Shown piece after piece: positions 1 to 64,000 of a stretch of DNA of 64,000 bases. This stretch comes from Sipunculus nudus (Eukaryota; Annelida; Sipuncula; Golfingiida; Sipunculidae), in NCBI GenBank assembly GCA_026874595.1, contig CM049307.1, forward strand, positions 36,746,862 to 36,810,861. The letters run 5' to 3'. The translations under genes and the position numbers were made by a program. The notes under the pieces are model-generated. The model made no database searches, was not told the origin of the DNA, and saw only the letters and a list, made by a program, of their open reading frames with translations. The first letter of the stretch is position 1. The number at the start of each line of letters is the position of its first letter.

Positions 1-534
1 AATCATTCATTAACATCTTCCCAATTTTCTTAAAATTAAGTACATCTAAAAACTTCTCTTTTGAATTACAAATTAATCATGAAAAAATTCATTTATCAAA
101 AGCTAATGTCTCTGTGCTGAGGAAAACACTCAGTATTATAATCATTACTTTATTTTAGTATTTACAGGGTTAACTGACTGAAGTTTGACCTTCTCTTGAG
201 CTCACCTTGAGATGGAAGCATGCCACCAGTGGTAGTTTCTTGAGCGTGAGTTGCTTGGTGCTCTCCTGATAACTTAAACAACTACTGCATTTGATTTTAG
301 CAGAGCTGCCCAAGTGCTCAGGCTGGGTAAACCTGTGTAATGGAAAATAGTTCAGGTATACTCAAAGGTAATTTTATCAGATAACCTTGAGTAAATGTAG
401 TTGGAGACACTCATGTGCATGGTGACTTTTTATATCTATTCTGTTATCCTTGTGATAGCCTTGTCATAATGTATATTTTGACACACACATCACCAAGTTA
501 GTTATTAATAAATACTCCATTCCCCAAGAAAAAG
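1..534. other. No gene seen
   Basis: AT-rich sequence without recognisable exon. If USP22 continues left, this is intron. Confidence 0.5.
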
Positions 535-1826
535 AACACAAGTGACCCTTGGGTCATGACACTCAGCTGACTGACGTGTTGACAATATGTCCTTGCACAG
601 GCAACTAATTAAGATACTGTAGGTGGCATCATTGTTCATGCATCTTAGGTCAAGTTCATCAAGACCCATAAGCACACCATATTTGATGACAATCCATCAC
701 GCTGTTCCTGAAGAATCTGGTAATTTGTGTGTATTTTGCATTTTTCTGGGGAGCTCAAACATGGACTGTAATGCAGAGAATATAGGTCACCATGACTTAA
801 TATCAGGTTTCTGAGGAGAAATTTTGAGGAACTCTCAGGATGTCAAGTAAGACGATTCTAGGTCCAATGGTTATGATTTGTGCCTTGCTTTAGTATCAAA
901 TTTTCAATTATTCTTGGGGGGGATGGGGTTACTTATAGGCCCCATAGCTTGGAGAATATGGGTAACCGAGAACTAATTTCAGGTTTCAAGGAAGACTTTT
1001 TATGGACCTCCCTGACTGTCAAGTTAGAAGATTCTAGGTACAGTGGTTATGAGTTGTGCCCTGTTAACAGATGACCACATCTTTAAAGGTCTCAAAAACA
1101 GAGAGAAAAATTGTAAAAAATAAAAAAAAAATACAAATGGCACCACAAATCTGCAGAAATTGATGAAACACTTTATGATCAATATCCATGCAAAGATCAT
1201 GGTGATCAATCCATTAGTTGTTCAGATACTTGAGCTTTTGTATCAAATTTCCAATATTCTTGGGGGTACTTCCAAGCCCCATAGCTCAGAGGTTTTGGGT
1301 AACAGAGACCTAATTTTAGGTTTCCAAGAACACTTTTATGGGCCTCCCTGCATGTCAACATATAAGATTCTAGGTCCAGTGGTTACGATTTGTGCCCTGT
1401 TAACACATGGAGGCATCTTTTTAGTTGTCGAAAATAGAGAAAAAAAATCATAAAAAATTGAAAACATACGGGTGGCGCCACTGATCTGCAGAAACTGATG
1501 AAATACTCCATGATCAATATCCATTCAAAGAATCATGGTGATCAATGCATTAGTTATTCAGACACTGGAGCTTTTGTATCAAATTTTCAATTATTCTGGG
1601 GGGTACTTCTGAGCCCCATAGCCAAGAGGATATGGCTTATAGGGACCTTATTTCAGGTTTCCAAAGAGATTTTTCATGGACCTCCCCGTTTGTCTAGTTA
1701 GAAGATTCCAGGATCAGTGGTTACCACCTGTGCCTGGTTAACGGATGTTGGACGGACAGACAGACAGACGCTGGACAAAGGGTGATCGCTATAGCTCAGA
1801 TGACTTTCAGTCAGCTGAGCTAAAAA
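535..1826 (+). mobile_element. HINE/Helentron-like element, family A
   Basis: The 5' end reads AACACAAG, then imperfect palindrome TGACCCTTGGGTCA and ACTCAGCTGA. The 3' end has a hairpin (AGCTCAG and TGACT pairing with AGTCA and CTGAGCT) followed by TAAAAA. The interior has diverged tandem units of about 340 bp (GATTCTAGGTCCAGTGGTTA at about 850, 1027, 1368, 1703), then GGACGGACAGACAGAC. No coding capacity. Confidence 0.6.
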
Positions 1827-2753
1827 CTTAATACCTCAATGAAATGTTCTAGGCACAGCATTTTAATTGCTTTCAGTGTTGACTGTGGCAGTCTCTGTTT
1901 CTCTGTGTGTTAAAGAAGGTTCTGATGTTGTCTCACCATTGATTTTGTAACATAATACTTTAAATTTACGGGATAGGGGTGTTCACCCTATATCAAACCC
2001 CAAACCAGCAGCAAAATTTGATCACTTTTGGTCTAGCCTCTGCCTTTTTGACCTGCCACACTTTGGTGGCCTTACCAGAAGTTAAAACTTCAATTGGTAT
2101 AGCTCTAATAGTTATTGAGGCCTCCAGAACTCCAGAATCACGACAAACCAATAGCACAGAATTGGGGTACCTAAGGCCTGTTGTAGATGTTGAAGTTGGG
2201 TAATATCAATATAAACCATGGTTGTTCCTAGTGTAGTAGTGTCAGACTGACCTTTTTAAGCAGTTAACTAGTGAGGTAGGTTCTTCATTGACAAAGCTCC
2301 CTTCAGAGTACCCTGTAAATATAACCACCAAAAGCACAGCGTGAATATATGACATGATTACAGATAGAGTACGTCATTTTCACCCACTGTTTGCACTTGA
2401 GGTATCCTAGCTGCTTACTACATATATTCAGCATATAAGTATACTTTGATAGTAAAATGCATAGTCAGCACACTTGATCAAATTACTGAAGGTTTATATT
2501 TTTATATTTTAGTCAAATGCTGTGTCATGCTTTATGAATAGCAAATTAGGTCAAAACTGTCCAATCTTAAGATTATGGTGGTAGACTTTCTACTGTGATG
2601 TTTAATACTAATAACATTTTACTTCTGCAATTTTTATTTTTAATGTTTTATTTCAAGATGATACATTATAAAGAAAACTTTGAACTGTTATTTTCCTGTC
2701 TCTAATTATTGTACTGTCCTTGGAGTGGGTTGTAAATTTGAGGAAATAGTCTA
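1827..2753. other. No gene seen
   Basis: A 74-codon plus frame (1979-2203) has no family resemblance and no splice context; otherwise AT-rich, unassigned. Confidence 0.5.
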
Positions 2754-3367
2754 AACAAGGGACCCATGGGTCACAGCGCTCAGCTGAAGTTTGAAATTTT
2801 TACAAATGCAAAATATTCTATTGTAATGTTTTTCATTTATATAAGAATATGAGAAGCTAAGAGGAAAGGGGCCCTCCTACTTGGTTATAGTAAAGTTCTA
2901 AATATATGATTGCAAACTAATACTCTGACAAGACTGTCATGAAGAAAAACAGTAAAAGTTTTGAGATACTGTGATGCATATGAAAATTTACAGATGGCAA
3001 GTGGACAGAATGGACTTATACCTTTATTTCACTTTCAAGGGAATAATGCATTTAAGATTATATATAAGCTTATTTTTTAGCATACCCACTTTTTCCATTA
3101 AAAGTTTTTATCTGAATCATTTTTTTATTTACAAGTTTTATAAATTTTTAATAAAAAAAACTGAAAATACAAGTTAAAATATTAGAATTGTTGCAAAAGT
3201 TGCAATCATTATATATCAAGAGTAAAAAAACTGAAATATAAATTAAAATATTAGAATTGTTGCAATCATTACACATCCAGGGTGTAGCTCATATTGGGTC
3301 ATATTATGCATACACATATATTTTACTATTTTTAAATCACAAATGTTTAAACAGAATTTAAAAGAAA

Positions 3368-5572
3368 ACAAGGCCTACAGGCCTAATGCGAACCTGTGCA
3401 TTGGGAAATACACCAGGTATAATGCTTCAATGCTGGACCATTACTTCTAATGTATATGAAAAATGCAAGTATTAAACATTTTGAATAAGAAACAATTACA
3501 CAAACATCACTGCTGAAATTCTGGCATGGGTGCACCCAACATAAAAATGACTGTAGCTGGGACCACCAGTCTTGTATACAACAAAGCTATCAGAGATATA
3601 TACATATGCCCAATTTTAGACTGATATATCAAACCCCTCCAGAAGCAGGGAAACACACTGTGCAAAAATTATTGTAAGTGGCACCACCAGTCTTGTATAT
3701 GACAAAGCTATTCGATATGTATATATATATGCCCAATTTCAGGCTGATATATCAAATTCCTCTGTAGAAATAAGCAGGCATATACACTGTGCAAAAGTCA
3801 TTGTAGGTGGCGACACCTATCTTGTGAGCGAGAAAGCCATCAAAGACACATAGACAGGTCAAAATATTAGGCCAATACATCAAACTTACCTTGAGTCTGA
3901 TTCATGGGGCTGAACAGGCTTAGGTGAGAAAGGCTGTTGCCCCGAGTGAACTGTGACAAATTGCTTTCTCAGGCTACTGCACTTAGTGAACTCATGACCT
4001 GCACCTGGCTAGACTGAGTGAACTTTTGACCTGTACCTGGCTGCACTGAGTGAACTCTTGACCTGTAGCATAATCTGACACAGCTGGCAGTCTGCCAAAG
4101 CTATAAATAGAATGCAGCTACTGCACGGAGTAAACTCCTGACCCATACCTGGTTGCACTGAGTGAACTCTTGACCTGTTGCCTAATCTGATACAGTTGGC
4201 AGTCTGCCAAAGCCATAAATAGATCCAGACTGACCTCTAGCCTGTTGCCAAATCTGAAATAGTAGCCACACCATTGCATAAGCTCATGCAGGGGCCCTGC
4301 CTTGAGGGGCTTAACACCCATGAAGTGATCACATGGTGCCAATGAGGTGTTCACATGTCACCCATGAGGTGATCACATGCCTTGTGCTTGGCTGCACTGA
4401 TTGAACTCTTGACCTATATCTGGCTGCACTGAATGAACTCTTGATCTGTTGCCAAATCTGAAACAGTTGCCAGTTTCTCAACCTATTTAAAGATACGGAT
4501 TCAATCTTGGCCTGTTGGTATATCTGTTTACACATACTGAAAGACTTTGGCTAAAATTTTTATTATTATTCATATTCATAAACTTTTTATCAAAATATCC
4601 AGAATAATAAAAGATGACCAATGACCCCCGTACAAAAAAAGGTTAATGGAGGTGGCGCCACCAATACCTGAATTTCATATATGACTCATGTGACCAACAC
4701 TGGCAAACTCATATGGGAAAATACAGCAAAATGGCTAAGTTAAGCTTCCCATAACTCAGCCAAAATCACTGAACCAAAACCATTTGAACAAACTTGAATT
4801 ATCAACATCTAAGGATAATTAATGTGTGAGATTTTAGAATTTGGCCGAGTGGTTTTTGAGGAGAAGATCTTTGTAGCCACTGAGCTAAAATGGGCTGTTA
4901 CAGCATATGACTAAATTCAGCTTCCCATAACTCAGCCAAAAGTCACTGAACTGAGACCATTTGAACAAACTTCAGAAAGCACTACCCTAGAATCATTTCT
5001 GTGCGATATTAAACTATTTGGACATATGGTTTCAGAGAAGAAGTTTTTTGTAGCCATCAGTATGATACAGGCACTGATGACCCCCGTACAAAAAAGGCCG
5101 ATGCAGGTGTCGCCACCAATTTCTAAATTTCAGATATGTCTCATGTAAACAACATTGGCATAAAATTTGGTGATGATAGCTCCAGCCATTTCTGAGATTG
5201 TAATTTTAGTATGCTTTTTTGGACACAACTTCCTGCAACTCGGCCAAAAATCTCTGAACTTAAACCATTCGGACAAACTTGAGAAAGATTGTTCCAGGGA
5301 TCATTTCTGTGAAATATTGGACAATTTGGCTGAACAGTTTGGGAGAAGAAGATTTTTAAAGCTTTTTAAGCTTTTTCCCTATAAAATCTAAGGAAAAGGC
5401 AGTTAGCCAAAAAATAAGCAAAATCTGATATAGTTTTTTAGATGACTAATTTTTTGCATAAAATTTCATGATGCTACTTCTTGCCGTTTTCAAGATAGTA
5501 TGGGTTAATGTACAGACAACGGACGCTGGACGACGCCACACCATCACATAAGCTCACAGGTTCGCTAAAAAT
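3368..5572 (+). mobile_element. HINE/Helentron-like element, family B
   Basis: The 5' end is AACAAGGCCTACAGGCC (small hairpin), then GCGAACCTGTG. The 3' end is the inverse CACAGGTTCGC plus TAAAAAT. Internal units contain GGTGGCGCCACC and CTTCCCATAACTCAGCCAAAA. Confidence 0.6.
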
Positions 5573-5726
5573 GCCACAACATGGCATCTACAAGATTATT
5601 CCTTGAATCACTATTAAAAAGTTTTGCACAATGGAGTTCTCAGTACATGCTTAATTTTATTCACTGAAATAAAATAAAAGATTCAGTAAATTGGATAAAA
5701 TAAAACATCTTTTCAAATAAAGTATA

Positions 5727-5904
5727 CACACTGTTGGTTGAATGAGGGACAAACAATATCATTGTGCTAATTACTATCTCAGATTTAATTTATTACTGGA
5801 ATTTATAGTCAATTTCACACTGTTGGTTGAATGAGGGACAAACAATATCATTGTGCTAATTACTATCTCAGATTTAATTTATTACTGGAATTTATAGTCA
5901 ATTT
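5727..5904. repeat. Perfect 89-bp tandem duplication
   Basis: CACACTGTTGGTTGAATGAG begins copies at 5727 and 5816; the copies look identical, so it is recent or an assembly artefact. Confidence 0.9.
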
Positions 5905-6988
5905 CACATGTGGTGAAGTTTTTACTCTTCTGAAGTAAGGAATTACTTATCTGATGAACATCCACACTTTCATAGCAATACACCACTTTGTGGACACAAT
6001 TAAATGTGCACTTTAATCATTGTAACCCTGGTGGTACAATACAAAATTTAAAATGTAGCATAGCCTAGAATAAGAATGAATCAAATACAGAAAATAAAAA
6101 CATTAACAATAATCATCTTGTTTATGCACCATCTGGTGGGGGGGGGGGGGAGTGCAGGGCAGAGAGGAAGCCTGCTGGTAGTGGCCAAGCTGAGCCAAGG
6201 CAAGCTGCCTGGGGTGGGTTACATAATGTAAGTGAAGGCTGTACTACTAGGTGGGCTAGATGTAAACAACACTTGACATGGTGTATGAAAACTTGAATAA
6301 ATGCTACCCTTTTCAATCAATTCCTTTGGAATTTCAGGTTTTAATAGATTAAATCCTTATGTATATATGCTGTGAAAATTAAATCAACAGTGCTTACAAG
6401 GAAAAACGTGCCATTGCCAAAGTTGGACAAAATTTAAGGTATTGATTTTTTATTTATGCTAATAACTTGAAAAAAATTTGCAAAATTCAGATCTAATTTT
6501 GGGTAAACAATTGAATCTTGATTAAATAAAGTTATATCCCTGAAAAAAAGTCTGTAGCTTCAGCAATTCTCATGTAAGGTGAGTAAATATATTTCCTGAT
6601 GTTTTTTAAAATTGCATTATATTTTGGCCCATAACTTCAAAATAAGACCCAACACTGACCTAATTTTTTGTATATTCATAGAAAATGTATGGAAGAATAT
6701 GAATACTAAATATGATCAAAAACAGATCAGTGGTTTTGATATTAGGCAGCCTTGAAGTGTAACAATGGTTTTTTTCATGGAAAACGGAGGTTTTTCCTTA
6801 ATATCTCGAAGGAACGAAGTCCTAATGACCCAATTTTCAGTATGGTAGGAAATTTTGGGGACAACTAATGATATGCAAAATTTTGGAATCGTAGGTCCAA
6901 TGGTTTTAAAATGTGCCCGGCCGGACGGACGATGGACAAAGGACCATGACTATAGCTCAGATGACTTATAGTCAGCTCAGCTAAAAAT

Positions 6989-7567
6989 GACTGATCAGTC
7001 ACTATCAGGAGTGTACCATAACAGTTATTTGTGGCTGCAAGTCTGGCTCAACAATGACAAATCAGTCATAACCAGATGAGTGAGAGTTGCCTCTTATTGC
7101 AATATTTAAATTCAGTAAAAGCCCAGTGGAGAGCAAAGTCTTATAAGAACTGGGGAAACTGCTGACAGACTTTGCAATAATGTACTTTCACAACAGAAAT
7201 CAGAGGTAAGAAGTACCTGTCCAAAATGAAGGGACCTTGAAAATGTATATTCTATTTTGGTTAACCAATTCAACTAAAGCCAAAAGGCCAACACTTGTAA
7301 AGCATTATATGTCAGAGTACAGCATGTCTGCTTTTGTATAAGACTATGATATGCATTTCCTCATAGCCCTGTCCCAGCTTGGCTATATTTTTTATCTACA
7401 TCAACCATATCATACATTATGATACATCTTGTAAACTGTTAGACTGGTGTTTCCTCCTGATACAAAGGGATATTACTAATATTTTGAAATAAAACAAGAA
7501 CCTGTTTCATGCATGAAAACCTTTCTGTACATAATGGAAAAGCAAATAACGATTATATGAAGTTTAC
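6989..7567. other. Intronic sequence
   Basis: Nothing recognised; follows the exon 8 donor of the USP22-like gene on the minus strand. Confidence 0.5.
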
Positions 7568-7647
7568 CTGAATGTTGCACTGAATGCAGGGGTGGGCCCA
7601 GATCCAGTGATATGTCCCAGAATGGGTCAATGGTAGTTGATACATTA
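7568..7647 (-). CDS. USP22: USP22-like exon 8
   Basis: It encodes [16 protein letters not shown] then [10 protein letters not shown]. The acceptor is a long pyrimidine run plus CAG|T, the donor TTCAG|GTAAAC, phase 1. No later exon (KIKCSGC, HYTSF boxes) was recognised in 1-7567, so the gene probably continues past the left edge. Confidence 0.92.
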
Positions 7648-10600
7648 CTGAAAAAAAAAATGAAAAAAATACACAGCAGTGATAACATGTGTGGACTATG
7701 CCACATAATCACATGCCTTTATCCTGTCTTAGCAATATCAGTCATCAAATGAGGTGAAACAAGAAACAACACAAGGTTCTGGTTCAAAGTATATAAGTTC
7801 ATTTATAATGTTCTGAGGCTCCTAAGAAATTGTCTACATAGTCCTGGTTTGCAACACAGTCTCCCTAACAAAGTGACATCAGACATATTTTCTAATTAAT
7901 GAATGTTATGGTTTATTATTTCAAGATAACTTCTTCAAGTTCAATACCAAACATTGTTGCACTGAATATGATAATGTAGTTCCATGAAGGGTATTGTATA
8001 GTTTTTTGTAAACAACTTATATTTATATGATATAACAAGAGCCCCATAAACGTGCATAATACTGTTATACGCCTGTCGTGTATCTGGTGACCTTGGACCT
8101 CATTAAATATGCATGAATTTTGAGATGGTAATTCAGGTGAGAAACTCTATTGGTAAATATATATAATGAGTTTAATGAAAATCCATAGGATATTTGGTGA
8201 GTCAACAAGGTGCCTCCAAAGTGTGGTGATCTCCGACCTCCTTAAATAGGCATGTACTTTGCTGGAAACATACTTAGGTGAGATATTTTACTGATTAACA
8301 TTTCTGATGATTTTTTTTCAAATAGTTCATATTCTTTGTAAGTTATCGCAGCGATACCACAAAGTAGCCTTGTGACCAGTGACCTTATAAAATAAGTGTG
8401 GATGTTGCCGATATTTGAACTCAGGCGAGATAATCTGTTGGTAAGTAGTTATGGCAAGTTTCGTGAAAATCCATCAAAGATATCACAGTGACACTAAAAG
8501 TTAACGGCTAGTGGGTATACAATAATACTCTGGTCATATAACGGGCATATATAAAAGTTATAAACAGTCACATATAAATAGCTCACTGTATCAAGAAAAC
8601 AATTGTAAAAGTCCATAGATAATATCTGTAATCTTATATTAATTATGACTGTAATTTCAAAGACTAGTAAATATATGTTATTTTATTGCTTACTTGCACT
8701 GCTGGCAGGTGACATCAGACTGCAAACCTCCAGTGAAGATTTGATCTATGATACAGTTACAGTAGTGTGGGTTGTGGCTGGATATACCATTTGTACCTAC
8801 AATGTAATTTACATATATATATAATACAGGTCATACCATGGGAAAACAAATACTAAAAACTAATGCAATGCTCCACAGCGACTGAAAACTTACATTTCAA
8901 ATGCAAAATATTTTTTGTACAATGGAAGAAGAACTGTATTTTTTTGTGTAACAGATTGGTAGCGTGAGCCATGTCTGTTGTTCAAAAGTGTTCAGAATAA
9001 AGCAATATAATCCTGCCTATTGTTCAAGCACATGTATTCCAATAGTGAACATCAGTTTATTCAGACACAGTGGTGGACCTATGGCTAGTCATCAGTTTGT
9101 AAGCAGTGCCTGAGGTGGCTGAGTAATTCCACTCTGGCATGGCAGTGTGCCTCATTCGCTGCGAGGAAGTCATAGTGGTGTGTTGTGGTCTGCTGTCCCT
9201 GCATCTTCCTTGCTCTTTTTCCTTCCAGCCAGCAGGGTCTCTTTCTCAACCACTATACACCAGAGACAGCACACCCCATTTGGCCACAGTTGTCAGCAAG
9301 GGACTCTCATCAGTGCACACAAATGTTGGCAAGCTTCAATATACAGTCATCTTTGAACCATAGACTGTAGACGCTAGTGGCATAGTGGGAAGTGCAGGTG
9401 ACAGGATGCTGGTAATGGTTGAGCCAAGGTACGTGAATCTGTATGTGAGATGGACCATCTCAGATGGTACCTAGATCTTCCCTGACATGGATCTTTGGTT
9501 GGATCTCACCATAATCAGGTGAGGCCAGTGTTGCATTGTCCAAAAGAGAAGCTTTCTGATGAAGACCTGTCAAAGCTTCTTCTTAGCTGTCAGACAGAAC
9601 AGGCTGAAGAGCTTTCAATCACTCCTTGTGGGCAGATGATATCATCTTCTGAATGTTGATAAGCATAAATCAACAGCAGTGAGAAGGAAATGTAAAAAAT
9701 TTGCTGCTTCACTCTGCTTCGTAATTCAAATGTCTCAGAAGCTGAGCAGTTCATCTTGTCATTGAAGGAAATAAAAATTCTGAGCTATTTCAAGGGCAGC
9801 CAATCCTACAAGCAGCTACAGCAAAATTCTCTCTTTACTGCTCTTTAACCAAAATGTGAGTTATGGCAAATGAAGTAAGCAACCATCTGGGGATCAAGTT
9901 AAAACCACTCAAGCATACTGTGGTTGGCTCTTTTTTGTGAGGTTAAAATTTCAGGAAATCCTCTTTGCAGTGTTTCATGAGGGTTTGATTTTTGTTATCT
10001 CACCAAATAAGGTAACTTATTTTTGTGAATTATTGATATGCTTGTTAAAGTCTTGACTATTTGAGAAGTAGCCTGGGAACATTGAATGTGTTGAGATTAT
10101 GGTTCATTATAGACAGTGATTTACAGTTAACATGCATAAAAGGTATTGTTAATTTTTAATAATATAAAACTTTTGCCTTGTGACACAAGAGGCATTAATG
10201 TTGTTAATGAGATGCCTATGAGACTATAGTATAAACGAATGTTCACAATGATTCCTGTTTAGCAAAAATCACAAATTTGAAACCCTCAAAAACAAGTAAA
10301 ATACTGACAGGTCAGGGCCCTACAAAAGGCCCACAGACTTCCAATGTGGGCTGAGTGATGCATTAAAAAAAAACATAATAAAGGATCTGATTACATGCAG
10401 CGATGGAGGAAACTGACCCAAAACAGTACTGAAACATCTGAACCAAGATGTTAAGATCTGAATCAGTGATAGTTGTGTTTGAAGGTTTAGGAGTGGAGTA
10501 CCCCAAGCAACAGAGGCATAATTACATCTGATATATTTATAAACTGTAAGCCTGGTCAGTATATGAATCAGTAGGATGGTGATGTGACCTTGACCTTATG

Positions 10601-13600
10601 ACCCAAAAATTGACGGGGATCTTCCCCTCTTGTTAAGTGATCCAAAAGTGAAAGATTTTGGATGAAACATTTACAATGCCTCCACAATCTTTAACAGATG
10701 TGGGAAATGTGACCTTGACCTATGACCCCAAAATCAAAAGGAATCTTACATTAGTGGTGGGCCATATAGGTCAAGATTGAAATCCATATGTCAATCCAAA
10801 CTGGAGTTATCATCCAGAAATGAATTTTGAACAGATGGCTCTGTGACCTTAACCTTAGACCTTATGACCCAAAAATTGACAGGGATGTTGGCTGGTGAGC
10901 TTTATGTGCAAGATGGAATTTCTGGTATGCAAAGTTTTGAAAGATGTATGTCATGTGACCTTGAACTTTGACCTCATGGTCCCAAAATCAAGAGGGTTCT
11001 TGCTTTAGTGGTGGGGTATATATAATATAAGTTTGAAATCGATTTGTCAATCCAAACTGGAGTTATCATCCAGAAAAGAATTGTGGTCAGACAACCAGAC
11101 AGACAGACAGGGCGATATTACAGGGCACCCTCTTATTCAAGTGAGACCCTCAAATTAAAAGAGCCTGCCACAGTATATCTTTCCACAAAGTTTAACAAAA
11201 GAGCTAAGACAGAAGCTCGAAAAGTGGTTCAAGCAGCCCTGACTTCCAGCACCTGAAGACTTCTTGGGGAATGGATTCTTCCCCTTGTCTTTTTATACTT
11301 TTCAGATCATTTATGGTTTTGCCCAGGTCCTATACTGTTGGTTCAGCGTCTAGATCCTCCAATATCTAAAGGCCTCTGATGGCAAAAGGGCTTCATGGGA
11401 GAGATAAGAGATGTGTCCTCTGGAGCAGAGTACTAAGTAGTGTCCAACCCATCTCCCAACCTGCTTCTCCTGGTCCACCATTGTTGGTTCAGCATCTAGA
11501 TCCTCCAATATCTGCAGGCCTTTGATGACAAAAGGGCTTCATGAGAGAGATAAAGAGATGTGTCCTCTGGAGCAGAGTACTAAGTAGTGTCCAACCCATC
11601 TCCCAACCTGCTTCTCCTGGTCCACCATTGTTGGTTCAGCATCTAGATCCTCCAATATCTGCAGGCCTTTGATGGCAAAAGGGCTTCATGAGAGATAAGA
11701 GATGTGTCCTCTGGAGCAGAGTACTAAATAGTGTGCAACCCATCTCCCAACCTGCTTCTCCTGGTCCACCATTGTTGGTTTAGCATCTAGATCCTCCAAT
11801 ATCTGCAGGCCTTTGATGGCAAAAGGGCTTCATGAGAGAGATAAGAGATGTGTCCTCTTGAGCAGAGTACTAAGTAGTGTCCAACCCATCTCCCAACCTG
11901 CTTCTCCTGGTCCACCATTGTTGGTTCAGCATCTAGATCCTCCAATATCTGCAGGCCTTTGATGGCAAAAGGGCTTCATGAGAGAGATAAGAGATGTGTC
12001 CTCTGGAGCAGAGTACTAAGTAGTGTCCAACCCATCTCCCAACCTGCTTCTCCTGGTCCACCTTTGTTGGTTTAGCATCTAGATCCTCCAATATCTGCAG
12101 GCATTTGATGGCAAAAGGGCTTCATGAGAGAGATATGAGATGTGTCCTCTGGAGCAGAGTACTTAGTAGTGTCCAACACATCTCCCAACCTGCTTCTCCT
12201 GGTCCACCACTGTTGGTTCAGCATCTAGATCCTCCAATATCTGCAGGCCTTTGATGGCAAAAGGGCTTCATGAGAGAGATAAGAGATGTGTCCTCTGGAG
12301 CAGAGTACTAAGTAGTGTCCAACCCATCTCCCAACCTGCTTCTCCTGGTCCTACATTATTGGTTCAGCATCTAGATCCTCCAATATCTGCAGGCCTTTGA
12401 TGAAAAAAGGGCTTCACGAGAGAGATAAGAGATGTGTCCTCTGGAGCAGAGCAGTAAGTAGTGTCTGACTCATCTCCATTCCTGCTGTCTCCTGGTCCAC
12501 CAAGCACCTCAAAGGTTTGAAGTCGTCGGTAGCATCAGGGCTTCATGAGAGAGAGGAGAGTTGTGTCTTCTGAAGTATAGCACTAAGTAATGTCCAACCC
12601 ATCTCCCAACCTGCTTCTCCTGGTCTTTGATGACTTCCCCTGTCTTGCTCTTCATTGGGGATGGGAGCTGTTCGTACCATGCTGGGCCAAGCTGCAGGTG
12701 GCTCTCAATGCCACTCTTCCTCAAAGATCACTCTGGCTTGGATCTGCCAAAGTTTGGTAAGTGCGGCTCTCTTTAATTTGATCACTGGTTCACTTGCAGT
12801 GATATTTGCCTCAAACCTATCAGTGTTCTCTTTTTTCTTGCCATATGTTGTTATGGTGGCTTTGTTGATGTACTAAGGAAGGAGCCCTATCCTTTATTAG
12901 CACTCTGGAACTGGATCTTTGGAATAGTTTCTATGATTAATTCCTCAAACTCTGTTCTTCTCAGGGTACATAGTCTTGATGGTGTTGTGTTCGCTGTGGA
13001 AGGTGTTACTTAGTTCCTCCACTCTCGACTCAATATCTAGCTCCTTGATGATCTGCAAGTCTTTGATGGCAGGGCTTCATGACAGATGTGTCCTATGGAG
13101 TAGAGGACTAGGTAATCCAAACCTTGGACTTGAGTACTCAGTATGAAATACCTGGACTTGAGTACTCTTTTCAGCCCTAGTAGTAATGGTGGCACATTTT
13201 TTCTCATTCTCATGGGATTCTACCAAGTATTTATGGGGTATTATAACAGTGCCTTACCTTTACAGTGTCTGTGTAAAACATCTAGGGCAGCAATGAGGAA
13301 TTCATGAGCATCTTGTTGTTCATAGCCCGCTAGGTGGCGTGCATGTGTCCACACCAGATGCAGCAGGCGGTATGGTGTATGAGGTGTGCGCACTCCTGAA
13401 TAAAACTGAGAAATCATATATAAAACATTAGTTCCTGAATAAAACTGCAAAACTGTATTTAAGTTATTAGTAAACAAGGCCTACAGGCGTCATGCGAACC
13501 TGTGCAAAGTTTGGGAGTATGAATGTTTATTTTTAAAATTTAATACTGATCCTCTCATGTCCTGCATATCTACCTTAGTCATTATGATTTCAGCCAAATG

Positions 13601-16600
13601 GACGTTTCGGACCTGCATGTTTCGGACTAGGACATTTCAAACTATAATGTATCAGTCACAATATTTCTGATATGTTCTTTTATCCAGGGAGGAATACTGG
13701 GACAGATGAATGGACAATTTGGCTGCATGGTTTCGGAGAAGAACATTTAAAATGTTTTTTTAGCTTTTTCCCTAAAAATCCAAGTTCCTCTTTTAGCCTT
13801 GGTATTGAGTCACACCTATTCATGCATCTTGGCAATGGAGGCTAAGCTTTCCCCCAGGTCAAGGGTACCTAATGTCCCACATGTAACCGCACCACTGACT
13901 CTTACAGACTGAAACTTACCACTGGCTCTAACAGACTGAAACTTGACCAGTTGGCAAATCTGAAATGGTTGGCAGTCTGCCAGAGTTATTTATAGATACA
14001 GAGCGTAATTTGACCTTTTGTAAACTCTGACACAGTTAGCAGGTTCTAGACGTCTAGATGGTGTGTCTAGACACATCTTCTAGACATCTAGACTGTATCT
14101 GGACAACAGGCAGAGCCTGGTCGGTTGCCATGGTGATGTCTGGACTTTACCTGAGTGCACTGATTGACCTCTTCACTTGACATGTTGAAACTTGCCATGC
14201 TGCTAAATCTGTTTTAAAACACTGAAAGCCTTTTTCAACTGGCTACACTGCTTTTTTATAGCTGCGTTTACCGAAACTATTCTTATAAAACTGACAGAAC
14301 AATACCATAGAACAATTCTTGTAAAGTTTTAACCAATCAGCTTAACAGTTTCTTAAAAAAAACAGTTTATAAGCTAGAAGAGTCTAAACTTACATTTTTG
14401 CTTGTAAAAAAAAAACAGATCAATGTACGTGGCGCCACCAAAACCTCAATTTCAGATAAGACACGTGTGTGTGACAAACATTGGCATAAAATTTGGTGAT
14501 GACAGCTCCAGCTGTTTCTGAGATTTTAAGTTTAATATGCTTTTTTGCACAGATGATAAAGTTAAACCTCCTGTAACTCAGCCAAAAATCACAGAACTGG
14601 AGCCATTCAAACAAGTTTGCGAGAGATTGTTCTGGGGATCATTTCTGTGAAATATTGGACAATCTGGCTGGAAAGTTTCTGAGGAGAAGATTTTTATATA
14701 TTTTTTAACTTTTCCTGTATAAAATCTAAGAAAATCACTGAATCAAACCCATTTGAACAAATTTGAATTATCAACATCTCAGGATCATTCATGTGTGAGA
14801 TTTAAGAATTTGACCCAGTGTTTTTGGAAAGAAGTTCTTTGTAGCCATTGAGCAGAAATGGGCTGCTATAACATTTGACTTTATTCAGCTTCCCATAACT
14901 CCGCCAAAAGTCATTGAACAGAGACCATTTGAACAAACATAAGAAAGCACTACCATAGGAGCATTTTTGTGCAATATTAAAAAATTTGGCTTTACGCTTT
15001 CAGAGAAGAAGTTTTTTGTAGTCCTCTGTATGCTTCAGGCACCGTTCACAGCTGTACAAAAAGACCAATGCAGGTGGCGCCACCAATACCTCAATTTCAG
15101 ATATGACTGAAGTGACCAACATTAACATAAAATTTGATGATGATAGTTCCAGCAGTTTTTGAGATTGTAATTTTAGCATGCAAATGACTTAGTTCAACTT
15201 CCTGTAACTCAGTCAAAAATCACCGAACTGGAACCATTTGAACAAATTTGAGTAAGATTGTTCCATTGAACATTTCTGTGAAATACTGGACAATCTGGCT
15301 GGACAGTTTCAGAGAAGAAGATTTTAAGGTTTTTAAGCTCTCTATAAAATCTAAATTAATGCAGATACCCAATAATAATAAGCTCTATAGCACCAAGTTT
15401 CACACTGGACTAATTCTGACATGTAATTTGGAGCTGCTAGCTCCGACGGTTTCTGACTTACAGCCATGGATGGCGGACAGCCAACACTGGACGGTGGACG
15501 GACACAGCCACGCCATCGCATAAGCTCACAGGTTCGCTAAAAATATTATTGACATAAGAATATAAGAAATGTGACCCTTGAAAACCCTGAATATTACTAT
15601 AAACATTGAAATGTGTTGATTTTAGTGTTCCAGCAAACGATGGGGTACAGGAAACACAGACAGTGGCCACGTTTTATTTATGTGTAATAGTGAAATCATG
15701 GTAATACATATGGAAATCAAAATGGGATTCAAAACTTGTACCAAAATAACAGGAAAGACAGGCTGCTTCTTTTCCATTCATATTTCTTGAGTGGCAATGC
15801 ATGCACCACTGATACAGATACAGATCTATTACATATTTCATAACTACTTGTAAGTCAGAGAAAATAAAATTCAATAAAAAGAATTTTTCCCCTGCTAGTG
15901 ATGTCTAACTGATTCCTATACAAGTACAAAAGGAATTAATTAACACCTAAATGATAAATATAGAAAAAGTAGTGAGCTTTTACCTCTTGGAAGAGGCGAG
16001 ACATTTCACATACAAGACACTGTTGCGATTCTTTGAGCATTTGGCAGTTGTGGCGGTCGGCTAGGAAATAATCTCGCAGCAGTGGGGTATGTGTTAGTGC
16101 CTGAACTATACAGTTCATGAAACATGTGTTGCCCAAATTTATCAGGCCCCTGAGACCTGCAATGTAATAATATTATTAGTACACCATGTTCTAAATAGTA
16201 AAATGCAAAATGAAATGAAGTTGGTTGTTCAATTCCATAATTAACCATTAATGATAATATTTTCTTCCACACATGCTTATTCAAACCTTTCATCCAACCA
16301 TAAAAAGTTATATGAACGAAAAGAGTCTTACTGTAAGGACAGTACATATGGCATGAGTTCTATAGTATTATATCATATAACTTTATCTATTACTTATTAA
16401 AGCAAAAGCTTGCAAAGTTGACACCTGTCAGGACCTATTGGGTGTCACCATATTTTTTTTTATTTCTAAAGCCTTGTATTGTGGTGTTAAATTCCATAAA
16501 CCTTTAGATTCTAGCAGATTCTACAGCTAATGCAAAAAAGCATGGGGACAAGTAATCATGGTACACTCTTAAGTTGTCAGCATTCCTGAAACATCAGGTA

Positions 16601-19600
16601 ACATTAGTTTTAGAAGTATATAGGTGGACAGTAATGGTACATTGTTTGACAGAAGTGGTATATATCAATTGTGAAAGTACCAGTAACCTTGTAGGACAAT
16701 GTTTGACAGAAATGGCACATACCAACTGTGGATATATCAGAAAATGTGCACTGTATGTTTGACAACAATGGTATTTACAAACTGTGGAAATACCAGTAAA
16801 TCTGTCGTATAATGTCTGACAGCTATGGTACACGTCAATTTCGGAAGTAACAGTAATTGTGTATTGCAATATGTGACAGTAGTGGGTAATACCTATTGTG
16901 GAGGTACCAGTAACTTTGTAGCACAATAATGGACAGACACAGTACATATCTATTATGGATATACCTGTAAATTGTAGTACAATGTTTGACAGAAGTGGTA
17001 TATACTACAGTGAAACTCCCCTAAGCCGGACACTCAAGGGACTGGAAGATTATGTCCGTATTTGTGAGTTGTCTTGTTTAGAGGAGTTTGACATATTTCG
17101 TCAATTCATCATTGAATGTGTCTGATATCCTATGTTTTCATTAAATGTACGCCTAATTTGAAATAGGCTACATAAATTTGATTTAAATCATTTTCAAAAC
17201 AGCTTAAATATGCACTTGCAATTTATAAAATATAATTATTTAAAAAAAAAGAAAGTAATACTGGCTAGGCCTCACAAACTAATCTTGGCAGTTTCACTTC
17301 TACGTACCATGCTTCATCTTCTAAGCAAGCGGCAGTTCATGGATGGGTTGCACTTGGCATATTGTAGATTGATTATTGACAGCATCCGTGCATGATTATT
17401 TGTTAAAGGATATAGTCTTTTTTTTTTACTTTTTTTTTTGAGGTAACCTCGGCTGAGGTTCGAACTCACAATCTCCTGGCTTTGAGTCCTGCGCTCTACC
17501 CCTGAGCCACAGAAGCCAGTAAAGGATATAGTCTTTACCACGCATTCCCCATAACAAAGTACAAACAAACTATAATTACAGCTTCACGGGCCGGAAGCCT
17601 ATCCCAAGCACGAACGGTTGTTTTTGATGGTGCCCTTGTCGAATGAAAAGCTGTTTCAGTTTGAAAGCTTATTTTTTTCCAAACTGACCTGCAAATCTTA
17701 ATTTAATAATGACTTTGTTATTAACACATTTCAATACTGCATATTTACATATAACATTTACAATGGTTGACCAAATTACCCTTGTCCTCGGGCTGTCGCT
17801 TTGACCAAAACAGGCCATATGAGGTCATGACCCAGCAAATATATGAACAAAAAATAACTCACGATGTCTGTCCGCTTTAGAGGGTCGTAATATGTAATGG
17901 ATATACTGGCCGGACGGGAAAGTTTGTCCTTGGTCCGAGATAGTGAGTTGTCTGCTTTTCTGAGTTTATGTTAAACATAATATAGAGGCAAAAGTGAAGG
18001 GACTGAGGTTTAGTGTCCACATTAGTGAGTTGTCCACCTTACTGAATTGTCCGCAAGTAGGAGTTTCACTGTATTTGTGAAAGTACCAGTAATTTTGTAT
18101 TACAATATTTGACAGAAGTGGTACATACCAGTTTTTGTGGTACCAGTGACTTTGTTGGACAATGTTTAACAGAAAAGGTACATACCAATCATGGAGGTAC
18201 CAGTAATATTTAAGTATAATGTCTGACAGAAATGTCACATACCAATTGTAGAGGTACCAAAAACCTTGTATTAGAATGTTTGACAAATGTGGTACATACC
18301 AATTGTGGAGTACCAGTAAATTTGTAGTACAATGTTTGACAGAAGTTGTACATACCAATTGTGGATGTACCAGTTCTTAGTAGTACAATGTTTGATGAAA
18401 GTGGTACATATCAATGGTTGAGGTACCAGTACCCCTGTAGTATGTTTGACAGAAGTGGTACATACCAATTGTGGAGGTACTAGTAACTTTGTAGTATGTT
18501 TGACAAAAGTGGTACATACCAATTGTGGAGGTACCAGTAACTTTGTAGTATGTTTGACAAAAGTGGTACATACCAATTGTGGAGGTACCAGTAACTTTGC
18601 GTCTCTTTGGATGTTGCTGTAACAGCTCTAGCTCCCCACCAGTCGGTTCCCACTGCTGGAACAGCACACGGATACCTGCAAAACAGTCACATATTCATTT
18701 ATCAACTTGATTAAAATTCATAGCAGATATTTTTCAAATAAAGAACTAAAACATGACAGTTATACCTGCAAAACACTTGCAAAATCTCTAACCAATATCA
18801 ACCCATTAACCACAGCAACTTCATCAAATACAGAAAGTGAACAGCAAGCAAATATTATTGTATTACGAGGAGTTAAATGCTGATATACAGAACTTGTACA
18901 GCAATGTACACTTAAAGATAACTACGGACAAAACAGTCACCTTGGTTTTCATGATCCATCTGATAACTATATGACACTGTTTAGAAACAGAATCACTTTA
19001 CATTCACAACTGAAAAGTTGAGAGTGCCTACTACTATAATGATTTGTTTTCTTTATAAAGCTAATCATATTTAAACTAAGGCCCCCTTAACAAACTTATT
19101 TATATGTGAAAATCAAGAACTGGAAGGTGGACCCAGTGTTCTTCGACTTAATCTGACAATTTGGTTCATGGCTATGTACTCACAGCTTGGATCATGGTCC
19201 CTGGCTTCATATTAAACCATCCTTTCAAGATGGAAAGATGCTTATGATCATCATGTACTATAAATCACAGTTTGGTATGTTAAAGTACATATTTGTTAAA
19301 GAATTGTTTCCTACTTAATCTGCATTAGTGGAGGTGTATACTTCACTCTGATGAACAACTCAGTAAGTGGTCCATATAATTTACCACAGATAACTCACCG
19401 AGCGACTTGGCTGATAATTCCCTTTGTTCTTTTGCTATGTCCTCTAATTCTCCATCATAAATATAGTCTCCACAGGAGAAACAAAACACAGCACCATATG
19501 TAAGATCAACGGCTGAAATAAAATTATTACATAATCAGGGTTTGGTAATCTGCACCTCTAGTTCTTCATCTATGATACAAAGATTAAGTTCTTTTGTTGA

Positions 19601-22089
19601 CAAAAATATGTGTTGCCCAAAACAGACCATTTATTTAAATATCTCCAAGTTTCTCTGATCAGTAAACTGAAAAAAAAAAATGCATGGGCAATATAGGATT
19701 AACTCCTCAAGCTCATAAAGAATATGCAGCTAAAGACCTTTGGCAATTTATATGAAAATGATTAACCTGCTCACTAATGATAGGTATCTGAAGCTGTAAT
19801 TAAGAAAGTATAAGAAACACTGTATAAAGTCATTAAATGACTCTAGTGTAGGTGAAACAGGTATGAATTAGATGGCCTCGAGTCTAGTGTCTTAATATTC
19901 AATGCACAAGTAGATATAAAAATTGGATACTGCTATATCTATAGGCTTAAAATGTGACTGAATCAGACTCAAGCAAGCAGTTTCAAAAGATGTCAATATA
20001 AAGATATTATTTATATATTTTTTATATTTCAAACAACCAATCCTTTGTACTGCCACACACAAGAGACACAGACCTACCCAGATTATGGCCTTTATCCTTG
20101 GTATGTTCCTGAATATGCCCTGGCTGCCCCAGTCCATGACAGCCTATGAATACACAGTGCATGCAGGCATGTAGACGAGGTTGATAGTCTCCGCACGGGA
20201 AGCAGATACAAGACCGAGCCTGGAAAAAAAAAAGAGGACAATATTTCTTGAATCAATGACTTTGCAATTCTATTAACACAAATGCTGATCTTAAAGTGTT
20301 ATTCTGCAATTTTGCAGCATAAAAAAATTTGAATTTGTGCTTGGGGCTGTTTTTGCTAAACAATCATGTCAGCATAATAAGCATCAACTAACCCCTCCCA
20401 CTAGTTTTTACTGACATTTTTAACAGATGATTATTCTCCATTACAAAAATATTTATAATTTAATAAGGTGTTTAATTTTATTACATACATTATGCCCAAA
20501 TTTATTAACATATTAATGAAAAATAAACAAATTCTACATAGTGTATATACCATGTATTTAATATATATGACAAAAATTATGAGGTAGGTCTGGCTATATA
20601 TTTTAGAGACTCTGGCATCCTTTTTCATGCATTGGAATCTATTTCTCTTTCATACTTTTCAAGTTCTGGCATTCCTTGGTGATAATTTTTGAAACAATCT
20701 TATTTGATTGACCAAGTGGCCTTTAATTTTCCTAAAATTATTTTTTTTTTTAGTTTTACTGAAGTTAGTATTTTTTTTAATTTGTTTTTATTTGCAATTT
20801 TTTTTTGCAATTTTCATAATTCTGTAAATTTTTTCAGCAATGTTTGATCAATATTTAATAATTCTTTTTTGCAGTTCTCTATTATCTGGATTTGGGTTCA
20901 GTCAACACATATTTACAGTCTTGATTTTGTAACTGTTGACTAAAGCTTGGAGCTATAGGCCATACATGTACTGTTTGTCCTAAATTAAGTTTTGTCCATG
21001 TTTTGACAGAACTTTGTCATGGCAACAACTAGCTATTTGCTCCTTTACCATCCAGATATAATTTACCCAATGATCTGTTCAGAGAGTAACCTTATTAAAT
21101 TTTCTCTGATCCATACCAGTCATAAAAACCATGCCAGTAAAAATGGGAGTTCAACTAGTGCAAGCAGTATTGATGAAGTATGACAAATATCCGAGTCACT
21201 GGTGTGACTGAAACATTTATTGATCTGACACATGCATCAAGACTGAGATTGTCTCAATTTTTGTTTAAACAAAAAAGGTAACCAGAAAATACTGCAGTAA
21301 AAAAAAGTTCCAACAAATGAAGGGACTAGATATAACAATCACTTTGTTGGTCAGGACCACTTGTGAAAATGTATCCAGTTCTTTTGGCTTTGCTAATCTA
21401 CATTCCACAAAACTGAACTGGTATTATACAATACTTTTTATTAGATCAACTGGACATACTCTCTTTGATACGCCTTGGATAAACATTGCTGTGTTACCAT
21501 AATACCATCCTGTTTAAATATACATATAAAAGCCAATTACTGGGATATCTGGGTATGACTCATATTGAACATGAAGTGACTTGAAAATCTGAAAGTCCTG
21601 TTGTGACTGTGACACGATAAGAATTGACAGACACTTTACTGAAGGCAATGGACTGCAGATCCTGTTTAACTATTTGCATTTTCAGTGTTCCAACGGAAAA
21701 CAGCTTTATAAATTGTCGCCACAATATCAAACTCCGCAGAGTTACTGGACCACTGAAGCTCCTTTCAAAATAACATTAACGTCATGATATGGAATGTGTA
21801 TTTCAAAACCATTCAATAACCATTTCTGCTTTGCATTGTCTTTATACCAGCTGTTATCAGCTATCAATACATAAGCTCTTGGCTATGTGTGACACTTAAT
21901 CGTTCTAGTGCCCTGGGTTATCTGTCACCCGGCTTTTGTGGTGACTCTCTTTTGGCCGCAACGGCTCACCTTTCTTTTCCTGCCACTGGCGGTTGAACAA
22001 GCGACGAACCGGGAAAAAATAATTCGAAAAGGGTCAGTTCCGTTTGTTGTTTTAAAAGCGTGCAAATGTGCACAACCCTTGGCGTTCAT
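7568..22089 (-). CDS. USP22: USP22-like ubiquitin carboxyl-terminal hydrolase (3' part off the window)
   Basis: Eight exons join in frame (22089-21970, 20219-20078, 19512-19399, 18675-18574, 16156-15984, 13405-13258, 8796-8694, 7647-7568), giving 327 residues plus one base. An N-terminal ZnF-UBP finger (about residues 6-105) keeps its Cys/His ligands ([33 protein letters not shown]). The USP domain starts at about 160 with the Cys box [10 protein letters not shown] (catalytic Cys171), then [25 protein letters not shown] and [15 protein letters not shown]. These match the human USP22/27X/51 group closely. The family removes ubiquitin from histones H2B/H2A as the catalytic subunit of the SAGA deubiquitinase module in the nucleus. 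The ATG at 22089 is chosen because an in-frame stop lies 12 codons upstream. The catalytic His/Asp exons are missing and presumably lie left of position 1. The assignment is secure at subfamily level; the paralogue is inferred. Confidence 0.95.
7990..8560. repeat. Repeat with three diverged ~130-bp units
   Basis: It begins near AACAAGAGCCCC. Each unit has a TGACC(T)..CCT..TTAAAT..GCATG block and a GAAAATCCAT block. Lies in USP22 intron 7. Confidence 0.45.
8694..8796 (-). CDS. USP22: USP22-like exon 7
   Basis: It encodes [20 protein letters not shown] then [13 protein letters not shown]. The acceptor is ATTGTAG|GT and the donor TGCAA|GTAAGC, leaving two bases. The [18 protein letters not shown] stretch is nearly identical to human USP22. 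Confidence 0.94.
9080..9890 (-). pseudogene. LINE ORF2 remnant, RT C-terminus and terminal zinc finger
   Basis: Minus-strand frames, with shifts, read DDIICPQG (RT catalytic loop region, about 9645), [13 protein letters not shown] (about 9440-9404) and the terminal finger [14 protein letters not shown] (about 9145-9104). The order fits one LINE. Same strand as 12509-13130, so both may be parts of one element interrupted by repeats. Confidence 0.6.
9891..10583. other. Intronic sequence, USP22 intron 6
   Basis: No conserved coding or repeat structure seen. Confidence 0.5.
10584..11115. repeat. Four ~112-134 bp units with TGACCTTGACCT motifs
   Basis: GTGACCTT starts units at 10584, 10709, 10843 and 10955; units 2 and 4 share CAATCCAAACTGGAGTTATC. 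It ends in a CAGACAGACAGACAGGGCG run at about 11090-11115. In USP22 intron 6. Confidence 0.7.
11341..12508. repeat. ~146-bp satellite, eight units
   Basis: GTTCAGC(A/G)TCTAGATCCTCC recurs at 11341, 11487, 11634, 11778, 11924, 12070, 12216 and 12362 (periods 144-147). Units are more than 90% alike by eye. On the minus strand each encodes a piece like [13 protein letters not shown] and, in another frame, [13 protein letters not shown], i.e. a LINE ORF2 fragment; a diverged single copy continues at 12509-12640. Confidence 0.85.
12509..13130 (-). pseudogene. LINE ORF2 remnant, region before the reverse transcriptase
   Basis: A 71-codon minus-strand frame reads [20 protein letters not shown] and [19 protein letters not shown], the linker that precedes the RT domain in many LINE ORF2 proteins. 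It is the likely parent of the adjacent 146-bp satellite. Broken by frameshifts and stops. Confidence 0.55.
13258..13405 (-). CDS. USP22: USP22-like exon 6 (QQDAHEFL box), with a second acceptor
   Basis: It encodes [20 protein letters not shown] through [10 protein letters not shown] to HRHCK. The acceptor used here is TTTCTCAG|TTTTATTCAGGA. A near-copy, TTTTGCAG|TTTTATTCAGGA, lies 39 bases upstream (exon start 13444), is in frame without a stop, and would insert 13 residues. The donor is AAAG|GTAAGG. Confidence 0.94.
13473..15543 (+). mobile_element. HINE/Helentron-like element, family B, in USP22 intron 5
   Basis: Same ends as the copy at 3368 (AACAAGGCCTACAGGC, GCGAACCTGTG; CACAGGTTCGC, TAAAAAT), 2071 bp. 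Its left end is 29 bp from the upstream alternative acceptor of USP22 exon 6. Confidence 0.65.
15984..16156 (-). CDS. USP22: USP22-like exon 5 (catalytic Cys box)
   Basis: It encodes [20 protein letters not shown], then [18 protein letters not shown] and [12 protein letters not shown]. It carries the nucleophile Cys171. The acceptor is TTGCAG|GT and the donor GAG|GTAAAA, phase 0. Confidence 0.96.
17008..18071. mobile_element. Nonautonomous TA-flanked DNA transposon (pogo/Tc1-mariner type)
   Basis: It is 1064 bp with 12-bp perfect terminal inverted repeats CAGTGAAACTCC and weaker similarity farther in (GCCGGACA versus GCGGACAA), flanked by TA on both sides. Removing it and one TA restores the minisatellite unit without gap. 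No transposase frame is visible. A tRNA-like SINE is nested inside. Confidence 0.8.
17421..17519 (-). mobile_element. Short tRNA-like SINE with A-rich tail, 17-bp target duplication
   Basis: The minus strand reads a tRNA-like body with an A-box (TGGCTCAGGGGTAGAGCG) and B-box (GTTCGAACCTC), then an A-rich tail. The flanks are the direct repeat TAAAGGATATAGTCTTT (17404-17420 and 17520-17536), diagnostic of target-primed reverse transcription. Acceptor and anticodon stems pair poorly, so it is not called a functional tRNA. Confidence 0.75.
18574..18675 (-). CDS. USP22: USP22-like exon 4, with repeated 5' splice site
   Basis: It encodes [18 protein letters not shown] to KVTGTSTIG, the linker between zinc finger and catalytic domain. 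The acceptor is TTGCAG|GT. The donor ATTG|GTATGT at 18574 is repeated exactly 54 and 108 bases downstream (18520, 18466) in the same frame and phase, so the true 3' end of this exon is uncertain; later donors would add 18 or 36 residues. The 18574 choice matches the human protein length best. Confidence 0.85.
19399..19512 (-). CDS. USP22: USP22-like exon 3
   Basis: It encodes [22 protein letters not shown] and the following helix to AKSL. The acceptor is TTTCAG|CC and the donor CTCG|GTGAGT. It matches the human VDLMYGGIYCFLCQDYIYD-type segment at the end of the zinc finger. Confidence 0.93.
20078..20219 (-). CDS. USP22: USP22-like exon 2 (zinc-finger core)
   Basis: It encodes residues 41-87 ([10 protein letters not shown] to KGHNL), the core of the ZnF-UBP finger with most zinc ligands. 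The acceptor is CCAG|GCT and the donor is CTGG|GTAGGT, leaving one base that the next exon completes to Ala. Confidence 0.93.
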
Positions 22090-22300
22090 TTTCCCCGTGG
22101 GGGTGGGGTGCGCCTTCGACACTCAGTGCATCTCTGTCGGTCATTCACATGTTCCCAGCTTTCAGTCGGAAACAACAAAGTGACTGCGCAGGTACAGCCT
22201 CGCCGACGCTCCTCGCGCAGGGATTCCCCATCTGCTTCCGGTGCTGCCAGGGAATTCCCAAAGGGGGGAAACCCGTGTTGAGGAGAAGGGCAGGTGGGCA
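21900..22300. promoter_or_regulatory. GC-richer divergent promoter region USP22/DHRS7B
   Basis: This stretch is clearly richer in G+C and CpG than its surroundings. It covers USP22 exon 1 and lies about 1 kb upstream of the DHRS7B start codon on the opposite strand. Candidate donors for a noncoding DHRS7B exon are GCGCAG|GTACAG (about 22190) and GGGCAG|GTGGGC (about 22290). A shared promoter is inferred from layout only. Confidence 0.5.
21970..22089 (-). CDS. USP22: USP22-like exon 1
   Basis: It encodes 40 residues, beginning [13 protein letters not shown] and ending GRKRK, and includes the first Cys/His pair of the ZnF-UBP finger. It ends in phase 0 at an AAAG|GTGAGC donor. The start lines up with the internal Met of the longer human N-terminus. 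Confidence 0.9.
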
Positions 22301-23055
22301 GAGTTCCTGCAGTTTGATGTTACCAAAGTTAAATTTATTGATGGACTGATTAATAAAAATCATGATCCATCGTGTGCCGTTCTTTTGTCACCATTTAAAT
22401 AATTATTATCTTCAAACCATTCATACAAAATTGGTTAACACTAACATTATTGGGACAGTATAAGTAATTAATATTATCAATAACGTGCTCAACCTAAAGT
22501 AAATGAAATAAAACTAAATAAGGACGTTTGAATTTTAAAGGCTGGTGTAATTTTAATAAATGTTAATTCAATTTTTTAATGAAATATTTTTAATTGTATA
22601 TATTTGTTGGAACATAATTATGATTGCTTTGAGTCTTTTGTGATAAACTAATTAATATTTTTTTTCTAAAATGCAAATATATATATATATAATTAACAGT
22701 TGAGATTATAAAAGACTGTGACAAATTTTGTTTTATATCTTGTTTTAGGCATATGACCATTAAACTACTAAGTATATGTGAAATGTACATCAAGTCATGT
22801 AAAAAATGGGAGATTAATGATGATTCATGGGATATATTGAAATGATTTTTATGATATATATGTAGTTACGGGGAAGAATTAAGTTAATGATCAGTCAATG
22901 GAGCTTAAAAAAGGTTTATTATTCTGATTATATTTCAATAAGTATTTACCATAATGATTCACTAAATATATGTGAATTGACTAAATATATTTTGTGAATA
23001 AACATGAATATGACCTTAATGTAAATATGTCTTGTGTGTAAGGGTACATGTCAAA

Positions 23056-23099
<44 letters not shown>

Positions 23100-23299
23100 A
23101 TCACTATCTACAGAAATTCTGTTGTAAATAGTCAAATAAAAACATAATCACAAATACAAATTTCTACTTTTTCAAATATTTTTTTTCAAAATTGAAATTT
23201 ATAAAATAAAACTTTCATTGTCTTACACACACACACACACAAAAGTCTGATATATTTTGTAACCACCCACACATTTTATTTTGAGCTGGTGTTTCACAG
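22301..23299. other. AT-rich leader/intron upstream of DHRS7B
   Basis: AT-rich with microsatellites, ending at the TTTCACAG before the start codon; probably the first intron of DHRS7B. Confidence 0.45.
23063..23094. repeat. TA microsatellite
   Basis: Alternating TA about 200 bases upstream of the DHRS7B start codon; a short CA run lies at 23227-23240. Confidence 0.9.
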
Positions 23300-23447
23300 A
23301 TGATGGCTGGAGGACTGGTTGTGACTGCTGGGGGCTCGGCTGTTGTGCTGCTGATGCTGATGAGATGGCTGATGACCAGCAGGAAGAAGACTGTGATTAG
23401 GGATAAGGTTGTTCTTATTACAGGGGCCAGTTCTGGTCTGGGAGAAG
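23300..23447 (+). CDS. DHRS7B: DHRS7B-like exon with start codon
   Basis: It encodes 49 residues: MM, the hydrophobic anchor, [13 protein letters not shown] and TGASSGLGE. The donor is GAAG|GTACAT, phase 1. A second ATG follows immediately at 23303, so the start may be one codon later. Confidence 0.9.
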
Positions 23448-26400
23448 GTACATTATGAACTGCAGAAACTCACATACAGTTTTAAAATTGATCTGAATTC
23501 ATCTTACAGTTCAAATAAGCTGAATGTTAAATTTGATTTAGCTTCTCCCTGGTAGGGATCCAAAGGAAGGCTTGTAGGGGTTGAAGTTGGTTTATTTCTA
23601 TATTGATATTAGAGGCAATTTTTTTTTTGGGGGGGGGGGGGGGTGGTTCATTAGGTCTCCTACAATGTTAAACCATCAACAAAAATCTTTGTACTTTTTC
23701 TATTCTTTCATCGTCCATGTTTAAGTTAGATTTTGAAATAGGCTGGTTTGCCAAGACTGCCCTTTTGCCAGAGTAATAGGCACACGTGACAGATTTGACA
23801 ATAATTTTTAAGATTGTACATCACAGAGCCTATTCTTCTCTATTCCCAAGTTGCCATTGGGAATTATCCTGGTGATTACAGATTTCTAATTATTGCTGAG
23901 ATTTCAGTGTCAGGATATTCCATTATTTTTAATTTCTGTTGGTGATTTTTTACCAATAGCAAGTGAAGACTATTCTTGTCCAGCATATTACTTGTGACTA
24001 TACAAATGATTCAAACATATGTCATTTTGATCAATGTCATAAAGTAAGGTAATACCAGGTAATTAATAATTGAGAGTGAAATATGTTTTAATTTGCAGCT
24101 TTAGCACATTTATTTTACCAAAGAGGGGCAAAGATCATCCTTTGTGCTAGAAGGGTTTCTGAGTTGGAGCGAGTGAAACAGGACTTGCTGAACAATAAAA
24201 AAGTAAGTAATAAACCACCAAACCTTGTGAATATGAAGGTCTGTGGAGGTAACGGGCTGGGTATGGGAATATATTGTTTAAAGGCCACAATTTGTTGGAA
24301 CTGTTTCATAAAAATGTAATAATAAATTGGAATGATTCCAAACAGGTAAGCTTATACCCAAGGTTTGCAGGTGGTCTTGATTTTCTCTTTTTTAGTAGGC
24401 ATTGAATTTTGACTGTAATGTTTTCAGATGCATGTACTTATCTACCAGTCTATACATGTATCTATCTGTTATGAGTTTGTACTTCTAAAGCAAGGATTTC
24501 TTTTCCGGTATACATGTATCTATAAAACACAAAACATCTAAATTGATAACTTGTACATGAGCAGCAAAAAAATTGTATCCACATCTCAAACAAGCTCTGA
24601 AATCATGTCAGTTGACCTGTGTTCATATTTTTCATAATGTTTAAAAAATAAATGTTGATATGCAGCAGTATCAGCTATCTTAATCTTTTTTTATACCTTA
24701 GGCTTGGTGATGGGTTATATTAATTTTTCCACAATGGAAAATGTCTTCTGCCTTGGTTAGAAATCACATTTGCTCTTTCTCTTTGAGGAGGAAAATCCAC
24801 ATGAGCCAAGGATTGTCCAGCTAGACCTGGCTAATTATGAGAGCGTCATTGCAAAGGCAGAGGAGGCTTTGGGTTTCTATGGCAACATAGATATACTTGT
24901 CAACAATGCAGGCATCAGTTACCGTGGTGAAACCATGGAAACCAAACTGGAAGTGGATCAGAGGCTAATGCTAGTTAATTTCTTTGGACAAGTGGCCTTG
25001 ACTAAAGGTGTGTAGGTGATAATAATACTAAATGTACAAAAATGTATATAATATGAATCTACAAATATAAAATTGCAGTTTAATCGAAAACTCCTTTTTG
25101 GTTTGGATGGCTGACCAGGAAAATAGAGCTTGTTTATAGTTTATAAAAATTGTTACCGGTATAAATATTTTTAGGAGCTACACTTGTCATATCCGTTACT
25201 CTTTTTTCATCACCTGGTGAAAATACTTTTAAAAACCCTGTATCATACTCAATTGACTATTCACATGTTTGAAGGCTTATATGCTGAAAGAAATATGCAA
25301 GAAATATATGCCATTTGTGTTTAAGCACAAGTAATGCACAATCTCTGCAGTTAGTAGCATTAATGACCAAAATATTGAAAACCTGAGGAGATGTAAGCTA
25401 TAGCTCCCTGAAGTTGTTTAAAAGTTTCACTATTAGTAAAATTTGAATTACAAAAAGTTGATAATTTTACATCAGTTTGACTCTTTCACATTTTTTCTCA
25501 CAAGATTTTTTTCACTTTTTGTCAGTTAAGAGTGGCAGCACACAGTGAAGTGTTGAGAAATGCCTGTGAAGTATATATTTGTATTGCCATGATCTACAAA
25601 AGCGGCAGTAACAGATGTATCAGTGAAAGAACCACTGTTCAGGGCTGCATAGGGAAAACAGAGAGAAATATGTGTACAGAGAAAACAGCTATGTAACAGT
25701 TCTCTGGGCAACTTGTATTTTAGGGTTCACAAATTATATCTTATTGCTGGTTCATATTTCCAGAATCTATGTGGAATCTGAATTACCTTGGCCAAGAGGT
25801 GGGGTTATGTTTTATCCAGCGTTGGTTTGTCCGTCTGTTAGAAAAATAACTAAAAAAATTATCAACAGATTTTGATTAAAAATTTTCAGGGTAGCTCAGC
25901 AATGATACAAGAAACAAATGATTAAATTTTGGGGGTAATCCAGATCACCATCTGGATCTAGGAATTATTTTAAGGAATAATATGGGGCCATATAGGGGTA
26001 TGAGCTGCCTTGGTGGAAGTCTGCGCTCTCTGAGAGCAAATTTCTAGTAGATATCATTTTAAAGCTTGTTTGACTTTTTAGCAGGGCAATTTTATTGTCA
26101 GTGTTGGTATTTCAGCAATCTTACCATCCATGGTTCAGCGAGGTGGTGGCCATGTTGTTGGTGTCAGCAGTATGCAAGGAAAACTGGCCATTCCATTTCG
26201 CTCTGCATGTAAGTAGAACTAGCAGAAAATGCTTGTTTATAAGTTCCAAGTACAGTGTAATGCTTGAACATGCCTCAATGCATTATGCATAAAGGCTGTT
26301 TGAAGTTTTACAGCGATTTGAAAAAATAAATACAGAAAACCAACTCAATATAAAATTCCGTATACTCAAGATATAATTAAATATAAATCATTACAGTAAA

Positions 26401-29381
26401 AATGCAAAATTACAATCACCAACAGGACCTTGATAAAGTGGTAATATTTTTAAGTGGTTGTCTAAACAAGGTTTTATATTAAGAGCAAAGAAGAATCAGG
26501 ACCATGAACAAGTAGTCATTATTTTGTGGTAGTCACTAAACAGGTGGTCTTTAGGCAAGGTTTTACTGTATAATTCTTCTACGATAGCTAATCCTTTGGT
26601 AGTTTTATTCAAGCACAGCTTTGCAGCTAGCTATTAAAAAAATTCAGGCATGACAGAGGATTTTCAGTGTCATCTTGTGTAAGCCATACTATTTGGGTAA
26701 CCTTATGATGGTCCAGGTTATGATTTCCCTGTTACAGATGCTGCTTCAAAACATGCCTTTCAAGCATTCCTGGATTCTTTGAGAGCAGAGACAGCTGACC
26801 AGGGGGTCCATGTCCTGGTGGTCAGTCCTGCCTACATACAGACCAACCTGTCACTGAATGCTGTCACAGGATCAGGGGAAAAGTATGGAGGCAAGTATTT
26901 AAAAGAAGTTTAAAACAGGCACACAGGGGTAGGGATGAGTGTAGTATTATTAATGTATTATTGTATCCCCAGACAAAGTCGGGGGATACTATGTTTTCAT
27001 ACCGGTCCCCCCGCCGCCGCATATGAATCTTGTTGGCGTGATAACTCAAAAAATATTTCACGGATCTTTACCAAACTTGGTATATGTTTAGATATGGGTG
27101 AGTGGACGACGCCTATTTAAAATGAGGTCATGACTAGGAGAGTGTCCTTGACCTTGAATAGGTCCAATTTTGGGGAAAATCACACAAATTCTTAAATATC
27201 TCAAGAAATCTTGCATGGATTGATCCCAAAATCAAGTTGATGGAAGATCATGGATAGGGTTGTCATGTTCCAGAAACTGGGGGCGCCACCTGTTATTCTT
27301 TACTTGTTTTTGTGCCATTTAATACCCCCAAAATTGCTCCTTGACAGTACTGTGAGCATTATAAGTCAAAAATTAATGGATAGATTTCTTTTATATTATG
27401 CATATACATAGATATGGGTTATGGGATGATGTTTATTTAAATTGGGGTCATGACCTTTTCTATGAGAGTGGCTTTGACCTTGAATATTGCCATATATGGT
27501 AAAATCACACAAAATCATTAATTTCTCAATAAGGGATGCATGGATTGGTCCAAAATCAACTTGACCAAAGATCTTGGATAGTAATGTCATGTACCAGAAA
27601 CAGGTGGCGCCACCTGTTATTCTTTTACTTGTTTTCATGCCGTTTAATACCCCCATCATTGCCACTTAACAGTACTGTGAGCATTATAAGTCAAAAACTA
27701 ATGAACAGATTTCTTTCATATTATGCATATACACAGACATGGGTTATGGGATGTTGTATATATATATTGGGGTCATGACCTTTCCTTTTAGAGTGGACTT
27801 GACCTTGAATATTGCCATATATGGTGAAAATTACACAAAATCATTAATATCTCAATAAGGGATGCATGGATTGGTCCAAAAATCAACTTGATCGAAGATC
27901 TTGGATAGTATTGTCATGTGCCAGTAACAGGTGGCACCACCTGTTATTCTTTCACTCGTTTTCGTGCCATTTAAGACCCCATCATTGCCACTTACTAGTA
28001 CTGTGAGCATTGTAAGTCAAAAACTAACAGACAGATTTCTTTCATATTATGCATATACATAGATATGGGTTATGGGATGATGTTTATTTAAATTGGGGTC
28101 ATGACCTTTCCTTTTAGAGTGGCCTTGACCTTGAATATTCCCATATATGGTGAAAATCACACAAAATCATTAATATCTCAATAAGGGATGCATTGATTGG
28201 TCCAAAAATCAACTTGACCGAAAATCTTGGGTAGTGTTGTCATGTACCAGAAAAAGGTGGCGCCACCTGTTATTCTTTTACTTGTTTTTGTGCCGTTTAA
28301 TACCCCATCATTGCCACTTGACAGTACTGTGAGCATTATAAGTCAAAAACTTATGGACAGATTTCTTTCATATTATGCATATACATAGACATGGATTAGG
28401 GGATGATGTGTATTGAAATTGGGGTCATTACCTTTTCTATAAGAGTGACCTTTTCTATGAGTGTGGTCTGATATTAATTGTTGCTGAAGATAGGGGGCCT
28501 ATTCTTAAAGGGGGGGATTAACTGTCTGGGAATACTATGGCACCTGCGGTGCCAAGAAATGTCTAGTTGTTCATTATATTCTCATAGACTTTGATAGTCT
28601 GTAATTAAACTACTCATTGGATATAAATGCCAGAAGGCGCATTGTATTACTGTATAAATTGCATTGTTATTAATGGGACATGATTATACAAAATCTACAA
28701 AAATGTCATAAATATCTTATGATTCTCTAGAAGTGAGAATAAAATACATTAATATAGGTTACAAATTTTGCTTTAGTCTATTTAAAAGTGTAATTTGATA
28801 CCTGCTTTTTTTAGTAAATAATAACAGTCTCAAAAGTATTCATGGTAATACAGTGTCCTAAGTGTTAAGATTCTTTAAATCTTCTGCTTCTTCACTGATT
28901 CCCAGAAAAACAGATTGTAGAAAACCTGTTGTCTTCTTTATTATGAGCACTTTAACAGAGAAAGATCTTTCTTTATTTGAGTATGAAGTGCACAATATGG
29001 AGGTGATAGAATTCAATTGCATCAGAAAACAGGTCCATAGATTTGAATTGAGTTTTGAAGCACAGCATACCCTGTTGTTAAATGTAGGTTATACGAATAT
29101 ACTTAATCCAAGATACTGTATATTTAAAGAGCCCATATTTGCTGTTTCATTTATCATCATTTATTTCAGTGATGGATTCAACCACAGCCAGTGGGATGAG
29201 TCCGCAATATGTGGCCAGACAGATTGTCCACGCTGTTGAGACGAACCAAAATGATGTCATCCTTGCACCATTCACGCACAAACTTGCCATGTATATACGT
29301 ACAATATGCCCCTCACTGTACTTTTGGCTTATGATGAAAAGGGCAAAAAAGCAAAGGGCAGAGATGAAAAAAGCCAGCTAG
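23300..29381 (+). CDS. DHRS7B: DHRS7B-like short-chain dehydrogenase/reductase, complete
   Basis: Six exons (23300-23447, 24099-24202, 24788-25007, 26116-26208, 26738-26890, 29170-29381) join with consistent phases into 309 residues ending in TAG. The N-terminus has a hydrophobic anchor (about residues 5-25) followed by RKK. The SDR fold shows TGASSGLG (41-48, cofactor binding), NNAG (123-126), catalytic Ser176 in VSSMQG, and Y189-AAS-K193. Segments such as [33 protein letters not shown] and KYGVMDSTTA match human DHRS7B (325 aa) closely. The family comprises membrane-anchored NAD(P)-dependent oxidoreductases; DHRS7B has been linked to peroxisomal ether-lipid synthesis. The last intron starts with GC, not GT. 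The start ATG directly follows a TTTCACAG acceptor-like sequence, so an upstream noncoding exon is likely. Confidence 0.95.
24099..24202 (+). CDS. DHRS7B: DHRS7B-like exon 2
   Basis: It encodes [19 protein letters not shown] to NNKK, with the ARR motif that follows beta-2 of the Rossmann fold. The acceptor is TTTGCAG|CT and the donor AAA|GTAAGT. Confidence 0.92.
24788..25007 (+). CDS. DHRS7B: DHRS7B-like exon 3
   Basis: It encodes [15 protein letters not shown] to FFGQVALTK, including [13 protein letters not shown]. The acceptor is TTTGAG|GAGGAA (an alternative AG three bases on would drop one Glu) and the donor AAAG|GTGTGT. Confidence 0.92.
26116..26208 (+). CDS. DHRS7B: DHRS7B-like exon 4
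   Basis: It encodes [30 protein letters not shown] and the first base of the catalytic Tyr codon. The acceptor is TTTCAG|CA and the donor CAT|GTAAGT. Confidence 0.93.
26738..26890 (+). CDS. DHRS7B: DHRS7B-like exon 5, GC splice donor
   Basis: It completes Tyr189 and encodes [17 protein letters not shown] to GSGEKYG. The acceptor is TTACAG|AT. The donor reads GGAG|GCAAGT: only this GC site keeps the frame into VMDSTTA of the next exon. Confidence 0.92.
26966..28566 (+). mobile_element. Nonautonomous Helitron with four ~325-bp internal units
   Basis: It starts with TC after an A, with hairpin GTATCCCC/GGGGATAC. It ends with hairpin GGCACC-TGC-GGTGCC, nine bases, then CTAG followed by T: the Helitron 3' signature with A/T target. 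The interior has four units marked by GGTGGCGCCACC (about 27284, 27604, 27931, 28257), each also with ATGACCTTT and CCTTGAAT. It lies in the last DHRS7B intron. No coding capacity. Confidence 0.7.
29170..29381 (+). CDS. DHRS7B: DHRS7B-like last exon
   Basis: It encodes [20 protein letters not shown] to AEMKKAS and the stop TAG. The acceptor is TTATTTCAG|TG. A basic C-terminus follows a short hydrophobic stretch ([10 protein letters not shown]), as in the family. Confidence 0.94.
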
Positions 29382-32289
29382 ACCTTGCTAGCCTGTCTCA
29401 TATACAATGTACCTAAATCAGAAATGTACACTATATAATTTCCATCACAAATTCAACTGATACATTTATCTATAAATTAGTTAAATCGACTGTATCATTC
29501 ATACCATTTGAATTCATGAGGTGTATAGAGTACTTCAATGAAAAGGCACACAACCGGGACAAAAAGATGAACATTAAGTGTACTGTGCAGAGTGAAGGCA
29601 AATTTTTATCCCTTGCAAAACCATCACAATTGTTTGACTGTATAATGATTTGCATGTTATTTTTGGGAAGACATTATCTTGAAAGAAGTTTCCTCACCTC
29701 AATTTTATATACACTTAATTTTGTGAGAATATCGGGACCAGTAATGTAAGCAACTCTTATTTGATTTAATGAAGTTAATTATGTATTGGTATACCTTAGA
29801 TCTGTTGTAATGTTAATGTCCTCAAATATGAGCAATCATGAACTAGTCTGTTTAGGAACAGACAGGGGAAAGCGTATCAGAGTCCATACTGACCAAGAAC
29901 AATAAACAATCACTCCACATTTGATAATAACAGAATATTTACAAAGTTTATGTTTAGCGTGACTCATTCTCTGAACAAAACTTGCAGGACAAGTTCAAAT
30001 AAAGTCTTTTTGTACAAAGTCTATTCTCAAATTATTTTGAGTGAATGGATAATAGAACCATATTATACCCTAACCATTCATTGTCAGAGAACAAAATGGG
30101 TCCAGAAAGGCAGTTTGTGTTTCTTACTGTCCAGTTGTGTTCACATGGATCAGTGGTTGGACATATCATAATTTAACACTGACAACTATAGGTCAATAAA
30201 AATATCCTTTATTTTTCTCTAATTAGAATAGAAAAATATTTACAGACAGAGAAAATACATTACAGTGGTATATTTATCTGACAATCTTTCACGCCCCCAA
30301 TCTCTGCATCATAGCCATCACCTGGATTATTTCTTGATGTCTGTGATTACAGATGAGATTTTATATTGTTATTATTTTGTCTGAACATGTGACTAATCTT
30401 TGCGTTTTTATCAACTCTGTTACCTGTGTATATACTGCTGGTGCTTCCATGCAGAGGTGAGCAAACCATGACGAAGGATGTTTTGTACTGTATCAGATAA
30501 ATTTTGAGTAGCAAATTTATCTTCTTTAAGAAAATTTATAGATATATGATAAAAAATACTGAGTTTAAATTAAAATATTTCTGAGAAATATTAAATGTAC
30601 TGGAAAGTTTTATATGAAAAAGGTTTTTCTTAATTTCTGAAGAAAATACCTTGCAACATTTGTACCAAGTCAATAAATATATGCAGGTATTTGTATTTTA
30701 TCACACACTTGTGTTCATATGCAGAAAGAACACAAAAAATCAAGAAATATAATAAACTTCAATATATATATGTTGTATTTTTTCTTCACTTAAATATGCC
30801 ATATACAGTTCCCCAGGCAGTAATCATAGCCCATACATTTATAATTGTCCTTTCCTATTCCAGTGAAATATGATAAAAACAAAAAAAAACTCAGACTGAT
30901 CTAATTAGGATTACCTCCAGTAATATATGACTGGCTTTGACTTGAGTCTATTTTCTTAGGGACTTGTACTCAGAGATCAGGTCTAGGAAAATCAGGTCAT
31001 GCTATCTCGAGTCCATTAGAAAAATAAAAGCTCTGAACTGCTAATAGAAAAGTCACAAAAGGCTATAAATATATTAACAAGTTTTAGCTCTGCATCAGGA
31101 GATGAATGTAAAAATACTAGTGGTGTGCTGATTAATTAATCAAGTTGATGATTGGTCATTTTCTTTCAAAATCAAATCAATTGCATTTTTGCATAATTTA
31201 TTGAAATTATTTTAATTGATTGAAATTGATTATGCATGCACACCCAAAGAATCTAGTCCTGTCAGAGATATAGGAACACACAAAGTAAAGCATCAAAACA
31301 GAACGACCAACAATCCTTCAACGGCAAGTCGACCTTGGATGCTGGTTGATTGATCATAATAAATACTGATATACATGTCACACTCTTTACTGGGGTCAAT
31401 ATTTTGGGTACTAGCTAGTACACATCAGATTAGAAGGTACTATAGAAAGTACTATAGATATAAAATATTGATAAACAATTATCGGTCGTTCTTATTTTCC
31501 AGTTGTTGATCATGATTTTAACACTGATTCCTACCGCTAGTAATTTCACATTCAAGTAAAAGGCATGAGTACAAATTAACATGAAACCCATCTCTAATAA
31601 ATAATCTCTAATTTATCTGTCTCAATTTCTTTTAATAAAGATGTTTGTATTTGACTTTGATTTGACTCGGGTTCCAGATGACTGGACTCGAAGAAGGTGG
31701 ACTTACAGTAAACTAGAAACTGAAGGATTTGGACTCAATTGGCCTGGACTCAGACTTGCACTCTGACTCCGATAGTGAGGACTCGGTTGCAACACTGATT
31801 TCCATTTTCACCGCATACCAAATTGTGTCCTTATTAATTTTATATCAATTAATTTTATATCAATATTTACAGGTATCTTATTTTAGTTATAGGGACTTGA
31901 CCTTTTGCTCCCTGATCAAAGAATGATAGTAAAGTTTGTCATCAGATTCTCATAACTAATCACATAATTTTAATAATTTTATGTACAATTAGTTATTAAA
32001 GTCCCCCATGTCCGAGTCCATGGTCATTGACCATTTTGTTGGAAGAGCTGTAGGGAATCCCTTTTAACTTTATTCTGATGATATACCCCTCAAATCTGAT
32101 GAATATTCCTTTTTTTTTTATTCAATTTCAGATCTATTTCATCGATACTGTCCTTTAGCTGATTTTTGGTGATCTTATTCTGTCTGTTTAGCAATAATTA
32201 TGTTACAGTAGGCCTACCCACTTTGGATTGGGTTGTTATTTAGTTTGCAGAACTGACAACAGGTGGCTGCACCTGCCAGGAATATAGAA
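29382..32289. other. DHRS7B 3' UTR and intergenic
   Basis: AATAAA signals at about 29903 and 30196 could end the DHRS7B mRNA. The rest is AT-rich with only the fragment at 31110. Confidence 0.45.
31110..31245. repeat. ATTAAT/ATCGATT-type palindromic repeat fragment
   Basis: GTGGTGTGCTGATTAATTAA at the left and ATGCATGCACACC at the right give short inverted ends; a relative (GTGGTGTTCCGATTAATCG) lies at 48014-48105. Possibly a decayed hAT MITE. Confidence 0.3.
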
Positions 32290-33788
32290 AACAAGGGACC
32301 CATGAGTCATGGCGCTCAGCTGATTGTGATTGGACTATAAATGTATCACCATTGTGATACTTTATTTAGTCGACAAACCTTATGAATATCATGGACATGT
32401 AAGGTTATTTTAAAGGAATATAATGTAATATGTGAGTAAATGATGTATGAAATAACCTAACTGATGGATTAATATGGAGTAAATATAGTGGTTTATTTTT
32501 TATTTATTTGGGAGCTGTTGAAAATAGGGATATATTTGAGCAAATATGAATGCAATGACAGTACACTAAGCAGTGGTAGAATGATGATAAGGCTATTTGC
32601 TGAAGGATCTATAGTGTATGGAAGTCAGCAAGATTTCAATTTGACAGGTATAATGTTATGATTAACTATGCTGAAGAGGAGATTTATGAATTGTGACTGT
32701 ATGGCATGATATCTCTTAGGTCTTGACAAGGTACATTATATTGATGCCCACCATGTCTACATATTACACAATATTGACATAATTTCTGGCATGTATATAG
32801 GTAACAAATAGTTATACAATATATAAAAATATGAATATATCTGATTCATCTTGTTCTTGTTTACTGAGGCTGACATTGGGATGGGGTTCGGAGAAGGAAA
32901 CAGTGTGGGCAGCAAGGAGGGTCGGATGTAGAGAGAAAAGGAGATAGAGAGAGAGGGACGGAGCATTCAACAGTACTTAAACACCTGGAAGGTTAAAATC
33001 TAAAATATTATGAAATGTAGATAAAGTCTGAGAGAAAGAGGTAATCTAGACCATGGTTGGTTGATATGATTGAAGAAACTGTTGCAAATAATATTTTAAG
33101 ATCTGACCATGCGTTTCCATTGGATACCTTTCTGACAGGCTGTTGACAGTTCAACATTTTACACATTTGTCTAGATCCAATTTTGTTAATAAACTTTTTT
33201 TTCTATTTAATGATATGTATACAGTTGCTATGAAGTCCCCACTCCACAGGTGGAAGGACATGATATGGGGGGGGGGGGTGTTATGATGGGAGTTACAACG
33301 CCTCTGTCTCTCTGTATATATTTTCTTCAAATTATTAAATTTTAAGCTATAGCAATAGAACTATTGTTCACAGTGCCAAGGAGCAAGGGCTTATTGGGGT
33401 GGGGGAAGGGGATGGTGGGAGTTACAATACCCTTGCATATACGTACAGGATATGAAATTTAATTAATCAGTGCTTACAGGAAAAAAAAAAGTTTATTCAT
33501 AATTATTAAATATTTAAAACAGGCAGAAAGCTAGAGAAACAAAGCAAATCATTTTAATTCCCATTCTTCTGAGCCAGGAAACTATGAACAAGTTTTACAT
33601 AAATTCCTTTTTTCATAACATCATTTTTTTCCAGGTTTGAAAATGTAACTATACATTTAGAGTATAATATGTATTTGTGAATATTTCAGTTGATTCACAT
33701 TTCTTAATTGCATCAACATATATATCTGATAAATCAGGTTTATAGTACCTGTCAACAGAATGGGGTGGAGGGAGGAAGGGAGGCATAG

Positions 33789-33792
<4 letters not shown>

Positions 33793-33847
<55 letters not shown>
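33793..33847. repeat. GA microsatellite
   Basis: Alternating GA for about 55 bases, with imperfect GA-rich continuation to about 33895. Confidence 0.95.
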
Positions 33848-33849
<2 letters not shown>

Positions 33850-35001
33850 AGACTGGCAGAGAAAGAGAGAAAGGGAGAGAGAGAGAGGAGAAAGGCTCTC
33901 TGGTAATTACTGCCTGACCCAGCCTGACCCAGACACTCACAGAAGCAGTAGGCAAGGAGTGAAGGTGTTATGTAACAGCCTAGAACACTGTTAACCAATG
34001 ACTTGATGTAAACATTCAAGACATGGTGCTATAAATATGGGTCACTGGGCTCAGCTGAAGTTGACTTTGAAGGTAAAAATCGAAAATAATATCAAATGGA
34101 GATCAAGTCTAAGAGGAAAAGGTAATATATGCCATGGCTGGTTGACATGATTGGTTTGTATTGATGAGTAAGAAATTGTTGCAAATAATATTTTGTGATC
34201 AAACCATGCATTCTCTAATGTCAAAATTGAAGCCTGTGAGCAGTTTGTGAACATAAGATATATATTATTACCATGATCATTGGCTGGCTTTTTGATAAAC
34301 TGTTGACAGTTCAGTGGTTTATACATTTGCTCAATTGGATCTATTTTACATAATATATATTATTAAATATATGTATTTTTTATTTTATAAAATATATACA
34401 GTTGAAATATAACTGATGTCCCCAGTCCCCAGATGCAAGGACCTAGTAGTAGTGGTGGTGGTGGGGGGGGGGGGGGAGGGCTGGAATGATGGGAGTTACA
34501 ACATCTCTGTATTAATATAGTGTATATACATATAGGATTTCCACTTAATTCAACAATACTTACAGGATTAAATAGTTCATTCACAATTACATAATATTTA
34601 AAAAAGGCCAGACAGACTGTTAGACAAAGCTGATAATATATTTTAATATTTTAAAGTTTTTCATCTGCAATATTACACATCTGAATACATAAGTTGCTTT
34701 TAAATTTTAGACTTTAATAGCTTAAATCCATACACATACAGCATATGAGAGTTATTTCAACAGTGCTTAAAGGAAAAATTTCATAATAAATATAAATATT
34801 TAATGATAATTGAGAGATGATGGACAGACAGAACTGATCACTTTATGTTCCATTCTCCTGGGGCAAGAATATGTTTCAATTAGATCTTAATATTTTCTAA
34901 TCCAATTATTTTTCAAATTAAAAAAAATTGTACACATTTGCAATAATAACTAATGTCCCAGTGCAAAGGTGACGGTGAGGTGCAAAGGATCAATGACAGC
35001 C

Positions 35002-35025
35002 GGGGGGGGGGGGGGGGGGGGGGGG
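35002..35025. repeat. G24 homopolymer
   Basis: Longest of several G- or C-runs (6138, 23628, 33268, 34462, 35286, 37302, 44540-44561 as C, 59457). Most lie in HINE-like repeats. Confidence 0.9.
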
Positions 35026-36950
35026 ATTTTAACAACACTTTTGCATATACATTCAGGGCAAACAAAGCCTGATCTCCAATTCTGCTGAGGCTCGAAAATA
35101 ATAAACAAAATTGTATTAGATCCTCATTTTTTTATTTTAAGTTTAATTTATATACATTTCCAATATAACATATATTTCTGAATATAAACGTTGATTCATA
35201 ATTCTAAATTGCATCATCATAAATCTCAATCTTGTCATCATATAACACCACATCATGCATACAAATGTATATTTATATATTCATGGGGGGGGGGGGGGGA
35301 TATGAGAACAATTGTACACCTGTCACAGCAGGGGATCTCCCCCAGTGACTGTAACAAATCAAGAACCCTGGCATAGCTGACTTCCAGTGACCTGGAGTGG
35401 CCTACCTGCATCTGGAACAAAGCAAGTGACTACAATAGAGCCTCAAGATAGAAATTCAATATCTAGCCTAATTTTCAACCTTTTATTTTCAAATTTCAGA
35501 TTTAAACAAATTAAATACTTATGTTTACATGCTGTGAAAATTAAATCAACAGTACTCACACGAAAAAAACATGCCTTGGTCAAAGTTGGGTAAAATTTAA
35601 GGTACTGATTTTATGTTTATGCTAATAACTTATAAAATTTACAAAATACAGATCTAATTTTGGGTATACAATTGAATCTTAATTAAACAAAGTTATAAAA
35701 AATTCTCTAGCTTCAATAATTTCATGAAACTTCAATATTTTTCCTGATTTTTTAAGTCCATTATGTTTGGGCCCATAACTTAAAACAATTGCACAATACT
35801 GACATCATTTCTGGCATGTGCATAGCAAATGTATAGAAAAATATGTTTATTATATATGATCAAAGTCAGATCAGTGGTTTGATATTAGGCAGTCCTGAAG
35901 TGAAACAATGGGTTTTTAATGGAAAAATGGAGTTTTTCATTAATATCTCAAAGGAATTAAGTCCTAGTGACCAAATTCTTGGCATGGTAGGGAATTTTGG
36001 AGACATCTAACTGTTCGTCAAATTAAAGGAACTTAGAGCTGAAGCTGGAAAATTAAAGCTTGATGTAAACAATACGTGACATGGTGCTTGAAAACTTGAA
36101 TAAAATCTACAGTTTTTGATCTACTGGTTTATAACTGTTTGTCAAATTAAAGGAACTTAGAGCTGAAGCTGGGGAGCTGAGCTCTAGCAAACTGCATAAC
36201 ACTAGCTTGATGTAAACTTGATGTGACATGGTGCTTGAAAACTTGAATAAAATCAACAGGATTTGATCAACTGGTTTCAAATTTTTGATGTTAACAGTTG
36301 AAATGCTAATAAAAACATGCTTTGAAAATTAAATCCACAGCAGTTACAGGAAAAAAAACATGCCATTGTCAAAGTTAGGCAAAATTTAAGGTACCAATTT
36401 TTTATTTTTGCTTATATTTTAAAAAAATTTAAGATTTTGTTCTAATTTTTGGTATACAATTTAATTTTGATTAATAAAAGTTATATTACTGGAAAAAAGT
36501 GCCTAGCTTTAACAAGTTTTGTGTTAAGTGATCAAATTTCTTTCCTGATTATTTACAAAATGCATTATGTTTGGGCCCATAACTTTTTTAAATTCTAGAA
36601 TACAGACCTAATTTCTGGCATGTACATAGGAACTATATTGAGGATTATTTATGGTAAATATAAGGAAAAACAGATGAGTGGTTTTGATATTAGGCAGTCT
36701 TGAAGTGTGAAAATAGGTTTTTAATAAAAAATTGAGGTTTTTCCTTAATTTCTCAAAGTAACGAAGTCACAAAGACCCAATTTTCAGCTTGGTAGGAGAT
36801 CTTGGGGCCATCTAACATTAAGCCAAATTTTGGATTCCTAGGTCTTACGGTTTCAAAACGTGCCACATCTACGGACGGACGGACGGACGGACGATGGACA
36901 ATGGACCATGACTATGGCTCAGATGACTTATAGTCAGCTGAGCAAAAAAT

Positions 36951-39900
36951 CTGCATGGTACCAAGATAATGTATGATACTCATATTTGGATTTTTTTGCT
37001 AAAATCTGACAGGTTACATTTCATCTCATGTAATAAAATCTCATGTAAGTATCCTGTACCCCCATCCCTGCCCCCTTACTGTATACCCATTTATAAAGCA
37101 AACTTGTATTAAGTTTACATGAACACATTTGTACTGTAACTGAGATACAGCATTTTCAAGTTAATCTTGGAATAAAATGCATGCAAGTTCACAAAATATA
37201 ATAGCAATATGAGTCAAGTGGTTCCAGATTAGTTTAAATATGAACTTAAGCTGTAAAGTCCAGGTAAAATATTAACTTTTCCTCATCACAACTACAGGGG
37301 ACGGGGGGGGGGGGGGGGGGGGGCATTACCAGAATGATGATAGTTTGCAAGTCTGAATTTCTGCAAGATGCTGCCAGTCAATACAACATTGGTAGGAGAA
37401 AAATATAAATTTTTTCCATATATATGCAGATCCAATGATTTATTTATGAAGTGCATACTGGTAGTGATATATATTAAACTGCTTTCATGTGCAGGTGTAT
37501 CGAGCATGAACTATGAGACCTTCCAAGTACAACTCTAGGAATTTCTAGGGGCCCCATATTTGTCCCTTCTCCTTAAAAATTTTCATATGGATTGCCCCAT
37601 AAGCTATGAAACAGGGAAAACATGATTCCCTTTTATGAATAGAGCCCCCCCTCCAAGTCTTGGAAAAAAAAACAGAGTTATTTGTTAAGACTTCCAATGT
37701 ACAGACAGATATCACTCAGTCAAATACAAAATATACAATAGCTACAGAGAATCTGTTTATTCATCATATAAACATAACAGTTATGAACATATTGAGCATG
37801 TGGTTCAAATTAAATGCGAAGCTTTTTAAAGCTGGAAACAAAAGGTATACATTACACTTCACACATACATGTACCATGGCTGGTATGTTGTGTGAACAAT
37901 CCCAAAGTCAGACAAACTATGAGGGTTTAAGGTCCAGACCCCTGGTTTCACCAGATACACACAAGTGTTGAAATTAAAGCTTTCAGTATATCAAATGACA
38001 GATATGACATAATTACCCTGCAAGTCTTTTCAATTAGCCAGCTGTCTCTGTCATCATATTCACTTAAATAGAGAACATTTTTTTGAACAAATTAATATTG
38101 CAGTACTTTATTGAGTTACTCATACATGCTAACCTCTTTTTACTCCTTTTTTCATCGTAATGCAAATCAAGTGAAATGAACCTAATTAAAATAAATACAT
38201 ACTCAATGACAATACATCAATCACAAAAGTCTGCGTGTATATAATCCTAACATAAAGTGACCTAACCTTAGCTTGTTACGCTAGACTGGCCAAGTTGGTA
38301 AGCACTAAATTAACAGCTCTCAGTCAATGAACTAGTAATATTATAGAATTTGCCTTAAGACTGGAGTAAATTGCCTGTATACAACACGTTAAATCAAACA
38401 CAGCTCCAGGCAAACCAACTGTTAAAATGGACGATGAGATGGTAGATAGCGCCACCTGTCCCTGCCTAGCTGAACTGAGATCATATTACTTTGATGTTGG
38501 CGATATTTGGGTCTTTCCTTGGATTTCCTCGCAAAAAAAAACATAGTCATTGCTAGCTTTTTTCCAAAGAGTGAAATACTTTTATGCAAATGAGTGGGAA
38601 TTGTCCACTCCCTCAACAGCCTTGTTACAAGTATGAAAATATCAGAAACTAAATGTAATCAGACGATGGTCCTCAGAGGGCCCCGCAGAGTGAATTGGTG
38701 TAGAGTGAAACTTGTCCAATCATCCCTGTGAAATGCAGAAAGATGAAACATTTTCTTAGAAATACGATTTTGGCTCTGGTGGCCATATTGAATTTTTGGC
38801 AGGTTTGAAATTCAATAGGAAGGAGCTCTCCTAGGCACCAATCGTCCCTGTGGATTTGAGAAAGATCCATCGTATTCTCTTTGGGATGTCGTGCACAAAA
38901 GAAAGCGTCACTGACAGATGGACAACACAGTGATCAGTATAGGACATACTTTTTCAAAGCGGGGCCCTAATTAATCAACTTCACTTGACAGGCCATTAAT
39001 TTGAGCAACTAAAAAAAGTTTCCTTTTTTATAAGTATGCAACATCTTTCAAGGTACTGAATTACGTTTGATTTTACATATTTCATAGTTAATGTCAAATT
39101 AACTCATGGCCTTACTGGTCTATTGTAACTTCTGTCATTGTATAGAAATGAACCATGAGTGGGTTCTTACACCTCCTTGTCTCTGTTCACATATGTATCT
39201 GCTCATGAATTTGCAGGATTTTCTAACATCACTGGGTTTACAATTTATGATATCTAGAAAGAGCCCCTGTCCAATGACAGCAAACATACTTGTTTTGATT
39301 TTAGACACTTTGTGTCATTAATCTACCTCATAGAAAACAAAAATATGGCACTTCCAACATAAATGGAAACATACACTGCTCACTGTAGTATATTTAACAA
39401 ATAATACAGATTCTTAAACTTGGTGCTGAACCATCCCTTCTGCCAACCATTTGTTAAGAACTTTTCCCTTTTAGTTTTATTATCTGGAAGACTTCGTACT
39501 GTTATAAGGATAATATTCAGATGTTGAGAACTTCCTACTCAATGTCTCTGACACCAGCACGTTCACCTGGATTTTCCAATTTCCCCCCAACTGTTAGTTA
39601 TTTCTACTCATCATTCTGAAGACTGGTATTCAATAAGTTATTCTTCAGGAAATGGGTAGGATTTTTTCATTAGTTTTATCTGGTTTCTCACAGGTATGTT
39701 ACCCATGCCATGTCATGCATGTAAATTTACATAATAATTTATGGTAACCTTTATTATTTAATTAATGTATGTAATGGTTCTTAAAACAGTTCACATGATT
39801 CTTTATAAATAAAGGCTTTGTGACTGGATGTGGAAGACAGGTTCCTGCTTTATGTGATTGTATCAATTATTACACTGAAGTTTTCTTGTGGAATTTTCTC

Positions 39901-40593
39901 CAGACTAATGTTAACCTGATTATTGCACATGAATCCTTTAACCAGTCACTACTAGGGATGAAGATCCTGTTAGAGAGGACCCGATCCTTACACACATTGT
40001 CATCTAGATGCATGATCCTTCAATAGGGCCTGCTAATCACTCAACCAAACACTGATTCTAGTCATTCTACAAACACATCATAAACAGGTACAGAGTTGCA
40101 TATGGTCCATACTCTGCTAATATTTGAATCAAAACTTGTCATAAAATGTCACCAGTTTGTTTAACAATTAACCGACAGTTTGATTGACACCAGAAAGCTG
40201 AACACAGCATATCATAACCATCAATATCTATCAGGTGTACTGTAAAAATACCCATGTTAGACAAACTGATCTTCTGAAATCTCTTCTCTTCCATGTCTGT
40301 ATGACATGACTGAATGTTTCTATGTTATCATTCATGTTGTTACAAGCATCACTATTCAATAAATGTGTTCACTATCCAGCACAAACAGGGTTTTTCAAGA
40401 AGTAATGTTCAAGATCACCAAACTAAATAAATGCTTGCTATAAAGATTACATCCTTTGTGTAATAAAAACTGAATGCGTTGCAGTTGAGGATGCTTTGTT
40501 TCATGCAAATAAAAGGATATCTGTAAAGTCTTTGTGCAAAGTAATGAAAGCAAACATTTTCTTGAACACTCAATCTGCATAAGGTCATGGTCG
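36951..40593. other. Intergenic, TMEM11 3' side
   Basis: Holds the possible MITE at 38677, a G-run at 37302, and the likely TMEM11 3' UTR (about 39750-40593). No other gene seen. Confidence 0.45.
38677..38968. mobile_element. Possible hAT-like MITE
   Basis: Perfect 10-bp inverted ends AGGGCCCCGC / GCGGGGCCCT bound 292 bp. No convincing target-site duplication is visible, so the class is tentative. Confidence 0.4.
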
Positions 40594-41104
40594 TCATTGT
40601 TTACACCACATATATATTTTCCAACTACAATATGAGGCAGCTAAAAGTGATATAGACGTGTGGAGTATTTTCCTGTAGAAATCGTCTTTCCTTACTAGAA
40701 CGATGGGCGAGCTGGACGACAAAGAATCAAGTGGTAGACTTTGAAGTTTACGAGAGTCACTCTCAACCTGGTACTTGCAGCATGGGTCAAACTGCCAGGA
40801 CACGGTGTACACGCCAGTGCATACAACACTTATAAATCCCATCGGGAAATACACATGACCTTTTTCTGGCCAAGCAATGCCAGTGACCAAGCTGCCAAGA
40901 CCAGACAAAACAGCTGTTTTGTGTAAGCAGTTACCCACTGAGATCCATCGAGCAGTTTCGTCGCCAAGTTTGACGGGTTCAATTATTATTGTCTGGACCT
41001 CTGACTCCAGCGCCCTCTCCAATTCATTCTCGAAATCCTCTGAGGAGCTGTCATTCTCGTATATTTCTCTGATAACAGCATACTCAGCTGGTTCACTAGT
41101 GGGC
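40594..41104 (-). CDS. TMEM11: TMEM11-like exon 2
   Basis: It encodes 169 residues from PTSEPAEYAV to KIYMWCKQ, then TGA. The acceptor is TTACTTTCAG|GCCC. An AATAAA on the minus strand near 39757-39752 could serve polyadenylation, which would make a 3' UTR of about 0.85 kb (inference). Confidence 0.95.
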
Positions 41105-42299
41105 CTGAAAGTAAATAAAAATAAAATCAAATGAAAGACAAAATCCTGAAATCTGCTATATGGCTAAAAAAGGTTAGATTTAGAAACCTGCAGATATGTA
41201 TTGATTAAATGTAAGTTATTAGGATCATTTCAAACACTTTTGACTTGTTATTAAAAAAAATAATATTAGTTTAATATATCATTTTGCGATACAGTGCCAT
41301 CATGAATTTTGTTGAAATCACATTTGTAACTGACCAACTTCAACCAAAGATTGCAATTCAGAACACGTGTCCTGTGATAAAACAGGACCCTTCATTTGCA
41401 AATACACAAAGTCAAAGATGATTACATTGGACTGAATATTTATTGTAATTTGCATGCGCAGATGACTTGTCTCCCTTAATAATGACAGTTTATTTGGGTG
41501 TGGTGGTCTCCAGATCTTTTTTGTTCTATAATCAAATTTGTTTGTAGCCAGTACTGAACATTTTTTGTGCAAATATGCATATGTTCTTGAGATAATACAG
41601 ATCCCTAGGAATTATGTCGTTTCTTTATTATCACACACTCCACACACTCAGGGCTTATGAAAATTCATTGAAATGGAAGTCTAAAGGTACTTACCAGTAC
41701 ATTACCTGTAGCTGGTGTATCTATGATTATGAAACAGGGGTCCTAGTGCAAGCAGTATTTTTATAACCATTTTATTTGACCTATCATTCTCTGGAAAATC
41801 ATGCTCTCTAAAAAGAATGTTTCCAGTTTTGTTTACAAGGTAAGTGAATTTTAAGCCACCTGAATGGCTACCTTCAAGACTACTGAATATATAATTTACC
41901 ATTACATACATACACTATTAAACATATATATATATATTTGTTCCTATGCAGCTGTTTATGTTGACTAATGTTTACTTTGTTTATTTATTATTTTTATAAA
42001 TAATAATTTGCTATACCTTGAAAATAATTGCATGATTCTGTTTTTCATGTGAAGTATATTTCTTGGACCTGGAACCCAAGGGTTTGGGTAGGGATACTCC
42101 TTGTCTGAAGGTTCTATAAATTCATTGCTTTTACTCCAGGAAAGGGTTAAGTTTTTGGTAAATCTAGTTTGGCTGCCAAAATGTATGGACATGGTAAAAT
42201 GTGGCTCTGACCCATTACTGACAGACAATACCAAAACACCCACCGACAGGAACATGCTACTGAGCACATAAGAAAAAGAATCTATATATATAATATATA

Positions 42300-42337
<38 letters not shown>

Positions 42338-43128
42338 TATATTGTTACAGGTGCCCTTTTTATTGTGTGCAGCGGTCTTGCATGTGTTTCTTTTGTTGTG
42401 TGCAGGGGTGCTCCAAGCGTTGTTGACATTTAGTTCGTGTCTATGCGTAGCACATGTTGTAGCAGCCTCACCTGGCTGGATGTTGCAGGCTCGGTTTAAT
42501 CCGTCTGTTTATTATGTTAGGTTCTTTAGATTGTTCGAGAAATGGAAGGTTCTCAGCTGGAGGTGAGAAGTTATAAAAAAGGGGCTGTGTTTTAGAGCCA
42601 GGAGGTGAGAGAATATTCAAGCGGACACAGAAGCGTGTATGTCAGTTTGTGGGACCTATTTCAATAAGTGTAGCAATTATAGATTTTCTTCACATTTTCT
42701 TCTGGATTTTTGACAAATCTTATTTGGTCTTCAGTTTACTTTCGGGATTGTTAGAAGAGCTTTACATTGGACTGTTATTCTCCGAGAGAATTTTTGTGGA
42801 CTGTTCGTCCAGCTTATACATTTTAAAGAACTTGTCGCTGTGACAGTGGTGGTATCCAGGTACTGTGCACTTTGTTTATTAGGCTGTGTGATTATATTGA
42901 TTTGCTGTTATACTGTTGTTGTACAGTGTAATTGTATTGATTTAGTGTTTTGTAATGTTAGGGTTGTTTTAAGAATCAATTATAGTTATTTGTTAACAAA
43001 AAACCACTGGAATCTTTATTCATTCCCCTAGACATTTCACGCTAGTGTTACAGAATCTGATTTTTTTTGTCTCCTTGACAAAATTTATGTTCATCACACA
43101 TACGTGATCTGTTGATTTAAGGTTCTGT

Positions 43129-43216
<88 letters not shown>

Positions 43217-45382
43217 CGTAAATAACACCTTTCTGCCTGTCTTAGACAGGCAAACAAGCATGGAAAGGCAATTTTTCATTTTGTACTAATCTGATGGTCC
43301 ACACATCACAAATGATAATAATACACAAAAACAAAACTTAAACTTAAAAACCTCCAGCTACCCTGGTATGCTGTTATGGCTTTGCAGTGCTGATGAAATA
43401 ATAGAACTCCATGATGTGCAAAGCAGCAGAGCAATAATAGAGCCAAGTAACGGTCTAAACCCAAGCAGCATTCTTACCCCATAAGGAAATACATTATTAG
43501 CCAATTTTTTATGTTACACCAGCCTATATTCAATTACAAGGTACAAAACAAAAGGATTGCTTGGTGTCACCATAAGGAAGCTACAATATTAACAACACAG
43601 GGTTACTGTTCTGCAGAAATGTCAAAACGGGAATGACTGACTGAAAGTGGAAAGTCAAAATTACCATATTGAAAAAATTCCCTTGGTAAGATGAATACAT
43701 GATATTTTGATAAAGAAATTATGTATTCTTAATTATGCTTTTAGATATGAAGCAGTTACAGGCTATTTTTAACAAAAAATAAATTGATAAAAAAATCAAA
43801 AATTTTTATCATTAAAATTTATTAAGTGAAGTAGAAAAAGATGATAATTGTAAAAATATTAGGAGATATCTGTACGTGTTTAAGATGGTGTTATAATTAA
43901 AAGGACACTTGTTTGCTAGAAGGGAGGTATATCATGTGTTGTAAAAATTAAAATTTGCTTTGAATTGTAATATCTTCAAACTAACAACACAGTTGTCATT
44001 CAATAGATAGATGTGATAAGAGGTTATTCTGTGGATTCCAAAATGTGCATACATTCATCAGTGATCAAAGGAACTAATATCTGAATATAGATTTTAAAGC
44101 TTAAATGAAGCAAGGTAGTTTGACAATACTCAGAACTTGCATGGGTACTGAGGGGTATAGATGCACAGAGAGGCAGTTCTGGCTGGCCTGTTTTATCAAT
44201 AAAACTTGATCTCAGACTCTGGTGACTGTGGAAGGTATCACGTCTCCAAACACATTGGAGATATTTAAGGATCTAATTAATAACAAATGAGCACAAAGGT
44301 AGGGAAAACTATTAACAGGTTTAAAGTATCTCATTAATGACAACACAACCCATGAACAATTTAAAAGACATCAGTGTTTTTTTTTCATGCTGCATGTTGG
44401 CTGGAAAAACCAGTATATATCAGCATTAAATTTTGATAAATTCAAATATTTCTGTGTTAAAATCTACTATTTATATGTGTGAGTGTGTGTGAGGTGTATG
44501 AAGGGATGCTCCTCCCTTCTGAGTTCAGACTCAAATGGACCCCCCCCCCCCCCCCCCCCCCGAGATTCCATAACCAATGGAAGGTTTAACAAAATTGGTC
44601 AATTGATCCTTCAGTACTATAATGTAGCAAACTAGGGTGTAGGGGTATTTACAACATGTATCTGAAGTCAGAAGTTGGCAAACTGCTCGTTGATTCTTGA
44701 GGACTGCATGGTGACATTAGGATTGACATATCCAGCTCACTCTTGCCCCCAGTGTGCCCCATAGGAGGGGTGCCTGCCCACCTCCCCCCTATTAAAGATT
44801 GTAACCATGACAACTGATATTTATCAGAGTGGCTAATACATATATATGACAAGCACATTGGTATTAATATTAAACTATAATACAACATATTTATTGTCAC
44901 TATGGTTAAGTGACCATATTGTGTTTTTTACTTTTGAGTTTATTTGAATTATGAATATGATGCCCCAAAGCCAGGGTCAGATGCTAAATTAGCATGTTCA
45001 TGCACCAAACACGTGATCACAGACACTGTTAACCCTATAAAAATGTGAATCAACAATATGACATTCATCGTATTTATATATTTAGCAATGCCCCGTGACT
45101 GCCAAGATAAAAACCCCGTCTATTCCACTATTTATCAGTGTATATGTGGTCCGTGAGAGTAGTCATGACAGCGACAAATCAAAACGATGTTTCAATGACA
45201 ATGAATGAAAGAATGAACAAACGGGTTATCCACAGGCGGGCAAGAAGTGAACAAACTTGCCAGTTCAAACAAACAATCTGTACTCTTATATTACAACAAT
45301 CAACATATTTCGCTGTTAATAATATGTGCGAACTTGGCGCAAGAACTTTAATAATTTTCAATTCTTACCGCTCTGCGGTCAT
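40594..45382 (-). CDS. TMEM11: TMEM11-like mitochondrial membrane protein, complete
   Basis: Two exons (45382-45369 and 41104-40594) give 174 residues; human TMEM11 has 192. The first exon encodes only MTAE plus two bases of Arg. Recognisable blocks are REIYENDSSSEDFENELERA, IIIEPVKLGDETARWI, VGNCLHKTAVLSG, SWQFDPCCKYQVE and SSSPIVLVRKDD, all diagnostic of TMEM11. Two hydrophobic segments, after KTAVLSG and around FPMGFISVVCTGVYTV, correspond to the family's transmembrane helices. TMEM11 is a nuclear-encoded mitochondrial membrane protein needed for normal cristae/mitochondrial shape. The intron (41105-45368) has a GT donor and TTTCAG acceptor and holds a solo LTR. Confidence 0.95.
42302..42342. 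repeat. AT microsatellite, left part
   Basis: Alternating AT up to the solo LTR; continues right of it at 43133, so probably one tract before the insertion. Confidence 0.85.
42343..43132 (+). mobile_element. Solo LTR inserted in an AT microsatellite
   Basis: It is 790 bp, starts TGTTACAG and ends CTGTAACA, giving 8-bp inverted ends with TG...CA. ATATAT flanks both sides (trivial in this context). A TATA-like TTATAAAAAAGG at about 42570 suggests plus orientation. No internal retroelement genes remain. Lies in the TMEM11 intron. Confidence 0.7.
43133..43215. repeat. AT microsatellite, right part
   Basis: About 83 bases of alternating AT directly after the solo LTR. Confidence 0.95.
43216..45368. 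other. TMEM11 intron, 5' half
   Basis: AT-rich; C22 run at 44540-44561. No coding feature. Confidence 0.5.
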
Positions 45383-45545
45383 TGTGACGCTGCAAGGCCG
45401 CCCGAGAAGACCGTGAGAAATATACCACCAGCTAGAACAGTTTCTCCTACCCAGGGACGGCGTTTCCATCGCATTCACTCCACGTGCTTCCCGCCAACCT
45501 GTCCTTCCCTCGTTCCTTGTTACTTCTTTCGGTTACCAAAGGAGA
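45360..45545 (-). promoter_or_regulatory. Likely TMEM11 promoter / 5' UTR
   Basis: A CpG-containing, GC-richer block surrounds and precedes the first TMEM11 codon. No TATA box is obvious. Confidence 0.4.
45369..45382 (-). CDS. TMEM11: TMEM11-like exon 1 (14-nt coding part)
   Basis: ATG ACC GCA GAG CG is followed by GTAAGA. Phase 2 exactly complements the single G that opens the second exon (giving Arg). It lies in a GC-richer stretch (about 45360-45540) likely to be the promoter and 5' UTR. No other upstream ATG with a compatible donor was seen. Confidence 0.8.
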
Positions 45546-46009
45546 AAAAGTGACCCTGAAATTTAAATTTAAGTGCCAGAAGTGCTTCACAGAACTTAAA
45601 TGCATAAACTGCAGAATTTAATTAAACAACATTGCTTAACTTACCTCTCTTTTCTCGATAGGCCTACATTCATTATTTGGCCAAGAAACTGGCCGGGCAA
45701 AGAAACACATGAATAATATTCCAGAAGCTATATGAAATCAACTTTCTTTATTAAAGGTTAATTGCTTTTTACAGAACAGGTCACTATACACGAGAATGTC
45801 AAATATAATTTAGTTCTGTTAGACCCGCTGGAGCTTCTATATACACAGGAATGCTCTTTCTTAGGCCTACATATACGAGTCCTTTCATTACAGAGAAAAT
45901 GTTACTTTGAGGAATTGAATTTGCTCTTGTATGTTAATTATTCAAAATTGGTCCATCAAAGCAGTATTACCTAATATTATGGGAACTTGAGAAAGACGGA
46001 ACAAAAATC

Positions 46010-46640
46010 AGTGACTCTGATATTCTTATTGGAGAATGGTGTACCAAGTATGACAGTTAAATATGGCTGTGCAATTTGTGCAATAAAGACATAAGCATAT
46101 CATCAATGGGAAAGTTAGCTCCGATTCATCATGACAATTAAGATAGAGGAACATGTCACTGTGTTTAGCACTTACCAAAAAAGTTAGAAGTATGATTTTT
46201 TTTCAAACCTGTAGGGAGTATTCGGCACAAAAGATGATACACAAGAAAAAAAGGGAGAGCAGAAGTCCGTTAAAATTGGGTTTCCTTTGGAGCTGAACAT
46301 GATCTGCCGTTGGCTTTGTCAGAGGACATTAATGAACTTTCTAGGACAATGTTTAGTGATTCTATAAGATTGCTAAAAACGTTTCAAAATCAACTTATTT
46401 GATTTCAAACGGAACAGGTATAGTCATAAGCATAAAAAATTGGTTCACAGGATAAACACAGCAAAATTTTCTATATTTTGATTGATAAAAGTTATAAATT
46501 ATAGGGAAAAAGGTTCCTTCACATATTAGTGAAGTATTTTGATGAAGTGAATGGTAGAGAGAGAACAGAATTCCATAAAGGCATATTGGTGAACACAGGA
46601 ACAGCAAACACTATAGTATACCGTGCATGGTAGCTTCAAA
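46010..46640 (+). pseudogene. Decayed hAT-like transposase, N-terminal part
   Basis: Across frames one reads a BED-type finger (LCNLCNKDISISSMGKLAPI, 46067-46126), INELSRTMFSDS (about 46331-46366) and VKYFDEVNGRE (about 46529-46561), the order seen in BED-finger hAT-type proteins. Stops and shifts break it; the 234-bp array begins right after. Confidence 0.45.
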
Positions 46641-46679
46641 ACAGCATTTGAAGAAGATGAGATACCACCCAGATAGCAT

Positions 46680-47615
46680 GCAAACAAGGGACCCATGTGG
46701 GACCATTATGTACAAACCCATGGGTCCCATATGGGCTAACCCAGTGGGCACCCGTGACTTTTTGCTCCCGGGTCCAATGTTGGCTAGGACGTGGGGCCAA
46801 CATGGGTATACATGTGGGCCCATGGAGGGTACCAGGTGGGGCCTGTATATGGGGCCCACGAATGGCTACCAATGGGCTAAACAGGGGCAGACACAAGGGT
46901 CCTTGGAGGGTTTGTCACTACATGCAAACAAGGGACCCTTGAGGTACATGTCCATGGGCCCCATATGGGCTAACCCCGTGGGCACCCGTGACTTTTTGCT
47001 CCCGGGTCCAATGTTGGCTAGGTCGTGGGGCCAACATGGGTACACATGTGGGCCCATGGAGGGTACCAGGCGGGGTCTGTATATGGGGCCCACGAATGGC
47101 TACCAATGGGCTAAACAGGGGCAGACACATGGGTCCTTGGAGGGTTTGTCACTACATGCAAACAAGGGACCCTTGTGGTACATGTCAATGGGCCCCATAG
47201 GGGCTAACCCCGTGGGCACCCGTGACTTTTTGCTCCCGGGTCCAATGTTGGCTAGGACGTGGGGCCAACATGGGTACACATGTGGGCCCATGGAGGGTAC
47301 CAGGCGGGGTCTGTATATGGGGCCCACGAATGGCTACCAATGGGCTAAACAGGGGAAAACACGTGGGGCCTTGGATGGTTTGTCACTACATGCAAACAAG
47401 GGACCCATGTGGTACATGTCCATGGCCCCATATGGACTAACCCCGTGAGCACCTGTGACTTTTTGCTCCCGGGTCCAATGTTGGCTAGGACTTTGGGCCA
47501 ACATGTGTACACATGTGGGCCCATGGAGGGTAACAGGCGGGGTCTGTATATGGGGCCCAAGAATTGCTACCAATGGGCTAAACAGGAGCAGACACAAGGG
47601 TCCTTGTTGATATAA
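46680..47615. repeat. 234-bp tandem array, four units, rich in CATGGGCCC palindromes
   Basis: TTTTTGCTCCCGGGTCC recurs every 234, 234 and 233 bases (46759, 46993, 47227, 47460). Because 234 is divisible by three, several frames on both strands stay open, including an ATG frame of 273 codons (46627-47448). Treated as repeat, not gene. Confidence 0.9.
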
Positions 47616-47859
47616 ATAAAGTTGGATTAAATCAATACAGGATTATTTAAATTGATTTTTTTAAAATCATATATAAGTGAATTTTTACCAGCCCTAGATA
47701 ATACAATATGTGTTTTGGACAATTTTTCTTTGTTCTTGAAAGCATGAGCATGATTTATTCGTTCAAGAATAATATGTACAAACTTGCCACTTTATCTTAC
47801 ATGAATGGTACAACTGGTCACAAAATCTAACACAAGGCATTCTCCATGGCAAGGATGGT

Positions 47860-48000
47860 GGCGTGCGGTAATCTGTTAGGGGGGCGGAAACAGGGGGACC
47901 TGGACAGGCCACTACAACTCGCTCTCATAGCCACTCGGGATTGAACCCGGGTCACCAGGTGCCAGCACGGAACGGTTACCGTTTTACCACTTTTCTGTTT
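47860..48000 (-). mobile_element. tRNA-derived SINE-like fragment
   Basis: The minus strand has a good B-box GGTTCAATCCC and a weak A-box 50 bases before it, followed by CCGAGTGGCT. No tail or target duplication resolved. Confidence 0.4.
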
Positions 48001-48105
48001 TCACTGTGTAATACAGTGGTGTTCCGATTAATCGATTGATGACTGGTCTTTTTTTCCAAAATTAATTAATCGATTGCATTTTGCATAATCGAGTAATATG
48101 ATTGG

Positions 48106-49457
48106 TTGGGAGTATGAATGGAGGTTTATTTTTTAAATTTAATATTGTTCCTCTTATGTCCTGCATATCTACCTTCGTCATTATGATTTCAGCAAAATGG
48201 ACGTTTCAGACCTGCATTTTTCGGCCTAAGACATAATAAAACTAGGATGTATCAGTCAGGATATTTCGGATATGTTTTCTTTTCTTTTTTTGCCAGGGAT
48301 GATTATTGGGACGGATGAACGCGCAATTTGGCAGCATGGTTTCGGACAAGAACATTTTTAAATGTTTAGCCAAGAAATAAGCAAATCCCGCTGGAATTTT
48401 TTAGATGACTAATTTTTTTGCAAAAAAAATAAATTGTTATGCTAGCTCCTGCCCTTTTTGAGATATCTATGACGCACGACGGACAATGGCACACCATCGC
48501 ATAAGCTGACAGATTTGCTATAAATGCAAACCAAGTTTTTTTTTCAAAGAGTTGAAAGATATAGTTCCACTAGTTCTAATCTGGGCATTCTGCGTCTAGA
48601 CGATGTGTCTAGACGTTTAGACGATGTGTCTAGAGGTGTAGATTTTCTAGACACCAAACAGAGCCAGGTCAGTTGCCATGGTGATGTCTGGACCTAACCT
48701 GGTTGAACTGAGTGACCTCCTGACTTGGCCTGTTGAAACTTGGCATGTCAAATCTGTTTTCAAACACTGAAAGCCTTTTCCAATTGGCTACACTGGCAAA
48801 AGCTGCATTTACCCAATCTATTCTTATAAAACTGACAGAACCCTACCATTGAATAATTCTTGTAAAGTTTAAACCAATCAGCTTAACAGTTTCATCATAA
48901 AACTGCATAGGCTAGAAGAGTCTATAATTACATTTTTGCTTGTAAAAAAGGTCAATGTTAGTGGCGCCACCAATACCTCAATTTAAGATATGACCTATGT
49001 GATAAAACATTTGCATAAAATCTGGTGATGCTAGCTCCAGAAGTTACTGAGATCATTTTCATTTTAGTGTGCGTTTTTGGACAGATGACTAAGTTTAACC
49101 TCCTGTAACTCGGCCAAAAATCTCCGAACTGGAACCATTCGAACAAACTTGAAAGAGATTGTTCCAGGGATAATATCTATTGAATATTGGACAATTTGCT
49201 TGGACAGTTTCGGAGAAGAAGATTTTTAAATCTTTTTTAGCGTTTTCCCTATAAAATCTAAGAAAATACAGTTAGAAAAAAAAATTAAACAAAATCCGAT
49301 AGAGTTTTTCAGGTGACTGATTATTTGCAAAAAAAAAATGATGCTAGCTCCTGCCATTTTTGAGATAGCTATGGTTAACGTACAGACGACGCACGACACA
49401 AGACGCACTTACGCACGACGGCGCATCATCACATAAGCTCGCAGGTTGGCTAAAAAT
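48106..49457 (+). mobile_element. HINE-like family B, 5'-truncated copy
   Basis: It begins inside the family B sequence (GGGAGTATGAATGG, cf. 13508) and ends GCAGGTTGGCTAAAAAT. An internal end-like sequence at about 48505-48530 suggests a composite. Confidence 0.5.
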
Positions 49458-49609
49458 TGAAAATTTTTATTTTCAAATAAACATAAGCTAAATCTGATAA
49501 GTATACATGTATATTGTACTCACTGTGTAAAACATTAATATTTTGGCCTCTTATCGTTAATAATGCAATCATGAAAAAAAAATTATGAGCTTAAGATAAG
49601 TTTGGATAG

Positions 49610-49615
49610 AGGGAG

Positions 49616-49651
<36 letters not shown>

Positions 49652-52600
49652 GGGGGGGGTATTAAACAATGCATATAGGAAAAGAGTTGATTAAACAAAG
49701 AAGATGGACAGATGGCACTGGTCCCTTTATGTCACATACTGCTGAGGCAAGAACATAATATGTTTCAATTATATCCTTTTTTTATTACACTGATTTTTTT
49801 TCTCATTTAATAAATCCTTATATATTTGCTATTATACTAATAGGCCAGTCCACAGGTGCAGGTGCTCAATGGCAAGAGGAAGGGCAACAGGCAACAGTAC
49901 TTACGGGAGGAAATGTTTATTCATAATTGTAACAAATTTAAAAAAGACAGAGAGGTGGAAAAACAAAGCCAATCACTTTATTTTATCTTATGCTTAGGCA
50001 GGAAAATAATGAAAAAATATTTGAATAAGATCCTCATTCTTTTCATCACATCAATCTTTTTTTTTTCAAGTTTATAAATATTATACATTTGCAATATATC
50101 ATATATAAATCTGAATATATAAGTTGATTTACAATTCTAAATAGCATCTTCATTTATCCCAAATTTTGTCCAAAAACAACACATTATACATTCACATGTA
50201 TTATTTTTTTACCACTAATAATATATGTATTTTATAAATTTGCAAATCAATAAATATCTGAAAATTTAACTTGATATAGAATTTACAATTTTAAATTGCA
50301 CCTTCATTAATCCATAATTTGGCTCATATATTATCATATTACGTATCCTGTTGGATTTAATTTTATTTTAATATGTCAAAATTATTAAAAAGGGAATTAA
50401 TTTATTTAGAGTATTTCATTATGTCCAGAAAACCAAGTGAGCTTTACATTTCAATGTAATTTCTGTGTCAATTAAAGAAGAATTCAAACGATAGGTTTCA
50501 CATTACATTTGGTGCCGGAGGGGGGGTTGATATGAAAATTAATGTACACTTGTTACAGCAGGGGATGTCCCAAGTGACCCATTACGAATCAGGTAAGCAG
50601 AGAGAGATGCATTGAATGCCCTCCAGTGACCAAAGTGGGCTGCATGACAATGCAATTGATACAAAAAGAGCCTCTAAAAAATATTTCAATAACTAGCTTA
50701 ATTTTGCCATTACACACTTAAGTCTTTCTTGCAAACCCTTCGTACGGCTGCGTGGCAGAACAACGTTAACCAAGTTGGAACGATCATGTTAGTTAAGCTT
50801 GATTGAGCGCGGTTTGCTTCTGGATTGGCGTACAAAACAGTGTCCGATCTAGAGCACGGGAGGTATAGGGCTATTTCCGATCGTGTATATTTTAACGCAG
50901 CTCCCCCCCCCCCCATATTTATTACGTATTATGCAAATTAAATTTATTTGATAATAGCCAGTTATTCTACTTGTAATGATGGACCGCTTACTTTTGAAAA
51001 CATTCAAAATAATATCAGCGAGGTTTGTAATATTCTCCATGAGGTGTCCGAAAATGTCCGGCTTTCATATGGTCCTGCCGAGATCAGTTTCGGAATCAAC
51101 CTCCACGGTGGGTCACGGACTATAGCGACATTCTTGACATCGCGTGGATAAATCCTCTACAGGCAATCCTAAGGCCGAAGGCGGAAAAAGCCGACCTATT
51201 TAAATCTCTTTGTTAAAATGGCTGCGAACATGTGACTATGAGGTTTTGATTTTGAAAATTCAGAATGAAATAAGCTAATTTGGATATTTGATCGCCATAT
51301 ACCTATGCTTGCAGCATCGCATTTGTGAGCACTGGAATTGTTGCACATGCACGGACTATTTCCCGCTATGAAACCACATGAATGAAACTACACTCGCATG
51401 CGCGTAGTGTACTATGAATCTCTGATTGGTTCTCTTTCTAGGGCTGCTGGGCGATCGCAGCTAATCGCATGGAAGCCCGGTAGGTCGTCTTATGCAAATA
51501 AACTCTTTAAACAAATATACACACAATGAAAATGCTAAAAATTGCGATAGGCACCTGTGTTATTTGTGGCCAATGCCGCGTTATACCGCTATTCTAAGGG
51601 CTACGAATCGTTTGATGCAAAAAAAAAAAAAAAAAAAATTCTAAAATGATGTTCATCAGTATATACCTACGTTTGATATATTTGTTTATATTAGTTTGTT
51701 ATTTTTCCTTGCATTTGTTTACATTTCTAAGGGGTAAACTTTTAATTAATTTGATATATATGATTAAATTCCCGACTGGTATAGTTTCACCATATTTTAC
51801 ATATTGTGTTTTTTTTTAAATGTGTTTCTGAGGTTTTTTTCGATGATTGACAACAGATAGATCCTATCTTAAAGATATTTTAAGTGATATTTTAAAGAAA
51901 AAGACTGTTTGCTTATTTTTCTTGATTTCTGACTGGGTGGCTCTGATGAACCCTGATATTGCTAACATGTGCGTTTGTATTTCGAATTGTATATTACATG
52001 GCTATTTTTATTTGCCTGAACTTTCCTTTACTTGTTGTTAGCATTTTATTGCCACCGACCATATAACAAGTGTCCTATACCGGTTATTATAAACTTTCAA
52101 GTTAAGTAAGAAAAATAGATTGATTAGTTTTACAAAAATGTTTAAATTGATAAAAGTTTAAAAAGAAAAAATCTTGATTTTTTAAAAGTTTTTCACTGGC
52201 CCTACAAGAAAATAATGAGGATATCCTGTAGATACTGGGAATACTTTATTTGCACTACTCATTGTAAAAGGGAACATATAGTTCCTATCTATTCATGTCA
52301 TCATTTGCAAAATTTATATGGAAAAATGGCGGTTTTTATATCTTTAATGTTTGAATTATATTATTTTTTTTTATTTTTTCCCTTCTCCTTCCCATCACTG
52401 TCCATTTCTTTGTTCGAGATACTTTTTATTAAATATGTAAGGCCTTATAATTAAGAAAGGGCTCACAACTTCAAGAAATTACACAATACTGACTTATTTC
52501 TGGTATGTACATGGCAAATATATAGAGAAATATTTATATCAAATATGATCAATATCAGATCAGAAGTTTTGATGATCTTGAAAGTTAAGAACTGGCTTTA

Positions 52601-52820
52601 AATGGAAAATTTAATTTTTACCTAAATATTTAAAAGGAACGAAGTTGAGCGACCCAATTTTCGGTATGGTAGGGTTTTTTTTGGAGGAAATCTTACCATA
52701 TGCCGCATTTCGGATTCATATGTCCAACGGTTACAAAAAATACCCTACTAACGGACGGACGCCCGGACGACGGACAATGGACATGGCTATAGCTCAGATG
52801 ACTTTTAGTCAGCTGAGCTC
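49610..52820 (+). mobile_element. HINE-like family A remnants
   Basis: The 3' end at 52786-52820 keeps GCTATAGCTCAGATGACTT and CAGCTGAGCT; the interior at 49620-50650 shares G-run/GA-repeat units with the copy at 32290. The non-repetitive, GC-richer block 50700-51610 interrupts it. The left border is not resolved. Confidence 0.4.
50700..51610. other. GC-richer nonrepetitive island
   Basis: More CpG than its surroundings, with AAAATGGCTGCG (YY1-like, about 51215) and TCGCATGCGCGT (close to the NRF-1 site, about 51395), then an A21 run at 51619. Could be a promoter without a visible gene. Confidence 0.3.
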
Positions 52821-52879
52821 AACATATAATTATCCCAAGACTGAACGGAAATTTTCAAAGCAAATAAATCACTCTGAAC

Positions 52880-54284
52880 ATAATATTAAGGACTTCATAC
52901 TTTATTGGTGGTTCACCAGAATGTTAATTACAAACATTATTTAGAATTACAAAATAACATGGATAATATACATCTGAAACTTGAAAGTACTATATCTACC
53001 AAGGGATTATTCTACGCTTTTCTATGGTCCTTTATATATGTGCCACATCCCATCTGAAAATTGTTTTTTTTTCTTTTAACAAGAAATTCACCATTCATCA
53101 ATTTAGGCTCCACTTTGACCTTTTTAAACTTAACAGCACATAAATAATCCTTCTTTCGCAAAAAAAAGGGATTCTTGAAAGATAGAATAATTCCTGGTAT
53201 CAATAAATCTTCCATAAAAAGATTCGAAATATATGTCCGTAAAATCTGAGTTTCTGGTGTGACTTTCACCTATTCCAACTTGTGCTTCTATCCTTTGAAT
53301 ACATATAATGAGTGCATTAATGGAGTAAATTTTATATTGAACTAATCAATTGTTCAGAACATAGGATCCAGATCCATTGTTATTTTGCTTGCCTGGACAT
53401 TCCCTGCAGTGTTCTCCAAAATGACAATATGTATGGGCTTGAATAAGAAGTTGGGTTGAGTTCTCTCCAGGGTTTTTTTTCATGTGTGTTTTCCCATATA
53501 TCTAAAGCAGAAAACTATGTTTTAATATTTTTAAATACTTAACTTACAATAGGAACATAAAAAAAACTAACATAAAAAAAATATTATCAACTTTGAATAT
53601 TTTTCATTAAAAAAATCCATTTTAATACTATTAAACGATGTGGACTAAATTTTCCCTGTTGTCTGTGGATCTAAAAAAAAAACACAAACCATAGCATGCA
53701 TACTATACAAAGACACATGATATCAGGTGTCAGATTTACTAGAATTCTCTGCATGAACTGCTCTAAACCAAACTATTTTCAAAATATATTAATAATATAA
53801 AATAATTTAATTAGCATATTGATTTTTTTTTATTATAGGGAACTTAATATGAAACTTCCTATTACTGTAGGTAAAAAAAAGAAAAGAAACTGAAACCCTA
53901 ATGGATAATTTTTTTTAAATATGGTCATGATGTTACAAATTCTGAATAATAACCAGCCCAATATAGGTAATAACCTTAAAAAATGTGTAAATAATACATG
54001 ATAATGCATGATATATAGAGTAAAAAAGGCAACATGACAGCCTATACGTACATCTGCAAAAAAAAGTATTTACATATACTTCTTTATACTTACAGTTACA
54101 GTGACATTGTTATTTGTATAAAAAAATATTAAATTTTAAAATTTACATGACAATCTTTAACAATATCACTAACACTAAGTAATAGATAAACCGTGTGAAA
54201 ATGTAACATTATTGATTCATTTAAAGAGCATGACGTGATTATTCATGGTCATATGGCATAGTTTGTCAGTAATCCATGGCTCAC
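52880..54284. other. AT-rich, possible minus-strand transcript end
   Basis: A minus-strand AATAAA near 52903 and an open stretch 53250-53012 are the only signs of transcription. Confidence 0.3.
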
Positions 54285-54379
54285 CATAGCAATTTATTTG
54301 CGTCTTGCAAGCCCTCCGTCTTCGGACACCGAACATCCCGGAATACAAACCAGCGTCCTTGAGACCTTGACTTAGCCAT
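54285..54379 (-). CDS. Candidate first coding exon, unknown gene
   Basis: In a GC-richer island, a good-context ATG (CAAAATGGCT) opens a 31-codon frame beginning MAKSRSQGRW, ending at a strong donor CTATG|GTGAGC. Downstream on the same strand, around 52905-52898, there is an AATAAA signal, and a small open stretch (53250-53012) ends in a stop before it. I could not recognise the protein or find an acceptor that joins these parts convincingly. It could equally be a noncoding exon. Confidence 0.3.
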
Positions 54380-54539
54380 TTTGGCTGACGACAATTCCGC
54401 AACTCGCTGCGCTTAACCGTTTATCAAACACTGTAGAAAAAGCGTACTCCAGTAATATTGTATCCTCTGTGAAAATGAAGTCTATAGAACGTAGAAACTA
54501 TAAAATTATGAACTTCTTAACGAAACTTAGTGTTCCACA

Positions 54540-54680
54540 TGCCGAAATATCCCCGCCTGACAGTCCCGCCCAGCAGACGACATGACTATACTGCACTCCT
54601 TCTTATCACTACGCGGGCCCACACGCAGCGTGACGTCAAAGAGACCGCGGATTACGCTACACGAAATAGTTCTTTCGTTG
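54540..54680. promoter_or_regulatory. CRE-containing GC-rich island
   Basis: It contains the full palindromic CRE TGACGTCA (about 54631) among CpGs, just upstream of the candidate minus-strand exon at 54379. A promoter role is inferred. Confidence 0.35.
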
Positions 54681-54899
54681 TAAGCAAATTATGTCGTCAG
54701 ACTGTGTGCACGTTATATTCATCAATTTAAATTGCTAGAAATTGCACAGTATAAAGAAACGGTCAAGATATAAATCTGACATTTTGAAGATTAGTTAAGG
54801 GTTTCCTGAAAATATGAGATATATTAAAACCTGATATTCAATTTAAGTTGTTCTTATTAAGTTAAATAAATATGAGATTCATTTGAAATAAAAATATAA

Positions 54900-57150
54900 A
54901 TAAACTAAAAATTAAATTATTTTATTAATATTTTATAATATTTATTTATCTGATTATATTCATAATATTCATCATGTTACCATAGTTTCCTATATGTTAC
55001 TATGGGGTCTTACTCCTAGCTGTGTTTTTCCTAGAGGCATTGAAAATTAACTATAATACCCCAAATATATTACTTATTAATTTCCTATATTTTACTGTAA
55101 CCCCTATAGGTTACTAAAGATGTATATAGTAAACTATAGGATATTTTGGCTGGGTAAATACGGACTTTATATGGTTATTATCCAGAAACGTGATGTTTAT
55201 ATGGGTATTACATCGACAATCCTGGAGGGACCCTTGTGACTAAACCCACCTTTCTCCCTCGACCTAATCTTATTTCAGAAGTAAATCCTGCGATGAGTTT
55301 AAATAGACAAATACATGAAAATACGTCACGTAGAACAATTTCGCAGTTTAATAATTACTTTTCAAAGATTTAATAATATATTATTGTTGTTTATTTTATG
55401 TAACCAAACGAACATGCCACGTGGGGCCCGCCATGGGCCCACATGGGGAACAATGCAGGACAAACTGGACAATGTCCTCATGGGCCCCATGTGGGCACTA
55501 CCTACATGCACTAGTACTGTTCTATATTATGTTATATTAATGATAGTTATTTTAATATAAACTATAGCTTTACTTTATGCTTACATAAAATGATATTAAA
55601 GGAAACTACAAACTAATATATGCTTTGAAAATTGACAAAAATACTCCACGTTACTAAAGTTTCTCATATGTGACTATAGACTCCTGCAGTTAATTAAGAA
55701 TTTTATTTAGGTATTGAAAATTGACTATAATATTCATCATTTTACCATAGTTTCCTATATGTTACTATGGGGTCCTATTCCAAGCTGTGATTTTCATGGA
55801 GGCATTGAAAATTGACTATATACCCCAAATATTACTACTTCGTTTCCTATATTTTTCTGTAACCCCTATAGGTTACTATACATGTAAATAGTAAACTATA
55901 GGATATTTTGGCTGGGTAAATACAGACTTTATATGTTTATTATCCAGAAACGTGATGTTTATACTGGTATTACATAGGCTAGCCTGGAGGGACCCTTGTG
56001 AATTAGCCCGTGTGGCTCCCTCGACCTAATCTCAGTTGAGAAGTAAATCTTGTGATGAGTTTAAATAGATAAAAAAAAAAACATGAACATACGTCACGTA
56101 GAACAATTTCGCAGTTAATTAATTACTTCTCAAAGATTTAATAATAAATCATTGTTTTTATAATTTTTTTTTAAACAAATACGAAGATGCCACATGGGAC
56201 CAGCCATGGGCCCACATGTGGAACAATGCAGGACAATCTGGACAATGCCCTCATGGCCCCATGTGGGCACTACCTGTGTCCGCCCATATTCAATAATATG
56301 AATTGGAAATAAATTATTTTATTGATATTTATAACAAAAAAATTATTTATCTGATTATTTTCTAATAATATTCTAAATTATGTTATATAAACTGATATTA
56401 ATGGAAACTACAAACTAATATATGCTTTGAAAATTGACAATAAATACTTCACGTGACAAAAGTTTCCTTTTTGTGACTACAGACTCCTACATTTAATTAA
56501 GATTTTTCTATAGGTATTGAAAATTGACCATAATATTCATCGTGTTACCTTAGTTTCCCATATGTTACTATGGGGTCCTATTTCTAGCTGTGATTTTCCT
56601 AGAGGCATTGAAAATTGACTATAATGCCCAAAATACTACTAATTAGTTTCCTATATTTTTATATAAACCCCTATAGGTTACTATACATGTAAATTTTAAA
56701 CTACAGGATATTTTGGCTGGGTAAATACAGACATTATATGGTTATTTTCCAGAAACGTGATGTTTATACTGGTATTACATGGGCTAGCCTGGCAGGACCC
56801 TTGTGACTTAACCACGAGGCTCCCACGATCTAATCTCAGTTCAGAAGTAAATCATATGATGAGTTTAAATAGACAAAAACATGAAAATACGTCACGGAGA
56901 ACAATTTCGCAGTTAATTAAATACATATCAAAGATTTAATAATATATCATTGTTTTTTATTTTATGTTACAAATACGAACATGCCACATGGGACCCGCCA
57001 TGGGCCCACATGTGGAACAATGTAGGACAATCTGGACAATGCCCTCATGGGCCCCATGTGGGTACTACTTGTTTCCGCCCATGCCCATGTCTGCCCATGT
57101 GAAGCCCATATATACCCACGTGGGCCCCTCGTATACGTGCTATCAGGGCA
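54900..57150. repeat. ~780-bp tandem repeat, three diverged units
   Basis: The block TTACCATAGTTTCC recurs at about 54978, 55743 and 56544; each unit has AGAACAATTTCGCAGTT and ends in the GGGCCCACATG cluster (55425-55500, 56190-56275, 56985-57065) also typical of the 46.7-kb array. Confidence 0.75.
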
Positions 57151-58235
57151 TGGCCTCATAGCCTATACTCCGCGTGCTGAGCGATTTCCTGATGTTAGGA
57201 AAGGAAAAAAACATTGGAGTTATACTTATTGCTCAAATAAATAACAAATTTGGTCAAAACTTTCTTGATTTGGGAGGATGCAGCCTTCATCATAATGTAG
57301 GGTCTATGCAATATAGCAAGTTTTTTAGAAGAGACTTGAGAAACAGGCCCGTAGGCTGACTGCTGAGTGGGAGGGTTCGATTTCACTGATGGTGGAACAT
57401 TTCAGTTCCAAAAAAAGTGCATTGACATCCATTCTATTTCAGATTTGAATAGGAAACAACCATATTCATTGTCAAACTCACACCTAATGCAGTCATCCGA
57501 TATTCTCCGGTAGCTGTTCATTCCAGTGATTATCACGTTAACTGACAGTTAAATGAGGTTGCTTGAACTTGATATACATTCAAAGCAGATAACTTGAAAA
57601 TTAACATTCTTGGAAGAAATGAACCGGGTATTGTTTGGTGTCAAAGAGGACACTGTTTGCTGTTTCTAGCTATACTCGAAATTTGCATAAATTAAAAAAA
57701 AAATGACCAGAAGGCGAGGCAGTTAGAAGCTGAAAGAGTCAGAATTATATAAACATTCTTTGACAAATGAATAGAACTGGGCCGGAGCTGGAACTTTAAG
57801 GGATCAATTAAGATCCAGGGCACTTCTGCGAGTTCCGAATAAAAACAAACTATTTAGGTATATATACATTATACTGTATGATAAATGAAATGTGTAAACT
57901 GAACTATTTAGGGGGTGTATAGCCTAAAGCTGACCAAAAAAAAAAACGATCAAAGTAACTTAAAGAGCCTCGGTGAATGAAATCCATATTAATATTAAAC
58001 ATATTAAATGATAATTATGTCATTCGTCAGTCCCTTCATGCAGGCAACGGGCACACAGCAGGTGTGCTCCACTTCGACATATATCTATAGCAAATCGCGA
58101 GCTTGCCCTCCAGTACACTGTGGAGGTGGCCTGTTCCCTGATCTGGATTTCGCATAAATTATATAGTATTACCCCTTGAAAACTCCCATACCTGACCAGT
58201 GTTTTTGGGTAACTGCCTTAGAATTTTAGAACCAA
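57151..58235. other. No gene seen
   Basis: Mixed-composition sequence without recognisable coding or repeat structure. Confidence 0.45.
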
Positions 58236-58880
58236 TAGCTTAAATCCATGTTTTCATGGTATTTTAAAATTAAATCAACTGTGCTTACAATTAAGAAAAC
58301 AATATGCGATAGTCAAAGTATAGGATGAATTTTATGGTAGTGATTTTACATTTGTTGATTACTTTAAAAATACATTAAATTTCTGACCTGATCTCCGGTG
58401 TATACTTAAATCTAAATTAACTGTATAGTTATTTTCTGGATGAACTGAGCTCCAGCTAAAGCGCTTAACATATTCATTTAGTAAAAAGATTCTCGACTAA
58501 ACACATGATCCAGTCTATAAATTTTTCTATTTACTCAATACTGACTTAATTTTCCTCATATACATCGAACATATAATGAAAAGCTCTGTGCCTTTAACTG
58601 CCTTAATCAGAACAATACAAGCTAAACATTTTTATATAAGGCGGTTTGAATTGTTATAATAGGTTTTGAATGCAAACTGGTTTAGTTTAATTTTTCAAAG
58701 GAACAAAGCACACTGACCTAGTTTCCGGTTTGGTAGAATTTCTGTACATCGTACTGTATGTAAAATTTCAAATCCGTAGGTAACGATGTAAAAATATGCT
58801 AATCTAACGGGCAGGCAAACTGCTAATAGGACGACTACAGACAGTGGATCATCGCCAGATAGTCTTCTGAACTAACGAAG
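58236..58880 (+). mobile_element. Diverged family A 3' half
   Basis: It shares the order of motifs seen before the 3' ends at 6340-6980 and 36310-36950 (AATTAAATCAACTGTGCTTA, then TTCAAAGGAACAAAG), but the terminal hairpin is degraded. Confidence 0.4.
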
Positions 58881-59456
58881 CAATATGCAAGGCCCTCCTT
58901 TTATTTAACAACACCAACAAATGGAAAAGTTCCATAAGCTCATTTATAAATTTCTATATATTTTAACTTTTTGTTTGGTTTCTTCCTTTATTTATTATTC
59001 TTATGGAATCAAGCTTGGTTTGATCCCATGGCACGTATACCCCCTGTGCTCTATTGACAAAGTGGCCTTAGTTAGCCTACACCCGTTGGCCCGGAAACAA
59101 GAGGGTGCTACTGCCCTCTTTGCATGAGAGGGGCAATCAACAATTTGTTCTTTATCCCCTCTCACACGGCAACAAACATCCAGTTCTGGACTATAATCAG
59201 AATCAAGCAGTGAACGGGTTATTTAAAGCTTGTTTTGGAGGTGAAAACAAGTACATTTTGAACTGTACTTGCAATCTACATCCCTGACAGAGCTAAAGAA
59301 AAGAGGCCGCTATAAACAATATTTATAAAGAAATGTAGTCTTTCCTTGTGGGGACATGCATGGAACCGGACAGAAGGGGTTAAACATAAAGTTCTGTATA
59401 ATTTTCCCAGATTAAAGCATATCTGTATTTGCCAGGTGGAACTCAGATGCTCAGCG

Positions 59457-59515
59457 GGGGGGGGGGGGGGGGGGGTTCGTCCGAACCCACCGAACCCCCC
59501 CCCCCAGCCTTCGGG
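59457..59515. repeat. G-run with inverted GGTTCG/CGAACC hairpin
   Basis: A run of G, then TTCGTCCGAACCCACCGAAC, then a C-run and AGCCTTCGGGCCTGC. The two halves can fold back. A common type of repeat end; family unknown. Confidence 0.6.
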
Positions 59516-59599
59516 CCTGCAGAAATTTGTGTTGATATTTTTGCCTTTTCAAGAATAGGACTGGCCCCAGGGGAGAATTTTATAATATGCAAAGATTGT

Positions 59600-60750
59600 T
59601 TGAGGTAAAAATCTGAAACTTCATCGCTTTGTCAGAACCCGTTGGCTCAGTATATTTTGTATGGAGATTTGAAGAACAGTGGGATAGTTTAAAAAATTCT
59701 TCAGAAACTTACACAAGAAACATCTAGGTGTATGCATAAAAATAACCAAGAACATCAAAGAAAGGATATTTGGAAAGGAAAAAACATAAAACACTGCAAA
59801 CAAGCTCGTTATAGGTTGATAACAAGAACACCTCTGAACGTCTTGCTATACACAACAGATTTCCGTGGGAAAGGATACAGCACACATATTGAAAGTGTCC
59901 AGCATGTCTCAGGGAATAAGTTTCCATTGCAACTAGGGAGTCTTGTGTCACTGTAACTAAACAACTGTTTGGAATTTGCCAATAGATGATCATCAGCTGT
60001 TAGAAGTGAGGATATTGCATCCAGATGCGCAAAGATCAGCTCATAGACTGAAAGCAGTTGTTTGGCCGGCGACCCAGCTCTCTGAGGTTGACAAAGACCT
60101 GGATATTGACAGAGTTGTCTCTGAATGGAGAGCATACACAATGACAGAGAGTCTGTAATGTCTTCAGCTGATACGACTGCAGGACACTGGATTAAAGTGT
60201 TGTCAAGTACATATTTAAATAGTAATTGCAAGCGTCCACATCTGGAGAAAGTATAGTCAAGAGTTGCTTGTCTTTCGCTTATGGGGATGCTGTATATACA
60301 GAAAAAAGTTTCTCACAGTATGCAAACATTCTCCACAATCAGAGAAATTCTATGAGTAGAGATGTAGTGATTAGTCGACTGCCTGTAAAATCTGTTATGA
60401 ACTGGAGACTGACAATGTGACGATTGATGGTTCTCTCTACAAATCTGCACAGAATACAAAGTCAGTTTATGAATATATGTCCTGTCGAGCCTCGGGAAAA
60501 TAAGAGAGAGAATGCAAAAGAGACAGGGAAAAGGGGGGAAAAAAGCATTTCATGGCAGAATTGACTAAGACAATGCAGGGAGAAAAGGATAAGTGGCAAA
60601 CAAAAAAGAAGGGAAAGAAGCAATAAGAAAACAGGAAGAGGCATCCGTTTTGTACAAAGAATCCCAGAAACTGATGTTACAAACACAAAAAATTATGGAA
60701 GATGCCCAGAAAAAAAAGCATAAGCTGCAAAGAGATGGCAAACGCGAATA
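59600..60750 (+). pseudogene. Decayed hAT-like transposase, C-terminal part
   Basis: Frames read LHRFVRTRWLS (59619-59651), then in a shifted frame FEEQWDSLK, later LLEVRILHPDAQRSAHRLKA (about 59998-60057) and VVSEWRAYTM, followed by a Lys/Glu-rich tail with stops. This is the layout of the C-terminal half of hAT-like proteins of marine invertebrates. Nonfunctional. Confidence 0.5.
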
Positions 60751-61008
60751 ACGCTAAATTAAATTAAAGATTGTTAAGAAGACTATAGCAACAGATACAT
60801 ATATATAGATATGAGAACTGGTGCTAAAAGCAGAACAGTTTGCTCATGAAATGCTTTTTTTGCATGACTTAAAGTCAGAAAAAAATCATGAATAAATTCT
60901 TCATGAGTAGCTGTGAGATGTCCTATAACATCCTTATATTTAAATTAAATATCTTTATATTAATATTTGTATCTTTATATACTTGAGGCACAATGTTGGC
61001 AGTAATAT

Positions 61009-61585
61009 AGCCCAATTTAATCGGACTCCATTTTATTAGGCCTTGCCATATATTGAGTCCGATATAGCCATACAGTTAAGAGTTTTTACAATATAGGCCA
61101 CGGAAGATGCAACGGATCCATTGCATCTTCTTTGACTGTCTGTTTACTGCCAAACGACAAGACACCGGATTAATATTGTAACACCAATAAGTATGGTTTT
61201 TATGGTTTAGAAAGACACTAAAATTAAACTTGGATCATCATTTTTAAACATTTATTGACCTTTTTACCGGAGGCATGTCAGCGAGTTTAGTAGGGACAGA
61301 GAAGAACAGTGGAACAGGCGCACTTGATGACCTCACTGATAGCCTCGCTGACTCGAGTGATTGACAGCTAAAACGTTGTTACATTTTGTTTCAACCGGCC
61401 CTGCTCTGAAGAGCGACCGCTGGCACGGGGTAATAAACACCTGTTGACACTGGTTACACGGGCCTCAGGTGGTGTGGAGTGTCTGAATGTAGTCTGAGGC
61501 TTACGTTGTAGAAACTCTCACGGACTAGCTATCGGACTCAATATATGGCAGGGCCTAATAATATTAAGTGCGATTAAATCGGGCT
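61009..61585. mobile_element. MULE-like MITE with long inverted repeats
   Basis: The ends are inverted over about 60 bases (AGCCC..ATTTAATCG, TTATTAGGCC, TGCCATATATTGAGTCCGAT). Flanks are the direct repeat GCAGTAATAT (60999-61008, 61587-61596), a 9-10 bp target duplication as made by Mutator-like elements. The interior 61260-61520 is GC-richer and non-coding as far as seen. Confidence 0.65.
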
Positions 61586-61828
61586 AGCAGTAATATAGTT
61601 CGATCAGTTCAGTCCAGCACTGCAAGAATGTGATATTGCCCCCAAAGGAGGAATGGATTATGGAATAAAACGCTGTCTTCCTGTCTTTCTCACAGAGAAA
61701 TTAGATACCTAAATAAATATGTCGTTACTCTTACTTTAGAACAATTGTTAAATGTATTGAATATTAACTGGTATTATTCACAATCAATCAATCTGTAGTT
61801 ACCAAGGGCGATACCAGAGGACGCCACA

Positions 61829-61859
61829 TGACAGACGATGACTTTTTCAGTGCGTTCGG
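61829..61859 (+). CDS. Alternative candidate first exon
   Basis: An ATG opens MTDDDFFSAF and ends at TTCG|GTAAGA, a good donor, about 0.4 kb upstream of the other candidate at 62230. The frame is too short to judge; it could be an alternative start of the same gene or chance. Confidence 0.2.
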
Positions 61860-62229
61860 TAAGATTTTAGCTTAGTTTCTTGGATAACTAAGACTAAAAC
61901 CTATGGTGGTCGCCATGTTACTGGAACGTGTACAATTTTGAAAAACTATATGCAAAAAATACTTTTTATAACATTAAATAAGAAGGGATGAATATTTTCC
62001 CATTATATTGTCAAATTTTCTTCATTAATATTTTTACCTAAAGTTTTCAAATTTCACCGGGTTTTAGTCCCGCAGAGGTCAACATCCGGCAGCGTGGAGC
62101 GAATGAAAACAAGCCCTGTGTTGTTTGATTCACGCTCCCAGACGCGACACCTGCACGACAGACGTTCAGCCACTCCAGATTCACGTCACCCTGTCTTATT
62201 CCCTCTGAATATACCAAGCAGTAGTCAAA

Positions 62230-62280
62230 ATGAGTGACAAGGAACAGATTATCGAACAGGAGGCCAAGAAGCAGCGGACG
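62230..62280 (+). CDS. Candidate first coding exon, unknown gene
   Basis: An ATG opens MSDKEQIIEQEAKKQRT and runs into a GTAGGC donor at 62281. The preceding 200 bases are GC-richer and CpG-containing, like a promoter. I do not recognise the protein. If real, the rest lies beyond the right edge, since nothing coding was seen in 62281-64000. Confidence 0.35.
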
Positions 62281-64000
62281 GTAGGCCTGTTATTACTATT
62301 AGTGTTAATTAAGCTGTTACCAATCCAGAGGGTGCAAGTGATGTGAGTGCGTGCCAACCAGCTACCAGGGTGAACTAAGTGAGGGGGAGCCACACCCACT
62401 AATGTCCCGCACACCCTTAACAGCACGGCCACATCATGTCACTCGAGTAGTGTGAAGTTCTTGCACACGTGTGGTTTATTAAACATAACAGAATTAATAC
62501 TAATATTCAGTATGGTGTATTGATCAGAATTTGTCATTTATGACTGATAGTTTATAATAGTAGTAGTACTTTATAATAATAATAATATAGTATATTTTGC
62601 TATTTATATTGTTAAATCAATAGGAAAATGACATAAACAATATAAGTTATTACTAATATCAGTACTGATTATAGAATAAGATGAGCATTTTATTTTCAGA
62701 GGCCCATCTTGTTAATAATATGACCAAAAGATGGCAGCACAAGGATTTTTTTTAGTGGTTTCACTTTAATTGTTTAAAATCACACATTTTAGATGACTTC
62801 TCTCACAGCTATTACATAATATATGGCTGCATATATACCCCCTCTGTCCTCCAGCAGTGGGTATATGCTACAGTTTTGGTCCATCTCTTTACTTTAGCCA
62901 CTGCTGGTTTTGGCATGGTTTGCTTGGTTTCACCACCAGGAGCTGACACAGGGCCAAGAAATTATTATTGTTATTCTCTTTCAACATGAACTTAATATAT
63001 ATATATATATTATGGGAAGAAGTATCTTTGAAACTGTAAATGTGACCTGTAGGGACACTGGTTTTTAGTTTTAAATTTAGTAAACTTCTGTTTTCAAGTT
63101 CATGGATTCTGTTTTTTACATTTTCTGTTAAATGCAAATGCAGCAGTTCCTTTCTTGATTGGACGCCTATGGGATATTGTCAAAGTTTCCCTACATTGCA
63201 GGTGTCACTTTATCTGATTTAGGGACATATGCGGATGGGGATGATTACTGTATGGAGATACATTCAACAATTAAAACAAAAGAACCATATACCAATAGGT
63301 ATATCAAATAAAATGTTTTTATTTCAATAATGTATGAAGTAAAATATTTATATGGATATTTAACTCAAGAATGCAGATTATTTCACATCATGATTAAAAG
63401 TTTTTGAAGTGCTGGTTCATTTATAAATACAAAATTAAATAAATGATGGATCATGAGTATAATTTCATAAAAATAGTAACTATTTACTAAAAAAAAAATT
63501 TAATTTTATTCAATTCAATGTTATATTTATGATAATCCTTAATTATTTATAGTTTTGAATAAAAATTTGTATAAATAAATTTGAATTAAAGTAATCCCAT
63601 AGGCCTCTGGTTTGTTCAAACTTACATGATAGGAGAATATTTGGAATAATGGCCATGGGTATCATTAAAATATTGCATTAATTTTAATTTTCAGTGAATA
63701 ATTAAATTATGCCAAGCTCCTTCCACATCACATTATTTAGAATCCTGCTGCCTCTGAAGAGTAAATTTGTCTGTCAAAAGAGTTTGGTCTCTGAATACCC
63801 ATTATTTATGGTTCATGGAAAATCATTCATATTGATACACCTCAAACTTAATATAGGAACAAAATTAATTTTCAACATGAGAATTTTATCCCATCATTGA
63901 AAATATGACCAGATGTCTCAAATTCAGTGCAGTGATTTTGTCAGATTGAAATTCCCCTGACTGGGCCTCACATCAGGTGGACATTCCATATGGCAGAAAT
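62281..64000. other. No gene seen
   Basis: AT-rich sequence; would be first intron if the exon at 62230 is real. Confidence 0.4.

What the first reader, a model, noticed from the sequence alone, without database searches (positions are those of the whole stretch)
16575..18600. Minisatellite that copies a splice donor: tandem array of the USP22 exon 4 / intron 4 junction
Each unit on the minus strand has the last nine codons of exon 4 (KVTGTSTIG), the donor GTATGT and intronic bases. The copies at 18520 and 18466 keep an identical ATTG|GTATGT donor 54 and 108 bases from the first, in the same frame and phase with no stop between. Use of these would add exactly 18 or 36 residues between the zinc finger and catalytic domain. 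At 18412 the GT has become AT, and from 18356 outwards the period is 56-57. So the youngest copies touch the exon and the array decays with distance, as if it grows at the exon edge. It could yield isoforms, act as decoy U1 sites, or vary between individuals.
Basis: partly seen in the sequence, partly recalled or inferred. Interest (0 to 1): 0.82.

Follow-up and report, generated by a model that had tools for sequence, protein, structure and literature searches.

The report
Minisatellite copying a USP22 splice site
A stretch of DNA holding the end of one USP22 exon and its splice signal has been copied about fifteen times into the next intron; it is real, it is of a kind known from lancelets, and in this animal it is one of several such arrays rather than a special device.

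Summary
On the minus strand the last 25-26 bases of USP22 exon 4 and about 30 bases of intron 4 recur as a 54-57 bp tandem array (18599-16637, 16 junction-centred units), split by a 1,064-bp inverted-repeat element. The copies ending at 18520 and 18466 match the exon copy at 54/54 and 52/54 and keep ATTG|GTATGT in frame (+18, +36 residues).

The 13 older units fit a star around the exon's own unit: one old burst, then a small recent re-expansion at the exon. Beyond the third unit there is no significant gradient, and donor columns are not better kept overall. Among 200 exon match ends sampled in the same genome, four more arrays copy a junction, by reading. Mostly non-exonic points fall in repeats at least as often, so junctions are not favoured.

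This is the 'mirage' minisatellite described in amphioxus, here in a probable lophotrochozoan. Human IFI6 shows such donors can be used. Most likely 18574 stays the main donor and the +18/+36 forms are minor or absent. No RNA or population data were available.

The parts
18574..18675 (-). USP22 exon 4 (102 nt; ends [12 protein letters not shown], phase 1)
   Evidence: acceptor TTTTGCAG and donor ATTG|GTATGT read directly; joined with exons 5-6 it matches ubiquitin hydrolases in PDB
18545..18599 (-). unit 1: authentic exon end (18599-18574) plus first 29 nt of intron 4
18491..18544 (-). unit 2, 54/54 identical to unit 1; copied donor after 18520, +18 residues in frame if used
18437..18490 (-). 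unit 3, 52/54; copied donor after 18466, +36 residues in frame if used
18072..18436 (-). exon-side older units with exon-like ends at 18412 (AT instead of GT), 18356, 18300, 18243, 18186, 18129, 18072
17008..18071 (-). 1,064-bp element with CAGTGAAACTCC inverted ends and TA on both sides, inserted inside a unit
   Evidence: a 269-nt piece of it has 39 other scored genome matches at 83-89% identity, 40 of 602 candidates scored
17404..17535 (-). tRNA-like SINE nested in the element, between two copies of AAGACTATATCCTTTA (bounds approximate; SINE by eye)
   Evidence: sequence; two copies of the flank found; ARAGORN calls no tRNA
16637..17005 (-). far older units with exon-like ends at 16950, 16893, 16836, 16779, 16723, 16666; only 16723 keeps GGTATGT
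15984..16156 (-). USP22 exon 5 ([13 protein letters not shown]...), the acceptor partner, same phase
   Evidence: Pfam UCH 1.4e-14

Best explanation
This is a junction-copying ('mirage') minisatellite. Tandem duplication, by slippage or unequal exchange (mechanism inferred), took in the end of USP22 exon 4 and the start of intron 4 and multiplied it into the intron in one old burst (shown: star-like units around the exon copy). The copies decayed freely while selection on the protein and its splice site kept the exon's own copy (inferred). A transposable element later landed in the array (shown). More recently unit 1, by then with a 3-bp loss in its intron part, was duplicated again to give units 2 and 3 (supported by the shared loss and 54/54, 52/54 identity). 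It is one case of a wider habit: tandem arrays arise all over this animal's introns and sometimes include a splice junction. The pre-mRNA therefore offers three identical donors 54 nt apart. I expect 18574 to be the main one, with +18 and +36 residue USP22 forms at low level or absent (inferred, untested).
For: Exon copy equals the consensus of the 13 older units except one base and the 3-bp loss. Star test: 0.274 observed v 0.288 predicted over 78 pairs. The 3-bp loss is in the three exon-proximal units only. All 12 reported genome matches to the unit lie in this array (the tool scores only its best candidates). Four further junction-copying arrays among 100 sampled loci, by reading: L033 (donor, 47 bp), L095 (donor, 65 bp), L037 (acceptor, 52-60 bp), L084 (acceptor, 26-31 bp). 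Control: a repeat signal at 261 of 3020 mostly non-exonic points, 8 of 200 exon match ends and 7 of 1058 points inside matches. Amphioxus papers report the same architecture, with splicing that seems regular (passages).
Against: No RNA: main use of 18574 is not shown. Identical local context at three donors gives no reason in sequence for choosing the first. The non-coding part of unit 1 is also near-ancestral (1 change plus one deletion, against a mean of 4.8 changes in the 13 older units), which selection on the coding part does not explain; re-expansion or a constrained intron start is needed. In the six older units nearest the exon the donor is kept somewhat better than chance (2 of 45 changes).
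Confidence: 0.72

Rival explanations
1. Working tandem donors: the copies at 18520 and 18466 are used at a meaningful level and give USP22 proteins with 18 or 36 extra residues just before the catalytic domain, as in human IFI6, where two downstream repeat units serve as donors.
For: Identical donors and flanks, 54 bp = 18 codons, same phase, no stop. The extended exon would be 156 or 210 nt. IFI6 precedent (passage in PMC4526556). Computed U1 pairing energy is the same for all three (-5.5).
Against: The spacings in the four other arrays (47; 65; 52-60; 26-31) mostly do not keep frame, so the in-frame period here may be luck. Amphioxus mirages are reported not to disturb splicing (passages). 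The extra residues would sit next to [13 protein letters not shown], a point that the two USP2 alignments shown cross without a gap (the third alignment shown starts only at this point).
Confidence: 0.25
2. Decoy donors: the array is kept because its many intact donors bind U1 and slow or tune intron 4 splicing, or divert transcripts to decay through donors beyond the stop after 18380.
For: 9 of 16 units keep GGTATGT; 2 of 45 changes fall in the donor columns of the six near older units.
Against: Over all 13 older units the donor is no better kept than the rest (p 0.58); the +1 G is among the less kept columns (69%); in the L033 array 1 of 11 copies keeps GT.
Confidence: 0.05
3. An independent intronic minisatellite family that happens to resemble the exon end.
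For: Introns of this genome are rich in such arrays (TRF arrays of period 15 or more cover 10.1% of the window).
Against: 25 exon bases plus 29 intron bases match a copy at 54/54; the exon end is coding in an open frame, and all 12 reported matches to the unit lie here.
Confidence: 0.01
4. Assembly artefact: the two near-identical copies are an assembly duplication.
For: Units 1 and 2 are identical.
Against: Unit 3 differs at two sites and the older units at many; the array sits in a 98-Mb contig.
Confidence: 0.02

Closest known systems
'Mirage' minisatellites of amphioxus (Adh3, globins BflGb6 and BflGb9, troponin C, PGBD5)
   Same: Tandem repeats that span an exon-intron boundary, copy splice signals into the intron and occur at donors and acceptors; units of 10 to about 160 bp (passages of PMC3087553 and PMC3902484).
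   Different: Host is probably not a cephalochordate: its Hox cluster holds a homeodomain followed by KLTGP, recalled as the Lox5 mark of lophotrochozoans. Splicing and length variation, reported there, are untested here.
Human IFI6 (G1P3, 6-16) minisatellite with multiple splice donors
   Same: Repeat units carry donors downstream of the exon; two downstream units could extend the protein.
   Different: In IFI6 use of two downstream units is reported (passage of PMC4526556, citing Turri 1995, which is not held); here use is unknown.
Internal tandem repeats at exon-intron boundaries of human segmental duplications
   Same: Minisatellites at exon-intron boundaries that can change splicing (passages of PMC2812944).
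   Different: Those vary between paralogues and have transcript support; here there is a single locus without transcripts.
Intronic minisatellites and exon duplications of earthworm metallothionein genes
   Same: Large minisatellites in an intron, and duplicated exons absent from the transcript, in a lophotrochozoan (passages of PMC12783039).
   Different: The passages seen do not describe units that copy an exon-intron junction.

Membership tests
mirage minisatellite | tandem units that hold exon end plus intron start (or the reverse) | tested here: met
   25-26 nt of exon and about 30 nt of intron in each unit
mirage minisatellite | the authentic junction is the terminal unit and the copies lie in the intron | tested here: met
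mirage minisatellite | regular mRNA splicing is not disturbed | not testable with these tools
   no RNA data
mirage minisatellite | length instability between haplotypes or cells | not testable with these tools
   one assembly only; units 1-3 look recent
mirage minisatellite | found in cephalochordates (where described; not a mechanistic criterion) | tested here: not met
   KLTGP after a Hox homeodomain, L112; its lineage meaning is recalled, so the test is indirect
IFI6-type multiple-donor minisatellite | near downstream units carry a donor in the exon's frame | tested here: met
   donors after 18520 and 18466, +54 and +108 nt, no stop
IFI6-type multiple-donor minisatellite | downstream units are used as donors | not testable with these tools
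   no RNA data
USP22 / Ubp8 ubiquitin hydrolase | UCH catalytic domain in exons after exon 4 | tested here: met
   Pfam UCH in two window frames; best PDB match 6tbm_Q, 4.8e-23 (recalled as yeast SAGA Ubp8)
USP22 / Ubp8 ubiquitin hydrolase | zinc finger encoded before the catalytic domain | not tested
   exons 2-3 look like it by eye; no profile was run on them, and the name USP22 rests on recalled sequence

The most novel reading that the evidence does not exclude
Junction-copying minisatellites are a standing, genome-wide feature of this probable lophotrochozoan (4 of 200 sampled exon match ends by reading, or 4 of 140 without the mostly intronless kinase loci; donors and acceptors alike). 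Its spliceosome must therefore routinely pick the true site among nearby identical copies by position rather than by local sequence, and at USP22 the choice sometimes slips to give in-frame +18 and +36 isoforms.
Probability: 0.35. Interest if true: 0.68.

Novelty: new member of a known kind. Interest (0 to 1): 0.5.

Why it matters
Splice-site choice is often studied with engineered duplicate donors (recalled). Here nature supplies two donors in units identical over 54 nt and a third with 2 changes, in a conserved gene, and apparently several more cases in the same genome. If only the first is used, position must decide; if not, a minisatellite is changing a chromatin regulator by steps of 18 residues and may do so differently between individuals. 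It also suggests that mirages are not confined to cephalochordates.

Tried and rejected
Rejected: dispersed minisatellite family; pure gradient of growth at the exon; general conservation of donors. Sample hits read and not counted as junction copies: L020, L092 and L101 (array beside, not across, the junction), L023 (AT-rich, though the UCH set's third crossing alignment is probably this one), L108 (copies acceptor-like ends without exon), L089 (weak). The 30 kinase loci L039-L068 gave 0 of 60 ends; they are mostly single long frames, so I quote rates with (200) and without (140) them. Match ends are profile ends, not verified splice sites; some UCH matches hold stops.

Led nowhere: the SINE query, the Ras family and the molluscan haemocyanin family did not complete; Turri 1995 is not held. 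One search used a wrong-frame reading of exon 4 and is superseded. Paper searches answered; listings were capped (5 of 2,773 papers; 12 of 154; 8 of 37). Within what they listed I saw no report of exon-junction 'mirages' outside chordates; aimed at it most directly. Passages opened to check: PMC7960049 (there Mirage is a transposon name), PMC4039745 (intronic minisatellites near alternative exons in C. elegans, 12 of 26 places shown), PMC3862624, PMC12783039, PMC4732748, PMC2572611 and PMC2915984 (reference lists only).
Full report
What is there. On the minus strand, exon 4 of a USP22-like gene ends ...[12 protein letters not shown] at 18574 with donor ATTG|GTATGT. The last 26 bases of the exon (18599-18574) and about 30 bases of intron recur head to tail to 16637. 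Wrap-around alignment gives 16 junction-centred units, the first being the authentic junction. Spacing is 54, 54, 54, 56, 56, then 57 with one further 56. GGTATGT is intact at 9 of 16 units. The gene is a ubiquitin hydrolase: the frames of exons 5 and 6 match Pfam UCH (1.4e-14 and 4.4e-7); the joined exons 4-6 find 6tbm_Q best in PDB (4.8e-23), a chain named only as ubiquitin hydrolase that I recall as yeast SAGA Ubp8; and a UCH match to profile positions 170-249 lies about 10 kb beyond the window on the same strand, probably the same gene. The name USP22 is from recalled sequence.

Interruption. A 1,064-bp element (18071-17008) with CAGTGAAACTCC inverted ends sits inside a unit with TA on both sides; joining the flanks restores an unbroken unit. 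It holds a tRNA-like SINE, judged by eye, between two copies of AAGACTATATCCTTTA; ARAGORN calls no tRNA. A 269-nt piece of the element finds 602 first-look candidates, of which 40 were scored: this copy and 39 others at 83-89% identity. This suggests, without proving it, that the insertion is not recent; the array must be older than the insertion.

History of the units. Unit 2 is 54/54 and unit 3 52/54 like the exon copy; the other 13 range from 37/53 to 50/53. The consensus of those 13 equals the exon copy but for one base and a 3-bp stretch that is missing in units 1-3 only. Pairwise differences among the 13 fit independent decay from one ancestor (0.274 observed, 0.288 predicted, 78 pairs, r 0.89), and neighbours are not more alike (Mantel p 0.68 for the 13, 0.80 for all 16). 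So there was an early burst, then a small later expansion of unit 1. The identity trend with distance holds for the 15 copies (Spearman -0.58, p 0.023) but not without units 2 and 3 (-0.36, p 0.23).

Donors. Over the 13 older units the nine donor columns are as conserved as the rest (0.855 v 0.829, p 0.58). Split after the fact, the six units between exon and element carry 2 of 45 changes in the donor columns (binomial p 0.019) and the seven others 14 of 73 (Fisher p 0.027), but 4 of 57 windows in the first group score as low. I take this as a hint only.

Reading frame. From exon 4 the frame stays open to 18380. Donors 1-3 keep the frame into exon 5 (GT of the glycine codon at 16156-16155). 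Use of donors at 18356 or beyond would follow a stop codon.

Is it special? I compared the 100 bases round each end of profile matches with the next 400 bases of flank (250 or 170 where less was held). The sample is 100 loci, 200 match ends: 60 UCH, 60 from kinase loci that are mostly single long frames, 40 TCP-1, 40 kinase exons. Eight scored 45 or more and 5 crossed the end by at least 10 bases. Match ends are not verified splice sites. Reading the hits, four copy a junction: L033, exon end FIMDGLHEDLNK|GTAAGT, 47-bp units, of 11 copies 1 with GT and 6 with GC; L095, ACTAAG|GTAGAT, 65-bp spacing, three further copies in the short flank; L037, GATATTCAG|ATTGCAGTGG, 7 of 8 upstream copies with AG; L084, TTTCAG|GTATAACCTCTT, five upstream copies. 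The search patterns for L095 and L084 themselves required the donor or AG, so their retention is read from the even spacing (65, 65, 65; 31, 31, 29, 26, 31) and not independently counted. So by reading 4 of 200, or 4 of 140 without the kinase loci. The same test on regularly spaced points gave 79 of 850 in the window, 125 of 1860 in the flanks of 60 loci and 57 of 310 in three other stretches, 261 of 3020 in all, and 7 of 1058 inside matches. These control points include the array itself and some exons, and neighbouring points can fall in one array. Crossing hits at 5 of 140 ends against 239 of 3020 points give Fisher p 0.07, in the direction of fewer at junctions, and against 4 of 1058 inside matches p 0.002; one of the 5, in the UCH set, is not among the four that I count by reading. 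Thus arrays arise across introns, junctions are sometimes included, and exon interiors are largely spared. Nine other exon stretches of the window, tested at the ends of the peptides that I used to find them (not all splice sites), score at most 28 against 121 for exon 4.

Host. The genome is 1.43 Gb in 153 contigs. Homeobox matches cluster on contig C12, and one homeodomain there is followed by KLTGP, which I recall as the Lox5 mark of lophotrochozoans; the species was not determined.

Known kind. [quoted passage not shown]). In human IFI6 two downstream repeat units are used as donors (passage of PMC4526556; the original paper was not seen). Here the first architecture is met; use is open. 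Earthworm metallothionein genes have intronic minisatellites and duplicated exons that are not in the transcript (passages of PMC12783039), but junction-copying units are not described in what I saw. I therefore file this as a new member of a known kind, in a lineage for which my searches listed no earlier report.

Noticed in passing
L033, rev. comp. 1612-2138 (G000:C4, near 55197843-55198052): About 12 units of 47 bp (TRF 11.9) copy the end of a USP exon (FIMDGLHEDLNK) and its donor; 6 of 11 copies read GC where the true site has GT.
   Followed up: partly
L037, rev. comp. 1100-1590 (G000:C1, near 46769983-46770189): Eight upstream units, spaced 52-60 bp, copy an acceptor and the exon start (IAVGKF) of a USP exon.
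   Followed up: partly
L095 and L084: Junction-copying arrays at a kinase donor (65 bp) and a TCP-1 acceptor (26-31 bp).
   Followed up: partly
L092 oriented 510-725; L020 rev. comp. 1149-1502: Arrays that begin a few bases beside a splice site without including it (42 bp, 97% alike; 40 bp, 80%).
   Followed up: no
window 7596-41163: USP22, a short-chain dehydrogenase (adh_short, + strand, about 24-29 kb) and TMEM11 (Mito_morph_reg, 1.8e-74) are neighbours, as I recall for human 17p11.2 (USP22, DHRS7B, TMEM11).
   Followed up: partly
G000 contigs C61, C62, C66, C72, C73, C75, C89 (two), C99: Nine 547-residue Cpn60 frames without stops and with the same score on high-numbered contigs; sequence not inspected, possibly bacterial contigs in the assembly.
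   Followed up: no
window 11336-12502, 27139-28452, 46718-47606: Large tandem arrays (146 bp x 8, 326 bp x 4, 234 bp x 3.8); the first lies in the USP22 intron after exon 6. TRF arrays of period 15 or more cover 10.1% of the window.
   Followed up: no
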